Positions 1 to 64,000 of a stretch of DNA of 64,000 bases are shown piece by piece. Under the pieces are notes generated by a model that saw only the letters and a list, made by a program, of their open reading frames with translations, did no database searches and was not told the origin of the DNA. Source of the DNA: Marinoscillum pacificum (GTDB lineage Bacteria > Bacteroidota > Bacteroidia > Cytophagales > Cyclobacteriaceae); NCBI RefSeq assembly GCF_024714495.1, contig NZ_JAMZMJ010000016.1, positions 1-64,000 on the forward strand. The letters run 5' to 3'. Position 1 is the first letter of the stretch, and each line of letters begins with the position of its first letter. The translations under genes and the position numbers were made by a program.

Positions 1-5
1 AGACT

Positions 6-117
<112 letters not shown>

Positions 118-124
118 TTATTAT

Positions 125-158
125 AAAGGGTAGTTCTTTTTAGAACTACCCTTTTTTT
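125..158 (+). terminator. Rho-independent terminator of the rRNA operon
   Basis: A 13-bp stem (AAAGGGTAGTTCT pairing with AGAACTACCCTTT) with a 4-nt loop is followed by a T run, a few bases after the 5S gene. Confidence 0.9.
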
Positions 159-269
159 GTTTATATACTTTTTAGAGGCTGTACTGTTCTATATAAAATA
201 GTTCATGGTGAAGCTCAAGTCTGTCTTCTATTATCACATACAAATCATTTAGAATACGTTCTTTCAATA

Positions 270-277
270 TACCTTTG
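270..277 (+). promoter_or_regulatory. Putative Bacteroidota -7 element (TACCTTTG)
   Basis: TACCTTTG matches the TAnnTTTG consensus of the Bacteroidota housekeeping sigma factor and lies 24 bp before the ATG at 301. The upstream -33 match is poor (TTTA near 249). It would drive the 301-6516 operon. Confidence 0.4.
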
Positions 278-300
278 ATTGAATCGGAAATAATAGCTAG

Positions 301-2253
301 ATGACTTTTCTAAACCCACAGGCATTTTGGGGATTATGTTTATTAATCATTCCTCTGATAGTTCATTTATTTAGTTTTAGAAGATATAAGAAGGTACTTT
401 TTTCAAACCTTGCATTTCTTTCAGAAATAAAAGAGCAAAAACAATCCTCTTCTACTGTCAAGAAGTTCCTTGTTCTAATAAGTCGACTCTTGTTTCTGTT
501 TTTTTTAATTGTAGCATTTGCTCAACCAACGTTGGAAAAGGGAGATGAAATAGCTATTGGTTCTTCTTTGGTCTATTTTGATAATTCTCTTAGTATGCAA
601 CAAGTTGATAATACTGGGGAACCGTTATTATTTATTGCGTCTAATAGTTTAGAGACTATTATTGGAGATGAACTGCAGTCCGTGAGGTTGATGAGCAATG
701 ATGCGATTATGAATTACACTGGGGTTGAATCTGATATTTCTGAACTACAGCGATTTTCTTCAAGTAGCGTAAATGTAGGAGCAATTATTGATAAGCAGGA
801 ATTGTATGGTAGTGATAAAGTATCATTAATTTCTGATTTCCAAAAAAATGGATTCGAGCTTAGTATTATAGAACAGGATACTAGTAGCAGCTTTGAATTA
901 TATCAATTAATCCCGGGTAAACAGAGCAATGTTTTTATTGATAGTGTATGGCTAAGTATTGGAGGTAGTCAGGCTGAAACTCAAAAGTTATTGATTGAAC
1001 TGGGCAATTCAGGAGGAATGGAAATTTCTGATGGTCTAGTTCAATTGAAGCGAGGGGATAGACAAATAGCTAGTCAAACATTTAACCTAGTAGCTGAAGG
1101 ACGGACACGTATAGAAATGTCTTTGGAAACGGGTGATCGTATATATGGTGCTTACACACTGGAACTTGCAGATGCTCCTGTTGTCTTTGATAATAAATTT
1201 CATTTTAATATTATTAAACCAAGCCAAGCTAACGTGGTTTTAGTGGAGGAAGGAAAGTCTCAAACAGGAGATTTTGTAGCGAAGCTTTATAGTAATCGTG
1301 ATTATTTCAATTTTACACGAGAATATATCAGTGCTACTTCGTTGAGTAGGTTGTCGAATGTTGATCTACTGATTCTTTCTGAGTTATCTGTGTTGCCGGA
1401 ATGGTTACTTAGTCAGATTGGGTTAATAAAGGGTAAGGTCCTGGTTATTCCTTCTGGCCATTCCGAAGTTGATTCATATCAGAAGTTATTGTCAGTTGGA
1501 ATTTCTTTAAATGAAAATGAACGATTGCAACCCTTAAATGCGAAGAGTTTAGAACATCCTTTTTTAGCAGGAGCTTTCACAAGAGATTTATCTAATCGAG
1601 CAAGTCTTCCACAGTTTCGGACGATATTTAATTTGACGGGATATTTTGAAAAATTACTTGAAACGAATGAAGGTTTACCTGTACTTAGCCATTTTGGAAA
1701 TACTTCGATGTACTTGTTGAACACACCTTTGTCTGATGATTATACCAATTTTCAGAAACATGCCTTATTCATACCTATTATGTATCGGCTGGCTCAAAAG
1801 AACATACAAGATCCATTGTTTCATCGATTGGATGAAGAGTATGTGCAAATTGGAGTGGACAGTATTGTTAATAATGGAATTTTGAAATTAAGTTCAGTAG
1901 ACAATTCATTCATTCCCTCATATAGGTTTAGTACTCAAGGTTTGACATTAGAAATTCCTGAAGAAATGAATGAGCCAGGAATTTATTATCTCACAAATGA
2001 TAGTGACACTTTGGGAGTATTTGCTTTTAACTACTCATTAAGTGAATCAGATATTCATACACATTCACCTGAAGAGTTGTCAAGATTAGCTAATGAGAAT
2101 GCACATATTTCATATTATCCAATTAATACGAATGCTTTATCTTCAGCCTCGTTTAATATGAATAAGGAGTCTGAATCCTTATGGAAATATGCATTACTTT
2201 TGGCCCTGTCATTCATTCTTATTGAATCAATTCTTTTGAGATTTCTTAAATGA
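301..2253 (+). CDS. BatA-domain membrane protein
   Basis: This 650-aa protein starts with the BatA/aerotolerance N-terminal module: two hydrophobic helices at about residues 8-25 and 55-75, with FLNPQAFWGL at the start and a basic RRYKK loop between them. A long extracytoplasmic region follows and a last membrane helix lies at about 628-648. Members of this family sit in the inner membrane. Some have von Willebrand factor A domains and accompany MoxR ATPases, but no complete MIDAS motif was seen here (only a VYFDNSLSM stretch near residue 91, which resembles the start of one). It overlaps the next gene by 4 bp (ATGA), so it is probably translationally coupled. The molecular role is unknown. 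Confidence 0.8.
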   Translation: MTFLNPQAFWGLCLLIIPLIVHLFSFRRYKKVLFSNLAFLSEIKEQKQSSSTVKKFLVLISRLLFLFFLIVAFAQPTLEKGDEIAIGSSLVYFDNSLSMQQVDNTGEPLLFIASNSLETIIGDELQSVRLMSNDAIMNYTGVESDISELQRFSSSSVNVGAIIDKQELYGSDKVSLISDFQKNGFELSIIEQDTSSSFELYQLIPGKQSNVFIDSVWLSIGGSQAETQKLLIELGNSGGMEISDGLVQLKRGDRQIASQTFNLVAEGRTRIEMSLETGDRIYGAYTLELADAPVVFDNKFHFNIIKPSQANVVLVEEGKSQTGDFVAKLYSNRDYFNFTREYISATSLSRLSNVDLLILSELSVLPEWLLSQIGLIKGKVLVIPSGHSEVDSYQKLLSVGISLNENERLQPLNAKSLEHPFLAGAFTRDLSNRASLPQFRTIFNLTGYFEKLLETNEGLPVLSHFGNTSMYLLNTPLSDDYTNFQKHALFIPIMYRLAQKNIQDPLFHRLDEEYVQIGVDSIVNNGILKLSSVDNSFIPSYRFSTQGLTLEIPEEMNEPGIYYLTNDSDTLGVFAFNYSLSESDIHTHSPEELSRLANENAHISYYPINTNALSSASFNMNKESESLWKYALLLALSFILIESILLRFLK

Positions 2254-3506
2254 AGATTTTACTTAAAGGCTCCAAAATATTTGATAAATACTCATCATTT
2301 CATCAGCAAGAGGTTGATGTACTCATTGAAAATGGTGAGATCACTGAAATAGCTAAAAACATATCTTCGAAATATGATCATTCATTCGAAGGATGTATCG
2401 TTACCTCTGGTTTGTTTGATTTGAATGCTCATTTCACTGAACCAGGTTCAGAACACCGCGAGGATTTGTATTCAGGAACCAAGTCAGCAAGTTTTAGTGG
2501 TTTTACTGATGTATGTGTTATTCCAAACACTGAACCGGTTATTGAATCCAAAAGTGATGTAAAATTCATCAAAAGAGGATCAGCCAACGGTGTTGAATTG
2601 CATTCTATTGGAGCTATAAGTGAGGGGTGCAAAGGTGAAAACTTAACTGAGATTCTGGATTTGCAGAATGCTGGTGCAGTTGCATTTTCAGATGGATTGA
2701 ATACCATATACAATACTGAGCTTTTATTAAAGGCTCTACAATATGTTCAGAAGTTTGAGGGGTTGATAATTAATCACCCTAAGGATATCCACTTGTCTCA
2801 GTTTGCGCAGATGCATGAGGGGAAAGTGAGTACTATATTGGGTATGAATGGTGAACCTTCAATATCTGAAGAAATTGCGATTAAAAGAGATTTGGATATA
2901 CTTTCTTATGCTGGAGGGAGGCTTCACTTTAGTCAAATATCTACAGCAAAAGGAGTGGAATTGATCAAGAAGGCTAAGAAAGATGGATTAGATGTGACAT
3001 GTGATGTATCTATTCATCAATTGATCTACACTGATTCAGATTTGATGGATTATGATACCAATTATAAGGTTGATCCTCCATTTAGATCAGAGAAAGATAG
3101 AAAAGCACTGCTCAAAGGATTGGAAACAGGAGTGATAGACGCGATTGTTTCAGCACATAATCCTCAAGATCCAGAAAGTAAGGATTTGGAATTTGATCTT
3201 TCAACAGCTGGTATATGTTCACTTCCTTCATTTATGAGCGATCTTTTGAGTCTTTCAGCCTCACTTGATCTGGAGGTTCTTTTCGATAAGGTGACAAATG
3301 GACCAAGAGGTGTCTTAAAATTTGATCCAGTAAAAATCGAAAAAGGAGCCAAAGCTAGACTCGCCATAATATCTCTGGATAAAGAGTGGGTATTTGATGC
3401 ATCGATTAATCCATCTCGATCTATCAACTCACCGCAATTCAACAAAATAATGAAAGGAAAGTGTCTTGCTGTTATTAATGGCGAAGAACTAATCATTAAT
3501 TCATGA
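2250..3506 (+). CDS. Dihydroorotase-like amidohydrolase with a degenerate active site
   Basis: The 418-aa protein aligns along its whole length with type I dihydroorotases (PyrC/AllB group), which close carbamoyl-aspartate to dihydroorotate in pyrimidine synthesis. Landmarks are GLFDLNAHFTEPGSEH near 54-69, INHPKD near 175, RLHFSQISTAKG near 224, DPPFRSEKDR near 275 and SAHNPQDPESK near 301. Several metal ligands are changed: the first His of HxH is Asn59, the His of the usual HxxHxST segment is Gln229, and the Asp of TDHAPH is Ala302. His61 and His176 remain. It is therefore probably not an active dihydroorotase, or has a structural role like the pseudo-dihydroorotases that support aspartate carbamoyltransferase in some bacteria. 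No pyrB lies nearby. It overlaps both neighbours by 4 bp. Confidence 0.8.
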   Translation: MKILLKGSKIFDKYSSFHQQEVDVLIENGEITEIAKNISSKYDHSFEGCIVTSGLFDLNAHFTEPGSEHREDLYSGTKSASFSGFTDVCVIPNTEPVIESKSDVKFIKRGSANGVELHSIGAISEGCKGENLTEILDLQNAGAVAFSDGLNTIYNTELLLKALQYVQKFEGLIINHPKDIHLSQFAQMHEGKVSTILGMNGEPSISEEIAIKRDLDILSYAGGRLHFSQISTAKGVELIKKAKKDGLDVTCDVSIHQLIYTDSDLMDYDTNYKVDPPFRSEKDRKALLKGLETGVIDAIVSAHNPQDPESKDLEFDLSTAGICSLPSFMSDLLSLSASLDLEVLFDKVTNGPRGVLKFDPVKIEKGAKARLAIISLDKEWVFDASINPSRSINSPQFNKIMKGKCLAVINGEELIINS

Positions 3507-4015
3507 TTTTTAAGTCTACATTAAAATTTGCACTTCTAGCAGGAGTCTTTATGATAGTGATCTATCATTTATCTTTCTGGCTAGGGGTTAATCCACAAAT
3601 AGATCTTGGGCATTTGTTCGTTGACCTTGTGTTAATCGGGTTATTCGTATTCTTTGCGGAGAAAGATTATAAGACCTATAAGAATGGAGGTATACTTCAT
3701 TTTTGGCAAGGGATGACTATTGGTTTCATTGTCTACGCTCTAGGCTCTGCTATTTTCTTGTCAGGGCAAATATTTTATTACAATTTTGATGCGGATGCTG
3801 TAATAAATTACCAATCTGCTGCGACTAAGTTCCTTGAAGAACGATCGGAGATTTTTATCGATAAGTTTGGTGAAGACATGTATCAACTTCAATTGGAGGA
3901 GATAAAGCATGTCACCAAATGGGATTTGATTCAAGAATCGACGGTTAAAAAAATCATAGCCGGATTCTTCATAACACCGGTTATATCGATAATTTTAAGG
4001 AAACAACCTAACTAA
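3503..4015 (+). CDS. DUF4199 membrane protein
   Basis: The 170-aa protein has four hydrophobic segments (about 8-28, 38-55, 70-95 and 148-165) and the layout of the DUF4199 family, a Bacteroidota inner-membrane family of unknown function. The motif YKTYKNGGILHFWQGMTIG resembles the LTFKEGFKIG motif of the family. It is the first of two adjacent members and overlaps the preceding gene by 4 bp. Confidence 0.8.
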   Translation: MIFKSTLKFALLAGVFMIVIYHLSFWLGVNPQIDLGHLFVDLVLIGLFVFFAEKDYKTYKNGGILHFWQGMTIGFIVYALGSAIFLSGQIFYYNFDADAVINYQSAATKFLEERSEIFIDKFGEDMYQLQLEEIKHVTKWDLIQESTVKKIIAGFFITPVISIILRKQPN

Positions 4016-4022
4016 TTGTACA

Positions 4023-4544
4023 ATGAAAAATGCAGTAAAATCAGGAATTTATGTAGGAGTATTTGGGATCATCATTAACCTAATCGTTTATGTAATTGAT
4101 CCAACTCTGTTTATCAAATGGTGGTTTGGTATTGGTTTACTAGTGATCAATCTTGGATTGGTTATCTATTTTGGGTTACAATATCGAAAAGAAGAGGAAG
4201 GCTATCTTACGTTTAAAGAAGGGTTTTTACATGGATTTGTTTTGCTTTTAATTTCAGGCTTTATTGGGATATTATTCAGTGCTCTACTGTATAATGTCAT
4301 TGACCCTGAGTTACCGGAGATTCTAACGGATGCTACTATTGAGCAAACAAGGACAATGTTGGAGAATTTCGGAACACCAAGTGATGCAATGGATGAGGCT
4401 CTTGAAAAAGTAAGAGAGGATGCTCCTAATAGCTATACTTTTGGAGGCCTTTTAAAGGGCTATGGTATCTTGATCATTTTTTACCTAATCATTTCACTTA
4501 TCACTGGCGCTATCGTAAAGAAAAGCGAACCTGACTTTGAATAA
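4023..4544 (+). CDS. DUF4199 membrane protein
   Basis: The 173-aa protein has the same four-helix layout as its neighbour, with the typical motif EEGYLTFKEGFLHG near residue 60. It begins 7 bp after the preceding gene and is likely its paralogue. Function is unknown. Its position before two glycosyltransferases suggests a role in the envelope, but this is inference. Confidence 0.85.
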   Translation: MKNAVKSGIYVGVFGIIINLIVYVIDPTLFIKWWFGIGLLVINLGLVIYFGLQYRKEEEGYLTFKEGFLHGFVLLLISGFIGILFSALLYNVIDPELPEILTDATIEQTRTMLENFGTPSDAMDEALEKVREDAPNSYTFGGLLKGYGILIIFYLIISLITGAIVKKSEPDFE

Positions 4545-4553
4545 TCAACACCT

Positions 4554-5528
4554 GTGACACAAAAAGCACTTGACCTTAGTATTGTAGTACCAGTATATAA
4601 CGAGGAAGAATCACTTCCTGAGTTGTTTGAATGGATTTGTAGAGTCGTTGACGAACATTCAATAACAACTGAAGTGCTCTTTGTGGACGATGGAAGCAGT
4701 GATGCTTCCTGGAGTGTAATCATGAATTTAAGAAAATCGGATTCTCGTGCTAAGGGAATCCGATTTAATCGTAATTATGGAAAGTCAGCAGCTTTGCAGA
4801 CTGGATTCCAAGCGTGCAATGGTGAAGTGGTCATTACCATGGATGCCGACCTACAAGATAGCCCAGACGAGATACCTGGTTTGATCAAAATGATCAAAGA
4901 AGATGGCTATCAACTCGTGTCTGGATGGAAAAGAGAAAGACATGATCCATTAGGCAAAACTATTCCCTCCAAATTTTTTAACGGGGTAACCAGAATGGTA
5001 TCTGGAATTAAACTTCATGACTTCAATTGTGGCCTCAAGGCCTATCATAGAGATGTGGTGAAGAATATAGAAGTATATGGCGAAATGCATCGCTATATTC
5101 CATTGATAGCGAAGTGGAGTGGTTTTTATAAAATCGGAGAGAAGGTAGTACAACACAGAGAACGCAAGTTTGGGACTACTAAATTTGGACTAGAACGTTT
5201 TGTGCATGGCTTTCTAGATTTGATTTCCGTGAGTTTTGTGACTCGATTCAGAAAGAATCCTATGCACTTTTTCGGAACTCTTGGGACCCTTTCTTTTTTA
5301 TTCGGAATAGTGGTGACAGGTTTTTTAATTGGTGATAAATTATACTCATTGTCACATCATTTGCCAGTAAGAGATGTAGTTGATCAGCCCTTATTTTTTA
5401 TTGCTCTGGTTGCTATTATTTTGGGTACGCAACTGTTCCTTGCTGGCTTCCTAGCAGAAATGATCATACAGGTTAATCCTAAAAAGAATGATTACCTAAT
5501 TTCAGAAAATCTTGGCATCGATGCCTAA
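4554..5528 (+). CDS. Family 2 glycosyltransferase, DPM1/GtrB type
   Basis: The 324-aa protein has an N-terminal GT-A fold (SIVVPVYNEEESLPEL near residue 9, the DDGSSD motif, and MDADLQDSPDEI as the metal-binding DxD region) and two C-terminal membrane helices at about 240-262 and 278-305. This is the layout of polyprenyl-phosphate sugar transferases (DPM1, GtrB, ArnC). They move a sugar from a nucleotide donor to undecaprenyl phosphate on the inner face of the membrane. The start is GTG, 9 bp after the preceding stop; no ATG is available before the conserved N-terminus. Confidence 0.9.
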   Translation: MTQKALDLSIVVPVYNEEESLPELFEWICRVVDEHSITTEVLFVDDGSSDASWSVIMNLRKSDSRAKGIRFNRNYGKSAALQTGFQACNGEVVITMDADLQDSPDEIPGLIKMIKEDGYQLVSGWKRERHDPLGKTIPSKFFNGVTRMVSGIKLHDFNCGLKAYHRDVVKNIEVYGEMHRYIPLIAKWSGFYKIGEKVVQHRERKFGTTKFGLERFVHGFLDLISVSFVTRFRKNPMHFFGTLGTLSFLFGIVVTGFLIGDKLYSLSHHLPVRDVVDQPLFFIALVAIILGTQLFLAGFLAEMIIQVNPKKNDYLISENLGIDA

Positions 5529-6516
5529 GTACTCTATTGTAATTCCTGTATACAATCGACCAGACGAAGTAGATGAACTTCTAGAGACTCTAACTTCTCA
5601 AACTTTCAAGGATTTTGAGGTCGTGATAGTTGAAGATGGCTCGACAGTTGATTGTAAAGATGTCATATCCAAATATGCCTCAAGGCTTGACATACAGTAT
5701 TTCGTCAAAGAGAATGGTGGTCAAGGGTTTGCAAGGAATTATGGTTATGAACGGGCTATTGGCGAATACTTCATTGTATTTGATTCTGATTGCTTGATTC
5801 CGCCACATTATTTAGCGAGCGTTGATGCGTTTTTAATACAGAATAATGTGGATGCCTACGGAGGCCCAGATGCTGCACATGAATCATTCACTGTAACCCA
5901 AAAGGCTATCAACCACGTAATGACTTCTTTTTTCACTACTGGAGGAATAAGAGGGAATAAAAAACATATTGGGACGTATCATCCTCGAAGTTTTAATATG
6001 GGGATTAGTAGAGCAGTTTGGGAACAAACGAAAGGGTATATCATCCCATTTATGGGAGAGGACATGGAGTTTAGCACTCGTATACTCAAAGAAGGCTTCA
6101 AAACAGCTCTTATTCCAGATGCATTCGTTTATCACAAAAGACGAACAAGTCTGACCAAGTTTTACAAACAGCTAAAATACTTTGGTAGAGCTCGAATCAA
6201 TTTATCCAGATTTCACAAAGGGCAGGTTGGTGTTGTTCACCTATTCCCAACCGTTTTTAGCCTTGGATTGATTTTAAGTTTATTATTGTCAGCAGCTCAA
6301 CTTCTACTAGGCTATTTTGGTGCAATGTGTTATCTGGCATATTTTACATTAATATTCCTGGAAGCTCTACTTAAAACCAAATCCATCAAGGTTGGAGTGC
6401 TTTCTCCTTTGGTTGCGTTCTTGCAATTGTTTGGGTACGGATATGGCCTTATCTATGAGTGGTTTAGAAAACTCAGAGGAATAAACCCGAATACTAAATA
6501 CATCGAGCTTTATTAA
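5521..6516 (+). CDS. Family 2 glycosyltransferase
   Basis: The 331-aa protein has a GT-A domain (YSIVIPVYNRPDEVDELL at the N-terminus, VEDGST, FDSDCLIPP as the DxD region, GEDMEFSTRI as the acceptor-site ED motif) and a hydrophobic C-terminal part with about two membrane helices (240-290). ATG 5521 is preferred over the upstream TTG at 5512 because it begins just before the conserved strand and overlaps the preceding gene by only 8 bp. The donor and acceptor are not predictable. It is the last gene of the operon. Confidence 0.9.
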   Translation: MPKYSIVIPVYNRPDEVDELLETLTSQTFKDFEVVIVEDGSTVDCKDVISKYASRLDIQYFVKENGGQGFARNYGYERAIGEYFIVFDSDCLIPPHYLASVDAFLIQNNVDAYGGPDAAHESFTVTQKAINHVMTSFFTTGGIRGNKKHIGTYHPRSFNMGISRAVWEQTKGYIIPFMGEDMEFSTRILKEGFKTALIPDAFVYHKRRTSLTKFYKQLKYFGRARINLSRFHKGQVGVVHLFPTVFSLGLILSLLLSAAQLLLGYFGAMCYLAYFTLIFLEALLKTKSIKVGVLSPLVAFLQLFGYGYGLIYEWFRKLRGINPNTKYIELY

Positions 6517-6522
6517 GCTTAC

Positions 6523-7287
6523 TTATTTCTCTACTCTGTAAATGATCTCGTCTTGAGGAAGGGCATATCGTTTTACTTCTTCCTTCGGCAACTCCATTAC
6601 CATTTTTTCTTCTACCACCTTAAAGCCTGCACTTGCCAGTCTTTTTGCATAATCTTTACCGTACATACGTACATGATCATCTTGTCCAAAGACTTTTTCT
6701 CTTTCAGTAGGAGATGTGATTGATTTGTCCTCGAATGTTTCATCCTCAAGTGGATAAAAGAAGGGAACCTGAAGAATTGCCCATCCACCTGGTTTCAACA
6801 CGCGACGCATTTCTTGCATAGCCTTGATGTCACTATCTACGTGCTCTAAAACGTGGTTACAGAAGATTACATCAAATGTATTTTCCTCAAATGGAATCTC
6901 ATGAATATCCATTTTCACTTTTGCTAAAGGAGATTCAATATCACCCGTGATATAATCTAGATTATCCAATTTTTCGAAACGATCGATGAAGCATAGCTCG
7001 GGAGCTATGTGAAGCATTTTTCTTTCTTTGGTGAAGAAGTCAGTTCTATCTCTTAGGTATAACCAAATTAAACGGTGTCTTTCTAGTGCTAAACAGCTTG
7101 GGCAAAGTGCGTTTTCACGTGATTGACGACCGTATGGAAGGAACTTTCTGAAGGTAGAATCACATACCGGGCATTGTACATTATTGCCTTTGTAAAACAG
7201 TGCTGCAACGCGTAAACCATAGTGGCTTACAAGCTGAAGATATTTTCTTGGTACTCTTCTAAGTAGAAAGCTAATTAGTTGCTTCAT
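6523..7287 (-). CDS. Class I SAM-dependent methyltransferase with N-terminal zinc ribbon
   Basis: The 254-aa protein carries two CxxC pairs near residues 39-42 and 62-65 (CPVCDS and CPSC), a likely zinc ribbon. A Methyltransf_11-type domain follows, with HIAPE near 95, DYITGDIES near 110, FDVIFCNHVLEHV near 138 and RVLKPGGWAILQVP near 162. Similar proteins modify sugars or lipids in envelope glycan clusters, which fits the convergent glycosyltransferase genes, but the substrate is unknown. Confidence 0.85.
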   Translation of the reverse strand: MKQLISFLLRRVPRKYLQLVSHYGLRVAALFYKGNNVQCPVCDSTFRKFLPYGRQSRENALCPSCLALERHRLIWLYLRDRTDFFTKERKMLHIAPELCFIDRFEKLDNLDYITGDIESPLAKVKMDIHEIPFEENTFDVIFCNHVLEHVDSDIKAMQEMRRVLKPGGWAILQVPFFYPLEDETFEDKSITSPTEREKVFGQDDHVRMYGKDYAKRLASAGFKVVEEKMVMELPKEEVKRYALPQDEIIYRVEK

Positions 7288-7321
7288 TTGGTTGATTCTC
7301 AGTTCTTAATCAATAAGCTGC

Positions 7322-7329
7322 CAAAGATA
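7322..7329 (-). promoter_or_regulatory. Putative -7 element (TATCTTTG) of the methyltransferase gene
   Basis: On the minus strand TATCTTTG matches TAnnTTTG, 35 bp before the ATG at 7287. A TTTG lies 24 bp further upstream, a slightly long spacing for a -33 element. Confidence 0.4.
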
Positions 7330-7380
7330 GGTAAGATCACTATATTTATGGTTCAAACAGGTAAGGTGCGATATATGTAC

Positions 7381-7797
7381 ATGCGATTATATGTAATGAT
7401 ATTCACCATTTTTTTGATGGGTACGGTTGCATATGCTCAGAAGTCTAAGAAAGATGACTGGAAAAAGCATACGCCTACGGAAAATATAAAGCCCGGTTAT
7501 GAGGCCAATAGGGCAAAAAACCGACCAAAAAGAAAAGTGATTGAATATATCTATGTCAAGGATTCGAAGGGTATTTTATTTGGAAACCCTTGTGCAGTGG
7601 AGGTGACCAGAAAAATGGGATTCGAATACGTTCCTCAACCGCTTGGCGTGCCTGGAGGGATGACCATTTCTGAAATAGAGAATCACAACATGTTGGTGAA
7701 ACTCAAACTGTTTTTTACCAAAGGGCCATTTTGGAAATTGGTAGCCAAGAAACGAATAAAAGAATGCGCTGAAAATAGCGGCGATTTTGTAGGATAA
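7381..7797 (+). CDS. Secreted hypothetical protein
   Basis: The 138-aa protein has a clear signal peptide (residues 1-20, ending VAYAQ). ATG 7381 was chosen because it places the signal peptide at the N-terminus; in-frame ATGs at 7348 and 7375 and a TTG at 7279 would add a polar extension. The mature part is basic, with one Cys in FGNPCAVEVTRKMGF and another near the C-terminus (KECAEN). I do not recognise a family. The stop overlaps the start of the next gene (TAATG), so the two are probably co-translated. Confidence 0.75.
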   Translation: MRLYVMIFTIFLMGTVAYAQKSKKDDWKKHTPTENIKPGYEANRAKNRPKRKVIEYIYVKDSKGILFGNPCAVEVTRKMGFEYVPQPLGVPGGMTISEIENHNMLVKLKLFFTKGPFWKLVAKKRIKECAENSGDFVG

Positions 7798-8387
7798 TGG
7801 AAGCTTTACCAGTCAAATTTTCTCAGACTACTTTAACCGAACTGATGATTCCCAGTTATGCGAACTTCGGTGGTAAAATTCATGGAGGCATTCTATTGTC
7901 TTTGATGGATAAGGTAGCTTATGCCTGTGCTAGCAAACATGCTGGCGCTTATTGTGTAACTGTTTCGGTAGATGAAGTGGATTTTCTACAACCTGTAGAA
8001 GTAGGCGAACTTGTTCATTTGAAGGCTTCGGTAAACTATGTGGGAAATACATCTCTGGTGGTTGGAATTCAAGTGACTGCTGAGAATGTGAAAAATCATA
8101 CAATCAAACACACGAATACCAGCTACTTCACCATGGTGGCAAAAGATGACGATGAGAAATTAACTCAAGTTCCTCCGTTGATTCTTGAAGATATGGATCA
8201 GATCAGAAGGTTTATCGAGGCGATCAAGCGTAAGAATTTAAAATCTGAGTCTCGTAAAGCTATGAAGCAAGTGAAGTCTAACTTCATTTTAGTGGAAGAT
8301 TTTCCGTTGTTAAAAGATCAGCGTTGTGAAACTCGACTTTCAAAAGAAGGTGGGGATTGGGATAACTTATTCGCTGAGAATAATTAG
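7797..8387 (+). CDS. Acyl-CoA thioesterase, hotdog fold
   Basis: The 196-aa protein has a hotdog domain at about residues 10-125. NFGGKIHGGILLSLMDKVAYACA is the central helix with the usual N/G-H-G pattern, and VDFLQPVEVGELV follows. The layout is that of YciA/BACH-type acyl-CoA thioesterases, which release CoA from fatty acyl-CoA. About 65 residues at the C-terminus lie outside the domain and are largely charged. The stop codon overlaps that of the convergent gene by 4 bp. Confidence 0.85.
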   Translation: MEALPVKFSQTTLTELMIPSYANFGGKIHGGILLSLMDKVAYACASKHAGAYCVTVSVDEVDFLQPVEVGELVHLKASVNYVGNTSLVVGIQVTAENVKNHTIKHTNTSYFTMVAKDDDEKLTQVPPLILEDMDQIRRFIEAIKRKNLKSESRKAMKQVKSNFILVEDFPLLKDQRCETRLSKEGGDWDNLFAENN

Positions 8388-9559
8388 TTACACTTAAAAC
8401 TAAAATCCCCAAGATAGCCAAGGTCACGAGCTGTTCTTAGTGTTCTACAAGCTCTACGGTGATTGCCGATTTGTTCAAATCCTTCAGCTGCAGTTACATA
8501 ATTTTCCGCGCTTTGTGGCCAAATATTCAAATTCCATTTTGTTGCTTTGATAGCGCGTTCAGGATTTCCAGACTCTAAATATGCTCGAGCCATTCCAGTA
8601 TATAAGAAGTAATGTTCTTTGGGGATAACACTGGCTGTTAATACCAGTGGATATGCGTTACCATACATGCTTTTATAAAGCTTGATGGCATGCTCATTCG
8701 CTTTTTCATAATAAACCAACGCTTCGGTTGGGTTTTGAAGATTGATATGATAGATCAGAGCAAGTGACATGTATGAGTTCAAGAGGTTGAAATTGGACAC
8801 CAATAACTCATTGTATTGAGCAATAGCTTCTTCAATTTTACCTGTATTCTTATAGGAGTCAGCTAAATGTTCTTGTAAAACGTAAGTGGTTCTGGGGCCA
8901 TAGTTTTGGATCAGTTCGAAATAATAAATAGCATCTTCGTACTGTGCTTTTTTATAGCTTCTTTCTGCTTTATCCAGAAACTCAACATAAACGCGTTCCT
9001 TGAATTCTTTCATGTCTTTCTCCTTATCGGTAAAGACACCCAAGTCATTGAGCGAAGTAAGAGCTGCTTTTACCTTTCCTACTTCATAGTTCTTTTGTAC
9101 TTGTTCAAATACTGACCTTCTTAAAGCTAAACGCTCCTCGAGCTTTTTCTCATCAAAATACTTCTTGATGCTGATTCCAGACATTACAATCACTGCCATG
9201 ATAAAAGTAAATCCGAAAGCGTAGGCTGTTGCAATCCAGTTTTCTCTCCAATTAATTCTTGGGTCAACGTAAGGTCTTCTGGGTCTGTGCGAGTGTGGAT
9301 GATGGTACTGGGGAGGTGGAGGAGTGTATGATGTGTAGCTCGTACTCCCGAACTGTCTGGCTAAATCATACCTTGCTTTTTCATATGGATTGGATAACAC
9401 TTGATAGGCCTCATTAATCTCTTTGAATCGCTCTTCCATTTCTGAATGACCTCCGTGCTTGTCCGGGTGAAATTGTACAGCTAATTTTTTGAATGCTGCC
9501 TTGATTTCAGCCTGTGAAGCTTGTTCAGATATACCGAGTGTTTGATAATGATCGGCCAT
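8384..9559 (-). CDS. DnaJ-domain membrane protein with TPR repeats
   Basis: The 391-aa protein begins with a J domain (residues 3-68) that has the essential HPD motif (VQFHPDKHGG). A Pro/His/Tyr-rich linker follows, then one membrane helix at about 110-132 and a C-terminal half of TPR-like repeats (about 195-385, for example AIAQYNELLVSNFNLLNSYMSLALIY split over several helices). The J domain should lie in the cytoplasm and recruit DnaK; the TPR half would then be periplasmic. The client is unknown. Confidence 0.85.
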   Translation of the reverse strand: MADHYQTLGISEQASQAEIKAAFKKLAVQFHPDKHGGHSEMEERFKEINEAYQVLSNPYEKARYDLARQFGSTSYTSYTPPPPQYHHPHSHRPRRPYVDPRINWRENWIATAYAFGFTFIMAVIVMSGISIKKYFDEKKLEERLALRRSVFEQVQKNYEVGKVKAALTSLNDLGVFTDKEKDMKEFKERVYVEFLDKAERSYKKAQYEDAIYYFELIQNYGPRTTYVLQEHLADSYKNTGKIEEAIAQYNELLVSNFNLLNSYMSLALIYHINLQNPTEALVYYEKANEHAIKLYKSMYGNAYPLVLTASVIPKEHYFLYTGMARAYLESGNPERAIKATKWNLNIWPQSAENYVTAAEGFEQIGNHRRACRTLRTARDLGYLGDFSFKCN

Positions 9560-9605
9560 AAAACAGTGTTATAGCTTATTAACGCAACCTATATACGATA
9601 TTGTT

Positions 9606-9980
9606 TCATCCGAAGATTTTATCAGACAGCCAAAACCCTGCTATGCATAAGGAAATTCCTCCTATGAGGCTGATGCCAACATAAGAAATAAAAGGAATGT
9701 ATTCTCCGGCTTGAAGTAGTTTAACACCATCAAGTGAAAAAGTGGAAAAGGTGGTAAATCCACCACAAAACCCGGTAATCAGCATGAATTGAGTAATAGG
9801 AGATCCGGATTTGACAAATAAACCGCTTAAGAGACCTATTAGTAAGCTTCCTGCTAAATTGACTGAAAGCGTAGCGTATGGGTAGGTGCCAGTGAGTTGC
9901 TGAGCTAGAAATACTCCAGTTAAATACCTGGATACACTTCCCAATGCACCACCAATTGCCACGAACAAAACTTCCTTCAT
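9606..9980 (-). CDS. crcB: Fluoride ion channel FluC (CrcB)
   Basis: The 124-aa protein has four membrane helices and the family motifs GGALGSVSRYLTG at the N-terminus, TLSVNLAGSLLIGLL near 38 and GFCGGFTTFSTFSLD near 71. FluC forms a dual-topology dimer that exports fluoride. The gene directly follows acpH with no gap. No crcB (fluoride) riboswitch was recognised upstream of the pair. Confidence 0.95.
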   Translation of the reverse strand: MKEVLFVAIGGALGSVSRYLTGVFLAQQLTGTYPYATLSVNLAGSLLIGLLSGLFVKSGSPITQFMLITGFCGGFTTFSTFSLDGVKLLQAGEYIPFISYVGISLIGGISLCIAGFWLSDKIFG

Positions 9981-10568
9981 TTATTTAAACGTATTTAGCT
10001 TCTGCTGGCAATGTGCAATGAGTTCTGGAAAAAAACTAATGAAATCAGTTTTATAGGCCTCGTAATCTTTAACCAAATAATCACTCGCCTGCTCCATTTT
10101 GGATTCAAAGGGTGTTCGTCTGGACATTCCAGTCAACGCTCGATCTATTCCCTCAATGAATTGGTAGTTATAGAGCCAATTATCTCGAGACATGTAGGAT
10201 AACATGTGCCATGCTTTTGGAGGAATCAGTTTTTTATTCTTTTTCAATACATCATAAGCCCAATTGGTATACTCCGCTAATGGCTCTTTGTGGTAATCAG
10301 ACCAAAGTGATGACAAGAAGTGATCATAAAAAACGTCTGAAATTACAGGGGCATAATGATGAAACGTGGGTCGAAGTTTCTTTTTTGTTTCAGTTACAAT
10401 AGGGTGAGTATCTGTGTAGTGATCGATTTCTCGATGGAGCGAAATACCATTTTGAATTTCCAGGGGGTATTCTTCCATCGCTTTTCCTTTCACAAAGTCA
10501 CCGATGAAATTTCCTATTAGAATGGACTCATTTTCGAATGAGAGGTATATGTGTGCTAAGAAATTCAT
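9981..10568 (-). CDS. acpH: Acyl carrier protein phosphodiesterase (AcpH/DUF479)
   Basis: The 195-aa protein opens with MNFLAHIYLSF and carries GNFIGDFVKG, LHREIDHYTDTHP and DVFYDHFLSSLW, the conserved His/Asp pattern of AcpH. The enzyme removes the phosphopantetheine arm from acyl carrier protein. The length is normal. It is probably co-transcribed with crcB downstream. Confidence 0.9.
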   Translation of the reverse strand: MNFLAHIYLSFENESILIGNFIGDFVKGKAMEEYPLEIQNGISLHREIDHYTDTHPIVTETKKKLRPTFHHYAPVISDVFYDHFLSSLWSDYHKEPLAEYTNWAYDVLKKNKKLIPPKAWHMLSYMSRDNWLYNYQFIEGIDRALTGMSRRTPFESKMEQASDYLVKDYEAYKTDFISFFPELIAHCQQKLNTFK

Positions 10569-10590
10569 CTAATGGGAGTTTTCCACATAG

Positions 10591-10607
10591 GAACAAAAAT
10601 TTTGTTC
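10591..10607. promoter_or_regulatory. 17-bp palindrome upstream of acpH
   Basis: GAACAAAA and TTTTGTTC are perfect inverted arms around a central A, 22 bp before the acpH start and in the gap shared with the divergent TerB-like gene. It is a possible operator for one or both; no known regulator is suggested by the sequence. Confidence 0.35.
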
Positions 10608-10691
10608 ATCCTGTATTTTACATTAAGTTTAAAAATTAATTCACAAGAACTCCGATAAACCGTCTTTCCTATCGCAGCACGAGCAACAAAT

Positions 10692-11087
10692 ATGGCAAGA
10701 ACTCAACTCAACTTACTAGTGCAACTAGCTAAAGTTGATGGAGTGGTAGTGCAAGATGAAATTGATTTGATCAAAAATGTCGGTGAAACATTAGGCATGT
10801 CACAAGATGAAGTGAGTGCCTGTTTTGAAGATCCAAACCTGGTTGAGGATTTGGATAACCTCACGGATGACGAGAAATATGAGTTCATCTACAATGCAGT
10901 TCAATTGATGAAAATTGATGGACGGTTATATAAAGAAGAGATTCAGTTTTGTGCACGAATAGCCAGTAAGATCGGTTATGAAGAAGAAGTGCTAATTGAA
11001 TTAATGCTAAAAATCTATAGCGATCCCGATATTTCCGCAGACAAGGAATCGCTGAAAACCACCATTCAGAAGTATTTGAAAAAGTAG
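10692..11087 (+). CDS. TerB-like helical protein
   Basis: The 131-aa acidic, all-helical protein resembles the TerB/DjlA-N fold: two related halves, LVQLAKVDGVVVQDEIDLIKNVGETLGMS at about 8-36 and AVQLMKIDGRLYKEEIQFCARIASKIGY at about 69-96. The repeated V/I-DG-x(5)-E pattern is the usual metal-binding feature of the family. TerB relatives occur near stress and membrane functions. It is followed after 1 bp by a helicase gene, so the two form an operon. Confidence 0.75.
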   Translation: MARTQLNLLVQLAKVDGVVVQDEIDLIKNVGETLGMSQDEVSACFEDPNLVEDLDNLTDDEKYEFIYNAVQLMKIDGRLYKEEIQFCARIASKIGYEEEVLIELMLKIYSDPDISADKESLKTTIQKYLKK

Positions 11088-11088
11088 A

Positions 11089-12990
11089 ATGGATCATTCC
11101 GAACACTTTCTGCACCTTCTTCAATTGCTCAAGAAGGAGCGTGTAGAAGATCGTAAGCAATACGAAAATAAGATTAGAAATAGATCTCTTGAAGATCGTA
11201 AAAGAGAAGGAGTAACCTGGTATCCAGTAGTTGTAGATAGGTCCTATCTAGGAACTGGTGAGAAATGGGTACTTCAACTTGAACGAACTTCACAAACAGA
11301 AAATAGACACTTCTTTCAAGCGGGTTCATCGGCAAGTCTTTTTTTGAATGATGAAAAAAGAAAGCTGAGCGCATCAGGAATCATAAGCCGTGTGAATGAG
11401 AAGTATATGACGCTTGTTCTCAATAGTGATGATGCTCCAGACTGGATTGATGAAGGTAAACTTGGCGTGGACTTACTTTTTGATGAGAGCACCTACGACG
11501 AAATGGAACGCACAATGATTTCCATGGCATCAGTTAGAGAGGGTCGACTAAAGGAACTAACGAAGATATTATTGGGGGAAACAGAACCTAGGTTTGCTTC
11601 TCTCATTGATTTTCGTCACCCGGGATTAAATGATAGTCAGAATAAGGCCCTATCACTTATTGATGCATCGAAAGATGTTGGCTTGGTGCATGGTCCTCCA
11701 GGAACAGGTAAAACCACAACGCTAGTAGAGGCAATAAAAGATACTGTTTCGAAAGAGAAGCAAGTACTAGTGGCCGCAGCGAGTAATGCAGCTGTTGATT
11801 TGCTAGCTGAAAAACTGACACAACAAGGCTTAAGAGTATTAAGAATTGGGCACCCTGCCAGAGTAACTGAGGAGGTAGTTTCTTGTACCTTGGACGCTAG
11901 ACTTAGTGAACATAATGATGCTAAAATGCTCAAGGAGCTTCGTAAGAAAGCTGAGGAATTTCGAAATCTGGGGAGAAAGTACAAACGCAACTTTGGTAAG
12001 GCGGAGCGTCAACAGCGGAAAATGCTCCTGGATGAAGCGCGAAGCCTGAAAGATGAAGCCCATATGCTCGAAGATCATATGATCTATGATGAGCTGAACA
12101 AGGCACAGGTGATTGCATGTACGCTAGTAGGGACTAATAGTAACTACATCAAGGGAAGAACCTTCAAGACTTTATTTATTGATGAAGCGTCCCAAGCATT
12201 GGAGCCTGCAGCATGGATACCGATCATGAAGAGTGAGCGCATCATCATGGCAGGAGATCATTGGCAGTTGCCTCCGACAGTAAAGTCATTAGAAGCAGCA
12301 AAAGAAGGATTATCTCAAACCATTTTTCGACGAGTCATAGAACAGTGGAGTGCTGATGTGATGCTGGAAGTTCAGTATCGAATGCATGATGACATTATGC
12401 AGTTTTCTAATGAACATTTTTATGAAGGCAAGCTGAGAAGTGGGGATATCATTCTTCAACGTCGAGCATTGTTTGATCAAGCCGTTCGATTCATAGATAC
12501 TGCTGGATGTGGATTTGATGAAAAACTCAATCAGGAAACATTGTCTACCTACAATGTAGAAGAGGCTCGATTTGTATTGAGTCGTCTTCAGGAAATTGTG
12601 GAAGATGTGATGTCAAGAGAAGATCGAATTCCTACAATTGGAATAATTGCTCCCTACAAAGCTCAAGCAGAGATACTTCGTAAGTATTTAGAGGATTTTG
12701 GTCTTGATCAGGAGGTCTTGAAACGCATTACAATTAATTCGGTAGATTCTTTTCAGGGACAAGAGCGTGATATCATGTTGATTTCTCTTGTGCGATCTAA
12801 TCCAAATGCAGAGATAGGTTTCCTGGCAGATGAACGTAGAATGAATGTGGCCATGACCAGAGCAAGACACTTGCTTGTGATGGTTGGTGATTCTGCTACA
12901 TTGAGTAGTAATTCATTTTTTGATCAACTCATTCAGAACTTCCAAAGTAGAAACTTATACCAAAGTGCATTTGAGTATCTTTATTCTTAG
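11089..12990 (+). CDS. Upf1/IGHMBP2-type superfamily 1 helicase
   Basis: The 633-aa protein has the SF1B motifs in order: GPPGTGKTTT (Walker A, near residue 204), FIDEASQALEP (motif II, near 362), AGDHWQLPPTV (motif III), QYRMHDDIMQFSN (motif IV), SVDSFQGQERDIMLISLVRSN (motif V) and RMNVAMTRARHLLVMVGD (motif VI). The N-terminal part (about 1-180) resembles the SMUBP-2 accessory beta-barrel region. Proteins of this kind unwind DNA or RNA in the 5'-3' direction. The bacterial role is not well defined. Confidence 0.9.
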   Translation: MDHSEHFLHLLQLLKKERVEDRKQYENKIRNRSLEDRKREGVTWYPVVVDRSYLGTGEKWVLQLERTSQTENRHFFQAGSSASLFLNDEKRKLSASGIISRVNEKYMTLVLNSDDAPDWIDEGKLGVDLLFDESTYDEMERTMISMASVREGRLKELTKILLGETEPRFASLIDFRHPGLNDSQNKALSLIDASKDVGLVHGPPGTGKTTTLVEAIKDTVSKEKQVLVAAASNAAVDLLAEKLTQQGLRVLRIGHPARVTEEVVSCTLDARLSEHNDAKMLKELRKKAEEFRNLGRKYKRNFGKAERQQRKMLLDEARSLKDEAHMLEDHMIYDELNKAQVIACTLVGTNSNYIKGRTFKTLFIDEASQALEPAAWIPIMKSERIIMAGDHWQLPPTVKSLEAAKEGLSQTIFRRVIEQWSADVMLEVQYRMHDDIMQFSNEHFYEGKLRSGDIILQRRALFDQAVRFIDTAGCGFDEKLNQETLSTYNVEEARFVLSRLQEIVEDVMSREDRIPTIGIIAPYKAQAEILRKYLEDFGLDQEVLKRITINSVDSFQGQERDIMLISLVRSNPNAEIGFLADERRMNVAMTRARHLLVMVGDSATLSSNSFFDQLIQNFQSRNLYQSAFEYLYS

Positions 12991-13121
12991 TTGGTAATCA
13001 AATCATTTTGATTAACCTCTACCCTAAAGGGGTCAAATTGATTTTCTTCGTCTTTTTTTTAGTTAGATCAGGAAATAAAATGCGAAGTGAATAAAGAAGT
13101 AGTGGTCAAGAAAAAGTGTTT

Positions 13122-13533
13122 ATGAAAAGTTTATTGGTCCTTATTGTTTTAGCTCCATTCTTTGCTTTTGGGCAAGAGGATGCCATTCGAGAAGTCCTAA
13201 AGGATCAGGTTGATTGTTGGAATTCAGGAGATTTGGAATGTTACATGGATGGGTACTGGAAATCTGATCAACTGATGTTTGTAGGAAAGAAAGGAGTAAC
13301 CTACGGCTGGGAATCTACATTGGCCATGTATAAGAGTTCTTATCCTTCTAAAGAGAAAATGGGGAAGCTGGATCTAACGGTGAAGGAAATTTATCCGCTT
13401 TCTGATGATTACTGGTTTGTAATTGGTCAATGGAACCTGCAGCGTAAAGATGATGCTCCAAATGGTCATTTTAGTCTTTTTGTTTCGAATGATAGATGGA
13501 GAATGGAAAGTAGTAGTTGATCATTCATCTTGA
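13122..13533 (+). pseudogene. Exported DUF4440/SnoaL-like protein, frameshifted near the 3' end
   Basis: The reading frame starts at ATG 13122 with a signal peptide (MKSLLVLIVLAPFFAFGQ) and follows the NTF2-like DUF4440 pattern (IREVLKDQVDCWNSGDLE; GWESTLAMYKSSYP; WFVIGQWNLQRKDDAPNGHFSL). After codon HFSL (about 13480) the open frame continues only with unrelated residues and stops at 13520. One base fewer in the T5 run at about 13477-13481 restores the usual family ending (LFRMIDGEWKVVVDHSS) and moves the stop to 13533, just before a terminator hairpin. It is either a real recent frameshift or a sequencing indel in a homopolymer. DUF4440 proteins have diverse, mostly unknown functions. Confidence 0.8.
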
Positions 13534-13535
13534 AA

Positions 13536-13558
13536 ATACCATCCGTCACGGATGGTAT
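13536..13558 (+). terminator. Stem-loop after the DUF4440 gene
   Basis: ATACCATCCGT and ACGGATGGTAT form a near-perfect stem. It begins 2 bp after the restored stop codon. The T tract is short, so it may be a weak terminator or an mRNA-stabilising hairpin. Confidence 0.55.
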
Positions 13559-13599
13559 ATCTTAGCTAAACGCTTCAATTTTATAAATAAAAGTCAATC

Positions 13600-14097
13600 A
13601 TGGGGATTTTTTCCAAGATTAAAAATTACATAACTGGCGGAGCTGCGGAAGTTGCAGTAGTATTTGAAAATGATCTGGTCCGTCCGGAAGATAAGCTTCG
13701 TCTATTTGTAACAGCTTCAGCTAAGGATGACTGTAAAATCAAAAAAGTCTATCTCCATATAAAATGTGAAGAGACTTACAAGAAAAGGGAGACCACAACG
13801 ACAACTGATAGTAATGGTAATACTACTACCACGTCCCGAGATGTAACCAAATATTATAGCCACTTCACAAAAGAATTAGTATTAGCAGAAGATATTCTGT
13901 TGAGAAAAGATTCGGAAGAGAAGTGGTTGGCTGAATTTGAAATTCCTGTAGACGCTTTACCGTCTTTCAAAGGTAAAGACTGCCATATGACCTGGAAGGT
14001 TTTTGCGGGACTAGACATGCCTGGCAATGATCCAGACAGTGGTTGGGTTAGTTTTTATGTACAGAAAAAGGTTGATTATACTGTAGAACAAATGTGA
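13600..14097 (+). CDS. Spo0M-like (arrestin-fold) protein
   Basis: The 165-aa protein begins GIFSKIKNYITGGAAEVAVVFEN and is predicted to be rich in beta strands, like the N-terminal arrestin-like half of Spo0M/SpoOM proteins. It ends in the motif GLDMPGNDPDSGW, which its neighbour shares. A TTTTTTDSNGNTTTTS-like loop near residue 65 is low-complexity. No signal peptide is present, so it is cytoplasmic. Function is unknown; the family assignment is moderate. Confidence 0.6.
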   Translation: MGIFSKIKNYITGGAAEVAVVFENDLVRPEDKLRLFVTASAKDDCKIKKVYLHIKCEETYKKRETTTTTDSNGNTTTTSRDVTKYYSHFTKELVLAEDILLRKDSEEKWLAEFEIPVDALPSFKGKDCHMTWKVFAGLDMPGNDPDSGWVSFYVQKKVDYTVEQM

Positions 14098-14098
14098 G

Positions 14099-14530
14099 AT
14101 GGGATTATTTAAGAATGTAGCAAATTTTGTGACGGGCGGAGCGGCAGAAGTTCAATTGGAGCTAATCAATCCGGTTTTGGATAATGAGTATTCAATGCAT
14201 GTTGTGATACGTGTGAAACCAACAGGCGATACCATTCATGCCAAGCGCTTATATCTGGAAGTACAAGTGGTGGAAGAATCATCCACCAAAAATGTATTGT
14301 TTCGACAAGAACATATCCTATCGGAGGATCTTCAGATAAATCAGGGAGATGAGAAGGAGTGGTCTTTTACTGTAGAGCTACCTGCTGAGGTGCCTCCTAC
14401 TTACCTTGCCAAGTATTTTTCTGTAAAGTGGGGCATAAAAGCTTCTTTGGATATGCCCGGAGTTGACCCCAATAGTGGTTGGCAACCATTTGTGCTAAAT
14501 AAAGAAGTTGGAGTGAGTGAGCTGATGTAA
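14099..14530 (+). CDS. Spo0M-like (arrestin-fold) protein, paralogue of the preceding gene
   Basis: The 143-aa protein shares the start pattern GLFKNVANFVTGGAAEVQLEL and the C-terminal SLDMPGVDPNSGW with the gene 1 bp upstream, so the two are tandem duplicates and probably act together. It lacks the Thr-rich loop of its partner. Cytoplasmic and of unknown function. Confidence 0.6.
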   Translation: MGLFKNVANFVTGGAAEVQLELINPVLDNEYSMHVVIRVKPTGDTIHAKRLYLEVQVVEESSTKNVLFRQEHILSEDLQINQGDEKEWSFTVELPAEVPPTYLAKYFSVKWGIKASLDMPGVDPNSGWQPFVLNKEVGVSELM

Positions 14531-14564
14531 CTCCAAATGCTTTTATCGATTATTGAATATAAAA

Positions 14565-14594
14565 AAAGCCATGTCAATTTCTTGACACGGCTTT
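14565..14594 (-). terminator. Terminator of the subtilase gene
   Basis: On the minus strand a stem AAAGCCGTGTCA/TGACATGGCTTT with one mismatch is followed by seven T, about 20 bp after the subtilase stop. It may also serve the convergent Spo0M-like pair. Confidence 0.8.
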
Positions 14595-14614
14595 CGGGTT
14601 AGGTTACTATAATC

Positions 14615-17600
14615 TTATTGCTTTACAAACTTTCTGTAGACAGACTTGCCGCCAGAAGCTATTTCAATCATATACACTCCAGTGCTGAGACTTGAGACAT
14701 CCACTTTATGGTTGTTTACTTCACCAGCTTTGATGACTTGTCCACTAAGGTTTGTGATGGAGTAGCTCATCTTTTCTCTTGAAGTAGCAATATTTAATGT
14801 ATTGCCAACTACAGGGTTTGGATAGATTTCGAAACTTACTGGCTCACCAACGGATTGCGTCGTGATGTAGTACGAAGTAGAAGTCGCACCTCCAACACAG
14901 AATGAAGTAGTTTCACTAGAGCCAAATGCTCCACCAGAAGCGAGCGTAGAACTTCCATCTGTTAAACTATATGATCCATTTCCATACGAGCAGCAGATTC
15001 CGTCACCATATGCATCATTGATTACAAAATTGTAGCAGCCAGTAGCGAGTGAAATAACTTCAGTTATTGTAGACCCATCAGGCTGAGATCCATATGTTCC
15101 TCCTGATGCTAAAACAGTGGAGCCATCGAGTATTTGCCAGCTAGTTTCCTCAGGATAATTGTCCAATACGATAGTCAGCGTTACATCAGTATCTCCACCA
15201 CCTGTAGAGCCTGCAGTGATTTGCAAATCATCTATAGCCATATCAGATGTGTAGCTGGATCCTGTCGTTCCTACAAAACGAAGCTTGACATCATCTCCAA
15301 GGTATGAAGCTAAATCGATATTTGCTGTGAACCATGAGTTGCCCTGGTTCCCTGATAGCGACCAAAGTGTTGTCCAGTTAGTGCCGTCAGTGGTAGCCTG
15401 AACAGCTAATGACCCCATATTTGAACCATACATGTGGTATCTGAATGAGAAGTTAGCTGCCGTTTCTCCTGCAAGGTTAAAACAAGGGCTTTCTAAAATA
15501 GCCGTTGCGTTACTTCCTATTTGTCCTGTTCCACTTGTAGATGCTTCTAGATACAAGTAGTATGATCCTTCTGATGCTGAACTTGGACCTGTGCTGGATG
15601 AAGGGGTGCCATTGGCATCACGTAACCAGTTTCCATCATCACCAGTAGCTTGCGTCCAACCAACACTTGATTCAAAACCTTCTGAATAAGGTAGTGTCTC
15701 AGTAGAAGAGCAGCTCATTCCTGCACTTGGTGTGGTAACGCTAAGGGCAGAACTTTGTGCAGAAGTGTTTCCTGCTGCATCACTTGCAGTAACCGTGAAA
15801 GAATATGTTGTTCCTGCAGTCAGTCCTGTGATGTTTGCAGAAGTTCCTGTTACTGATCCAAGGTTTGACCCACCTTGATAGACATCATACCCTGTTACTC
15901 CCACGTTATCTGAAGAAGCAGTCCAGCTTAATGTTAAAGTGGTTTGAGTAACATTTGATGCAGAAAGCCCTGTTGGTACTGATGGTGCTTGAGTATCACC
16001 TGCAGTGCCAGTAATATTTACCGTGTAGTCTTCTACCTCTCCATAATTGAAAGATTCACATGGCGATGGGATAGTATTGTATCTCATAGAAACACGCATT
16101 CTTGTAGGGCCATCAGCAGCCGAAGAAGGAACTGTGAATGTGCCACTAATTGGCGTTGCTTGTGTTGCTGAGCGAGTATATACTTGTTCGCCGGCATCTG
16201 AAAAATCACCATCCTTGTTATAGTCTATCCATACACTGTAACCTTCGTTGTAGGTAGTGCCTGTCCAGGTAGGAGTTATAGTGATCGTTGCAGAGGCATT
16301 TTTAGCAAGGTTAGTTGATATGGAAGTGAAGTCACCATAACCACCACTTGATGCTCCAGTGCTATTGTCTATAGATCCAAGCTGCACTCTACTGATGTAT
16401 TCATCATTTGTATTTTGCCCATTAGAAGCACAGTAGCTTAGTTGTACTTCTGTTGTTGTAAATGTAATGGAGCTTGTATAAGAAGAGGTTGATCCGTCAG
16501 TACATTTACTACGAACCTGAGCTTCATATTGTGTTTGTGGTGATAGGCCTGTTAGTACAAGAGACGCTCCGCCAGAAGTAGTTGTAGTCCATGTTGTAGT
16601 ACCAGATACTCGATAACGTACATCGTAAGATGCGCTTGTTACTGCTCCCCAAGATAAAGTAGCTGTAGTAGAGCCAACACTAGATGCTGCTAGCCCGGTA
16701 GGAGTGGACGCAGTACATGGTTGTGCATTTCCAAGACCGGTAACAATCAATGTGTAATCCTGGCTGCCACTAGACAAAGATCCTTTGTGAGTAACAGTGA
16801 TCGTGTAAGATCCAGATGCGCCAGCAACATTAATTCTTTCGTAAGGGTCTACTACGTTATCGCCAGTGTTGTTAGAGTTTACACCAGTAAGTCTGTATGG
16901 AGAATAAGTAGTTCCTCCTTTTGTAACACGGATGTCAAGATCATTTACTAAAACTGGAGTCGTCAGGTTTGTGGTGCCTGAATTGGCAGTACCTGCCGGG
17001 TCAGTCCATGAAATAGATGCTACCAATGGACTAGACCCATCAGAATCAACATTGATTGTGTAAGACTGGCCTTGAGAAAGTGTTAACTCTGATACCATTG
17101 AAGATCCACCATTGGCAGTGATTACTTCTGCAGCTGCTTTTGCATTTAATAAGCCCCAACCATAAATGGCATCAGGACCAGATATACCAGCATCATCTGC
17201 GGTATGTAGTGCTACACCTTTTAGTGTAGCTGCTCTCATGTAGCTGCCGTTGATGTTGTTATAGTGTTGTTGTAATAATAACAAGGTTCCTGTTACGTTA
17301 GGGGATGCCATAGATGTTCCTGTGATGGAGTTATATGCTACGTCACTATTGTCATAGGTTGAATAGACCCCTGTTCCATTTCCAGTAATATCTGGCTTGA
17401 TTCTCAAGTCATCAGTAGGACCTTCACTACTGCTGCTATTGATCGTTACTGAATTGAAGCTGCCGTCGTTATTGACGTTGGCATCATTTCCGTTGGCTAC
17501 TACCATGTTGTTTTTGGAAGTAGAATGACCGGTTAGTTTGTCATAAGAGGAGGCTCCGTTTAGCGGCGATCCATTAGAGCTATTGTCATTTCCATCATTA

Positions 17601-18376
17601 CCAGCCGCTACTACCATCAGGTAATAGGGTGAGTTGTACATTAGATTATCCCAATCTCGAGACTCATCGATGTAAGCTCCAAAATACCAGTCAGGAACCA
17701 GATCTGCACGATAACCATATGAGTGGTTCGAAAGGAGCATTCCGGATGCTGCCTCACTGGTAGCTTCAGATAGGTCATTGTTCCAGTCGTGAGTTAATGC
17801 TTGAGCTCTTGGAGCCATACCTTTTGCTTGTGCCTGTACTCCTGAAGCTACAATAGTACCGGTAACATGCTGAGCATGGAAGCTATTTCCATTTAGGCCG
17901 GTTACGCCATCATTGATTGTTACACGGTTGTTGCCACCCGGACCATCAAATTCCTGATGAGTAACGCGTGTAGGACCTCCATCCCAGACATGAGCAGTCA
18001 TATTTTGTCCATCAAGGCTCAAGCCTAATGACCCGCCAATGTTTAGGTGGTTTGCTCTTGTAGATCTGGAAGCATCTGCATTGTAGACTGTGTAGTAAAC
18101 AGGTAGACCATCTGGTGAAACTGCAACTAACTGGTCAATAGAGCCGTCTTCTCTAGTTCTGGTTATTTCCCAGCCTTTCTGATTGGCTATTTGTATAGCT
18201 TCTAGCCGCTTTTGATCCTGCTTTGTTTGGAACTGATTTTGAAGGCTGTAAAGTTTTGTGAGGTTGTACTTGCTGCTAATGGCTTGTTTTTCCTGCGCTG
18301 TTTGAGCGTAAGCCATAGTGATACTTAATGCAAAGGCCATTAACAAGGCCTTTGCAAAATGAGTAGAGTTTTTCAT
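14615..18376 (-). CDS. T9SS-secreted S8 family serine peptidase, multidomain
   Basis: The 1253-aa protein has a signal peptide (1-24), a subtilisin domain at about 90-430 with Asp in HVWDGGPTR, His in HAQHVTGTI and Ser in GTSMASPNVTG, a proprotein-convertase-like beta domain (about 430-545), a fibronectin type III domain (about 555-645), a GEVED domain ending FNYGEVEDYTV (about 650-795), a second FnIII domain (about 800-885), a MAM/jelly-roll region (about 890-1055), a beta-rich region with CYNFVINDAYGDGICC, and a type A T9SS sorting domain (about 1180-1253, FEIYPNPV... to the end). It should be secreted across both membranes and act as an extracellular or surface-bound protease. Confidence 0.95.
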   Translation of the reverse strand: MKNSTHFAKALLMAFALSITMAYAQTAQEKQAISSKYNLTKLYSLQNQFQTKQDQKRLEAIQIANQKGWEITRTREDGSIDQLVAVSPDGLPVYYTVYNADASRSTRANHLNIGGSLGLSLDGQNMTAHVWDGGPTRVTHQEFDGPGGNNRVTINDGVTGLNGNSFHAQHVTGTIVASGVQAQAKGMAPRAQALTHDWNNDLSEATSEAASGMLLSNHSYGYRADLVPDWYFGAYIDESRDWDNLMYNSPYYLMVVAAGNDGNDNSSNGSPLNGASSYDKLTGHSTSKNNMVVANGNDANVNNDGSFNSVTINSSSSEGPTDDLRIKPDITGNGTGVYSTYDNSDVAYNSITGTSMASPNVTGTLLLLQQHYNNINGSYMRAATLKGVALHTADDAGISGPDAIYGWGLLNAKAAAEVITANGGSSMVSELTLSQGQSYTINVDSDGSSPLVASISWTDPAGTANSGTTNLTTPVLVNDLDIRVTKGGTTYSPYRLTGVNSNNTGDNVVDPYERINVAGASGSYTITVTHKGSLSSGSQDYTLIVTGLGNAQPCTASTPTGLAASSVGSTTATLSWGAVTSASYDVRYRVSGTTTWTTTTSGGASLVLTGLSPQTQYEAQVRSKCTDGSTSSYTSSITFTTTEVQLSYCASNGQNTNDEYISRVQLGSIDNSTGASSGGYGDFTSISTNLAKNASATITITPTWTGTTYNEGYSVWIDYNKDGDFSDAGEQVYTRSATQATPISGTFTVPSSAADGPTRMRVSMRYNTIPSPCESFNYGEVEDYTVNITGTAGDTQAPSVPTGLSASNVTQTTLTLSWTASSDNVGVTGYDVYQGGSNLGSVTGTSANITGLTAGTTYSFTVTASDAAGNTSAQSSALSVTTPSAGMSCSSTETLPYSEGFESSVGWTQATGDDGNWLRDANGTPSSSTGPSSASEGSYYLYLEASTSGTGQIGSNATAILESPCFNLAGETAANFSFRYHMYGSNMGSLAVQATTDGTNWTTLWSLSGNQGNSWFTANIDLASYLGDDVKLRFVGTTGSSYTSDMAIDDLQITAGSTGGGDTDVTLTIVLDNYPEETSWQILDGSTVLASGGTYGSQPDGSTITEVISLATGCYNFVINDAYGDGICCSYGNGSYSLTDGSSTLASGGAFGSSETTSFCVGGATSTSYYITTQSVGEPVSFEIYPNPVVGNTLNIATSREKMSYSITNLSGQVIKAGEVNNHKVDVSSLSTGVYMIEIASGGKSVYRKFVKQ

Positions 18377-18514
18377 AAAATGGTTTTTGAATTATGGTTA
18401 ACAACGGTTTAAATACTTTTTGTGCAGTACTTGCTTGTCGAGATTCTATCTCGGGTTAGGTTTTTTCATACGCTTATAGGTTTAGTTGGCCATCTTTAGA
18501 AAGAGGCATATCAT

Positions 18515-18536
18515 GATATTTTGGATCCAAAATATC
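18515..18536. repeat. 22-bp perfect palindrome
   Basis: The arms GATATTTTGGA and TCCAAAATATC are exact inverted copies with no spacer. A second palindrome (ATATCATGATAT) overlaps its left edge. It lies about 140 bp upstream of the subtilase start, so it could be an operator. Confidence 0.6.
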
Positions 18537-18695
18537 TATGGCGGATTCTCAAATATATGAAATTAGTTTTCGAAGAATCAAGCAATGCAAGTTTCTTTTA
18601 CTGTCAGAAATGAACTTCGATTAATTCTTTGGTATATTCTTAAAACAGAAAATTTTATTCAACTAAAATATAGATTTACTTACGTCTATTTACGT

Positions 18696-18737
18696 ATGAA
18701 TGGGGTGATATTGTAGATGAGTGGGGTGATATTGTGG
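18696..18737. repeat. Two 21-bp tandem direct repeats
   Basis: Units 18696-18716 and 18717-18737 both fit ATGAxTGGGGTGATATTGTxG and differ at two positions. A third, weaker ATGAACGG follows. No reading frame runs through them. Confidence 0.7.
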
Positions 18738-18807
18738 ATGAACGGCGAATTAATATAAATGGAATCGAGTCGGTATTTCCATCTTATAAAAGATTGTTTG
18801 TTTGTAA

Positions 18808-19017
18808 TTACGGTGATGGCTTTAAAGGAGGTGAGCTTAATAAGGTCTTTCCATATAGGGCTTGAACCAGCACGACTATTGAAAGGATTAGATAGATGGA
18901 TAATGCTAGAATAATTCCATTCAGTGAATCGAACAGATAGCAGCCTAAGATTGGGAATGCCTGAAGAGCATACATTCCAATAGAGTGCGCTATACGAAGA
19001 TTACCATTTGATACAAT
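18808..19017 (-). pseudogene. C-terminal remnant of a membrane-protein gene
   Basis: A 69-codon open stretch on the minus strand begins directly after an in-frame TGA (19018-19020) and ends with TAA at 18808. It encodes SNGNLRIAHSIGMYALQAFPI, then two hydrophobic helices (GCYLFDSLNGIILALSIYLI... and ...IVVLVQALYGK). The N/D-LRxAHxxGxxALQ pattern is familiar from a family of bacterial multi-pass membrane proteins of unknown function, in which it lies in the C-terminal half. The N-terminal part is absent, so this is a truncated remnant. The only in-frame ATG, inside the fragment, could start a 54-aa peptide at most. Confidence 0.65.
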
Positions 19018-19048
19018 TCAATATAGAAACTGAATAGGAGGAGGTGAA

Positions 19049-19990
19049 TTAGTCCATCTGAATATTTGGATCCACTATCTCGTAATCATTCTTTTTGAGC
19101 ATATGAGATGGAATATTCTGCTTGATGTACTCTTCCAAAAGCTTAACGTAACGCACTTTATCGTAATTAGGAGTCACTATGATACCAATCTCCCGTGCTT
19201 TCGGCTTTCCATGAATGACTTTTAGGTTTTCTTCCTGGTATTCGTTTAGGCTAAGCGTGGTTAATTCTGGAAGTATGGTCATGCCCCCATGTGTATCCAC
19301 AATTCTGATCAAAGCATCAATGGAGTTACTCTGATAGATGAATTTCTTTCCTTTTCTGATGGATTTGATATCGCAGAAGTCATTTACCTGATCTCTAAAG
19401 CAATTCCCTTCATTGAGTAACCAAAGCCTGTCATAGTTGATGTCTTCTAGCTTGATTTCATTTGATCCTTCACCACTTTCAGAAGAGTACATGTAGAAGC
19501 GCTCGTAGAACAATGGAATGGATTGTATTCCGTAGACATCTATTGGTGTAGAAATGATCCCTACATCCAGATCTCCGCTTCTCACTCCATTGACAATGAC
19601 CTCTGTAGTTTGTTCTTTGAATACTAGCTGAAGATTAGGATAGTCTTTTTGAATAGCGTGGCTAAATAATGGAACCAGAAAAGGAGCTAATGTGGCGATT
19701 ACGCCAATTTCTAATGATCCGCTATAATCCTCGTTTAATTCCTGAGCAAAAGTGGTTAGTTGCTTGGCGTTGTTAACAACTTCTTGCGCTTTGATCAAAA
19801 ACAAATCACCATCTCTGGTTACCTGAATTGGACTTCCGGATCTGTTGAACAACTTAATGCCAATTTCATCCTCTAGCTTCTGAATCTGAACACTCAGAGC
19901 CGGTTGGCTAATTTCCAGCTGTTCTGCTGCTTTTTTAAAGTTTTGATGTTTTTTAAGAACAAGTGCGTATCGCAACTGCGTTAATGTCAT
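19049..19990 (-). CDS. oxyR: LysR-family peroxide regulator OxyR
   Basis: The 313-aa protein has an N-terminal winged HTH (residues 1-60, LTQLRYALVLKKHQNFKKAAEQLEISQPALSVQIQKLE in sequence) and a LysR substrate domain (about 90-295). It keeps the redox pair of OxyR in LNEGNCFRDQVNDFC: the two Cys are 9 residues apart as in the E. coli C199/C208 pair. Oxidation by peroxide joins the cysteines and switches on catalase and peroxiredoxin genes. It is divergent from an ankyrin-repeat gene. Confidence 0.9.
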   Translation of the reverse strand: MTLTQLRYALVLKKHQNFKKAAEQLEISQPALSVQIQKLEDEIGIKLFNRSGSPIQVTRDGDLFLIKAQEVVNNAKQLTTFAQELNEDYSGSLEIGVIATLAPFLVPLFSHAIQKDYPNLQLVFKEQTTEVIVNGVRSGDLDVGIISTPIDVYGIQSIPLFYERFYMYSSESGEGSNEIKLEDINYDRLWLLNEGNCFRDQVNDFCDIKSIRKGKKFIYQSNSIDALIRIVDTHGGMTILPELTTLSLNEYQEENLKVIHGKPKAREIGIIVTPNYDKVRYVKLLEEYIKQNIPSHMLKKNDYEIVDPNIQMD

Positions 19991-20018
19991 AACTACAACC
20001 TATCACCCAATAAACTAC

Positions 20019-20033
20019 ATAGAAATAAACTAT
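20019..20033. promoter_or_regulatory. Candidate OxyR binding half-site
   Basis: ATAG-N7-CTAT, the dyad unit of the E. coli OxyR operator, occurs between oxyR and the ankyrin gene, 29 bp before the oxyR ATG. The usual second unit at the next turn is not evident. It fits autoregulation plus control of the divergent gene. Confidence 0.4.
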
Positions 20034-20105
20034 TGCATATTTACGAAGTTATATTGAGAGTATCATAGGACTCTTATCACAAAGTCTTATTTAAATAGAA
20101 TCTAA

Positions 20106-20582
20106 ATGAATACGGCAACAACTCATGTGAATGAACTGATCAAAAATGATCAGTTGGAAGAATTAAAAGAAGCACTAAAAAATAATCCTGCAGCCGTCAG
20201 TCAACCTGATGGAAGAGGTTTTACACCATTAATTATGGCAGCCTATTTTAATAACCTGGCCGCCGTAGAGTTGCTTATTGAAAAAGGTGTGGATGTGAAT
20301 AAGCAAGACCCGGTTGGGAATACCGCATTGATGGGTACTTGCTTTAAAGGCTATTTAGCCATCGCAGAATTACTCATTCAGCATGGAGCGGATGTTAATT
20401 TAAGAAGTGAAAATGGTGCGTCTGCATTGGTGTATGCTGTGAATTTTAATCAACCTGACATTGTAAAGCTACTGTTGCAGTCTGGAGCAGAGACCGATAT
20501 AAAAGATGGACAAGGGCATTCGTTAGTGGAGCAGGCAAGAATGAAAGGGAATAGTGAATTAGTAGAATTGCTACAGAGCTAA
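20106..20582 (+). CDS. Ankyrin-repeat protein
   Basis: The 158-aa protein consists of about four ankyrin repeats (DGRGFTPLIMAAYFNNLAAVELLIEKG, DPVGNTALMGTCFKGYLAIAELLIQHGADVN, ENGASALVYAVNFNQPDIVKLLLQSGAE) and has no signal peptide. Small ankyrin proteins accompany catalases in several bacteria (AnkB in Pseudomonas). The divergent oxyR and the possible OxyR site fit a role in peroxide defence, but no catalase gene is in the window. Confidence 0.85.
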   Translation: MNTATTHVNELIKNDQLEELKEALKNNPAAVSQPDGRGFTPLIMAAYFNNLAAVELLIEKGVDVNKQDPVGNTALMGTCFKGYLAIAELLIQHGADVNLRSENGASALVYAVNFNQPDIVKLLLQSGAETDIKDGQGHSLVEQARMKGNSELVELLQS

Positions 20583-20598
20583 ACCCTGTAGCAATTCT
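20564..20598. terminator. Bidirectional hairpin overlapping the ankyrin stop codon
   Basis: A perfect 13-bp inverted repeat (AGAATTGCTACAG and CTGTAGCAATTCT) has a 9-nt loop that contains the TAA of the ankyrin gene; the left arm encodes its last residues. It lies between two convergent genes. T tracts are weak on both sides. Confidence 0.6.
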
Positions 20599-20603
20599 TA
20601 TTA

Positions 20604-21464
20604 CTAGTCGTTTTCTGCGATTTTGAATTGAAGTTTTGTTCGCTCCGTTTTTTGAGCCAGGATGTTAATAGAAAGCTCAGTAAGTTGTAGAACTCTTGGA
20701 TAACCTCCTGTCACTTGTGCATCACGCATGAGTGCAAGCAACTTTCCCGCAGGAGTTAGTTGAATTGTTCCTGGGATAACTTGTGTAGTTATGATCTCAC
20801 GAGTATGTCCAGGCATTAATTCATTGACCAATTGATATCCCATTCGATTATTTGGTCCTACAGTCCAGGTCTGCTCAAAGATTGATTTCAATTGCTCTTC
20901 CTGAAGGAGGTTGTATTCTGGGCCTGGGAATACTTCCAATGCTTTCTCATTGAAATATTTCTTATCCACTCTAATTGATGCGGAGACTCCATCCAAAAAT
21001 CGGTTGTTTTTAAGTCCAATTTCTAAACCATCAGTAATCTTACTGTCAGAGGTTATTTGTGGATATTGAGATGTGCTTTTCATGATTTTCTCCACATCCA
21101 GTTCACCTGCTACGGCCAAATAGGCTCGAATGCCCAGTTTACATTTTCCAAATTCCAAGGTTTGTCCCTCATGAACAATCAGTCGGGTGTTCAATGGAAT
21201 TGATTTCTTATCCAGTTTTGGAGAAAGATCAGCACCAACAATGGCAATATTGACATTCGCGTTAAACACAATTGTTGGTCCTACTACCGTTATTTCCACT
21301 ACAGGAGCATGAGCATCATTTCCTACCAATAGATTGGCTTGGATGGCGCTATTTTGATCCATCGATCCCGAAACAGGTACTCCATATTTTCTATAGCCAT
21401 ATCTACCCATATCCTGGATAGAAGTGTGCAGGCCTGCTTTTTTGAAAATCATTGCCCCGCTCAT
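20604..21464 (-). CDS. pxpC: 5-oxoprolinase subunit PxpC
   Basis: The 286-aa protein belongs to the carboxyltransferase AHS2 family: FKKAGLHTSIQDMGRYGYRKYGVPVSGSMDQNSA at the N-terminus, FPGPEYNLL near 180, SNRMGYQL-type PNNRMGYQL near 210 and QVTGGYPRV near 250. PxpA, PxpB and PxpC together hydrolyse 5-oxoproline to glutamate with ATP, repairing a spontaneous glutamine product. Its start overlaps pxpB by 4 bp. Confidence 0.9.
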   Translation of the reverse strand: MSGAMIFKKAGLHTSIQDMGRYGYRKYGVPVSGSMDQNSAIQANLLVGNDAHAPVVEITVVGPTIVFNANVNIAIVGADLSPKLDKKSIPLNTRLIVHEGQTLEFGKCKLGIRAYLAVAGELDVEKIMKSTSQYPQITSDSKITDGLEIGLKNNRFLDGVSASIRVDKKYFNEKALEVFPGPEYNLLQEEQLKSIFEQTWTVGPNNRMGYQLVNELMPGHTREIITTQVIPGTIQLTPAGKLLALMRDAQVTGGYPRVLQLTELSINILAQKTERTKLQFKIAEND

Positions 21465-22168
21465 GCCTTCTGGTATTTATAAGTTCCTGATGTTACTTCT
21501 TCTTTGATTTTATCGTACTGTTTTTTAGCAACAGACTTAAATCGTATCTGATCTCCGGGTTTGAAAGGACATGGAGGATCCTGAGTAACATCGAATAATT
21601 TGATTGGGCAATTGCCAATCACATGCCAGCCTCCAGGTGAGGTAGTTGGGTAGATACCTGTTTGTTGACCACCAATAGCTACGGATCCAGCTGGAATAGA
21701 TTTGTCAGGAGTGGCTTTTCTCGGATGACCTAGAGCATCATCCAACCCTCCCAGGTACATGAATCCTGGTAGAAAGCCGTAAAAATGAATGTCGTAAAGA
21801 GGGGAAGTATGTTTTTTAATTAGTTGTTTCAATGTAAGGTTTTTCTCTTCACAGAATTTTTTCAAGTCTGGGGCTACTTCCTCATCATAATATACGGGTA
21901 CTTGCCATTTTTTGGATCGGAGTTTTCTTTTGCTAACAGGTAATTTGAGTAGTTCTATTTCTAGATCCTCGGCATCTATTTGTTGATGGTCATAGGTTAT
22001 CAAAAGACTTCTATATGCCGCAAAGCATTCTAATATGATCGGACTAAGGTTTTTTTCGATTGCATGTTGCCAGGCGGCAATTTCACGCATGATATCTTCG
22101 GAGATTGCTCCGGGCCATTCCATCAATAGATTGCTTTCATCCATTGATTTGATGTGAATGTTTCTCAT
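21461..22168 (-). CDS. pxpB: 5-oxoprolinase subunit PxpB (KipI family)
   Basis: The 235-aa protein is of the AHS1/KipI family: WQVPVYYDEEVAPDL near 105, FYGFLPGFMYLGGLD near 150, KSIPAGSVAIGGQQTGIYPTTSPGGWHVIG near 175-205 and FKPGDQIRFKSV near 213. It is the partner of PxpC; both resemble carboxyltransferases that have been recruited to oxoproline hydrolysis. Four-bp overlaps on both sides show translational coupling in the pxpA-pxpB-pxpC order. Confidence 0.9.
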   Translation of the reverse strand: MRNIHIKSMDESNLLMEWPGAISEDIMREIAAWQHAIEKNLSPIILECFAAYRSLLITYDHQQIDAEDLEIELLKLPVSKRKLRSKKWQVPVYYDEEVAPDLKKFCEEKNLTLKQLIKKHTSPLYDIHFYGFLPGFMYLGGLDDALGHPRKATPDKSIPAGSVAIGGQQTGIYPTTSPGGWHVIGNCPIKLFDVTQDPPCPFKPGDQIRFKSVAKKQYDKIKEEVTSGTYKYQKA

Positions 22169-22872
22169 GATTTTTCGCTCAATAATTTTACAATGGCGAC
22201 AGCTTCTGGATTGTCACCATGTACACAAAAAGTTTCTGCTTCAAAGTCGAAGGTAATACCATCAATAGAGGTGAGTTTGTGGTATTTGGTAATCTGTTTC
22301 ACTTGTGAAAGTGCTTCTTTTGGGTTACTGATTACTGAATCGCTGTTGTTGCGAGGAGCTAAAGATCCATCATGTTCATATCTGCGATCTGCAAAACCCT
22401 CAAACTTTACTGGAATTCCATCTTCCTGGGCTAACTCAGAAACAACACTTTGCCATGGTGCATATAGGGTAACACCTGGGTATTTTTTCATGACCTGTAC
22501 TACGGCTCCGGCAGTCCTCAGGTCTGTAATTGCTTGATTGTATAAGGCTCCATGAGGTTTGATGTGGCTCAATCTGGCTCCTATAACCGAACAAACTTTT
22601 TCAAGACTGTTAATTTGAGATACAAGACTATCAATTAAAGTATCTGACGCCATGCTCATCGGTTTGCGTCCAAAATTTTCTTGATCAGGGAAAGATGGAT
22701 GTGCTCCTATTTCAACTTGATATTTTTGTGCGAGTTGGACGGTCTCGCTCATGGAATCTGCATCACCAATGTGACCTCCGCAGGCTATACTGCAAGATTG
22801 AATGTACGGCATTAGCAGGTGATCGTTTCCGATTTTTTCACCCATGTCACAGTTGATGAGCCATCTCTTCAT
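22165..22872 (-). CDS. pxpA: 5-oxoprolinase subunit PxpA (LamB/YcsF family)
   Basis: The 235-aa protein has INCDMGE at the N-terminus, SIACGGHIGDADSM near 28, GAHPSFPDQENFGRKPM near 56, HIKPHGALYNQ near 104, EGFADRRYEHDGSLAPR near 158 and FCVHGDNPEAV near 215, the signature of PxpA. It is the first of the three oxoprolinase subunits and follows the NRAMP-like gene after 32 bp. Confidence 0.95.
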   Translation of the reverse strand: MKRWLINCDMGEKIGNDHLLMPYIQSCSIACGGHIGDADSMSETVQLAQKYQVEIGAHPSFPDQENFGRKPMSMASDTLIDSLVSQINSLEKVCSVIGARLSHIKPHGALYNQAITDLRTAGAVVQVMKKYPGVTLYAPWQSVVSELAQEDGIPVKFEGFADRRYEHDGSLAPRNNSDSVISNPKEALSQVKQITKYHKLTSIDGITFDFEAETFCVHGDNPEAVAIVKLLSEKS

Positions 22873-22904
22873 ATTTAAATATAATCACCGAATCCGATTA
22901 ATGT

Positions 22905-24092
22905 TTATAAAGCGGACCAGATACTTTTTATTCCTAAAGAAAGAGTGATCAAAATAATGATGATACCGATAATGGTGGTGCTTTTTTTGTTCGTGAACTG
23001 ACCTAGTATGCTTGTCTTGCTCGAAAGCCAAATAATCAGTGCTGCAATGATAGGAAGCAGTAAACCATTGGCCACTTGTGCAAACTTGATGATATCAATT
23101 GGCTTGTAGCCAATAGATGAAAATATGGTGCCAATAAGTAGTATGCCAATCCAGGTAGCTCTGAATCCAGCATGTTTTGGATTGTCTTCCCAATTAAAAC
23201 ACCCTTGTGCAACATAGGCTGCTGCTAAAGGAGCTGTAATAGCCGAAGTAATTCCAGCTGCGAACAAGCCGATGCCTATTAAGTATTTGGCGAATGAACC
23301 ATAAAGTGGTTCTAAACCAAGAGCTAAATCTGCGGCATTCTGAATGTTAGATTCTGTAGCGCTGGCAGCAGTGATGATGATCGATAAGGAAATAATACCT
23401 CCAATGATTACTGATCTTATCGTGTCCTTTTTGGCTGCTGCCAACTCAGTGTTATTCCAGTGATTTTTTGCGATAGATGCGTGTAGAAATAAATTGTATG
23501 GAACAATGGTAGTGCCCACAAGTGCCAAAATGATCAGCAGTTGATCGTCTTCAAAGGTGGGCAGGAGCATTCCTTTTGCTAATGAAATGATATCGGGTTG
23601 CGTAATGATGGCGGTAGCTAAAAATGAGATGCTCATTATGCCTACCAATACAATTAAGGCCTTTTCGATGATTTTGTAGCTTCCCGACCATAATAGGGCA
23701 CCAGCTATGAGACCTAATAAAACTCCTCCGTAGGGAATAGGAGCAACTACTTTCAATCCAAAGACAGCTCCACTAATGTTACCAGCTTCATAAGCAGCAT
23801 TACCAACGATGATAGCGCAAACCACAAGGCCTAATAAAAGGACTCTTATGATTGGATGCTTTACTTGACTCCTTAGTAATCCCGCTAACCCCATTTTGCT
23901 CACAATACCAAGGCGAGAGGCTATTTCCTGAAGAAATATGGTTGCCACTATTGAAATGATCATTACCCAAAGTAGTTGAAACTGATTGTTAGCTCCGGCG
24001 ATTGTACATACCGTGACTGTGCCAGGACCGATAAATGCTGCGGCAATTAGTAAGCCTGGACTACCACCTTTATTGGTTTTTGGTTGGTTCAT
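22905..24092 (-). CDS. NRAMP-family transporter linked to 5-oxoprolinase
   Basis: The 395-aa protein has about 11 membrane helices. IAAAFIGPGTVTVCTIAGAN lies in the first helix, where metal-transporting NRAMPs have DPGN; here the Asp and Asn of that motif are replaced. The motif TIVPYNLFLHASI (helix 6) replaces the usual MPHNLYLHS, so the Met of the metal site is Val. It is therefore probably not a classical Mn/Fe importer. Its place at the head of the pxp operon recalls YcsG next to the pxp genes in Bacillus and suggests uptake of 5-oxoproline or a related solute; this is inference. Confidence 0.8.
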   Translation of the reverse strand: MNQPKTNKGGSPGLLIAAAFIGPGTVTVCTIAGANNQFQLLWVMIISIVATIFLQEIASRLGIVSKMGLAGLLRSQVKHPIIRVLLLGLVVCAIIVGNAAYEAGNISGAVFGLKVVAPIPYGGVLLGLIAGALLWSGSYKIIEKALIVLVGIMSISFLATAIITQPDIISLAKGMLLPTFEDDQLLIILALVGTTIVPYNLFLHASIAKNHWNNTELAAAKKDTIRSVIIGGIISLSIIITAASATESNIQNAADLALGLEPLYGSFAKYLIGIGLFAAGITSAITAPLAAAYVAQGCFNWEDNPKHAGFRATWIGILLIGTIFSSIGYKPIDIIKFAQVANGLLLPIIAALIIWLSSKTSILGQFTNKKSTTIIGIIIILITLSLGIKSIWSAL

Positions 24093-24151
24093 GTATTAGG
24101 ATTGGTTGCATCGTCAAATATTGTTGTATTTTAAAGAAAAAAAAGACACCA

Positions 24152-25426
24152 ATGAAAAACCTGATTATACTATTCATGCTTACCATTGCATGGAGCACTC
24201 AAGCCCAGCGCACTTTGATTTATGCTGGAAGAATGATCGATGGCGTAAGCGATAAAATGAAAACTGAACAAACTATAGTGGTGGAAGATAAAACTATAGT
24301 ATCAGTTGAAGAAGGCTACACCAAACCAATGAATGGAGATCAAATCATTGATCTGAAGAATAAAACGGTGATGCCTGGACTAATAGATATGCACGTGCAT
24401 CTGGAAGGTGAGACCAGTAAGGATGGTTACCTCAAAGAATTTACAATGAACCCTGCCGACATTGCTTTCGAGTCTGCTAAGCATGCCAAGACTACCTTGA
24501 TGACCGGGTTTACCACAGTCAGGGATGTAGGGGGTTCTGGTGTAAATATTTCATTGAGAAATGCTATCAACAAAGGATTGGTCGTGGGGCCAAGAATTTA
24601 TACTTCAGGAAAGTCCCTTGCTATTACTGGCGGGCATGCAGACCCTACCAATGGTTACAGAGAAGATTTGATGGGTGATCCATCTGCTAAGGATGGAGTG
24701 GTTAATAGTGTGGAGGATGCTAGAAAAGCAGTGCGTCAACGATATAAGAATGGAGCTGATTTAATTAAAATTACAGCAACTGGCGGTGTGCTAAGCGTAG
24801 CAAAAGATGGTGTTGGTGCTCACTTTTCTCAAGAAGAGATGGATCAGATTGTGAAAACTGCCTCCGATCTGGGTTTTCACGTTGCGGCACATGCACATGG
24901 TGATGAAGGAATGCAACGTGCGGTAAAAGCTGGAGTTAAGACTATTGAGCATGGTACGTACATGTCAGAGGAGACTATGAAATTGATGAAGGAGCATGGT
25001 GCCTATTACATCCCTACTATTACCGCAGGAATGTCTGTTGCTGAATTAGCAAAGATCGATGGATATTATCCTGCAATGGTTGCAAAGAAAGCTGCTGTGA
25101 TTGGACCTCAAATCAGTAGTACTTTTTCTAAAGCGTATAAAATGGGAGTTCCAATCGGGTTTGGTACCGATGCTGCTGTGTACCCGCATGGAGAAAACTA
25201 TAAGGAGTTTATTTACATGGTAGCTGGTGGAATGCCTGCAATGGAGGCTATCAAATGTGCTACATCAGTAAATGCTGAAATACTTGGAAAAAGTGATTTG
25301 TTTGGTAGCCTTAAGAAGGGCTTGATGGCCGACATTATTGCTGTGGATGGAAATCCGCTAGAGCAGATAGATGATATGGGCAAAGTATCTTTCGTTATGA
25401 AAGAAGGGGTTGTCTACATGGATTGA
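24152..25426 (+). CDS. Exported prolidase/imidazolonepropionase-like amidohydrolase
   Basis: The 424-aa protein starts at ATG 24152 with a signal peptide (MKNLIILFMLTIAWSTQA). The amidohydrolase metal ligands are all visible: HxH in DMHVHLEG near 85, the carboxylated Lys in LIKITATGG near 210, His in AAHAHG near 250, His in TIEHGTYM near 270 and Asp in GFGTDAAVYPHG near 335. Close relatives hydrolyse Xaa-Pro or carboxypeptidase-type dipeptides. It is divergent from the 5-oxoprolinase operon, and periplasmic peptide breakdown would supply related amino acids; that link is inference. Confidence 0.85.
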   Translation: MKNLIILFMLTIAWSTQAQRTLIYAGRMIDGVSDKMKTEQTIVVEDKTIVSVEEGYTKPMNGDQIIDLKNKTVMPGLIDMHVHLEGETSKDGYLKEFTMNPADIAFESAKHAKTTLMTGFTTVRDVGGSGVNISLRNAINKGLVVGPRIYTSGKSLAITGGHADPTNGYREDLMGDPSAKDGVVNSVEDARKAVRQRYKNGADLIKITATGGVLSVAKDGVGAHFSQEEMDQIVKTASDLGFHVAAHAHGDEGMQRAVKAGVKTIEHGTYMSEETMKLMKEHGAYYIPTITAGMSVAELAKIDGYYPAMVAKKAAVIGPQISSTFSKAYKMGVPIGFGTDAAVYPHGENYKEFIYMVAGGMPAMEAIKCATSVNAEILGKSDLFGSLKKGLMADIIAVDGNPLEQIDDMGKVSFVMKEGVVYMD

Positions 25427-25446
25427 ATGTGAATGATTTGAAATGA

Positions 25447-25472
25447 AAAAAGGCCTCGTTTGAGGCCTTTTT
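25447..25472. terminator. Bidirectional terminator between convergent genes
   Basis: AAAAAGGCCTC and GAGGCCTTTTT form a perfect stem with a GTTT loop, with A and T runs on the two sides. It serves the amidohydrolase (+) and mscS (-) genes. Confidence 0.9.
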
Positions 25473-25476
25473 CGTT

Positions 25477-26316
25477 TTAGTCTTCTTTGTGAAGGTGAAC
25501 ATCCATTTGTGGGAAAGGAATGTTGAGGCCTTCTTTTGCGAATGTCTTGTAAACCTTCTCGTTCATGTCGAAGTGTACAGGCCAAAGATCAGCTGCTTTA
25601 CTCCAGGCGCGAACTACGATGTTTACAGAACTGTCTCCTAAAGATTCCAAAGCAATAAATGGCTCTGGATCTTTGAGGATGCGCTCGTCTTCGTCAATTA
25701 GTCGTTTCAAAACTTCTTTTGCCTTGTCATAGTCATCGCCATAGGCAATGCCAAATGTCCAGGCATTTCTTCGTGTATCTTCCTGAGACAGGTTTGTCAT
25801 ATCAGAATTTGCAAGGCTGCCATTTGGTATGTAGACCGTCTTTTTGTCGAAAGTGTTGACGATGGTATAGAAAATTTGAATTTCTTTAACGGTACCTAGG
25901 TAACCTTTTGCGTCGATCACTTCACCTACTTTGAAAGGCTTTAGGAGCAGAATGACCACTCCACCAGCAAAGTTTTGCAAGGTTCCTTGAAGAGCTAAAC
26001 CGACAGCTAAACCTGCCGCACCCAGAACTGCGATGAAGCTAGTGACTTCTATACCAACCATGCCGACAACAGAGATACCCAGCATGACTTTTAGAGCGAT
26101 GCCCAGAAGCATCAATAAGAAAGGGGATAATGAAGGATCAAAATTTCTTTTGTCCATTGCTTTTCTCAAGCCATTGGTAATCATTTTGATTATCCAAAGA
26201 CCCACAATCAGTACGAGAACTGCAAATATTACTTTTAGACCATATTCCATGACATACTCCACGATAATGTTGGAGTAATTGGTCGCGTCATCAAAAATCG
26301 ATTGTATTTCTTCCAT
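25477..26316 (-). CDS. Small-conductance mechanosensitive channel (MscS family)
   Basis: The 279-aa protein has three membrane helices in the first 120 residues. The pore helix GAAGLAVGLALQGTLQNFAGGVVILLLKPFKVGEVI matches MscS TM3 and is followed by the beta domain (TVKEIQIFYTIVNTFDKKTVYIPNGSLANSDMTN) and a cytoplasmic alpha/beta domain. MscS channels open under membrane tension and protect against osmotic downshock. Length is typical of E. coli MscS. Confidence 0.95.
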   Translation of the reverse strand: MEEIQSIFDDATNYSNIIVEYVMEYGLKVIFAVLVLIVGLWIIKMITNGLRKAMDKRNFDPSLSPFLLMLLGIALKVMLGISVVGMVGIEVTSFIAVLGAAGLAVGLALQGTLQNFAGGVVILLLKPFKVGEVIDAKGYLGTVKEIQIFYTIVNTFDKKTVYIPNGSLANSDMTNLSQEDTRRNAWTFGIAYGDDYDKAKEVLKRLIDEDERILKDPEPFIALESLGDSSVNIVVRAWSKAADLWPVHFDMNEKVYKTFAKEGLNIPFPQMDVHLHKED

Positions 26317-26360
26317 ATATAAAAGGAATAGTTTTAGGCGTGTAAATGTTTAGACTTATC

Positions 26361-26723
26361 TCAATCTTCCGGAAACGGAATAAAAACAAAGTTAGTAAAC
26401 TGCTGATCTACAATAAATAGGCAACAAAACTCATCTGGATCTTTATAGGCCTCAGAGAATGCTTTTTCTTCTTCTATCAAACCTCTCTGAATAAATTCTT
26501 CCATGAAAGAGGCATAATAATTCCACTCATTTTCCATTTTACCAGCTTCATAGAGAAGTTGACCAATGGGAATGTCTTCTTTAGAGACAGGAAAAACCGG
26601 GTATTTTGAAAATTCGCGTTTACGAATCATGTAACTAGCCTCTTTCAACTGTTCTGAAACTTTGACGAAATCAGCTGAAATTTTGCCAAGGTATTTCGGA
26701 TCTAAAGTAGGGTCGTTTTGCAT
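26361..26723 (-). CDS. Hypothetical cytoplasmic protein
   Basis: The 120-aa acidic protein has no signal peptide or membrane segment. It is helical in the first two thirds (ISADFVKVSEQLKEASYMIRKR) and ends with a beta-like segment (EFCCLFIVDQQFTNFVFIPFPED). I do not know a function. It begins 44 bp after the mscS start in the upstream direction and could be co-transcribed with mscS. Confidence 0.7.
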   Translation of the reverse strand: MQNDPTLDPKYLGKISADFVKVSEQLKEASYMIRKREFSKYPVFPVSKEDIPIGQLLYEAGKMENEWNYYASFMEEFIQRGLIEEEKAFSEAYKDPDEFCCLFIVDQQFTNFVFIPFPED

Positions 26724-26939
26724 TTTGTCTTGTGTTTACCAGGTTAAGTACACTTATCTCTATGTATTTGTTCCAATATTGTCCAATAGAAATTAAATGT
26801 GCTTTTGGGAATTTGGTGCAAAAGTAGCGTGACCCTGGTTTCTATCAAATTTTAATTGTGTTGTTGATTTGATATTTGGCCGTTTGTCAAATGGTAAGGT
26901 ACCACTTTTTCATTAAGCGTATAATTGACGGATAATTAT

Positions 26940-26947
26940 TAGATTTG
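26940..26947 (+). promoter_or_regulatory. Putative -7 element (TAGATTTG) of the GH76-like gene
   Basis: TAGATTTG matches TAnnTTTG, 62 bp before the ATG at 27010. No convincing -33 TTG stands at 17-23 bp. Confidence 0.3.
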
Positions 26948-27009
26948 AAATTATCACTAACTGTTTAATGTAATTCTCTGTTAGCCCCCAACAGAATAGA
27001 CCAAATCTG

Positions 27010-28452
27010 ATGAAATTCAATTATAGAAAATTCTCGTTTCCAATCACTTGTCTGATATTGATTGGAGTATTTCTGGGGTGCAGTTCACCGAAAAAACAAA
27101 CGCCTAAACACCTATCGCTATCTGAGCAAAACCTACTTCGATCCATCCAACTTGCTGATTCTGCTTTTGCAGCATACTTTGAAGGTGAGGAGATGAAGAT
27201 GGCACGTTTTTACAACCCGCTAACCAATTCCCGTTCGGAAGAAGTAGGAAGTATCTGGATGTATACCAGTGCAATGGAGGCAGTTGATGCCATAATGCAT
27301 GGACTAAAACTTCAGCATGAACATGGTAATGACTCTTTGTATAAAGAACACTTTGCTCGATTTGAAAACATTCTTGAAAAGCTATACACCAACGGTGATT
27401 ATTACCTGGGCACATTTGAGCTGACTTCTTATACACAAACGAATGAGTGGACAGTCTATGGTGTAAATAGAGGAGGAGCTAAAGGAACTGCTGAAGTAGC
27501 AGGTGTGATGAATGTGTATGATGATCAGATGTGGCTTGCTCGCGAACTGATTGAAGCCTATCATTTGACAGGTAAAAAGAAGTTCCTGGAAAAAGCTGAA
27601 TACCTAACGGAATATGTTTTGGACGGCTGGGATTGTACTTTTGATGAGTCTGGTAATGAGAATGGAGGGATTACCTGGGGGCCAGGTTACGTTACCAAAC
27701 ACTCTTGTAGCAATGGCCCAATGGTTAGTCCATTGGTATGGTTATCTGAGATATACGATGGGGCGCAAGATTCTATTACTTACCGCTACATCGATGACTC
27801 GGATCGGCAAACTCGAATATCAAAGTCAATGAGTAAAAGCGACTATTATTTAATGTTTGCCAAAAAAGTCTATAACTATCAAAAGGATCATTTGCTTCGC
27901 CAGGACAATGTATATGCTGATATGATGGGTGGTTGTACACCAGGTAAGCCAGAGTTAGAACAAGTTGATGGAGTAACTTATCGGAAAGGAATCACTTGTA
28001 CAGATCCTGTAGGGGCGGCTATTTCATATAACAGCGGCACAATGCTTTCTGGAGGTATCGACCTCTTGCGTGTGACAAAAGATCAGATCTATTTGGAGGA
28101 TGTAAAAGTATTAAGTGATTCATCCTTTGAGTACTTCACTGAGTTGGATAAGGATGTGACAGGATACTATTCCTATGAGATTACAGGGTTTAATGGATGG
28201 TTCAATGGTGTGCTGATGCGTGGGTATACGGATGTGTATTCGGAAAATAAAAGAACGGGTTATTATCTGGATACTTTTCAGCAAAACCTGGATTATGCAT
28301 ATGATCATTATCTGAAAAAAGGAATTTTACCAACCAATCTTTTGGCTGGCTGGAATTCTGATGATCAAGCTAATAATACAGAAGGGATGTTCAGTTTTGC
28401 ACGAGCTGCTGAATATGCAGTACTCTCGAAGTATGAACTTGATAAAGAATAA
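27010..28452 (+). CDS. Lipoprotein with GH76-like (alpha/alpha)6 fold
   Basis: The 480-aa protein has a lipoprotein signal peptide with Cys near residue 24 (IGVFLGCSS). The middle part follows the GH76 endo-alpha-1,6-mannanase pattern: YDDQMWLARELIEAYHLTGKKKFLEKAEYL, with the adjacent Asp pair that is catalytic in the family, then GWDCTFDESGNENGGITWGPGY and a later YNSGTML segment. It should be anchored in the outer membrane or periplasm and act on alpha-mannan or a related glycan. No SusC/SusD pair is nearby, so it is not part of an evident polysaccharide locus. Confidence 0.75.
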   Translation: MKFNYRKFSFPITCLILIGVFLGCSSPKKQTPKHLSLSEQNLLRSIQLADSAFAAYFEGEEMKMARFYNPLTNSRSEEVGSIWMYTSAMEAVDAIMHGLKLQHEHGNDSLYKEHFARFENILEKLYTNGDYYLGTFELTSYTQTNEWTVYGVNRGGAKGTAEVAGVMNVYDDQMWLARELIEAYHLTGKKKFLEKAEYLTEYVLDGWDCTFDESGNENGGITWGPGYVTKHSCSNGPMVSPLVWLSEIYDGAQDSITYRYIDDSDRQTRISKSMSKSDYYLMFAKKVYNYQKDHLLRQDNVYADMMGGCTPGKPELEQVDGVTYRKGITCTDPVGAAISYNSGTMLSGGIDLLRVTKDQIYLEDVKVLSDSSFEYFTELDKDVTGYYSYEITGFNGWFNGVLMRGYTDVYSENKRTGYYLDTFQQNLDYAYDHYLKKGILPTNLLAGWNSDDQANNTEGMFSFARAAEYAVLSKYELDKE

Positions 28453-28456
28453 AAGA

Positions 28457-28487
28457 AAAGCCTGTTTGATTTACTCAGACAGGCTTT
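28457..28487. terminator. Bidirectional terminator
   Basis: AAAGCCTGTTTGA and TCAGACAGGCTTT pair with one wobble; T runs follow on the plus strand. It lies between the convergent GH76-like and rlmD genes. Confidence 0.85.
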
Positions 28488-28492
28488 GTTTT

Positions 28493-29950
28493 TTACACAG
28501 TTTTCTCCAGCAACACCACACTCTCCACATGAGCCGTATGTGGGAATTGGTCCACGAGGCTAAATTTGGTAATATGATAACCAGCTTGAGCTAACAAGTC
28601 AATATCTCTAGCTTGGGTTGCCGGATTACAAGAAACATAAACCATGCGCTCAGCTCCAAGATTGATGATTTTCTGCATCGTTTTAGGGGCTACTCCAGCA
28701 CGTGCAGGGTCTAAGATGATGGTGCGGATTTTGTTTTGATATTGAGGATGTTCGTAAAGGAACTTGCCAACATCAGCCGCATAGAATTTGACGCCTTCAA
28801 TATTATTTCTTTCGGCGTTTTCTTTCGCATTTTCAATAGCTTCTTCGATGATGTCTACACCCACTATCTGAGCGTTTTCGCTCTTCGAAGCCAGGATTTG
28901 TCCAATAGTTCCTGTACCGCAGAATAGGTCAAGTACGATGTTGTTATCTACAGTATCTTTCTTTTCTAAAGCGTAATCGATCACTTTGCTGTACAGCTTT
29001 TCTGCAGATTTAGGATTGGTTTGGAAGAAACTCTTCATGCTTATCTCAAAACTGAGACCAAGAAGTTCTTCTACGATTTTGTCTTCTCCGTAAACCAAAT
29101 TGATCTCTCCTGTGGTGGCTATAGTTCGGTCACCTGTTTCGTCATTAGTGGTATGAAGTAGACCTGCAATTCGTGATCCAAACTGCTCTACCAGGAAATC
29201 TGCAAACTTTTGAATATTAAATCTGCCCTCTTCATCTGAAGTTGTGACCAGGTTGAATAGGATTTGATCTGTTTTGAATGACTTACGAACTACCAGGTAT
29301 CTGAAAAAACCAGTTCTTTTTGGTCCGTGCCATGGAGGAAGACCGGTCTTCTCACAGTATTCTTTGATCAGCTTGAGTTTATCTTCTACTTCCTTATCAA
29401 AGAGTCCAGAGTCCTTTTTTAGATCATCTCCGCACCACCAGGTGCCTCGCTTTTTGAAGCCGAGCGTAAATTCATCTACATCTGTTTTAAGTTCGTGATC
29501 GTAGCCTATTGCAGAAAAAGCATATTCCATTTTGTTTCTATAATGGAAACCACTTGGAGAAGCGATAAATTCATCTAGAAGCGATTCTATGTTATCAACT
29601 TTTCCAATTCTTTTAAACAGCTCAAGCGTACTTTGCTTTTTGTAAGCATGCTGTTTTTCAATTGGTAATTTGATGTAGGGTGCACCTGGTATTTCCTGAT
29701 ATGGAATGGAAACTTCATCTTCAGAAGGAGTCAATACCTCTAGAAGTTTTGTTTCAGCATATGTTTTACTCGCTTTTTGGACTTGTGCTTTCACTAGTTG
29801 GCCTGGTAGCGTGTTGGGAACAAACACTACAAACTCGCCTAGCTCATTTCGAATACGACCAATACCTTTTCCGCCGAAGGCATAATTCTCAATTTTGATT
29901 TCGAGTATTTCTCCTCGTTTTACAAATTTGTTTGATGATCTTCTTGCCAT
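28493..29950 (-). CDS. rlmD: 23S rRNA (uracil-C5)-methyltransferase, RlmD/TrmA family
   Basis: The 485-aa protein has an N-terminal TRAM domain (about 10-70, IENYAFGGKGIGR), a central insertion and a C-terminal methyltransferase domain with LDLFCGTGTIGQILA near 338, ILDPARAGV near 413 and YVSCNPATQARD near 440, where the Cys is catalytic. It makes 5-methyluridine in 23S rRNA (U1939 in E. coli) or a related RNA. A 4Fe-4S cysteine cluster, typical of E. coli RlmD, is not visible. ATG 29950 is preferred over a TTG two codons upstream. Confidence 0.9.
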   Translation of the reverse strand: MARRSSNKFVKRGEILEIKIENYAFGGKGIGRIRNELGEFVVFVPNTLPGQLVKAQVQKASKTYAETKLLEVLTPSEDEVSIPYQEIPGAPYIKLPIEKQHAYKKQSTLELFKRIGKVDNIESLLDEFIASPSGFHYRNKMEYAFSAIGYDHELKTDVDEFTLGFKKRGTWWCGDDLKKDSGLFDKEVEDKLKLIKEYCEKTGLPPWHGPKRTGFFRYLVVRKSFKTDQILFNLVTTSDEEGRFNIQKFADFLVEQFGSRIAGLLHTTNDETGDRTIATTGEINLVYGEDKIVEELLGLSFEISMKSFFQTNPKSAEKLYSKVIDYALEKKDTVDNNIVLDLFCGTGTIGQILASKSENAQIVGVDIIEEAIENAKENAERNNIEGVKFYAADVGKFLYEHPQYQNKIRTIILDPARAGVAPKTMQKIINLGAERMVYVSCNPATQARDIDLLAQAGYHITKFSLVDQFPHTAHVESVVLLEKTV

Positions 29951-30250
29951 ATTCAATCTATACGTGGCCTGTTGTTAAATTTATTGTCTTGAGATTTGTA
30001 GAAGCGTTATCTGTACTTATTGTTTTTTAGTTTTCCCCTTGTCTCCCAATCAAGTACTCATGTGTTTAATTGTGAGAAATTTGAATTAGAAGAGGGAGGA
30101 TTCATTAACTAGAATGTTGCTGCGAGATATCTCTATTCTTTTCGATAACTTTACTAGACTTCATTTCAGCGCAAAGCTAATAATAGTTTTGTCTGAAGGG
30201 TTGGGGTTCATCATGAAAAAGGTGTTCCTCTAATCTAGGAGAATCCAAAA
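29951..30250. other. Intergenic region between divergent genes
   Basis: No gene is seen in these 300 bp. TAGTTTTG at 30184-30191 fits the TAnnTTTG -7 element and could drive the gene at 30251; TAACTTTA near 30146 is a second, weaker candidate. The -33 matches are poor. Confidence 0.5.
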
Positions 30251-32812
30251 ATGAAAAAGGGAATACTATATCTGGGATTATTCTTTTTAATCCATTTGAC
30301 ACAAGCTTTCCATATAGTTGGTGGTGAGATTGAGTTTAGGACGTTGGGCGTTGGTCTTTACCGTATTTCCTTGATTCAATATAGGGATGCCGCGCAAACA
30401 GATAATACTTTTTTCGAATCCTCGATCGATGTGGTCATCTTCTCTAATAGAGACAATAGCCGCGTGGGTGAGTATTTTTTGGACAGAGTGTCAATTTCCG
30501 ATGTTCCTTATTCTAATCAAGAATGTGCGATTGATGAGCTTAAAACATCTAAGGTTTTATTCTCAGCGGATGTCCAGTTGAATCCTGAGGACTTTGCTGA
30601 TGAGGAAGGGTATTACATCGTTTATGAAAGATGCTGCCGTAATCATGTCATCAGGAACATTAATAATCCTGGTGATACAGGTATGAAATATGTGTTGGAA
30701 ATTCCTCCTTTATGGAAAGATGGTAAAGAGTTTATTAATTCTTCACCAACTCTGCTTCGTCCATTAAGTGATTATGCTTGTGTAGATCAACTGTATTATA
30801 CAGACTTTACAGGTGTTGACCCAGATGGAGATTCTTTAGCTTATAGGCTGGCTACGCCACTCAACAGTAGTGCACTTGCTCCTTACCCCCCAAAAACTCC
30901 CAAACCTCATATTGAGGTATCCTGGTCTTCTGGGTTTTCTCAGGATAGGATGGTGCCTGGTTCAAGACCTCTGGCTATCAGCAGTGAAGGTTTACTGACA
31001 GTCAATCCAAGTGAAACGGGAGTTTATGTGTTTTCTGTTATTGTTGAAGAATGGAGAGATGGAGTGCAACTCGGTGAAATGCAGCGAGATTTTCAGATGC
31101 TCGTAGTGGATGGTTGTAATCCTCCAGATCCACCTGTTGTAGGTGTTTCAATTCCTGACCGACCAAATTTTAATGTAGATACTGATATTTTGGAATTTAC
31201 ACTTTCAGATGATAAGTGTTTCGAGTTTGTAGTGACTAATGTAACCAATGGTGAAACGATCAGTTTGAAAGCGAAAGGAGTGAATTTTGATGGATATCTG
31301 GATGATGTATTCCAAATAACCAATCAAACTGTAACCCCTGGCCAGGATTCATTGATTATTGAAGTCTGTATGCCTGGGTGTCCACCTGTTCGGGATGGGC
31401 CTTTTATTGTGGATCTAATTGCCGCTGATGATGCTTGTCCGGTGCCTCAATTGGACACGGCGAGGCTGAAGGTAATAGTAGAACCACCACCAAATGAGTT
31501 TCCCACATTTGATGGAGTAATTGATGTTAGTTATACTATCAATGAAGGTGATAGTTTGCGAATAGATGTGGTAAGTAGCGATGCGAATAGTGATAGCATT
31601 GATTTTATGCTCGTTTTACAAAATGAGGAAAGCCCTGAAGATTTTGGGTTTGAATTGGTAACACAAACTCAGGAATCTGGTAAAACTACTGCTGAATTAG
31701 TCTGGCGAACGAACTGTCAGGATTATGATTTCTCTACTTACAACAATTTCGTGGTAGGTATATACGCGGAGGATTTAGATGATTGTGAGGTGCCTAGCCC
31801 TTCAGTTCAGTGGTACAATATGAACGTCATTCTTCCTCCAAATACCAGTCCGGTTGTGACTGCCGAAACTCAAGATTCTATAGCGATTACGCTTGGAGAT
31901 GTGGTACGATTTAAAGTGCAATCAACAGATGCTGATATGGATCAAATTGATCTGAAATTGCTGGCAGATGGATTTACTCCAGCGAATATTGGTATGGTCT
32001 TTTTTGAAGTAGAAGGTAATGGGGAGGTAGAATCAGAGTTTAGTTGGGATACCTCTTGCAAGAATTTGCGCATTAGTGAAAACACAACTTACGAATTGGA
32101 CTTCCATTCGGAAGATTATGATGAGTGTCAGGTAACCAATGCAGATTCAAAATTGATTAAAATTCACGTAATCGTTCCTCCAAATGAAAAGCCGGAATTC
32201 GAGTACTACGCTGATACAGTCATCTATGTGAATCAACTATTTGAAATGGACATCACTGCCTTTGATTTTGATTTGGGCGATTCTGTAACTGTTGACTTTT
32301 TTAATCCAGCCAGATTGCCACGTTCAGAGATTATCGAGTTCCCAAGGGAAACAGGGTATGGTGAGGTTACTTCTACTTTTAAATGGTTGCCGGATTGTTC
32401 TTTGATTGATTTTGGTGAAACATCGGCATTTTTTGAAATTCCTTTTATCGCCTACGATGACAATTGTGTAGGAGCAAGGTTAGATACAATGGCTATTCGT
32501 TTTGAGATTACCGAAACGCGAGAGCAGTTTAATCGATTCACGCCTCCTAATGTGTTTACGCCAAATGGAGATGGTATCAATGATGAATATTCATTGACTA
32601 ACCTGCTAAACTCTGATCAAAATTTACCTATTGATAATTGCGATGATTCATTCCAATATTTTGTAGTGCATGACCGTAATGGTACAGAGGTATTCTACAG
32701 TGATAATCGAGAATTTTCATGGAAAGGGCTCAATGTAGAATCAGGTGTCTACTACTATTTGGTGAAGTATTCCATTACTGAATATAAGGGCTATATTCAT
32801 GTGCTCAAATAA
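30251..32812 (+). CDS. Large surface protein with type B T9SS (gliding-motility-associated) sorting domain
   Basis: The 853-aa protein has a signal peptide (1-19), a long series of beta-sandwich-like segments (PPNEFPTFDGVIDVSY, PPNTSPVVTAETQDSIAI and PPNEKPEFEYYADTVIYV each open a repeat of about 115 residues) and a C-terminal CHU_C/type B domain (about 755-853, TPPNVFTPNGDGINDEYSL to the end). Type B cargo is exported by the T9SS and often carried on the surface by SprF-like partners; none is in the window. Likely an adhesin or surface-coat protein. It ends exactly next to the convergent gene. Confidence 0.9.
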   Translation: MKKGILYLGLFFLIHLTQAFHIVGGEIEFRTLGVGLYRISLIQYRDAAQTDNTFFESSIDVVIFSNRDNSRVGEYFLDRVSISDVPYSNQECAIDELKTSKVLFSADVQLNPEDFADEEGYYIVYERCCRNHVIRNINNPGDTGMKYVLEIPPLWKDGKEFINSSPTLLRPLSDYACVDQLYYTDFTGVDPDGDSLAYRLATPLNSSALAPYPPKTPKPHIEVSWSSGFSQDRMVPGSRPLAISSEGLLTVNPSETGVYVFSVIVEEWRDGVQLGEMQRDFQMLVVDGCNPPDPPVVGVSIPDRPNFNVDTDILEFTLSDDKCFEFVVTNVTNGETISLKAKGVNFDGYLDDVFQITNQTVTPGQDSLIIEVCMPGCPPVRDGPFIVDLIAADDACPVPQLDTARLKVIVEPPPNEFPTFDGVIDVSYTINEGDSLRIDVVSSDANSDSIDFMLVLQNEESPEDFGFELVTQTQESGKTTAELVWRTNCQDYDFSTYNNFVVGIYAEDLDDCEVPSPSVQWYNMNVILPPNTSPVVTAETQDSIAITLGDVVRFKVQSTDADMDQIDLKLLADGFTPANIGMVFFEVEGNGEVESEFSWDTSCKNLRISENTTYELDFHSEDYDECQVTNADSKLIKIHVIVPPNEKPEFEYYADTVIYVNQLFEMDITAFDFDLGDSVTVDFFNPARLPRSEIIEFPRETGYGEVTSTFKWLPDCSLIDFGETSAFFEIPFIAYDDNCVGARLDTMAIRFEITETREQFNRFTPPNVFTPNGDGINDEYSLTNLLNSDQNLPIDNCDDSFQYFVVHDRNGTEVFYSDNREFSWKGLNVESGVYYYLVKYSITEYKGYIHVLK

Positions 32813-35401
32813 CTAGAATCCTGCGCCAATACGAATTCCTGACCCGTAGTAATCGCCATTTCTAATTGCAGTAAAGTAATCAACTCGAATAAATCGAAGG
32901 ATGTGTTCAATTCCTGCTCCAAATTCAAAATAATGACCCATTGTTGGCGTGGTTAGGTAGTTGGCGCTGGCTACTGCCTGTAGATTGAGTTTTTTAACGA
33001 ATGGTATTTTATTGAATATAAACTCATTAAAATGATGCTCATAATGAGCCTCTGCAAACTTATCTTGAGTACTGAATCGATAATATTCCAGAACCTGAAA
33101 ACGATTAATCACGCCCTGAGTGGTTAAGTACGTTTGGTTACCATTGAAGTGCTGGAAATCTGTAAAATACATTTGCTTCTTACCTACAAAAGCTCCCGTC
33201 CATATACTTAGATCACTTGTGCCCAACTGTCCCAGCATCATTTTGTGAGAAATCCCTGCTTTCAGTAGATGGTATTGAACATCAGCACCAAACACTGGTA
33301 GAGCTGATTTAGCATAAAGAAAAACATCAGGAAACTTAGAATCCACTATTATTTTACGGTCTGGACGATCAATGTATTTCTGATTCAGCCTGATGCGTAA
33401 TCGAGCGCTAATGCTGTATGCTTGATATCGAGGGAAGTCAGTTGTGCCAATTTCTTCGTTTGTAGGTGCATTCGGAGTAAAATCTCTGTTGAACAGGTTA
33501 TAGGTTGCAGTATTATATATCTGCTGTCTATCCTCATATTCCATTCTTCCGGTAAAAAGCAGGCCATTCGTCACTTCTCGTTGGTAAATGAAATACCCAA
33601 AGTGCTTTTGGTAAGATTTTGCATAGTTCAGTCCTCTTATTAAGGTGAAATAGGTATTGTTGATATACGAAATAGGATCCTGGTCATTCAGCTGATCAAT
33701 AAATCGACCACCAGCTACCTGTATCATTTCTCGTTTCTTTTGATTGAGCATTTTTAGCCCTTCAATCTTGGCCTGGAGCTGCTTGTTGTCAAATCCATAC
33801 CTCAGTGTTGGCATTATTCGATAATTGAAATATCGATCATTTCTTTTTTGAAACGCTATTGGCAGGTTGATAGCAAGTCCTTCTACAGAGTTGTACTGCA
33901 CCAGTTCTTTGAGCGTAGGGAAGTTGATGTATTTTCCTTCGTAGCTGTTGTAATGTGTGTAGCCAATTAATGAGATGTTCGAAAATTTAAACTTGTTTCT
34001 AATTTGATCAACAGAGTCTTTGTAGGCTTTGGACTCTTTGATTGCTCGAATGGAGTCTTTTTGTTGATAATCTACTTTCTCTCTAGTTGTCAACGGAATA
34101 GGACGGACTCTCGCCCAGTACGCTGAATCTCGATCATTCGCTTCTTCCTCTACTACGAGAATGGCATTGGAGAAATCCTGTTTGGTAAATAAAGGAGGCT
34201 CATCCATTTTAACGATGATGTCATTTTCTAGAGCTTCAGGTTTTTTTGGTTTGATGACATCTGGTTGAGTTTCTTTTGGTTTCTCTTTGGGCTTTTCTTC
34301 TGCCTCTTCTTTTTTCTTTTTATCGCTTACTCGACGTTGGTAGTAGTTGGGTTGTACTTTGTAATTTCTGTAAATAGCTGTGAAATGACCACTTCCTTGA
34401 AAGCCAAAGGCTTTGAATTTGAACGTAAATCGTTGAGATATTGGCATCCAGATATCATTGCCTACAGGTGCATACACCTGGTTGAAAGTTAAAGAGTCCA
34501 GGAATTCAATGCCATTAGACTTGGTGGTTAGTACATCCACACTATAGAGTCTCCAACTATCTTCTATGATATATAGGTAGCCACTAAAAACAGGATCTGT
34601 ACTTCGTTTGGGGATCACTCTTATCTTGTTGATGTAGAGATCATTTTCAATAATTGTGCCTGCCATTTTATAGTCATAATATAAAAAGGCATTGTTCGCT
34701 AAAGGAGAAATAAATGGTCGCTCACTGATTCCTTCTACAAAAAAGCTATTGTCGTAAAGGTTGATCAGCATCTCAGATGCCTGGTTGTAACTGAAAGCAT
34801 TATTGTTTCCGCTTACTTTAGAGGAAATCATGATTTCATTGACCTTGTCAGGATGTTGGTATTTGATTTTGGAAACAGACTCTGATAAATAAACGATTCC
34901 AGTATCTATATCGATGGTCATTCCCAGAAGGCTCTTTGGTTTTTTGTCGAGACGCTGAAGTCCTTTTACGTACACATCGGTAGAGAATGCGGCTATTTCA
35001 TCTCGGTAGTATTTCCTTTTTTTGATAGCGTTTCGAATGATTTGTCGGGCGTGATCTTTCTCTTTTGCAGATACGATGACTTCCTGCAGGACTAAGGCTT
35101 CATCTGCTAGTTGAAAGTCCAGCTGAATGGTGGAAGAGGTGCTAACTTCTATTTGTTGCGATTGGCGCTGATATCCTACGAATTGGGCTACAATGTTTCT
35201 CGTCCCAGCTAGTAAAGAGAGTTGGTAAAAACCATCAGCATTGCTCGTAGTGCCGTTGGTGGTTCCTTCTTCATAGACAGTAGCAAATGCCAAAGGATCA
35301 CCATTGCTGTCGGTGATCCTACCCTTGACAATGCCAGTATTTTGTCCAAAACAAAAGCTGCCCAAGAAAAAAATAAAAATACTAAATAGTATTAAGCGCA
35401 T
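32813..35401 (-). CDS. DUF5686 outer-membrane protein with carboxypeptidase-like regulatory domain
   Basis: The 862-aa protein has a signal peptide (1-19), a carboxypeptidase-regulatory-like beta-sandwich (about 22-100, GIVKGRITDSNGDPLAFATVYEEGT) and a long DUF5686 region that ends in alternating beta strands and a final Phe, as in outer-membrane barrels. A charged Lys/Glu/Pro-rich stretch lies near 355-385. The N-terminal module is shared with TonB-dependent transporters, but there is no plug domain. Function is unknown. It overlaps the upstream PLP-enzyme gene by 20 bp. Confidence 0.85.
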   Translation of the reverse strand: MRLILFSIFIFFLGSFCFGQNTGIVKGRITDSNGDPLAFATVYEEGTTNGTTSNADGFYQLSLLAGTRNIVAQFVGYQRQSQQIEVSTSSTIQLDFQLADEALVLQEVIVSAKEKDHARQIIRNAIKKRKYYRDEIAAFSTDVYVKGLQRLDKKPKSLLGMTIDIDTGIVYLSESVSKIKYQHPDKVNEIMISSKVSGNNNAFSYNQASEMLINLYDNSFFVEGISERPFISPLANNAFLYYDYKMAGTIIENDLYINKIRVIPKRSTDPVFSGYLYIIEDSWRLYSVDVLTTKSNGIEFLDSLTFNQVYAPVGNDIWMPISQRFTFKFKAFGFQGSGHFTAIYRNYKVQPNYYQRRVSDKKKKEEAEEKPKEKPKETQPDVIKPKKPEALENDIIVKMDEPPLFTKQDFSNAILVVEEEANDRDSAYWARVRPIPLTTREKVDYQQKDSIRAIKESKAYKDSVDQIRNKFKFSNISLIGYTHYNSYEGKYINFPTLKELVQYNSVEGLAINLPIAFQKRNDRYFNYRIMPTLRYGFDNKQLQAKIEGLKMLNQKKREMIQVAGGRFIDQLNDQDPISYINNTYFTLIRGLNYAKSYQKHFGYFIYQREVTNGLLFTGRMEYEDRQQIYNTATYNLFNRDFTPNAPTNEEIGTTDFPRYQAYSISARLRIRLNQKYIDRPDRKIIVDSKFPDVFLYAKSALPVFGADVQYHLLKAGISHKMMLGQLGTSDLSIWTGAFVGKKQMYFTDFQHFNGNQTYLTTQGVINRFQVLEYYRFSTQDKFAEAHYEHHFNEFIFNKIPFVKKLNLQAVASANYLTTPTMGHYFEFGAGIEHILRFIRVDYFTAIRNGDYYGSGIRIGAGF

Positions 35402-36542
35402 TGGTTAAGTCTTCAATCAGTGATTCAGAGCTTTCCATGCCTATATACAATCTTATTCTGTTGACCAGCGTGTTGGGCTTGTCATAGTTTAGTGAGCTCA
35501 TAGTAGTTACAGCAGGGAAAGCTAATGATTCAAAGCCACCCCACGAACAACCTAACTTGAAACGTTTCAATGTGTTGCAAAATTTTTCCGTTGCTTGAAA
35601 ATCTTTTGTTGCCAAATCGATTGTCATAAGGCCACCTGCAGCCTTTAGATATTTGTCTCTGAGCTCAGGTTGGGGATAGTTTTTGGAATGTGAGAATATC
35701 ACTTTTTCAACTTTTGGATGATCCTCAAGAAAATCAGCAACTATTAAGGCGTTTTTAGTAACTCGTTCCATTCTCATGTCTAGAGTTCTCAGAGAGCGGA
35801 TCATTAGCCACGATTCAAAAGGAGATAAGATGCCACCAAAAGTCATGTACTCACCTTGAAATATTTGATCGAATATCGTTTTAGATGTGCATAGAACTCC
35901 TGCTACCATGTCAGCATGTCCACTTAGATATTTTGTAGCAGAATGAACTATAATATCAATTCCATATTTGGCAGGCTGCTGATACAGAGGTGAGGCACAG
36001 CTGTTATCCATAATCGTAATGATGCCTTTTGATTTGGCATAAGCTGTAATTTGTTCAATGTCCTGCATTTCATACGTCCAGGAATTTGGACTCTCCAGGT
36101 ATATGAGGGTAGTGTTGGGCTGACAACTATCTATGATGCCTTGGCTGTCACTAGCATTTACATAGGTGGTAGATACTCCAAAACGTGATAATGTTTTATC
36201 AAGCAGTTTCTTTGTCCAGCTGTAAGGATTCTCTACGCAGACGACATGATCTCCGGATTTTATTTGTGAAAATACGGCTGCAGTAATTGCTGCACTTCCA
36301 CTCCCAAATACTAAAGCTTCTTCTGTCCCTTCCAAAGCTGCCAGTTTTTGTTGTAAAATGGCTGTCGTTGGATTAGCTCCGCGTGTGTAAAAGGGTATTT
36401 TGTCTTCGTGTTGCAACGATTCAGACATGTCTTTCAGTGTGTTGAAAGTGAAGTTGCTTGTCTGATAGATAGCAGGTGAGGCTGGAATATTGTCAAATGC
36501 TGTGCCCTCGCCTAAATGAAAGAATATTTGGTCGTTATCCAT
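35382..36542 (-). CDS. Cys/Met-metabolism PLP enzyme (cystathionine gamma-synthase/beta-lyase family)
   Basis: The 386-aa protein has the family fold: PFYTRGANPTTAILQQKLAALEG near 50-75, ALVFGSGSAAITA (PLP phosphate), YLESPNSWTYE near 150, MDNSCASPLYQQP (the Asp binds the PLP ring) and HSATKYLSGHADM near 200, where Lys holds PLP. It acts on sulfur amino acids by gamma-replacement or beta/gamma-elimination; the exact reaction cannot be settled from sequence. The 20-bp overlap with the DUF5686 gene suggests co-transcription only. Confidence 0.85.
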   Translation of the reverse strand: MDNDQIFFHLGEGTAFDNIPASPAIYQTSNFTFNTLKDMSESLQHEDKIPFYTRGANPTTAILQQKLAALEGTEEALVFGSGSAAITAAVFSQIKSGDHVVCVENPYSWTKKLLDKTLSRFGVSTTYVNASDSQGIIDSCQPNTTLIYLESPNSWTYEMQDIEQITAYAKSKGIITIMDNSCASPLYQQPAKYGIDIIVHSATKYLSGHADMVAGVLCTSKTIFDQIFQGEYMTFGGILSPFESWLMIRSLRTLDMRMERVTKNALIVADFLEDHPKVEKVIFSHSKNYPQPELRDKYLKAAGGLMTIDLATKDFQATEKFCNTLKRFKLGCSWGGFESLAFPAVTTMSSLNYDKPNTLVNRIRLYIGMESSESLIEDLTNALNTI

Positions 36543-36992
36543 TTAGCAAAATTATATCAAGTAGCGTGGAATGCTAGAAATGTTATTTTGACGGTTTGAA
36601 GATTGTTTGAAATATCGTCAGAACTGGTGATTCAGAATAATATTCTGATAAAATGTTATATAATTGATAAAAAATCAGAATTAGGTTAAAACCATTTAAA
36701 AATATTTTGAAAAATATAATAATTACAATATGCTTAAGTAAAATGCCTATACCGAACACCTGATTATTAAATTGATAATTTTCCTAAGCTTAAATAATGA
36801 ATGTTACAAAATATCTTGCAAAATACCCTTGATTTGGGTGTGAAAATCCAATGTTTCTGCAAAGTTATGTTTTGATAATTAGTGATTAAGTTTCTTAATT
36901 TGGAATTGATGAAATGAGTAATGTGCTCAGAATCGTCATGACTGAACAACTAATAGACGTTTAGTAAAAACATTTCAAATCTTTAAAAGCTT
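36543..36992. other. AT-rich intergenic region upstream of amt
   Basis: The 450 bp between the divergent PLP-enzyme and amt genes hold no convincing gene. They are very AT-rich, with poly-A/T stretches, and contain a 15-bp palindrome (listed separately). No exact TAnnTTTG or sigma-54 motif was found before amt. Confidence 0.6.
36633..36647. promoter_or_regulatory. 15-bp palindrome between the PLP-enzyme and amt genes
   Basis: CAGAATA and TATTCTG flank one A. A further half-site CAGAAT lies about 25 bp downstream, near 36672. The position, 91 bp upstream of the PLP-enzyme start and far from amt, fits an operator of the former. Confidence 0.3.
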
Positions 36993-38336
36993 ATGAACAT
37001 GATCACCAACCTATTGATGATTGTACAAGACTCGGTGGCCGTAGCAGAAACAGTAGCTGCTGAGGTACCTGAGGTTGTCGAGACAGTCGCTGCAGCGGCT
37101 ACAGATTACAGTGCAGACATCACAGCAAACTTGCTGACTGCAAACAACATCTGGATGATGTTGTCTACTGCGCTAGTATTCATTATGCACCTTGGTTTTG
37201 CAGGTGTAGAGGCTGGGTTTGGCCAGTCTAAAAACACAGTGAACATTCTTTTCAAGAATACACTGACTCCTATCATTGGTATTCTTACCTATGCATTGGT
37301 AGGTTTTAACCTAATGTATCCTGGAGACTTCAATGGTATCTTCGGATTTGCTGGTTTCGGTCTTGAGAATTCAGTGACAGCTGATAATTCTGCGGACTAT
37401 GCAAGCGCTGGCTACACTTACTGGACGGACTTCTTGTTCCAGGCAATGTTCGCTGCTACAGCTGCTACCATTGTATCGGGTGCAGTTGCGGAGCGTATCA
37501 AACTTAGCTCTTACTTAATTTTCACCTTAATCTACGTTGGATTGGTTTACCCAATTATCGGTAGCTGGAAATGGGGTGGTGGATTCCTTGATGGTCTTGG
37601 ATTCTACGATTTCGCAGGTTCTACACTAGTTCACTCTGTTGGTGGATGGGGAGCTCTAGCAGGTATCATGATTCTTGGGCCAAGACTTGGTAAGTATGTA
37701 GATGGAAAAGTAATTGACAAGCCAGGTTCTTCTGTTCCTTTGGCTGTAATAGGTGTATTCTTATTATGGTTAGGATGGTTCGGATTCAACGGTGGTTCTG
37801 TGCTTTCTGCTGATCCAGGATTGGTATCATTTGTATTGGTAACTACTTCATTAGCAGCTTGTGCTGGTGGTCTTGGTGGTTTCGTTACAGGTTACATTGC
37901 ATTCAAGAGACTTGATCTTGGTATGGTGCTTAACGGTATCCTTGCTGGTCTAGTAGGTATCACTGCTGGTGCAGATGTAATTGAGCCAGGAAATGCCATC
38001 ATCGTAGGTGTTATTGCAGGAGTATTGGTTGTAATCTCTGCGGTTACATTAGATAAATTTAAATTGGATGACGTAGTAGGAGCAGTTTCTGTTCACTTGA
38101 CTTGTGGTATCTGGGGTACGCTAGCAGTAGGTTTCTTCTCTACTAATCCTGATCATAGTGTAGTTTCTCAGTTGATCGGTATCGCTGCTTGTGGTGCTGC
38201 TGCATTCATCTGTGCATTCTTGATCTTCATCGTATTGAAAATGGTTGGAGGAATTAGAGTTTCCGAAGAGCATGAAAAAGAAGGTCTTGATAGTCACGAA
38301 CACGGTATCAGAGGATACACTATCATTTCTGAATAA
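36993..38336 (+). CDS. amt: Ammonium transporter
   Basis: The 447-aa protein has 11 predicted membrane helices after an N-terminal helix rich in Ala/Glu/Val. Amt motifs include FIMHLGFAGVEAGF near 64, VAERIKLSSYL near 165, GGGFLDGLGFYDFAGSTLVHSVGGWGALAG near 195 and VHLTCGIWGTLAVG near 367, with the two pore histidines in HSVGG and HLTCG. It moves ammonium across the inner membrane. The neighbouring porin and type II glutamine synthetase form a nitrogen-assimilation block. No GlnK gene is adjacent. Confidence 0.95.
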   Translation: MNMITNLLMIVQDSVAVAETVAAEVPEVVETVAAAATDYSADITANLLTANNIWMMLSTALVFIMHLGFAGVEAGFGQSKNTVNILFKNTLTPIIGILTYALVGFNLMYPGDFNGIFGFAGFGLENSVTADNSADYASAGYTYWTDFLFQAMFAATAATIVSGAVAERIKLSSYLIFTLIYVGLVYPIIGSWKWGGGFLDGLGFYDFAGSTLVHSVGGWGALAGIMILGPRLGKYVDGKVIDKPGSSVPLAVIGVFLLWLGWFGFNGGSVLSADPGLVSFVLVTTSLAACAGGLGGFVTGYIAFKRLDLGMVLNGILAGLVGITAGADVIEPGNAIIVGVIAGVLVVISAVTLDKFKLDDVVGAVSVHLTCGIWGTLAVGFFSTNPDHSVVSQLIGIAACGAAAFICAFLIFIVLKMVGGIRVSEEHEKEGLDSHEHGIRGYTIISE

Positions 38337-38353
38337 TAGATCAAAAACATAAA

Positions 38354-38397
38354 GGCCTCTGAGTACTAAGGCGCCAACCAATAACACTTCAGAGGCC
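38354..38397 (+). terminator. Stem-loop between amt and the porin gene
   Basis: GGCCTCTGA and TCAGAGGCC pair perfectly across a 26-nt loop. The T tract is absent on the plus strand, so it may be a processing or partial-termination hairpin within an operon. Confidence 0.5.
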
Positions 38398-38435
38398 AAA
38401 ATTTCCACAAACCTTATTTAATCGAATTAAAGCTT

Positions 38436-39494
38436 ATGAACACTTTTACAAAATTAACAAAAAGACTAATACTACCAGTATTGTTCTTGCTTGGCGTAGC
38501 TACGGTCCAGGCACAGGACGAAGATGAAGCTGCTGGCTTCTCGTTTAGTGGTTCTGTTGATACATATTACAGAGCAAATCTTAATGCTCCTAATAAATAT
38601 GTTGATTTGGATGGTGATCCAGAAAATGGTGCTGAATATTATCAACACCCTGGTACTTCTTTTGCGAATCTTCCAGGCTTCTCGTTAGGTATGGCTAATC
38701 TAGTTGCTGGCTACGAAGGAGAGAAAGTCGGATTTGTTGCTGACCTTGTTTTCGGTCCGAGAGGTATGGAGGCAGTATTTGGTTCTCCGTTTGGATCGTC
38801 AAGTATTGTGAATCAATTGTATACCTACTGGAATGTATCCGACGGATTTACGTTGACTTTCGGTAACTTCAATACATTCCTTGGTTACGAGGTGATTTCT
38901 CCAACAGCGAATTTCAATTACTCGACTTCTTACATGTTCTCTTACGGTCCATTCTCTCACACAGGTTTGAAAGCTGATATTGCTTTGGGAGAGGCTAGTT
39001 TAATGTTGGGTGTATTTAATGATACTGATGTAACAGAATTTAACCCGAATAATCACTATTACGGAGGAGCTCAATTAGGAATTGCAGGTCAGTACTTGAA
39101 CTTATTATTTAGTGATGACTATTTCCAGATTGATTATACCGGAGGATTTGATGTGGCAGATGCTACTTATTTAGGGATTAATGCTACTTACAATAATGAT
39201 AACTTCATTGGTGCGGCTCTTTACCTTCAGCAATCATTTACTGATGATTTCAGCTTGGGCCTAAGAGGTGAGTACTTTCAAGATACAGGGCTAGGTTTGC
39301 TAGCTGAAGATGATTCAGTTTTTGATCTTACTTTATCTGCCAATTATTCTGTAGGTCCATTGACTTTTATTCCTGAAGTGAGATTAGATGCTTACAGTGA
39401 TGATTATGTGTTGACCGAATTTGATAGTCCAACTGACTTTGAGGTTGGAAGCTCATTGGCTGCATTTACTTTGGCTGCAGTTTACGCTTTCTAA
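38436..39494 (+). CDS. Outer-membrane porin, BBP2/OmpL-like
   Basis: The 352-aa protein has a signal peptide (1-26, ending VQAQ) and the pattern of a beta-barrel porin of the BBP2 type: SGSVDTYYRANLNAP near 34, many alternating strands and a C-terminal LAAVYAF. It lies between amt and glnA, so it is probably the outer-membrane entry for ammonium or an organic nitrogen source. Homologous porins occur next to amt/glnA in other Bacteroidota. Confidence 0.85.
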   Translation: MNTFTKLTKRLILPVLFLLGVATVQAQDEDEAAGFSFSGSVDTYYRANLNAPNKYVDLDGDPENGAEYYQHPGTSFANLPGFSLGMANLVAGYEGEKVGFVADLVFGPRGMEAVFGSPFGSSSIVNQLYTYWNVSDGFTLTFGNFNTFLGYEVISPTANFNYSTSYMFSYGPFSHTGLKADIALGEASLMLGVFNDTDVTEFNPNNHYYGGAQLGIAGQYLNLLFSDDYFQIDYTGGFDVADATYLGINATYNNDNFIGAALYLQQSFTDDFSLGLRGEYFQDTGLGLLAEDDSVFDLTLSANYSVGPLTFIPEVRLDAYSDDYVLTEFDSPTDFEVGSSLAAFTLAAVYAF

Positions 39495-39764
39495 GCTAAA
39501 TTTTAGCTAGAAAAGCATTAAAATATTTCAATATCCCATTTCCAATTCGAGCTAATCGGGTGGAAATGGGATTTTTGCATGTAGAATTGTGATTTTTTTG
39601 TTCGATTGATAATCATTTGTAATTAATGATGAAAATCGTTTAATAATTCATTATTTTTTTTAAAATTTGTAATAGGCGCTTAACATTGAAAATGTTCAGT
39701 TTTAGCGCTGTTTTGTTAGAAAATTTTTAATCGTTCACTTAATTAAAATATAAACCAGAAGAAA

Positions 39765-40775
39765 ATGGCTAAGTCAAAATTGGAGTACATCTGGCTTGAT
39801 GGTTATAAGCCAACTCAGTCTCTAAGAAGTAAAACAAAATTGGTTGATGATTTCAGTGGAAAACTAGAAGACCTAAAAGATTGGTCTTTTGATGGAAGTT
39901 CTACTGAGCAAGCTGAAGGCGGATCTTCAGATTGTATCTTGAAGCCAGTGTTTGTATGTCCAGATCCAGCAATCAAAAACGGTTGGTTGGTGATGACAGA
40001 AGTATTGAATGCTGATGGTACTCCTCACGAATCAAACGGTCGTGCCCTTATTGATGATAAGGACGATGATTTCTGGTTTGGTTTCGAACAAGAATATTTC
40101 ATTTGGGACAATGCTACTAACAGACCTATCGGATTCCCTGAAGGTGGATTCCCAGCTCCACAAGGACCATATTACTGTGGTGTAGGTGGGCAGTTTGTTT
40201 TCGGTAGAGAAATCAAAGATGAGCATTTAGAGCTATGTATCGAGGCTGGTCTTGATATCGAAGGTACCAATGGTGAGGTAGCTGCTGGTCAGTGGGAATT
40301 CCAAATCATGGCAAAAGGTGCACAATCTGCAGGTGATCAAATCTGGGTTGCACGATATATGTTGGAAAGATTGACTGAAAAATATGGTCTTTCTATCAAC
40401 TACCATCCAAAACCACTAGGTCAACTTGACTGGAATGGTTCTGGTATGCACGCTAACTTCTCTAACTCTTTGATCAGAACTGCTGGTTCTGAGGCTAAGA
40501 TCAAAGAAGTATGTGAGGCATTCAGAGGTGTTGTAGCTGAGCATATTGCTGTATACGGTGCTTATAACGATCAGCGATTGACTGGTAAGCACGAAACTGC
40601 TGCGATCACAGACTTCTCTTACGGTGTATCTGATAGAGGTGCTTCTATTCGTATTCCTCTTTTCACTAAGAACAACGGATGGAGTGGTTATCTAGAAGAC
40701 AGAAGACCTGCATCAAATGCAGATCCATACAAAGTAGCTGCTAGAATTATCAAAACTGTAAAAACAGTTAAGTAA
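39765..40775 (+). CDS. glnA: Glutamine synthetase, eukaryote-like type II
   Basis: The 336-aa protein is far shorter than GSI (about 470) or GSIII (about 730). It has the GSII motifs WSFDGSSTEQA near 43, DCILKPV, FGFEQEYFIWD near 102, GPYYCGVGG near 128, EVAAGQWEFQI near 169, NWNGSGMHANFS-type LDWNGSGMHANFS near 222 and HETAAITDFSYGVSDRGASIRIP near 270. It makes glutamine from glutamate, ammonium and ATP. GSII lacks the adenylylation site of GSI, so control is probably transcriptional. Confidence 0.95.
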   Translation: MAKSKLEYIWLDGYKPTQSLRSKTKLVDDFSGKLEDLKDWSFDGSSTEQAEGGSSDCILKPVFVCPDPAIKNGWLVMTEVLNADGTPHESNGRALIDDKDDDFWFGFEQEYFIWDNATNRPIGFPEGGFPAPQGPYYCGVGGQFVFGREIKDEHLELCIEAGLDIEGTNGEVAAGQWEFQIMAKGAQSAGDQIWVARYMLERLTEKYGLSINYHPKPLGQLDWNGSGMHANFSNSLIRTAGSEAKIKEVCEAFRGVVAEHIAVYGAYNDQRLTGKHETAAITDFSYGVSDRGASIRIPLFTKNNGWSGYLEDRRPASNADPYKVAARIIKTVKTVK

Positions 40776-40796
40776 TTATAAATTATTGCATAAGTT

Positions 40797-40824
40797 AAAA
40801 GCCCTGTGTTGCAGGGCTTTTTTT
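40797..40824 (+). terminator. Rho-independent terminator of glnA
   Basis: AAAAGCCCTG and CAGGGCTTTT form a perfect stem with a 5-nt loop and a T7 tract, 22 bp after the glnA stop. Confidence 0.95.
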
Positions 40825-40848
40825 GTGTCTTTACTTTTCTTTCAGAGA

Positions 40849-41568
40849 TTATAATTTTCTTACATTCTTATTTCGGATGTAAGCTTCAGAATCGTTCCAA
40901 ATGATTTTGGACCAGAGTTCGTCTGTTTCTAGAATAGTCACCTTGTTGCCCAGGCCGATGGCCTCAATTGGCTCAGCACCAGCAGATGGGCCTGACATCA
41001 ATATGGACTGATCCTGGTTGATGATTCCTTTGTCTTTGATGAAGAGCTCATTGTTGATAGCTAAAAGCGCTATTAGAGCTATCAGTTGAACACCTAAGGA
41101 GATAGCAGGACGTTCGTCTTTCTTGGTCTTTCTAAAACTATAACCTAATATGAACAGTGAGAATGCCATTAAGCAAAAGCTGATCTCCATTTGATATTTA
41201 CGAATGAAGTTTTCGAAGAATTTAAAATCTGAATATTCATAACCCGATAGATTATGTTCTTCGGCGATCTCTCTCATTTTAGTCAGAGCATCTCTGTCAG
41301 AGGATTGTAAATAATACAGATTTAGGTAGTAGAGTGCATTAGCATAGTTGCCCAGACCTTCCTGAATGAATGCCATGCGGGTCAGCATAGCAGGAGAGGC
41401 CTGATTTTCATTGAAAATTTTCTCATACGTCTCGTAAGCTTCAGTGTATTTTTGATTCATAAAAAGAGAATCCGCAGTTGATAATTCGGTCTTTTGAGCG
41501 AAGGCCGAAGAATGAATCAATACAAATGCGACGAGTAGGTAAAGATTTCTAATAAAAAACTTATTCAT
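40849..41568 (-). CDS. BatE-like membrane protein with TPR and SH3 domains
   Basis: The 239-aa protein has a signal peptide (1-24), two TPR-like helices pairs (about 30-95, TADSLFMNQKYTEAYETYEKIF), two membrane helices (about 130-150 and 160-178) and a C-terminal SH3-type domain (about 185-239, GLGNKVTILETDELWSKIIW). The layout is that of BatE proteins of Bacteroidota Bat operons, but no bat genes are adjacent here. The SH3-type domain should lie in the periplasm. Function unknown. Confidence 0.75.
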   Translation of the reverse strand: MNKFFIRNLYLLVAFVLIHSSAFAQKTELSTADSLFMNQKYTEAYETYEKIFNENQASPAMLTRMAFIQEGLGNYANALYYLNLYYLQSSDRDALTKMREIAEEHNLSGYEYSDFKFFENFIRKYQMEISFCLMAFSLFILGYSFRKTKKDERPAISLGVQLIALIALLAINNELFIKDKGIINQDQSILMSGPSAGAEPIEAIGLGNKVTILETDELWSKIIWNDSEAYIRNKNVRKL

Positions 41569-41651
41569 GGGTTGTATTTTGAGAATAACCGGCTTAGTTT
41601 TGCAACCGCAATTTAAGGAAACGGCCTTAGAAATTGCAATTTTGACGTCCT

Positions 41652-41724
41652 GATTCGCTAGCTCAGCTGGCAGAGCATCTCCCTTTTAAGGAGAGGGTCC
41701 TGGGTTCGAGCCCCAGGCGAATCA
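41652..41724 (+). tRNA. tRNA-Lys (anticodon TTT)
   Basis: The 73-nt cloverleaf has acceptor arms GATTCGC/GCGAATC, D arm GCTCAGCTGGCAGAGC, anticodon loop CTTTTAA (TTT at its centre) and T arm CTGGGTTCGAGCCCCAG. CCA is not encoded. It is identical to the second copy 90 bp downstream. Confidence 0.97.
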
Positions 41725-41728
41725 CACT

Positions 41729-41757
41729 AGCTTCATTAATCGAAATGAAGCTTTTTT
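41729..41757 (+). terminator. Terminator after first tRNA-Lys
   Basis: AGCTTCATT and AATGAAGCT form a stem followed by six T. Confidence 0.8.
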
Positions 41758-41814
41758 ATTTTCTTGTTGCTGTTTAAACTTATTCATTGGTTCATAGTTT
41801 TTATAGCTACGTAC

Positions 41815-41887
41815 GATTCGCTAGCTCAGCTGGCAGAGCATCTCCCTTTTAAGGAGAGGGTCCTGGGTTCGAGCCCCAGGCGAATCA
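41815..41887 (+). tRNA. tRNA-Lys (anticodon TTT), second copy
   Basis: This 73-nt gene is identical base for base to the copy at 41652. The flanking sequences differ, so only the tRNA has been kept identical, by recent duplication or gene conversion. Confidence 0.97.
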
Positions 41888-41891
41888 CTTC

Positions 41892-41924
41892 AAGCCTCAG
41901 CAATTTTTTGTTGAGGCTTTTTTA
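41892..41924 (+). terminator. Terminator after second tRNA-Lys
   Basis: AAGCCTCAGCAA pairs with TTGTTGAGGCTT (one wobble), followed by a T-rich run. Confidence 0.8.
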
Positions 41925-42189
41925 TTTTATTGATTTTGTAATAAATCCTCTTTTAAAAGGTTCGAACCCCAGTCTACATAGCAATGCTCGTGCGCTTGGG
42001 TTTACGAGACCAAATCACCTTTCGCCCACCATTATTCGTAGACGCATTTTAGTGACTTTTGATCGTCAAGATAACGAGGAAGGTTCTCAGCTGGTTATAT
42101 CAGCTGATTATTTTAACAAAAATTAATCTATTTTCAGGAAGTACGAGCTTAGTGATCTTTGTGGAAGTAGATTTAGAGCTATACGAGGA
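41925..42189. other. Intergenic region with a T-arm-like tRNA fragment
   Basis: No gene is supported here. GGTTCGAACCCCAG at about 41959-41972 resembles the 3' half of a tRNA T arm and acceptor side, next to TTTTAA like the anticodon loop of the tRNA-Lys genes upstream, but no cloverleaf can be folded. It could be a decayed third tRNA or an old attachment site. Confidence 0.35.
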
Positions 42190-42591
42190 TTAGTTCTGTT
42201 GTTTAAGCCATTCTAGTGCTTCTGTCGGATCTTCAAAGAGTTGTACTTTAAGATTAATTCTTTCGTATGCTTCAATCACCTTATCCATTTCTGGGTCGCT
42301 TTCAGTGGATGACTTTACAATGGCCCAAAACCTCCATCCACAAGCTAAGACTCTTGGATTCCATTCGCTAATTGCCCATTGAACATCTGCTTGATCAACA
42401 CCGGTATTGAGCCGGTCATCAGAAAGGTATTTTTGGCATCTGTAGGCTTCGAAAATTTCCGCAGACGCATTCAATGTATTCTGGAATGCATCACCGTTTA
42501 TATTGCCTTTGAACTGATGGTGAACAATTTTCTCTTCCGGATAAAACCAGACAGTTGATTGATCGTGATCTAAAATAGTTTCTTTGTGCAT
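42190..42591 (-). CDS. STAS/SpoIIAA-like protein
   Basis: The 133-aa cytoplasmic protein has the pattern of SpoIIAA/STAS-like domains common in Bacteroidota: an early strand (STVWFYPEEKIVHHQFKG), a helix (GDAFQNTLNASAEIFEAY), then KYLSDDRLNTGV and a closing AYERINLKVQLFEDPTEALEWLKQQ. ATG 42591 is preferred over a TTG at 42615. No regulatory partner is adjacent, so its role is unknown. Confidence 0.65.
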   Translation of the reverse strand: MHKETILDHDQSTVWFYPEEKIVHHQFKGNINGDAFQNTLNASAEIFEAYRCQKYLSDDRLNTGVDQADVQWAISEWNPRVLACGWRFWAIVKSSTESDPEMDKVIEAYERINLKVQLFEDPTEALEWLKQQN

Positions 42592-42708
42592 GACTGAGAT
42601 AGTTTGTACCCTCAATGTATACTTCTAACATTTTATTGTAGAGAGTATTCGTTTATTGGTAAGGAAAGGAATGTAAATAGTCGAAATTAACGGATGGGAT
42701 TATAAAGC

Positions 42709-42738
42709 AAAAGCCTCGATCCTTAAGTCGAGGCTTTT
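42709..42738 (-). terminator. Terminator of the envelope operon
   Basis: AAAAGCCTCGA and TCGAGGCTTTT form a perfect stem with an 8-nt loop, 44 bp after the stop of the minus-strand barrel gene. Confidence 0.85.
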
Positions 42739-42781
42739 GTTGCCTTGCGGCAAATCTATAGTTGATTTGAATTAGGTTCGA

Positions 42782-43393
42782 TTAAAAATCAAATCCTACA
42801 TAAAGTTGTAAAGCCGAGTTCTTAGAGTTTTCTGTTGCTTGACCTGCTACTCCATCTTGACCAATTTCCTGGAAGCCATAATTATATCGTACGCCAAGAA
42901 TTCCAGTTGGGAAATCAAATCCTACACCTGCAGCTATTCCTGTGTCTAGTGTGTTGAAATCGTCTCTATCAAGTTCTTCAATATCATTAATGTTTCCTCT
43001 ATCGTCAACATCTTTCACATTGGCTCCAACAAGGAATCCCAGATATGGGCCGGCGTGTAAGTTGATAGGGCCAAATTTGACTACAGCCAGTACAGGTACT
43101 TCTAAATAATTCAGGTTGAATCGGTATTTTCCCTCTCCTTGTAAAAAATTATCATATTGAATTTCCGAGCCCTTTTGTGTAAAAAGGAACTCAGGCTGAA
43201 TGGCAAAATTTTCTGTAATATCAGCTCTGTAAAAAGCTCCGACATTAAAACCGATTTTCATGTTTTCATCATCTACATCCTCTACATATAGATTGGTGAA
43301 GTTAGCGCCACCTTTGATACCTGCTTTTTGAGAGAAAGCCATAGTAGATGCGAATGCGCAAAATGCTGTTAGTATTAGAATCTTAAATTTCAT
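42782..43393 (-). CDS. Outer-membrane beta-barrel protein, PorT/OmpX type
   Basis: The 203-aa protein has a signal peptide (1-21, ending MAFSQ) and eight-strand barrel features: AGIKGGANFTNLYV at the start, GFNVGAFYRADI, FAIQPEFLFTQKG, LNYLEVPVLAVVKFG, LHAGPYLGFLVG and a C-terminal LYVGFDF. It is the last gene of the minus-strand set that follows a sigma-54 promoter and may belong to it, though a strong hairpin separates it from the preceding gene. Confidence 0.85.
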   Translation of the reverse strand: MKFKILILTAFCAFASTMAFSQKAGIKGGANFTNLYVEDVDDENMKIGFNVGAFYRADITENFAIQPEFLFTQKGSEIQYDNFLQGEGKYRFNLNYLEVPVLAVVKFGPINLHAGPYLGFLVGANVKDVDDRGNINDIEELDRDDFNTLDTGIAAGVGFDFPTGILGVRYNYGFQEIGQDGVAGQATENSKNSALQLYVGFDF

Positions 43394-43431
43394 AATGGTA
43401 ATAGTTATTTAAAGTGAGTTGTTATTTAAAT

Positions 43432-43464
43432 GAAAGCGTCGCCCGGCTGAGGGCAAACGCTTTC
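43432..43464 (-). terminator. Strong stem-loop between envelope genes
   Basis: GAAAGCG/CGCTTTC encloses an inner GCCC/GGGC stem with a 6-nt loop. A GGGGTCCCC palindrome lies next to it, at the end of the coiled-coil lipoprotein gene. There is no clear T tract on the minus strand, so it may act as a partial terminator or mRNA stabiliser. Confidence 0.5.
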
Positions 43465-43480
43465 TGCTGGTTGGGGTCCC

Positions 43481-44377
43481 CTAGCTTTTTACTGAAATCA
43501 CTAAGTATTTAGAGATTTTCCAGAATTTAGCTGGATCAGTGACCTCCAGATATTTTACTTTTCCTTCTTCACCGATTAGTTTGTAGCTATCAGATGGGTG
43601 CTCTGTAACGATCTCCACCTTATCACTATCTACATAGAATTTTTTGGTGTTTTGTATGTCAACCTCGGTGAATTTAGTCTGCGCTACATCTGCTTGCAAC
43701 TCGGTAGTTCTTCCTAACCAAAGGAATCCTCCTTCTTTAGTGATCAATCCTTCATCACGCAGTTTTCTTTCTGTATCTACGGCAAAGAATGCTGTGTTTA
43801 GATCATTTTCTCTTTCAACAAGCTCTTGATTTTGAACTTCAATTGTTTCAGTTTGTAGCTGAACTCTTGTTACCAAAGATTTTACTTCAGTATTTAGTTC
43901 TGCGATTTGAGTGTCTTTCATTTCGATCTCCTCTTGCAACTTGGCAATTGCGGTTTCTCTATTTTGAAGATCAGTTTTCATGTTTTTTACTCTGCTTTTG
44001 AAAGCATTCAATTCAAAGTTTGAATTTTCAAGCTGACCAGATAATGAAGCGATTTTCGTGTTTGCATCGTCTATCAAAGCATTGATTCTTTTCAAGTCGT
44101 CAACCATTTCATTTTTCTCTTTGGGAGAAAAATCTCCAGAGCTGTTGGTTACAACCAGATTTTCTTGTTGCTTGATATCGTCGATTTGCGCTTCTACTTC
44201 AGCCATTACATTCATGATGTTGTTGAAAGCTGAGTCTCGCTCTTGCAACTTATACTCCAGGCTATCTGCCTGAGCTTTCAATTGCTCTCTTTCTTGTTTG
44301 CCACATGATGTTAATCCAAGGACCGTAGCCATTCCTATGGCAAGTCCACCTATAAGTGATTTATTATTTGTTCTCAT
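43481..44377 (-). CDS. Coiled-coil lipoprotein
   Basis: The 298-aa protein has a lipoprotein signal (LGLTSC, Cys near residue 25) and a long coiled coil from about 28 to 205 (heptad-rich, for example LKRINALIDDANTKIASLSGQLENS broken over several turns). A short globular C-terminal part follows (FLWLGRTTELQADV to KISKYLVISVKS). It probably spans the periplasm. It belongs to the envelope gene set downstream of the sigma-54 promoter. Confidence 0.8.
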   Translation of the reverse strand: MRTNNKSLIGGLAIGMATVLGLTSCGKQEREQLKAQADSLEYKLQERDSAFNNIMNVMAEVEAQIDDIKQQENLVVTNSSGDFSPKEKNEMVDDLKRINALIDDANTKIASLSGQLENSNFELNAFKSRVKNMKTDLQNRETAIAKLQEEIEMKDTQIAELNTEVKSLVTRVQLQTETIEVQNQELVERENDLNTAFFAVDTERKLRDEGLITKEGGFLWLGRTTELQADVAQTKFTEVDIQNTKKFYVDSDKVEIVTEHPSDSYKLIGEEGKVKYLEVTDPAKFWKISKYLVISVKS

Positions 44378-44388
44378 AACTATGCTAT

Positions 44389-44574
44389 TTATAGTTCAAA
44401 TACTTGTTTAATGTTCTTTCTATCTATCCACGGATCTATTTTAGCGTGGGGGATGAAAGTAGATTTTAATCGTTTTGGGAAACTTTTCCCAGATGATGCT
44501 TTATACCTTTTAAGTGTAAAGACTGTGATAAATAATAATCCCAAGGTGATATATACTAATGCTAGAGCTTCCAT
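44389..44574 (-). CDS. Small single-helix membrane protein
   Basis: The 61-aa product has one N-terminal membrane helix (about 5-22, LALVYITLGLLFITVFTL) and a basic tail. It fits exactly between two same-strand genes, 11 bp before the lipoprotein gene, which supports its being real. No family is recognised. Confidence 0.55.
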   Translation of the reverse strand: MEALALVYITLGLLFITVFTLKRYKASSGKSFPKRLKSTFIPHAKIDPWIDRKNIKQVFEL

Positions 44575-44634
44575 GTGAGTGAGTTTTTATAGTGAAGTTA
44601 TTCTTGGCTCAAGCGTGGTTGAATGCTTGATTTT

Positions 44635-45207
44635 TTAGAACGCGAATTTTACTCCTAGTCCTGGGTCAAGTGCTAGATAAGCATCGCCTCTTGTGGTTAC
44701 TTCTAAAAATGGTTTCACGTCAAGACTTACTGCTATTGGCACTTCATTGATTTTGTATTCAATACCAAAGATTCCATCTACACCGATTCCGAAATCTCCT
44801 TCATTTCTTCTGTATCCTCTGTAGTTTTCGTAGTAAACCCAGTCAGATTGAGTAGCAATGTGTCCACCAAAACCATAGTACCAGTTTAGTCCAGCTTGAT
44901 CAAAGGCGTTCACGTAGTTTTCTAATAATACGGTTACCGAAAATGCGTCAGGATAAAAACCTACAATACCTTCTACGGCTCTGTTGGCTCTGGTAAAATG
45001 TTTGATAGTAAGACCTGAAGTCCCAATACCTCTGATACCAATTGCTGTGTTGTATTTATATGATTGAGTTGATAAACTCTTATATGGATTGTTGGCGAAG
45101 GTGTAAGGCTTGGTAGTCTCTTTTTCGTTACCGTTTCCAGTAGCGAATGCACTTGCTGTTCCAATGAATAAAGCTGCTGCGAGTGATAATAGTTGTTTAT
45201 ATTTCAT
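44635..45207 (-). CDS. Outer-membrane beta-barrel protein under a sigma-54 promoter
   Basis: The 190-aa protein has a signal peptide (1-22, ending SAFAT) and short barrel strands (TAIGIRGIGTSGLTIKHFTR, GIVGFYPDAFSVTVLLENY, LNWYYGFGGHI, LDPGLGVKFAF). It is probably an eight-strand barrel. It is the first gene after the predicted sigma-54 promoter and lies downstream of the NtrC-like regulator gene, so it is the likeliest direct target of that regulator. Confidence 0.85.
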   Translation of the reverse strand: MKYKQLLSLAAALFIGTASAFATGNGNEKETTKPYTFANNPYKSLSTQSYKYNTAIGIRGIGTSGLTIKHFTRANRAVEGIVGFYPDAFSVTVLLENYVNAFDQAGLNWYYGFGGHIATQSDWVYYENYRGYRRNEGDFGIGVDGIFGIEYKINEVPIAVSLDVKPFLEVTTRGDAYLALDPGLGVKFAF

Positions 45208-45237
45208 GACTTCATTTCTTTATTTGATAAGTCATGT

Positions 45238-45253
45238 TGCCAAACCTGTGCCG
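45238..45253 (-). promoter_or_regulatory. Sigma-54 (RpoN) promoter
   Basis: On the minus strand CGGCACAGGTTTGGCA matches TGGCAC-N5-TTGCA at 9 of the 11 specified positions, with the invariant GG and GC correctly spaced. The predicted start point is near 45227, about 20 bp before the ATG at 45207. The gene for a GAFTGA-containing activator lies directly upstream. Confidence 0.75.
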
Positions 45254-45311
45254 GATTTAGAAAATATTGTAACTAATTGATAGTCAGTGGGTATAATTTG
45301 ATCTTAAATGA

Positions 45312-45358
45312 AAAAGTCTCCCAATTTGAGAATGCCATTCTCAAAAAAGGAGACTTTT
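45312..45358 (-). terminator. Nested palindrome: terminator of the regulator gene and possible activator site
   Basis: An outer stem (AAAAGTCTCC/GGAGACTTTT) encloses a perfect 21-bp dyad (TTTGAGAATG-C-CATTCTCAAA, 45325-45345). On the minus strand it lies 20 bp after the regulator stop and ends in T5, so it can terminate that gene. The inner dyad lies about 85 bp upstream of the sigma-54 promoter, the normal distance for an enhancer site. Confidence 0.7.
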
Positions 45359-45377
45359 CAACAAGTTATGAGAACGA

Positions 45378-46736
45378 TTAATCTTGTTGCTCTTCTTCTC
45401 TTTTCAACATACGATAAATTGTAGACTGTCCAATGTCTAAAAGTTGAGCTACTTTCTTGATGTCATTGTCATGATTTTTCAGATACATCTTTACGATGCG
45501 CAACTCATAGTCACGCATGGTCATTTGTTCGTCAAAGATGTCTGTCACTGGATCTGCTTGAGTGAAAGAGATGTCCTCGGCTGAAATTTCGTCGCCATCA
45601 GCCATGACTGCAGATAGTTCTACTATGGACTTAAGCTCACGAATGTTTCCAGGGAACTGATAAGCCATTAACTTCTTAAGCGCATCTTTACTGAAAGTTT
45701 TTTGTGCCATGCCATTGTCTTTGCAGAAGCCTTCTACAAAGTATTTAGCTAATATGATTATGTCTTTGTCTCTATCTCTCAGAGGAGGGAGCTCTACAGG
45801 AAGTCCGAATAAACGGTAGTACAAATCTTCTCTGAACTTGCCGTTTTTCATTTCTTCGAGCAAGTTTCTGTGTGTTGCAGCTATAATTCTACAGTCCACT
45901 TTCACAGATTCAGTACCGCCCACCCGTGTTATTTCTCGCTCCTGTAGTGCTCGAAGTAATTTTGCCTGTAGCTCAGGAGCCATTTCTCCAATTTCATCAA
46001 GAAACAATGTGCCTCCATGAGCCTGCTCGAATTTCCCGGCATGCCTGTTGGCAGCTCCTGTAAAAGCACCTTTTTCATGGCCGAACAGTTCACTTTCCGC
46101 AAGTTCTTTAGGAATAGCACTCATATTCACAGCTATGAAAGGTTTTTTAGCTCTGTCGGAGTTATAGTGAATTGATTTTGCCACCATTTCCTTACCAGTA
46201 CCTGTCTCTCCATTGACTATTACAGATATGTTGTTGGTAGTAGCCTTTTCCATCATCTGGAACACCTTTTTCATAGGGGCGCTCTGACCAATGATAGATG
46301 ATTGAAAATCATACTTGCGTTCTACCTCAGACTGTAAATTTTGGATTTGTGTCTTTAATGAAGAATTCTTCCGAATATGCTGAACTACATTCAGAAGCCG
46401 ATCTCTAATATCTTCTGTTTTGGTAATGTAATCGTAAGCTCCGGCCTTCAATAGCTTTACAGCCGTTTCTATTTCATTTTGCTCTGAGATAATTAATACT
46501 TCGATTCCCGGATCGTAGGACTTTATCTCTTTCAAAAGTTCTTCCCCGTTTCGGTCCGGTAGCTTGTAATCAAGGGTTACAATGTCTGGCTTGTTCTTGA
46601 GTTGCTTAAGAAAAGCTTCGCCCGAGTTAAAAACTTCTACCCGATAATCAGGGTTAAGAGTCAGGTTGTGGTGGAGAAGCTTTCTGTACCAGTCATCGTC
46701 TTCCACGACGTATATGGTGAATGGTTTGTCGCTCAT
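45378..46736 (-). CDS. NtrC-family sigma-54-dependent response regulator
   Basis: The 452-aa protein has a receiver domain (1-120, phosphorylation Asp56 in VTLDYKLPD, acidic pocket EDDD at 12-15), an AAA+ domain (about 148-385, Walker A GETGTGKE at 176-183, sigma-54 contact motif GAFTGA at 223-228, LFLDEIGEM as Walker B) and a Fis-type HTH (about 420-447, VAQLLDIGQSTIYRMLKR). It activates RpoN promoters when phosphorylated. The hybrid kinase gene 63 bp upstream is its evident partner, and the sigma-54 promoter downstream is its evident target. Confidence 0.95.
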   Translation of the reverse strand: MSDKPFTIYVVEDDDWYRKLLHHNLTLNPDYRVEVFNSGEAFLKQLKNKPDIVTLDYKLPDRNGEELLKEIKSYDPGIEVLIISEQNEIETAVKLLKAGAYDYITKTEDIRDRLLNVVQHIRKNSSLKTQIQNLQSEVERKYDFQSSIIGQSAPMKKVFQMMEKATTNNISVIVNGETGTGKEMVAKSIHYNSDRAKKPFIAVNMSAIPKELAESELFGHEKGAFTGAANRHAGKFEQAHGGTLFLDEIGEMAPELQAKLLRALQEREITRVGGTESVKVDCRIIAATHRNLLEEMKNGKFREDLYYRLFGLPVELPPLRDRDKDIIILAKYFVEGFCKDNGMAQKTFSKDALKKLMAYQFPGNIRELKSIVELSAVMADGDEISAEDISFTQADPVTDIFDEQMTMRDYELRIVKMYLKNHDNDIKKVAQLLDIGQSTIYRMLKREEEQQD

Positions 46737-46799
46737 ATAGTAGTTAGACTAAAAAATGTTATTGCTGATATAACACAAAAATTGGTAATGTGTTATGAT

Positions 46800-49325
46800 T
46801 TACTTCAAAGAGTGATCTTTTTCCAGGTATTGATTCAATGCTAGAATCACCTGATCAAGTTCGTTTTGCGCATCTTCCAGTAGCTTTTCAGAAGGAGATG
46901 AGCCTGAATCCGCCGTTTTCTCTATGTTCTTTAACAGCGGAACCAACTTCTCTGCTTTTAAGTGACGAGCTGGAGCTACAATTTTATGCGCACTGTTTGC
47001 TACCGTGTCCAAGTCGTGAGCTTCTAATGCCAATTCTATAATCGTCCATTCCTTATTGGCGCTTTCGATAAAGGTTTCTACCATGTCAGTTACAAAGGCA
47101 TCGTCACCCATTTTTTGAAGTGAAGAAAGGTCGATCTGAGTCATTGATGCTTTTTTTATAGGTTGAGTGATTTTTATAGATCTGTTGCCAGGAGCAGATT
47201 TGGAAATGAGGGTAAACAATTCCGCTTCATCAAACGGTTTTCTTAAAATGTGATCAAACCCACTAGATTGTGCCTTTTGCTTGTCTATTTGTGCTACTGT
47301 AGCCGTTAAAGCTATTAATGGCTGATCTACGTTAGGATTGTCTGTTTCTCTAACAGCTTTTGCTACTTCCCAGCCAGTCATTTCGGGCATTTTCAAATCT
47401 AAAAGGACTACATCATATTTATTCTTTTGGAGAAGTTCAAATGCTTCAGCTCCATTAACAGCAGTGTCATATTTAGCATGACACTTATCAAGAAGTGTAG
47501 CTAGCAATTTGATGTTAAACGGTTCATCGTCGGCAATCAGGAATTTCTTATCGCTGAAGTTGTCATCGTATTCAAAGACTTCTTTTTCTCTTGGTGGTTC
47601 TGCAGCGATTTCATATTCCAGATTAACTGTAACAGTTGTTCCTTCGCCTTCTTCACTCTCCAAGTTGATTTTACCTTGATGAAGTTGTACTAATTTTTTA
47701 GTGATGGCTAAGCCTAATCCTGTTCCTTTAGAGAAAGAACTCTGATCTGATTGTTCGAATTCCTGAAATAATCTGAATTGGCTTTCCTTTGGAATGCCTC
47801 TTCCCGTGTCTATTACCTGAATTTCGATCGCACTTTTCTCATCTAGATTAGTGGCAGTGACTTTTAGTTCTACGCTTCCAGATTCAGTGTACTTAATGCT
47901 GTTATTGAGTAAGTTGATCAGTATTTGCTTTAAACGATATGGATCGCCGGAAACATATTTAGGTAAGTCACTGTAGGTAGTGAATAAGTGTAGGCCTTTG
48001 GAGTCCGCAGGTTCTTTGAGAAGTTTGTAAGTATCGTCCAGCAATTCCTGCAGGTTGAATGATTTTTTCTCTAACTGGAGCTTGAGTGCTTGAAGCTTAG
48101 AGAAATCAAGAATATCATTCAGAAGTTTTAATAAATGATCTGAGGACTTTTTGATGATTTCTACCTGCTCCTGCTGATCTGAATTTAATTCTGATCTAAG
48201 CAAAAGTTTACTAAAACCTGAAATCGCATTCATAGGCGTTCGGATCTCATGACTCATATTGGCAAAGAATCTTTCCTTGGCTTTTGAGAGCGTTTCAGTG
48301 CTTTCTTTTGATCTTTTTAAGAGTTGCTGGTATTTTTTGTTCTTCTGTACATAGCTAAAAATAATAATGATAGTGGCTAGAAGGAGTAAGAATGTCAGGG
48401 AAGAGAAGATTAGAATCTGTTGATTCGTTTTAGAAGCCAGGTTTCTTGCTTCTAGAGAGTTGATCTTCATTTTTACCGTCTCACGAGACTCTAATCGACT
48501 AATCAAGTCCATGATGGTTTGCTGGATGTCATCGTGCTTATTTTGAAGCAAAAGCTCTCGTTGTTTTAATTGCTGAGATTTGGCTTGATTGCTTTGTTGG
48601 ATTTGAGTAATCGCTTCTCGAAGTTTATCCTGATAGGTAGAAGCTTGAGCTAAATAGATGCTATCTGTGTTGACTTCTTTATCCTGGATTATAGTAGTTG
48701 TTTTGGAAGATGGGGGAGCTGGTTTTCTCTTAAAGATTTTATTAAACAAACCACCTTCTTTTTCTTTCTGAGCGATTAACTCAGTTTGAGTGATTGTATC
48801 TTTTTGCTCTTTTAAACTGTCTGGGATTTTTATGTGAGATAGATCTTCTATGTGACTTTGTAGGGGATCAAGGTTGGTTTCTACCTCAGTCTGTGAAAGT
48901 TGAAGTATGTCCTCAAGCAGATCATTTTTACGAATGACCAGATTTCCTAAGGAGTCATTTAGTGCAATCAGTTCTTTGTCGTTTCGATTTCTCTTATTTA
49001 AAGAGTCAAGAGTTTTAAAGACTGCAATAACACTTTGGTCGTATTGCTGAAGGTAGTTGGTGTTTCCGGTTAGTTGATAAGATTCAATTTTATTCTCCAT
49101 GTCACTTATGGAGATCATAATTTCTTTGTAGAGGATAAGGTTGTCGTCTGGTCTGGAGTCTGTTTGGAGATCGGATACTATCTCGCTGAGGTTGCTATAA
49201 GTGATGTAACCAATTCCGGTAACGGAAATGGTTAGGAGGATTAATAAAAATCCTATGAAGTTGGCAATGTTTTTCCTTTTCAAGTATGAAATGATTAATT
49301 CCACAAAGGTAACGCGCAACTTCAT
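46800..49325 (-). CDS. Hybrid sensor histidine kinase with receiver and Hpt domains
   Basis: The 841-aa protein has a first membrane helix at about 20-42, a long coiled-coil periplasmic domain (CHASE3-like, about 45-305), a second helix at about 306-328, HisKA (His359 in NMSHEIRTPMNAI), HATPase (LINLLNNSIKYTESG, DTGRGIP, GTGLGLAITKKL), a receiver domain (about 600-715, VVLLDLKMPEMTGWE) and a C-terminal Hpt domain (about 740-830, NSAHKIVAPARHL with the phospho-His). This is a four-step phosphorelay whose last acceptor is probably the NtrC-type regulator encoded next. Confidence 0.93.
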   Translation of the reverse strand: MKLRVTFVELIISYLKRKNIANFIGFLLILLTISVTGIGYITYSNLSEIVSDLQTDSRPDDNLILYKEIMISISDMENKIESYQLTGNTNYLQQYDQSVIAVFKTLDSLNKRNRNDKELIALNDSLGNLVIRKNDLLEDILQLSQTEVETNLDPLQSHIEDLSHIKIPDSLKEQKDTITQTELIAQKEKEGGLFNKIFKRKPAPPSSKTTTIIQDKEVNTDSIYLAQASTYQDKLREAITQIQQSNQAKSQQLKQRELLLQNKHDDIQQTIMDLISRLESRETVKMKINSLEARNLASKTNQQILIFSSLTFLLLLATIIIIFSYVQKNKKYQQLLKRSKESTETLSKAKERFFANMSHEIRTPMNAISGFSKLLLRSELNSDQQEQVEIIKKSSDHLLKLLNDILDFSKLQALKLQLEKKSFNLQELLDDTYKLLKEPADSKGLHLFTTYSDLPKYVSGDPYRLKQILINLLNNSIKYTESGSVELKVTATNLDEKSAIEIQVIDTGRGIPKESQFRLFQEFEQSDQSSFSKGTGLGLAITKKLVQLHQGKINLESEEGEGTTVTVNLEYEIAAEPPREKEVFEYDDNFSDKKFLIADDEPFNIKLLATLLDKCHAKYDTAVNGAEAFELLQKNKYDVVLLDLKMPEMTGWEVAKAVRETDNPNVDQPLIALTATVAQIDKQKAQSSGFDHILRKPFDEAELFTLISKSAPGNRSIKITQPIKKASMTQIDLSSLQKMGDDAFVTDMVETFIESANKEWTIIELALEAHDLDTVANSAHKIVAPARHLKAEKLVPLLKNIEKTADSGSSPSEKLLEDAQNELDQVILALNQYLEKDHSLK

Positions 49326-49345
49326 AGGTTGTTTTAAAATGTGTT

Positions 49346-49870
49346 TCAGCTTAGTTGCTTATTCGTTTCGTTCAAATCGTCAATTAGGTCACTGACTTTA
49401 TCTGCTAATTCACGAATTCGTTCGTTGTGTCCTTCTTTTTTATAATCAACAGCTTTTTTCTGAAGATCAATCAGTTCTGATTTTAAATACTGTAAATAAA
49501 CCTGATCAAAGTTGTCAGCTGAAATGGATTCTAACTTATGAAGAATCTGATCGCTTGGTTCGCTAAGTGCAGATGCTAGCTTGATTCGGTGAATAGTTGC
49601 TTCCACCTGATAAGTCAGTTGTAAATCAGCCATTTCTTCTTCAATATCTTCGGCGAGTAGATAAGTTTCTCTTAATGTGGCACTCTTTTGTGCTAGTTCG
49701 GATAGATCCTCGATCAATAGAATTTGATCATGTGTTTCTGTAAGAAAAACAGCATTTTCTTTTTGCCAACCATCAAAACGCTGTTCGTTAGTATTCATAG
49801 CGTTGTAGTAGCTATTGGATTGACATGACGCTAGTATTAAGGGGATTATGATAAGTGCTAATTTTTTCAT
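49346..49870 (-). CDS. Helical lipoprotein
   Basis: The 174-aa protein has a lipoprotein signal (LILASC, Cys16) and is otherwise fully helical and charged (LSELAQKSATLRETYLLAEDI; IRELADKVSDLIDDLNETN), probably a helical bundle. It ends 20 bp before the hybrid kinase gene, so it may be co-transcribed and act as an accessory sensor of the kinase in the periplasm; this is inference. Confidence 0.75.
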   Translation of the reverse strand: MKKLALIIIPLILASCQSNSYYNAMNTNEQRFDGWQKENAVFLTETHDQILLIEDLSELAQKSATLRETYLLAEDIEEEMADLQLTYQVEATIHRIKLASALSEPSDQILHKLESISADNFDQVYLQYLKSELIDLQKKAVDYKKEGHNERIRELADKVSDLIDDLNETNKQLS

Positions 49871-49939
49871 GACTTTGGAGATTTAGATTGGAAAAATGTG
49901 GGGCATTAGCCCCACAATAATTTTTGAAGTTTATGAGCA

Positions 49940-50842
49940 TTATTCAAAGCTTACATTCAAAAGCAAATTCACGTTGGTGTTTGCTTCAAGCTCTAGGATG
50001 CTCAATATGTGGCCATTGAGAAGTACTTCAGCTTCTGTAGCAGCTCTGAAATTATAAGTGTTATTCGTTTCATCAGATTCGTATGCTACTGCGATTAAAT
50101 CATATTCGCCAGGCTCCATAAATGCTAGTGTAAAAGAACCATTTGATACTACAGCGCTGTTCACAGAGTTTTCAAATCTTGATTCTCCTGAAGCGGGTTC
50201 AGCCTCTTCAGAACTATCATAGGTGCCTTTAGCATATGCATATACAATCACTCTATCCTCTGCTGTGGAAGAAAGGGTGCCTGTTATCGTTGCGGTACCT
50301 TCTTCATTGATTAATCTAGCGGTAGGTCTTAACTTATAAGTTCCTTCACCGGTTAAAACAAAAGCTTTTCTTAAGTCCACGTCAATAACTAGATCAGTTC
50401 TGTTATTGGCAGATATTTGATAATCACCTTTGATTTTATAACCTGAAGAAGTTCCACTTGGGATGTTTAATGGTTCAGTAGATCCATCATCAAAGGATAC
50501 ATAAGAATTGCCGTCAGTTATAAGGCGAATTTCAGAATAGAGTCCTGCATCGATTTCACCTTCACCTAGCTCATAAGTTGATCCATTCTGGTAATCCATG
50601 AGATTAAATATTCGAGGTTCATCAAAAACAGTAAGTGTTTTAGTTTCACTCTTGCCGATCGCTTGAACTTCAGCTACAGAAAGATAAACACCACTAATGT
50701 TTTCCGCATCAACAGCAGCATCGGTTACTTTAACGCCTGCAGTGCCTTTACCAGATACCTCTGATTCAGAGTCGCATGAATAGATAAGTGCAGATAGCGT
50801 AATTAAAGCTAGTAATGTGGATAGAATATTTCGTGTCTTCAT
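49940..50842 (-). CDS. DUF4382 lipoprotein
   Basis: The 300-aa protein has a lipoprotein signal (LIYSC, Cys near 23), a DUF4382 domain (about 33-175, GTAGVKVTDAAVDAENISGVYLSVAEVQ in sequence, then LRKAFVLTGEGTYKLRPTARLI) and a C-terminal carboxypeptidase-regulatory-like beta-sandwich (about 180-300, GSFTLAFMEPGEYDLIAVAY). DUF4382 proteins are envelope proteins of unknown function. It lies upstream of the helical lipoprotein gene on the same strand. Confidence 0.85.
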   Translation of the reverse strand: MKTRNILSTLLALITLSALIYSCDSESEVSGKGTAGVKVTDAAVDAENISGVYLSVAEVQAIGKSETKTLTVFDEPRIFNLMDYQNGSTYELGEGEIDAGLYSEIRLITDGNSYVSFDDGSTEPLNIPSGTSSGYKIKGDYQISANNRTDLVIDVDLRKAFVLTGEGTYKLRPTARLINEEGTATITGTLSSTAEDRVIVYAYAKGTYDSSEEAEPASGESRFENSVNSAVVSNGSFTLAFMEPGEYDLIAVAYESDETNNTYNFRAATEAEVLLNGHILSILELEANTNVNLLLNVSFE

Positions 50843-51000
50843 AATTACGATTTATTTGATTCGAAATATGATATGCCAATAGTATTCCAAATCAAGAAAA
50901 ACACGCTTTTTGAGGGTTTAAGCATAATTTGTCGTAGCTTTTTGCTTCATTTTGGAGAATCTCTTCTCAATTTGAAAAACCGTTATTGTTAGATTTGGAC

Positions 51001-52431
51001 ATGAGTCTGAAAAGAATTCTTCATCAATCTTCCGTAGTATTAGGTCCACTTTGTTTTGCATTGTTGTTGCTGCTTAGGCCATTTCCTGAGCTCAATGATC
51101 AGGCGTTTATGGTGTTGGCTGTGACTTGCTGGGTGGCTATTTGGTGGGTGACAGAAGCTATTCCTATTCCAGCTACTTCGTTCTTGCCAATTGTCTTGTT
51201 TCCGATTACCGGCGCTCTTAGCATTGGGGAAACCACAGCAGCCTATGGTCATAAAATGGTATTCCTCTATATAGGTGGATTTATGCTGGCAGTAGCTATT
51301 GAAGAATGGGATTTGCATAAGCGAATTGCTTTGAACCTAATTAAAACGATAGGAGTAAGTCAGCGAGGAATTGTTTTGGGTTTTATGCTGGCTACAGCCT
51401 TCTTGAGTATGTGGATTAGCAATACCGCTACAAGTGTGATGATGCTGCCAATAGGTATGGCTATCGTTATGCAGTTGCAATCATCGAAATCAGGAATGGC
51501 AGATGGTTTTGGAAAAGCACTAATGCTTGGCGTAGCTTACTCAGCTTCTATTGGAGGGATTTCTACCTTGATTGGTACTCCACCAAATTTGGTGATGTCC
51601 GGAGTAGTGGAGCAATATTATGGAACTGAACTGATATTCTCAGAATGGTTTTTTATGGTATTTCCGATCTCTGTTACACTCTTGATCATTACCTGGCTTT
51701 ACTTGACACGCATTGCGTTTAAGGTTTCTTCTGTAAGAGAAACGAATCAGAGTGAAATCAATCAGCAGTTGAAAGACCTAGGACCAATCAGCCTCGAAGA
51801 AAAGCGTATATTAGTTGTGTTTTGTGTTACTGCATTCTTGTGGATCACTCGTTCATTCATCTTTTCAAAACTCATTCCAGGAATGGATGATACGACAATA
51901 GCAATTATGGCTGGAGTCTCATTGTTTTTAATCAATGCGAGACGTCAGCCAAAAATTATGGATTGGGAAAGTGCTGTACAGATTCCCTGGGGAATCGTTT
52001 TGCTTTTTGGTGGTGGACTGGCAATAGCTGAAGGATTTAAGTCAACAGGGCTGGCAACCTGGCTGGGCTCATACCTGTCCATTTTGGAAGGTAGTAATGT
52101 GGCGGTCATTTTAATGGGGGTCGTCGGCAGTGTTAACTTTCTAACCGAGATCACTTCCAACGTCGCAACCACCTCGATGATTTTGCCTGTAATCGCTCCG
52201 CTTTCTGAAGCGATAGGGGTTAATCCACTTTTATTAATGACAGGAGCAACATTGGCGGCTTCTTGCGCATTCATGCTTCCAGTTGCTACACCACCAAATG
52301 CAGTAGTCTTTGGTTCAGGTTATCTGAAAATAAGTGACATGATCAAGACTGGAATAGTGCTGAATATTATTTCGATTCTCCTTATTAGCGTATACCTCTA
52401 CTTTGTGCTGCCACTTTTTTGGGGCTCGTGA
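51001..52431 (+). CDS. DASS/SLC13-family sodium:anion symporter
   Basis: The 476-aa protein has about 12 membrane helices and both substrate-site SNT motifs (MWISNTATSVMMLPIG near 138 and LTEITSNVATTSMILPVIAP near 384), plus GGISTLIGTPPNLV near 190 and MLPVATPPNAVVFGSGYL near 425. It imports dicarboxylates, sulfate or similar anions with sodium. ATG 51001 is preferred over a TTG five codons upstream. The substrate cannot be told from sequence. Confidence 0.9.
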   Translation: MSLKRILHQSSVVLGPLCFALLLLLRPFPELNDQAFMVLAVTCWVAIWWVTEAIPIPATSFLPIVLFPITGALSIGETTAAYGHKMVFLYIGGFMLAVAIEEWDLHKRIALNLIKTIGVSQRGIVLGFMLATAFLSMWISNTATSVMMLPIGMAIVMQLQSSKSGMADGFGKALMLGVAYSASIGGISTLIGTPPNLVMSGVVEQYYGTELIFSEWFFMVFPISVTLLIITWLYLTRIAFKVSSVRETNQSEINQQLKDLGPISLEEKRILVVFCVTAFLWITRSFIFSKLIPGMDDTTIAIMAGVSLFLINARRQPKIMDWESAVQIPWGIVLLFGGGLAIAEGFKSTGLATWLGSYLSILEGSNVAVILMGVVGSVNFLTEITSNVATTSMILPVIAPLSEAIGVNPLLLMTGATLAASCAFMLPVATPPNAVVFGSGYLKISDMIKTGIVLNIISILLISVYLYFVLPLFWGS

Positions 52432-52873
52432 TATTGTAGGAAATACTCGTTTGCATAGACGGGAGTAACAGCAATCACTGATTCGAAGATTGTTTGTGGC
52501 CTTCTGGATGTAAATAGTGATCATAGTAAAGGTAAAAGTTGAAATTATAATATCAATTGAGTACAGAGAGGAGGATTTGTGCTGATAGAGGGCATTTGGA
52601 GCTAGTGTTGAGAAACATTATGGATACTGCATTTAAATGCAGTAAACCTGGAGGTACAATAGAGATATTTGATTTGTCGCTGAATGTAACTGCTCTAAAA
52701 TCTTGGAATCATCTGATTTCTCATCAGAATTATCATATTGTAGGTCATTCAGGGGGCTGTTTTTTCGAATTTACTCTCGATAATTCCCAATCATTCCTAA
52801 TAATTCCCACTGGCTTATGATTAATTTTTTGATTTATGTGATTAAACAATATTTGTATTGTCCAAACACATAA
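52432..52873. other. Region between the transporter and the kinase array, mostly decayed
   Basis: Apart from the histidine-kinase remnant at 52557-52820 no gene is seen. ACAAT and ATTGT form an inverted repeat with a 6-nt spacer (52846-52861) just before the 66-aa gene and may be a promoter-proximal operator. Confidence 0.5.
52557..52820 (+). pseudogene. Remnant of a histidine-kinase ATPase domain
   Basis: The open stretch (TTG start only) encodes ADRGHLELVLRNIMDTAFKC-SKPGGTIEI, a clear match to the N-box strand-helix of HATPase domains (compare LRNLVNNALKFTPDGG in the kinases downstream). The following 45 codons lack the G1 and G2 boxes, but the end (SGGCFFEFTLDN) resembles the last strand of such a domain. 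It looks like an internally deleted copy rather than a working gene. Confidence 0.6.
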
Positions 52874-53074
52874 ATGCATATGATTATGACAGCTACCAAC
52901 CAGACCGCACTTAGTGATTCATTTGAAGGATTTGATGCAGAAGAGCTTGCAATGCTTGAGTCAACACTTTCAAAAATTAAGGGACATGTTGATAAGAATA
53001 TCGAGGGTTCATCAGATCCACAGCAAATCTCGAAGCTTTTGAGCATTAGATGGTACATCAACCAAAAATTTTAA
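52874..53074 (+). CDS. Small hypothetical protein (66 aa)
   Basis: The acidic helical product (SFEGFDAEELAMLESTLSKI then a helix with KLLSIRWYINQKF) has no signal peptide or membrane helix. It has three in-frame ATGs close together (52874, 52880, 52886), its own terminator 40 bp downstream and a dyad upstream, which support a real transcription unit. No family is recognised. Confidence 0.55.
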   Translation: MHMIMTATNQTALSDSFEGFDAEELAMLESTLSKIKGHVDKNIEGSSDPQQISKLLSIRWYINQKF

Positions 53075-53113
53075 GACAAAAGACATTAAAGATAATATTA
53101 GCAACCAATGTAA

Positions 53114-53146
53114 AAAGGCCTGTCGATTTTCGGTAGGTCTTTTTTT
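53114..53146 (+). terminator. Terminator after the 66-aa gene
   Basis: AAAGGCCTGTCG pairs with CGGTAGGTCTTT (three wobbles) around a 5-nt loop and runs into seven T. Confidence 0.8.
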
Positions 53147-53262
53147 GTGCTTAACCGAATGTAATAGGTAATTCACCGAAAGCCGTTTGTTGGGATTATA
53201 TCAATTGATATATATTGTGCGGGATAACTAATTGTTCAACCGCCAAAAACCTAAAAACAACT

Positions 53263-53637
53263 ATGGCTAAAAAAGTAGTAATAAACTTGAGGTACTCCCA
53301 AAATAAACTTTGGTGGAGTGCAGATGATAAAACCAATTGGGGAATTGTAGGTCCTCAATCACCATACACTGTAGTGAACAGTGGATCTGATATCGACTGG
53401 ATAGGTGATAAAACAATTGATGAAGTTACCATTACACCAAAAACAGGTGACTTGTTTGAGTCTATATCTGGGGGTAAAAAAGATAAGAAAGGTAAAGTGA
53501 AGAAAAGCTGTAAGACTGGAGATACCTGTAAATATGATATTACTGTGGTATTGGCTGGGTCTAAGAAAACTATTACAGTGGATCCAGATATGGACATTTG
53601 TGATGAAGAGGATTCAAACAATTGTGCTCAGCCTTAA
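53263..53637 (+). CDS. Small beta-rich protein preceding kinase 1 (unrecognised family)
   Basis: The 124-aa protein starts at ATG 53263; an upstream TTG (53215) would add a sequence unlike that of its paralogue. It shares a layout with the gene at 55631: both open MAxxxVVNLxYxxxKLWxSxDDxxxW, have a middle DIDWIG/ELMIWMAG strand, and close with KYDITVVL...VDPDMDI against KYTIRFV...VDPKISI. A Lys/Gly-rich segment (ISGGKKDKKGKVKK) and four Cys distinguish it. There is no signal peptide. I do not recognise the family. It lies 61 bp before a TPR histidine kinase, with a terminator between. Confidence 0.75.
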   Translation: MAKKVVINLRYSQNKLWWSADDKTNWGIVGPQSPYTVVNSGSDIDWIGDKTIDEVTITPKTGDLFESISGGKKDKKGKVKKSCKTGDTCKYDITVVLAGSKKTITVDPDMDICDEEDSNNCAQP

Positions 53638-53670
53638 AGAATAGGTTTGACGAGTAAACCTTTATAAATT

Positions 53671-53697
53671 AGCGATTCAACGGTGAATCGCTTTTTT
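53671..53697 (+). terminator. Terminator abutting the start codon of kinase 1
   Basis: AGCGATTCA and TGAATCGCT form a perfect 9-bp stem with a 4-nt loop and a T7 run that ends one base before the ATG at 53699. It would end transcription of the small gene or, if read through, place the kinase start codon directly behind the hairpin. Confidence 0.85.
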
Positions 53698-53698
53698 T

Positions 53699-55546
53699 AT
53701 GTCAAAGAAATTATGGTTGTCATTCATAATTCAATTTGTCGGTTTGATTGCATACTCTAGTCAGACCAAAATTGATAGTCTTAAAGAGAAGTTATCAAGA
53801 GTTGATGTTCAGGAAAAACGAGAAGTTCTAACATCATTAACTGCATACTTGCTTAGTCAGCCGGATTCTGTTATCGCTTATGCGCAACAATTGATAGATA
53901 TAAGTCAGGATGATAAATACTATCTAGCTAGTGCGTATTTCTATATGGGGCAAGCACTTAAGGATAAAGGGAATTATGAGCAAAGTATTGATTATCTCTA
54001 CAAGTCCTTGAAACTAAAACTTGAGATTAATGAAAAAACAAGTCCTGCGGAAACATTGCTGGCTACTGTTTATGGTCGGATTGGTGATATGGAAAAAAGT
54101 AGTTTATACTTTCATAGATTGATCAAAGAATTTCATCAAAATGAAGATTCAAACAGACTAATCCAGGCTTATAATAATTTTGGTGAGGCTTTCTATCAAA
54201 ACAATCAACTTGATTCGGCATATTACTATTTTTCTATTGGAGTAGAGCATGCTAAAGAAGCTCAAAAACTCGTGTACACTAAGTTTCTTACTGGTAATTT
54301 AGGAATGGTTAACCTAAAGATTGGAAGGTTAGATTCTGCTGAAGTTCAACTACGCCAAATTGTTGATTACTTAGTTAAAGTTTCGGATGCAAAGTTGACT
54401 TTTCAGATTTTGCTGGCGGAAGTTTACATGAAAAAGAAACAGGTTGTTAAAGCCATTTCATTAACACAGGATGTTATTGCCAAATCGAATAAGGGAGAGT
54501 TTAAAGAGCAGTTACGTGATGGGTATAAGTTGTTGAGTCAGCTATATGAAATTCAAGGTGATTATGAGAATTCGTTAAAAAGCTACAAGGAGTTTATAGA
54601 ACTTGATAATAGCCTGAAAGATATTGAGGTTATTAGAAAAATCGGGGACATGAAAACAGAATTTGAGGTTGGGCAAAAACAAGCAGAACTGGATCTGGTC
54701 AATGCCGAACGAGATAAGGAGCGTTTAATAACTATTGGTATTTCTTTATTGGCCGCTGTACTGTTGATTCTTGGGTTGGTTATCCTGAAGTATTATCGGC
54801 AAAAAACCAAAACCAATGAGGAATTGGAACGACTCAATCAGACCAAGGATAAGTTTTTCTCCATTATTTCACATGATTTAAGAGGACCAGTAAGTTCCTT
54901 TTTTGGGATTAGTAGAATGATCAAATCCCTTGTTAATAGGCAACAAACGGAGCAGCTTCTGGCAATAGCTGATGATATTGATGAGTCTGTCGATCGATTG
55001 TCCGCATTATTAGATAACCTACTCAATTGGGCAATGCAGCAACAGGGTCATTTCCCGAATGTGCCTGAGAAAGTGGATTTAAATGAAGTAGCGGAGGATT
55101 TGATTCGTACGCTGGATACGATGGCTAAGGGAAAGCAAATAGACTTGCAAGCACAGATCGAGCAGCCTATTTATTTGTGGGTGGATAAAAACACCACTAT
55201 GACCATTTTACGCAATTTGGTCAATAATGCCTTGAAATTTACACCCGATGGAGGAAGTGTTACCATCTCAGCTTCCAAAAATGCCGATCAAGCCGTTATT
55301 GAAGTCATTGATTCAGGAGTGGGAATACCACAGGAGAAGCTGAAAAATTTATTTCAGTTACAAGATAAAAAGAGTACTTATGGTACTTCTGGAGAGAAGG
55401 GGCTTGGTTTAGGATTGCAGTTAGTTTATGAGTTTGTAGAAATGAATGGAGGTAAAATTGAAGTGTCGAGTCAAGAACTTGTGGGGACTACATTTACCGT
55501 TACTTTACCACTTTACGATCTAGAAGAAGAAGTAATTGCAACATAA
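53699..55546 (+). CDS. TPR-containing transmembrane histidine kinase 1 (sensor type A)
   Basis: The 615-aa protein has a signal peptide (1-21), a periplasmic array of about six TPRs (about 30-310, with YNNFGEAFYQNNQLDSAYYYF and LGMVNLKIGRLDSAEVQL), a short coiled coil, one membrane helix (about 343-364), HisKA with His392 in ISHDLRGPV, and a HATPase domain (LRNLVNNALKFTPDGG near 504, DSGVGIP, GLGLGLQLVYEF). No receiver is attached or nearby. The sensor half is closest to kinase 3, not to its direct neighbour. It should phosphorylate a regulator encoded elsewhere. Confidence 0.92.
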   Translation: MSKKLWLSFIIQFVGLIAYSSQTKIDSLKEKLSRVDVQEKREVLTSLTAYLLSQPDSVIAYAQQLIDISQDDKYYLASAYFYMGQALKDKGNYEQSIDYLYKSLKLKLEINEKTSPAETLLATVYGRIGDMEKSSLYFHRLIKEFHQNEDSNRLIQAYNNFGEAFYQNNQLDSAYYYFSIGVEHAKEAQKLVYTKFLTGNLGMVNLKIGRLDSAEVQLRQIVDYLVKVSDAKLTFQILLAEVYMKKKQVVKAISLTQDVIAKSNKGEFKEQLRDGYKLLSQLYEIQGDYENSLKSYKEFIELDNSLKDIEVIRKIGDMKTEFEVGQKQAELDLVNAERDKERLITIGISLLAAVLLILGLVILKYYRQKTKTNEELERLNQTKDKFFSIISHDLRGPVSSFFGISRMIKSLVNRQQTEQLLAIADDIDESVDRLSALLDNLLNWAMQQQGHFPNVPEKVDLNEVAEDLIRTLDTMAKGKQIDLQAQIEQPIYLWVDKNTTMTILRNLVNNALKFTPDGGSVTISASKNADQAVIEVIDSGVGIPQEKLKNLFQLQDKKSTYGTSGEKGLGLGLQLVYEFVEMNGGKIEVSSQELVGTTFTVTLPLYDLEEEVIAT

Positions 55547-55630
55547 GTTGTCTTGCTGGTTACGTTTTTTGTGATAAATTTTTAACTTCCCATACTTTTT
55601 AATTCACCTACGTAATAAACCTAACTGACC

Positions 55631-55990
55631 ATGGCTAGATATGCTGTAGTAAACATTCTTAAGTACAAGAATGGTAAACTCTATTTTTCTGATGATGACA
55701 ATTCCTGGGAAGAAGTTTCGCCTGAAACTGTAACTGGATATCCTAAGCAAAATGAATTAATGATCTGGATGGCTGGTCCTGGAGTGAAGATCATTACAGG
55801 GATCGACTTTGTTGACAATGATGACTTTGTCAATCCACCTAAGCCAAAATATACCAACCGAATGTGGATAGTCAAAGTGAAACCTGATGCGATAATTGAT
55901 AACGAGCCTAAATATACTATACGATTTGTAGATAGTGATGGGAACTGTCATGAGGTAGATCCGAAAATTAGTATAAAAGGAGGGACTTGA
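55631..55990 (+). CDS. Small beta-rich protein preceding kinase 2 (unrecognised family)
   Basis: The 119-aa protein is the paralogue of the gene at 53263 (shared opening MAxxxVVNxLxYxxGKLxxSxDDxxW and C-terminal KYxI...VDPxI). It lacks the Lys-rich segment and has one Cys (GNCHEVDP). It is predicted cytoplasmic and beta-rich. It ends 1 bp before the start of kinase 2, so the pair is almost certainly co-translated; this ties the family to the kinases. Confidence 0.8.
   Translation: MARYAVVNILKYKNGKLYFSDDDNSWEEVSPETVTGYPKQNELMIWMAGPGVKIITGIDFVDNDDFVNPPKPKYTNRMWIVKVKPDAIIDNEPKYTIRFVDSDGNCHEVDPKISIKGGT
55977..55984 (+). promoter_or_regulatory. Strong Shine-Dalgarno that sets a TTG start for kinase 2
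   Basis: AAGGAGGG stands 7 bp before TTG 55992, inside the last codons of the small gene. Shine-Dalgarno sequences are rare in Bacteroidota, and no ATG is available before the signal peptide of the kinase. Confidence 0.6.
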
Positions 55991-55991
55991 T

Positions 55992-57872
55992 TTGAGGTGT
56001 AATTTCTGCGTTATTATATTTCTTTTAGTTTTCCTGAGAGGCTATTCGCAAGATCAACGTATTGCGGATAGTCTCTTATTTATTTATGACAAACAGGCTA
56101 ATGGAGATTTAAATGCTTCAGAGTATAGTGAGCTCGTTTGGAGTATAGCTTTCAATTCTACAAACCCACAAGAGAAAATTCGATATTCCAATGAAATGAT
56201 TGATTTCTCCTTAAAAAATGGCGATGAAATAGGAGTTCTCAGAGGGTATTATCAATTGGGTGATGCACTACGCAAATTGGGAAATTTAGATAGTGCCCTT
56301 CAGGTTTTTTTTAAATGTTTAGAAATATCAAAAAGACAAGAAGCAGTCGTCTCAAATAGTGTTGGCGAATCACTTGTTGCTATCGCTGATATATATTCAA
56401 TATTAGGGAGTCATCAAAATGCCATTGACTATTACAAGCAAGCCATTTTTGCACTAACAGGACGAAATAAGTTGACACTTGCTTCTGTTCAGCTCAATTT
56501 GGGAGATGAATATTTCAATTATGGTGAGTTGGATTCTGCACTTTTCTACTTTGAAGCATCTCAACTGATTTATCAGGATTTAGATTATACAATTGGAGTT
56601 GCGTATAGTTTAGGAAACATCGGGTTGGTTTATGCCAAGCAGGGTCATTTTATTTCTGCGGAAAAGAACATACAACTGGCTGTGAATAGTCTTGATAAGA
56701 TGGAGGATTATTATGGGATATCAATTTACCTCACCTATATGGCCGATATCTATGAGCAGAAGCATGAAATAAATTCTGCTTTAAAGTATGCGTCAAAAAG
56801 TATGCAATTAGCTATTCGGTATGGTCTGAAAGAACAAATAAGAGATGCAAGTCTGAAGTTATCTCAGCTATTTGAAATGCAGAGAAACATAGACAGTGCG
56901 TATTATTATCACAAACAGTATGTCGCGTTCAGGGATAGTATTAATAATGAAGAAACCATTCAAAAGATTGCTGATATCCGCACGGAATATGAAGTTGGTC
57001 AAAAACAAGCTGAAGTAGACGTACTTACGGCACAACAAAAGACTGAGCGGGTCATCATGGCAGCAATTACCTTGCTTGCTGTGGTGCTGCTCATACTTGG
57101 GTTAATTGTTTACAAATACTACAAGCAAAAAAGCAGAACAAGCCAGGAATTGGAACGGCTTAATCAAACCAAAGACAAATTTTTTTCCATCATTTCTCAT
57201 GATTTACGCGGCCCGGTAAGTTCATTTATGGGTATAAGTAGAATGATCAAGTTTTTAGTAGAGGCAAAAGAAACTGATCAACTACTCGAAATCGCGGATG
57301 ATATTGATGACTCTGTGGAAAGACTTTCTGCGCTTCTAGATAATCTCCTCAATTGGGCCATGCAGCAACAAGGTCATTTTCCTAATGTGCCTGAAAAAGT
57401 ATCTCTGAATGACATGGCGGATGAGATTGTGAAGACCTTAAAAAATATGGCTCAAGGAAAGCTCATCGATTTGAAAGCTGACATTTCTGAGTCTATAGAC
57501 CTCTGGGTGGATAGGAATACGACCATGACGATTCTTAGAAATCTGGTGAGTAATGCGTTGAAATTTACACCTGAGACAGGTGCAGTTATGATACAAGCGT
57601 ATTCTAAACACGATCGGGCTATTATTAAGATTAAAGACACTGGGGTTGGTATTTCACAAGACAAATTAGAGAACCTTTTTAAACTACAGGATAAGAAAAG
57701 CACTTATGGCACTGCCGGGGAAAAAGGGCTTGGTCTTGGCCTTCAGCTGGTCTATGAGTTTATAGAAATGAATCAAGGAAGAATTGATGTGAGTAGTGAA
57801 GAAGGAAAGGGAACTACCTTCGAAATCAGTTTGCCTCTATTTTCTTACTCAGAACAATTAGTCGAGAGTTGA
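55992..57872 (+). CDS. TPR-containing transmembrane histidine kinase 2 (sensor type B)
   Basis: The 626-aa protein starts with TTG and a signal peptide (1-20, ending RGYSQ). The periplasmic half has about six TPRs of a type shared with kinase 4 (LGDEYFNYGELDSALFYFEA; YSLGNIGLVYAKQGHFISAE; MADIYEQKHEINSALKYASK). A membrane helix (about 353-374) precedes HisKA with His403 in ISHDLRGPV and a complete HATPase domain (LRNLVSNALKFTPETG, DTGVGIS, GLGLGLQLVYEF). No receiver domain. It is coupled to the small gene upstream by a 1-bp gap. Confidence 0.92.
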   Translation: MRCNFCVIIFLLVFLRGYSQDQRIADSLLFIYDKQANGDLNASEYSELVWSIAFNSTNPQEKIRYSNEMIDFSLKNGDEIGVLRGYYQLGDALRKLGNLDSALQVFFKCLEISKRQEAVVSNSVGESLVAIADIYSILGSHQNAIDYYKQAIFALTGRNKLTLASVQLNLGDEYFNYGELDSALFYFEASQLIYQDLDYTIGVAYSLGNIGLVYAKQGHFISAEKNIQLAVNSLDKMEDYYGISIYLTYMADIYEQKHEINSALKYASKSMQLAIRYGLKEQIRDASLKLSQLFEMQRNIDSAYYYHKQYVAFRDSINNEETIQKIADIRTEYEVGQKQAEVDVLTAQQKTERVIMAAITLLAVVLLILGLIVYKYYKQKSRTSQELERLNQTKDKFFSIISHDLRGPVSSFMGISRMIKFLVEAKETDQLLEIADDIDDSVERLSALLDNLLNWAMQQQGHFPNVPEKVSLNDMADEIVKTLKNMAQGKLIDLKADISESIDLWVDRNTTMTILRNLVSNALKFTPETGAVMIQAYSKHDRAIIKIKDTGVGISQDKLENLFKLQDKKSTYGTAGEKGLGLGLQLVYEFIEMNQGRIDVSSEEGKGTTFEISLPLFSYSEQLVES

Positions 57873-57918
57873 TTTGTGTTTGGTTTTGAGGTGTTGATTG
57901 GTTCAGGCAATAATTCGC

Positions 57919-57926
57919 TAACTTTG
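57919..57926 (+). promoter_or_regulatory. Putative -7 element (TAACTTTG) of kinase 3
   Basis: TAACTTTG fits TAnnTTTG and stands 12 bp before ATG 57938. TTG at 57895 and 57899 give possible -33 elements at 21 and 17 bp. The transcript would be nearly leaderless. Confidence 0.5.
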
Positions 57927-57937
57927 ATTTAGTTATA

Positions 57938-59827
57938 ATGATGAGTTGCTGCAAACATGTTTTTACTTTCTTGTTGCTCCTTGGGATGCAGCATATTGCA
58001 TTATCAAGTAATGAGTCAATTGATAGTCTTAAGCATGTACTCTCTAAGGAATTAAGTGTTGAGGATCGTCTTCAAACTTTAGCGTTTCTGACTCGCGATT
58101 ACCGTTTTCAGGAGGATTCTTCAATTAAATATGGGCACATCTTGCTACATGAATCCATCGAGCTCCAAAATAATTATTACGTATCCTCTGCTTGTGTTAA
58201 TCTTGGTCAATCCTTTAAGGATAAAGGTGCATATGAAATAGCAGCTAAATATTTGTTGCAAGCGTTGGATGCCGCCAAATCAGATGGTTTAAACCTTCAG
58301 AATCATTATGGGCTTCTTGGTGCCGTTTATGGGAGGTTAGGTGATATGCAGAGATCGTTCATGTACTTTGAAAAAAGCATAGAATGGGCTGAAAAGCATG
58401 AATATGCTTTGTATTTAAAATGTATTTCCTACAATAACCTCGCTGAAGCATATTATCAAAATGGCGTCTTTGACTCGGCAAATGTCTACTTTCGTAAGGC
58501 TTACGATATTGCTTATTCTAAAAATTATGGTGCCAGACACTTAATTAGTGGAAATATAGGCATGATGAACCTGAAGTTTGGAAAATTAGATTCGGCAGAA
58601 ATCCAATTAAAACGAGTGCTGAGTCATTTGGACCCATCCAGTAAAGCTTATTTGACATTCAAAATATTAATAGGGCGGTTGTACTTTGAAACAGATAGAT
58701 TGGACTCTGCTCTTATTGCCACCAAAGAAGTTATCAGAAATTCAGAATTGCTGGAAATTAAAGAGCAGGTAAGGGATGGTCTGTTGCTTTTAAGTCAGAT
58801 TCAAAAAAGTATTGGAGATTTAGAAGGAGCTTTTACCAATTACGAGACCTATGTTGAGTTAAAAGATGAACTAGAAAACGTTGAGGCGTATGCAAGAATA
58901 AGCAATCTGCAGTCAGAATTTGACCTAGCACAAAAGGATGCAGAAATACAGGTATATGCCGCGGAAAAGAAGAGCCGAGATGTAGTGTTAATCGTTGTAT
59001 TAGCATTTTTTGTTTTGTTGGGTGGTTTTGTGATAGTGTTGATGAGACAAAATCGATCAAAGTCGCGAATGAATGTTCAGCTTACCCGACAGAAGGGTGA
59101 ACTGGAAGTACTTAATCAAACCAAGGATAAGTTTTTCAGCATTATTTCTCATGACTTGAGAGGGCCAGTTAGTGCTTTTTACGGAGTGAGTCGGATGATT
59201 AAGTTTTTGGCTATTTCCAATCGAACAGATGAATTGATAGAAATGGCAGATGATATCAGTAAATCAGTTGATCGACTCTCATCATTGTTAGATAATTTGT
59301 TAAACTGGGCCATGCAGCAACGCGGGGATATTCCTAATATTCCAGAAAAGATCATTTTGAAAACCTTGGTTTTAGAAATTGTAGGTTCCTTAAAGACGCT
59401 TGCAGAAAGTAAAAATATTAGTTTGACGTGTGATATTGATGATCAAATGGTTATTTGGGCGGATAAGAATATTACCTCCACCATTATTCGAAACCTGATC
59501 AGTAATTCGTTGAAGTTTACACCGGAAGGCGGGCAGGTAAGTATTTTGGTTGAGGAGAAAAATCGCACTGCTAGCGTTGTGATTCGAGATTCGGGAGTGG
59601 GTATTCCTGAATACAAATTGAAAACACTTTTCAATGGTCAATCAGAGGAATCTACTTATGGAACTGCAGGTGAAAAGGGACTTGGGCTAGGATTGCAACT
59701 TGTGCATGAATTTGTAGGAATGATTGGGGGGAAAATATCCGTTGAGAGCCAAATTAATACTGGCACGAGCTTTAAGTTCACTGTTCCAAAATATGAATTG
59801 GGAAAAGAGTTAGCTGAAATTCATTAG
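57938..59827 (+). CDS. TPR-containing transmembrane histidine kinase 3 (sensor type A)
   Basis: The 629-aa protein has a signal peptide (about 1-23, ATG 57938 or 57941), about six TPRs like those of kinase 1 (YNNLAEAYYQNGVFDSANVYF; IGMMNLKFGKLDSAEIQL), a membrane helix (about 349-370), HisKA with His405 in ISHDLRGPV and HATPase with IRNLISNSLKFTPEGG, DSGVGIP and GLGLGLQLVHEF. It has no small gene in front of it. It may have its own promoter. Confidence 0.92.
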   Translation: MMSCCKHVFTFLLLLGMQHIALSSNESIDSLKHVLSKELSVEDRLQTLAFLTRDYRFQEDSSIKYGHILLHESIELQNNYYVSSACVNLGQSFKDKGAYEIAAKYLLQALDAAKSDGLNLQNHYGLLGAVYGRLGDMQRSFMYFEKSIEWAEKHEYALYLKCISYNNLAEAYYQNGVFDSANVYFRKAYDIAYSKNYGARHLISGNIGMMNLKFGKLDSAEIQLKRVLSHLDPSSKAYLTFKILIGRLYFETDRLDSALIATKEVIRNSELLEIKEQVRDGLLLLSQIQKSIGDLEGAFTNYETYVELKDELENVEAYARISNLQSEFDLAQKDAEIQVYAAEKKSRDVVLIVVLAFFVLLGGFVIVLMRQNRSKSRMNVQLTRQKGELEVLNQTKDKFFSIISHDLRGPVSAFYGVSRMIKFLAISNRTDELIEMADDISKSVDRLSSLLDNLLNWAMQQRGDIPNIPEKIILKTLVLEIVGSLKTLAESKNISLTCDIDDQMVIWADKNITSTIIRNLISNSLKFTPEGGQVSILVEEKNRTASVVIRDSGVGIPEYKLKTLFNGQSEESTYGTAGEKGLGLGLQLVHEFVGMIGGKISVESQINTGTSFKFTVPKYELGKELAEIH

Positions 59828-59864
59828 TATTTATTCTTCGGTGATACTCATTTCTGGGTCTTTA

Positions 59865-59872
59865 TTAACTTT
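59865..59872 (+). promoter_or_regulatory. Putative -7 element (TAACTTTG) of kinase 4
   Basis: The same octamer as before kinase 3, 24 bp upstream of ATG 59897. No clear -33 TTG is present. Confidence 0.4.
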
Positions 59873-59896
59873 GGGGTATATATCTGATAATCAGGT

Positions 59897-61816
59897 ATGA
59901 GTGATAAACCTAATCACATGACCTCCAGCTACCTAAAATACTTTGCTTTTTTACTGATTTTATTCGGTATTGAGTCCAATGCTCAGAATCAATTCCAGGC
60001 AGATAGTCTAATAGAAGTTTATAATAAGTTGCCGGAAGGAGATACAGCTAGATTTAACTTGTTGAAAGAGATTGCTAATAATCAAAATGATCCAAGACAA
60101 AAGTTAAAATTCGCTAGCAAGCTTATTGAGGAAGCTAAGAAAGTTAAAAGTCTTCGCTATTTACATCATGGATATGTAAATGAAGGACAAGCCTATCGAT
60201 TAATGGGCGATTTTAACGTTGCTATTTATAGCTTGTTCAAAGCATTGGCAATTGCTGAAGAAGATCAATATGACAAAGGTATAGCTGCCGCTAACACTGC
60301 ATTGGCTGATGTGCACTCAATTGTAGGAAATCATACCAATTCCATACTCTATTACAAAGAGGCGATGAAATGGTTGACTAAATCAGATAGCACGCTTCTT
60401 GCAATCATTTTGCTCAATATGGGAGATGAGTATTATTTGTCTTCCATGTATGATTCTGCTTTGGTGAGCTTTCAGTCATCTTTAGCCATCTATGAAAATC
60501 TTGGGAATGACGCTTCGGGCTTAGCTTATAACCTTGGCAATATTGGATTGGTACAAGCAGAACTAGGAAATCTGGAAGAGGCAGAGTTTAATATCAAAGC
60601 CGCCATCGGATCATTGGAGACTCTTGGTGATCATTATGGAAGTGCCATTTTTTTGAGCTATCTGGCTGAAATTTACGGTAAGAAGGGATATTTAAAGCAA
60701 GCGAAAGTTCTGGCGGATTCTAGTATGTCAATTTCACAGAGATATGGATTGAAGGCGGAAATACGAGATAATTCAAGACGGCTTGCGGATATCTATGCGA
60801 TGAGTTCAGATTATGAAACGGCTTACCGATACCATCAACAGTATGTTCAGTTAAAAGACAGTATTTCTAATGACGAGATATTAAGTCAAATGGAGAACCT
60901 GGAAAGTGCTTTTGAATTGGCAAAAAAACAATCCGAGGTTGATCTTCTAACTGCAGAACAAGAGTATCAAAGCACGGTTATCAACGCGACCATTATCATT
61001 TCAATTATTTTGGTAATTCTTGCGATTGTTATTCTCATGTATTACCGTAATAAAGCCAGAACAAATGCTGTTTTAGAACTTCAGAAGCAAAAGCTGGAAG
61101 AGCTTAATCAGACCAAAGACAAGTTTTTCTCTATTATTTCACATGATTTGAGAGGTCCTATTAATTCCTTTCATGGTATCAGTAGTTTGATCAAATTCTT
61201 TGTGGAAGCAAAGGATATGGATCAACTGTTGGAAGTAGCAGATGATATTGATCAGTCAGTAGATCGATTGAATAATCTATTGAATAACTTATTGAGCTGG
61301 GCAATGAAACAACAAGGTCAGTTTCCTAATGTTCCTGAAAAAGTTAATCTCAATGAACTCGCACAAGAGTTGGTAGAGACTCTTGATAATATGGCTCAAG
61401 GTAAAAACATTGAACTCAGTGCCAGAATTGATGAGCAGATCTTTCTTTGGGCAGATAAAAATACAACCATGACCATTCTAAGGAACTTAGTCAATAATGC
61501 ATTGAAGTTTACGATGCCTGGCGGAAAGGTCGGTATAGCTGCTACACGAGATAAAAAGAATGCGATTATCAAGATTTATGATACCGGACTTGGTATGCCT
61601 GCGGATAAATTGGTGCTATTGGGTAAGCTACAAGACCTATCTAGTACGTATGGTACTGGAGGAGAAAGAGGTTTGGGACTTGGGCTACAGTTGGTCTACG
61701 AATTTGTGGAAATGAACAATGGCAAAATAGAAGTGGATAGTGTAGAGAAAATTGGAACCACATTTACTGTCTATTTGCCATTGTTTGATGAAGTGACTGA
61801 ACAAGTCACTGCCTAA
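59897..61816 (+). CDS. TPR-containing transmembrane histidine kinase 4 (sensor type B)
   Basis: The 639-aa protein starts at ATG 59897 or, giving a more typical signal peptide, ATG 59918. Its TPRs are like those of kinase 2 (MGDEYYLSSMYDSALVSFQSS; YNLGNIGLVQAELGNLEEAE; LAEIYGKKGYLKQAKVLADS). A membrane helix (about 360-382) is followed by HisKA with His416 in ISHDLRGPI and HATPase with LRNLVNNALKFTMPGG, DTGLGMP and GLGLGLQLVYEF. Its stop codon touches that of the convergent gene. Confidence 0.92.
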   Translation: MSDKPNHMTSSYLKYFAFLLILFGIESNAQNQFQADSLIEVYNKLPEGDTARFNLLKEIANNQNDPRQKLKFASKLIEEAKKVKSLRYLHHGYVNEGQAYRLMGDFNVAIYSLFKALAIAEEDQYDKGIAAANTALADVHSIVGNHTNSILYYKEAMKWLTKSDSTLLAIILLNMGDEYYLSSMYDSALVSFQSSLAIYENLGNDASGLAYNLGNIGLVQAELGNLEEAEFNIKAAIGSLETLGDHYGSAIFLSYLAEIYGKKGYLKQAKVLADSSMSISQRYGLKAEIRDNSRRLADIYAMSSDYETAYRYHQQYVQLKDSISNDEILSQMENLESAFELAKKQSEVDLLTAEQEYQSTVINATIIISIILVILAIVILMYYRNKARTNAVLELQKQKLEELNQTKDKFFSIISHDLRGPINSFHGISSLIKFFVEAKDMDQLLEVADDIDQSVDRLNNLLNNLLSWAMKQQGQFPNVPEKVNLNELAQELVETLDNMAQGKNIELSARIDEQIFLWADKNTTMTILRNLVNNALKFTMPGGKVGIAATRDKKNAIIKIYDTGLGMPADKLVLLGKLQDLSSTYGTGGERGLGLGLQLVYEFVEMNNGKIEVDSVEKIGTTFTVYLPLFDEVTEQVTA

Positions 61817-63331
61817 TTATTTAATCTTTTTAAGGTTTACTTCATCAAAGAAGATGTCTCCGTTCGGTACATCAAATTGCAGGCCATTCACTTTTAGGTT
61901 GTTATCAAGTAGGAATTGGACAGTTCCAAAATCGAACCAGGCATGTGTTTCATTCCAATTGATTTGCCAGATATTATAATGCCAATGTGTTAGAGTGGCA
62001 TTGAGTTTCGGAGCATCTTCGAACTCCATTTTAAATGTGCCATCAGTATTTAAAGAAATGGTTACTTTTCCATGCATTCCGGAGAAGAAAGAGCCTGTGT
62101 AATCCGATTTCTCTAAAGTAGGAGCTGCTTTCTTTTTTCGTTTATCTACACGATTATCAATTTCACTTCCCTGCTCTTTGTTTTTCTCAGAAGCTTCTAA
62201 TCGCTCTTTGGAATAGTCTTTTTCTTCCAGATTCAAATATCGATCCGCCACGTATTGGGCTATCGGCCAGCCGATTCCTTTCATTGTGTTGGTTAATACC
62301 ATAATGCCTAATTTCTGATCTGGAATGAGCATTTGGTATGAATACATTCCATCATATCCACCGCCATGAGTAGCCACCATATTGCCATGATAATCGCTTA
62401 GTCCCCAACCAAGGCCATATCCGGAGAAATGTCTTCCATAACTGTTGGTAGCAACTTTGTTGTTATTGTGTGGAGTCCAAATGGAATTGTGTTGATTGTA
62501 ATTAATGATCGTGTCTCCATTCCAGATACCATGCTCAATATTCATCATCATCCATTTGGCCATATCATCTGCGCTACTAATGATTCCACCAGCAGCTCCC
62601 ATGTTGTCCCAGTTTACCCAGTCGATTACTTCTTGTTTGTTTTCCAGTGGTTTGTGAGGCATTGCAAAGTTTCCTTTGTCGGATAAGTCATCTGTTGAGG
62701 TGATGGATCTAGTCATTCCCAGTGGGTTGAAAAAGGACTCTTTTACATAGTCGCTCCATTCTTTTCCAGTTACTTTTTTGATGACTTCTCCAGCGGTGAT
62801 GAACATAAGGTTAGAATAGCCATAGCCAGCTCTGAATTCATATGCCTGAGGAACAAACTTCACTTTTTTGATTACTTCTTCGGCTGTCAGTTCACTTTTG
62901 TACCACATGAGATCTCCACTAAATGTTCCTAAGCCAACGCGGTGACAAAGCAAATCTTCGATAGTGGTGTGAGCTGTAGTATAGGAATCATATAGCTCAA
63001 AGTAGGGTAGATAATCTACTACTTTATCAGTCCAGTTGATTTTACCTTCAGCAACTAATTTGGCTAAAGAGGACGCTACAAATGCCTTGGTATTCGAAGC
63101 AATGGCAAAGAGTGTCTCATTGGTAACTGGCTCTTTTGAGTCAAGAGATAAGGTTCCATAGCCTTTTGATAAGACGATTTCTCCATCCTTAACTACAGCT
63201 ACTGCCATACCTGGAATCTTCCAGTCCTTCTGAGCTTTGGCAAAATATTGGTCAATATTTTCAATGTCTGCTTGGCCGAATGTTGTTTGGACAAGCAGTA
63301 ATAGTGTGCATAATGCGAATATCCTCTTCAT
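61817..63331 (-). CDS. Serine hydrolase, class C beta-lactamase-like
   Basis: The 504-aa exported protein starts at ATG 63331 with a signal peptide (MKRIFALCTLLLLVQTTFGQ). The beta-lactamase/transpeptidase domain (about 25-370) shows the SxxK motif (ASNTKAFVASS) and the YxN motif (GYGYSNLMF), with HGGGYDGMYSYQ as the HxG-type third motif. A C-terminal DUF3471-like domain follows (about 415-504). Such proteins are peptidases or esterases rather than resistance enzymes. An ATG at 63370 would only add a polar extension. Confidence 0.9.
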   Translation of the reverse strand: MKRIFALCTLLLLVQTTFGQADIENIDQYFAKAQKDWKIPGMAVAVVKDGEIVLSKGYGTLSLDSKEPVTNETLFAIASNTKAFVASSLAKLVAEGKINWTDKVVDYLPYFELYDSYTTAHTTIEDLLCHRVGLGTFSGDLMWYKSELTAEEVIKKVKFVPQAYEFRAGYGYSNLMFITAGEVIKKVTGKEWSDYVKESFFNPLGMTRSITSTDDLSDKGNFAMPHKPLENKQEVIDWVNWDNMGAAGGIISSADDMAKWMMMNIEHGIWNGDTIINYNQHNSIWTPHNNNKVATNSYGRHFSGYGLGWGLSDYHGNMVATHGGGYDGMYSYQMLIPDQKLGIMVLTNTMKGIGWPIAQYVADRYLNLEEKDYSKERLEASEKNKEQGSEIDNRVDKRKKKAAPTLEKSDYTGSFFSGMHGKVTISLNTDGTFKMEFEDAPKLNATLTHWHYNIWQINWNETHAWFDFGTVQFLLDNNLKVNGLQFDVPNGDIFFDEVNLKKIK

Positions 63332-63382
63332 ATGATTTCCTTTTGATGCAAAATAATCATTGAAGAGCATATGGGAGGGAGC

Positions 63383-63862
63383 CTAGTCTTCTTTTAAGTA
63401 TGTCAGTATTTGCTGTATAATTTGTTCTGGAGATTGCTCAATGGAGACATGGTAAGCAAGTTCTGGGATTTCCAGTGTTTCGAATTGACTGTCTAACATA
63501 CCTGCTTTCATAAAGTGTCCCTCACGAGCTTTCATGCGTGCTGATATCAGTTCTTTGCTTCCGTTCAGATAAATCCATGAATAGGTTTCATTTGGATCCA
63601 TTAGCTCTCGGTAAGATTCTTTTAGTGCAGAGCAAGCCAATATAGCTGTTTTATTGGATTGAAGGAGCTCAGCAAGCTTCAGCAACCATGGGTGTCGATC
63701 GGCATCATTCAATGGTTGGCCGCTCGCCATCTTATCTTTATTGCTTTTTGGATGATAATCATCTGCATCAAAGAAGTTGTAATTCAGCTCTTTAGCTAGC
63801 ATAGAACCAATGGTGGATTTACCAGATCCAGATACTCCCATGATGATAATTGGTTGACTCAT
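63383..63862 (-). CDS. gntK: Gluconokinase
   Basis: The 159-aa protein has the P-loop GVSGSGKSTIG and the gluconokinase signature DADDYHPKSNKDKMASGQPLNDADRHPWL (in sequence), then ACSALKESYRELM and GHFMKAGMLDSQFETLE. It phosphorylates gluconate to 6-phosphogluconate for the pentose phosphate or Entner-Doudoroff route. ATG 63862 is preferred to a TTG two codons upstream. No gluconate permease is in the window. Confidence 0.9.
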   Translation of the reverse strand: MSQPIIIMGVSGSGKSTIGSMLAKELNYNFFDADDYHPKSNKDKMASGQPLNDADRHPWLLKLAELLQSNKTAILACSALKESYRELMDPNETYSWIYLNGSKELISARMKAREGHFMKAGMLDSQFETLEIPELAYHVSIEQSPEQIIQQILTYLKED

Positions 63863-64000
63863 AGACAAAAGAATTTCAAACTATACCTCGGTTAAGGTAG
63901 GGAAAATTACGGATCAATTTGGTTAAAGGTAATTTGTGCCTACTATTATTTTGAATAGTTCTAAATAATCCTTCATGAAGTAAGTCGCATCATATAACTT

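Follow-up and report, generated by a model that had tools for sequence, protein, structure and literature searches.

The closest described relatives of the locus reported here are the TPR sensor histidine kinases of the Bacteroidota, among which its kinases have many relatives and with which they share domain order and core motifs. In the RRNPP receptors, such as NprR and Rap, the TPR protein is a cytoplasmic regulator and a short exported signal peptide is encoded next to the receptor. The ComQXPA and Agr quorum-sensing loci join a variable sensor half to a conserved kinase half. Two further families bear on the small genes described below and both carry an Asp-Pro pair near the C-terminus. 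SO1698 of Shewanella oneidensis, of the DP-EP family (PF08985), is reported to cleave itself at this Asp-Pro, and the titles of its PDB entries name an aspartic peptidase and point mutants around Asp116-Pro117. The PixA proteins of the PixA/AidA family (PF12306) are described as inclusion body proteins whose levels rise as cells enter stationary phase (PMC9060813).

We analyzed a 64,000-nucleotide stretch of Marinoscillum pacificum DNA (the window), from a genome of 6.4 Mb. A sequence-only reading had described four membrane TPR histidine kinases lying head to tail, and open reading frames and Pfam bear this out: four kinases occupy 53699-61816, all on the forward strand, and each of them (4/4) passes the Pfam cut-offs for TPR repeats, HisKA and HATPase_c (Table 1). 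That reading placed the start of kinase 1 at 53263, which is the start of a separate 124-residue gene, S1, and it missed both S1 and a second small gene, S2, between K1 and K2. The locus consists of units of an S gene and a TPR sensor, together with two kinases that have no S, and we consider it fairly probable that S is a dedicated near-membrane partner of sensors whose outer heads are exchangeable. The array thereby differs from other TPR sensor histidine kinases of the Bacteroidota, in that an S gene accompanies K1 and K2 and both contain a TEFEVGQK-type segment, which the 75 S-less sensors examined lack. No small partner of this kind for a TPR sensor is described among the matches listed from open-licence papers.

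Table 1. Features of the array and its upstream flank, with positions in the window
Feature	Position	Strand	Description	Basis
Hybrid kinase	46800..49325	-	CHASE3-HisKA-HATPase-REC-Hpt; nearest receiver found, 3.9 kb upstream of S1	Pfam
63-aa ORF	52883..53074	+	upstream of S1; kept upstream of the array in four congeners (86, 75, 46, 44% identity)	
S1	53263..53637	+	124 aa, leaderless, four Cys, Asp-Pro at 107-108	ORF; S-profile E 2e-34 (profile includes S1)
Hairpin	53671..53692	+	9 pairs, then T run; ends just ahead of the K1 ATG, between S1 and K1	pattern scan
K1	53699..55546	+	type A TPR sensor histidine kinase, motif TEFEVGQK	ORF, Pfam, alignment
S2	55631..55990	+	119 aa, Asp-Pro at 110-111; stop 1 base ahead of K2 start	ORF, AlphaFold2, Foldseek
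K2	55992..57872	+	type B TPR sensor histidine kinase, TTG start, motif TEYEVGQK	ORF, Pfam
K3	57938..59827	+	type A TPR sensor histidine kinase; no S gene before it, no juxtamembrane motif	ORF, Pfam
K4	59897..61816	+	last TPR sensor histidine kinase, conserved; without S, without motif	ORF, Pfam

As read from the sequence, the N-terminus of each kinase is hydrophobic, and so is a stretch ahead of HisKA. The H-box motif SHDLRGP is common to all four and carries G instead of T/N at H+4, a position whose residue bears on phosphatase activity. The kinase cores had been called nearly the same; the motifs named for them are indeed present in the core alignment, but identity is just 53-71% at the amino-acid and 58-68% at the nucleotide level. 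The K1 sensor is modeled as a TPR superhelix (pLDDT 91), and comparison of the TPR sensor model with the RRNPP receptors NprR and Rap gives Foldseek E values of 5e-7 to 5e-6. The array resembles those receptors in its superhelix and in a small partner encoded adjacent to it, but it is not a member of the group, as its sensor is a membrane kinase and its partner a folded protein some 120 residues long. TPR fold matches say little about the ligand.

Intergenic gaps are 61 bases between S1 and K1, 1 base between S2 and K2, 65 between K2 and K3, and 69 between K3 and K4, and from the last two gaps the array is likely to be one operon. The hairpin in front of K1 could act as a terminator or attenuator separating S1 from K1, a role that is no more than suggestive since two sites of a hairpin with a T run were found in the region against 5.3 expected by chance. 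Kinases are abundant in this genome, with 138 HATPase_c matches in total and, at E 0.001 or better, 107 matches to K1, of which many run through the kinase core alone. Outside the window, two other places in the same genome (G000:C8:50586-56824 and G000:C28:116411-125261) hold four HATPase_c matches in a row each; one match of the second set is under the cut-off, and three of the four genes of the first also match the TPR region of K1.

The association of S with TPR sensors extends well beyond the array. A profile search of the organism's own genome found three S genes, all directly upstream of a TPR kinase of the array's clade (3/3), the third standing before the nearest TPR kinase outside the array. 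Among 291 genomes of the order, 16 carry a total of 21 S genes, every one upstream of a TPR sensor (21/21), with two of them forming a tandem S-S pair ahead of one sensor. A larger profile found S in 8 of 395 genomes of a phylum set; five of these genomes were new, of which one (G040) had given no match in the earlier search, and they supplied six further S genes, again all upstream of a TPR sensor (6/6) and again with one tandem pair. The family is rare, and in the two surveys together 27/27 S genes precede a membrane TPR sensor, a synteny that may represent one ancestral arrangement. Ten S-linked sensors were assigned by Pfam as five class III cyclases, one SpoIIE protein and four HATPase kinases (three with HisKA over the cut-off), the remaining ones being recognized by the sensor profile. 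Because the output domains differ (kinase, cyclase or SpoIIE phosphatase), it is S together with the TPR region that forms the constant element. At one locus (L173:3552-4520), upstream of a TPR cyclase, the S domain is fused behind ricin-type beta-trefoil lectin repeats.

A juxtamembrane motif, T-x-[FY]-[ED]-V-x-x-K, further marks the S-linked sensors. Of the 124 TPR sensors that a profile recovered, it is carried by 35 of the 41 linked to S, by none of the 75 without S and by none of the 8 whose upstream region lies outside the sequence examined. The strict motif is absent from six S-linked sensors, one of them cut short; in a relaxed form it was found in 37/41 S-linked sensors and 0/48 others of the tree set. 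A quick tree of 89 sensors places 40 of the 41 S-linked members in one weakly supported group (71), which also includes ten S-less sensors that all lack the motif: seven of the K4 kind, the two K3 sensors and a fragment. Joint loss of S and the motif is just suggestive, since the tree offers only four independent contrasts (sign test, p 0.125). For the motif, tree and S-terminus counts, identical proteins were counted once and the duplicates L069, L070 and L075 (of L058, L055 and L062) were left out. L067 is not in the motif count, and L059, whose upstream region is cut by the contig start, was scored as an edge case there and as S-less on the tree, and was kept out of the pair test.

The S proteins of the array have no Pfam match in a scan that included PF12306 and PF08985, and S1 and S2 are only weakly alike (E 3e-5 over 34 residues). 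The AlphaFold2 model of S2 is all beta (pLDDT 92.4), and the family as a whole is predicted to be a beta-sandwich of about 120 residues that appears, from its sequence, to be distantly related to PixA/AidA. In 36 aligned members Asp-Pro is the sole invariant feature, with Trp46 and Tyr91 (S1 numbering) nearly so. This Asp-Pro, which sits at the C-terminal strand, is invariant in three S alignments and present in 44/45 profile matches, a count that is biased since the profile itself contains Asp-Pro. The candidate L060:5992 is truncated and has no Asp-Pro, and L192:996 is a weak (E 3e-4) and doubtful match.

Two different known families are indicated for S, PixA/AidA by sequence and SO1698 by fold. 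The S profile matches an inclusion body protein of the PixA/AidA family (PDB 8rqy) at E 3.7e-5 with Asp-Pro aligned. PixA was listed at E 0.015 or better for 4 of 21 S members scanned. One of the four, a Fulvivirga S protein, is over the Pfam cut-off for PF12306 (29.0 bits against 21) and also matches 8rqy at 3e-8 and MakD (6tct) at 1e-7. This is a remote homology; S1 and S2 differ from PixA/AidA in being shorter and in being tied to TPR sensors, and no PixA structure is among the best 50 Foldseek matches listed for the S2 model. The top 11 of these matches are SO1698 entries (PDB 3njf-3njn, E 1e-6 to 2e-4, TM 0.56-0.66), and SO1698 shares the Asp-Pro with S. S has no sequence match to DP-EP, which was found neither in the organism's own genome nor over the cut-off in 98 genomes searched, and one weak DP-EP match among the latter (L183) was judged from its ORFs to be due to chance. 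By analogy with SO1698, S could cleave itself at Asp-Pro, and the TPR sensor could detect either the freed C-terminal peptide or the cut body; we think this unlikely. If true, it would represent an Asp-Pro autoprotease-based receptor-ligand module in the Bacteroidota, with exchangeable heads and plugged into kinases, cyclases and SpoIIE phosphatases.

The relationship to PixA/AidA also permits S to be regarded as a cytoplasmic storage or stress protein of that type, which would be a mere ancient operon neighbor of the sensor or a co-regulated product. The profile match to a solved inclusion body protein and the stationary-phase behavior of PixA fit such a role, as does the finding by a crude rule that 36 of 45 S-profile matches look leaderless, with a hydrophobic signal-like N-terminus in the other 9. 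Pairing with TPR sensors nevertheless persists across output types and families, and some S proteins look lipoprotein-like or exported. In addition, the sole full-length classical PixA in the 291 genomes of the order, which likewise has Asp-Pro, is solitary with no TPR sensor beside it. A storage or stress role is therefore tentatively entertained, on the doubtful side.

Export is the principal gap in the case for a dedicated partner S acting close to the membrane: neither S1 nor S2 has a recognizable export signal, whereas the TPR head should lie outside. Several observations touch on where S might reside. At two loci (L181:883-4319 and L177:14-1538) an S-kinase pair was seen by eye to lie behind ABC exporter-like (C39-type in L181) and HlyD-type genes, a possible export route for leaderless S. 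The S protein at L193:1417-1869 has a hydrophobic tail after Asp-Pro that could anchor it in the membrane. All five aligned S1-type members have two cysteines after Asp-Pro, and these would suit an oxidising place.

Comparison with congeners reveals a mosaic pattern of conservation. In the comparison of the window with G003, identity is 76-86% for flanking genes, 81% for K4, 87% for S2 and 61% for S1. Within K2, the distal TPR region is 43% identical overall and the proximal region 85%; in 40-residue windows the outer repeats reach 18-30%, the middle repeats 42-70%, the part from the last repeats through the membrane to part of HisKA 78-95%, and the rest of the core 55-82%. The corresponding windows of K1 give 28-55% over the repeats and 72-98% from just ahead of the membrane onward, and those of K4 give 58-95% past the signal region. 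In unit b of G004, S2 is 83-85% and the K2 proximal segment 87% identical, but the head is of another type (30%). Because S2 and the proximal half are kept while the distal head diverges in both G003 and G004 unit b, we read this pattern as probable replacement of TPR heads on a conserved chassis, and the distal head of K2 as one that has been replaced between congeners.

The identity of S was also compared with that of the sensor segments. In 11 array units, S correlates with the sensor segments, taken in order from the distal one to the linker (Spearman 0.54, 0.53, 0.38 and 0.39, values reached by 2, 0, 2 and 10 of 2000 permutations), but not with the core (0.17, 195/2000). All 25 units yield 0.43 for the linker (0/2000), 0.33 for the core (0/2000), 0.25 and 0.24 for the repeats (4 and 10) and 0.13 for the proximal segment (114/2000), and a thinned set of 19 units agrees (core 0.30, 6/2000; proximal 0.14, 177/2000). 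Tracking that is specific to the sensor is a result at the level of the genus only, because the 25- and 19-unit sets track the core too. The unit sets used here are selections from those available, with 25 for the sensor tree, 18 for segment identities, 25 for co-variation and 20 for clade tests.

These patterns bear on the proposal of a peptide- or protein-based system of cell-cell communication, in which S would be exported as the signal and read by the TPR head as a marker of self. TPR receptors for peptide pheromones are among the fold matches, S1-type members share the paired cysteines noted above, and the C-terminal tails of S2 vary (2-4/8 residues identical, versus 98-99/111 in the body, for the window against G004 and G003). 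This variation is weak evidence, since some unrelated neighboring gene ends vary as much (K2 1/9, K3 2/9, K4 3/9 and gntK 3/9; six others 7-9/9; one cut gene 5/9). Co-variation of S tails with swapped heads was not relied on, given the other variable gene ends and the mostly short tails of the 45 profile matches. The array shares with ComQXPA and Agr a variable sensor half on a conserved kinase half, but an S2 body that is conserved while the heads change is the reverse of what a matched pheromone and receptor would lead one to expect. The exporter-like pair, noticed by eye, stands beside S at two loci only, and overall we hold a self-marking signal to be quite unlikely.

The history of the array in the genus was examined with respect to the earlier proposal that a two-kinase unit had been duplicated, giving paired A/B heteromeric receptors that feed one orphan regulator. 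Its sensor types, A for K1 and K3 and B for K2 and K4, hold on a tree of 25 sensors, which adds a third type, C. Its A-B-A-B alternation is seen in both the window and G003, and its observation that no receiver or DNA-binding gene lies inside the array stands (none found among ORFs of at least 80 residues or by Pfam). The order is variable, however: A-C-B4 in G004, C-A-B4 in G002 and C-C-B-B4 in G001, so that only two of five arrays are alike, an outcome which the sequence-only reading had itself set against duplication of the unit. An orthologue of K4 occurs in every one of the six genomes searched within the genus, the window's included, and therefore the K2/K4 split predates these species. 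K4 is the last array gene in five of them; in the sixth (G005) it starts 89 bases from a contig end, and the region upstream of it lies beyond that contig. A clade of K2 and K4 (window and G003) is rejected for both sensors (p-AU 4e-12) and cores (p-AU 1.5e-5). The grouping of K1 with K2 over the sensors of the same two genomes, named beforehand as contrary to the duplication, is also rejected (p-AU 1e-63), in keeping with the A/B typing. These clade tests, on 20 units, were done after the first tree had been seen. Moreover, an S gene precedes K1 and K2 only, and the S-linked units upstream of K4 differ in number and type across the five arrays. Unit duplication feeding an orphan regulator thus appears very improbable.

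K3 was found solely in the window's genome and G003 among the six searched, and it may be a younger copy of K1, because neither the sensors (p 0.062) nor the cores (p 0.42) reject a clade of K1 and K3. The suggestion that neighboring cores would group together does not simply hold: the K1 and K2 cores join their G003 orthologues, and units a and b group within the genome in G001 and in G004. Recent gene conversion among the window cores was considered and rejected, the K1 and K2 cores being 68% identical in nucleotides and 43% at third positions. Units a and b of G001 do show such a pattern: they are 27-28% identical ahead of a sharp joint and 98% (linker) and 96% (core) identical past it, which we read as an apparent recent exchange or duplication of the signalling half.

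The hybrid kinase upstream of S1 is the first candidate for a phosphorelay recipient of the array kinases. Its N-terminal part (121 to 558 residues seen) is at the same place in 4/4 congeners with the flank fetched, and its receiver and Hpt domains were seen in the window copy only. At 52557-52820 is a histidine kinase remnant, PAS-like by eye, where four congeners have an open ORF of ~550 residues; the kinase has decayed in the window, as just 48% identity over 33 residues to the G003 copy remains (E 1e-6).

Taken as a dedicated partner, S would serve the TPR sensor of the gene that directly follows it as ligand, co-receptor or regulator. Its physical binding site would lie near the membrane, most likely on the outer side, and would comprise the final TPR repeats together with the T-x-[FY]-E-V-x-x-K segment leading into the transmembrane helix; once docked, S would set or relay the signalling state of the sensor. 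The outer TPR repeats would form a separate, exchangeable recognition head for a variable ligand, and congeners could differ in the head yet have S and the signalling half in common. From the kinases the signal would presumably pass to a phosphorelay protein, either unlinked or encoded nearby. The conserved small gene is a directly testable candidate for what these TPR sensors work with, and its pairing with them would assign a function to remote kin of the PixA/AidA proteins, which are poorly understood. The array itself would provide naturally occurring head swaps on a single chassis.
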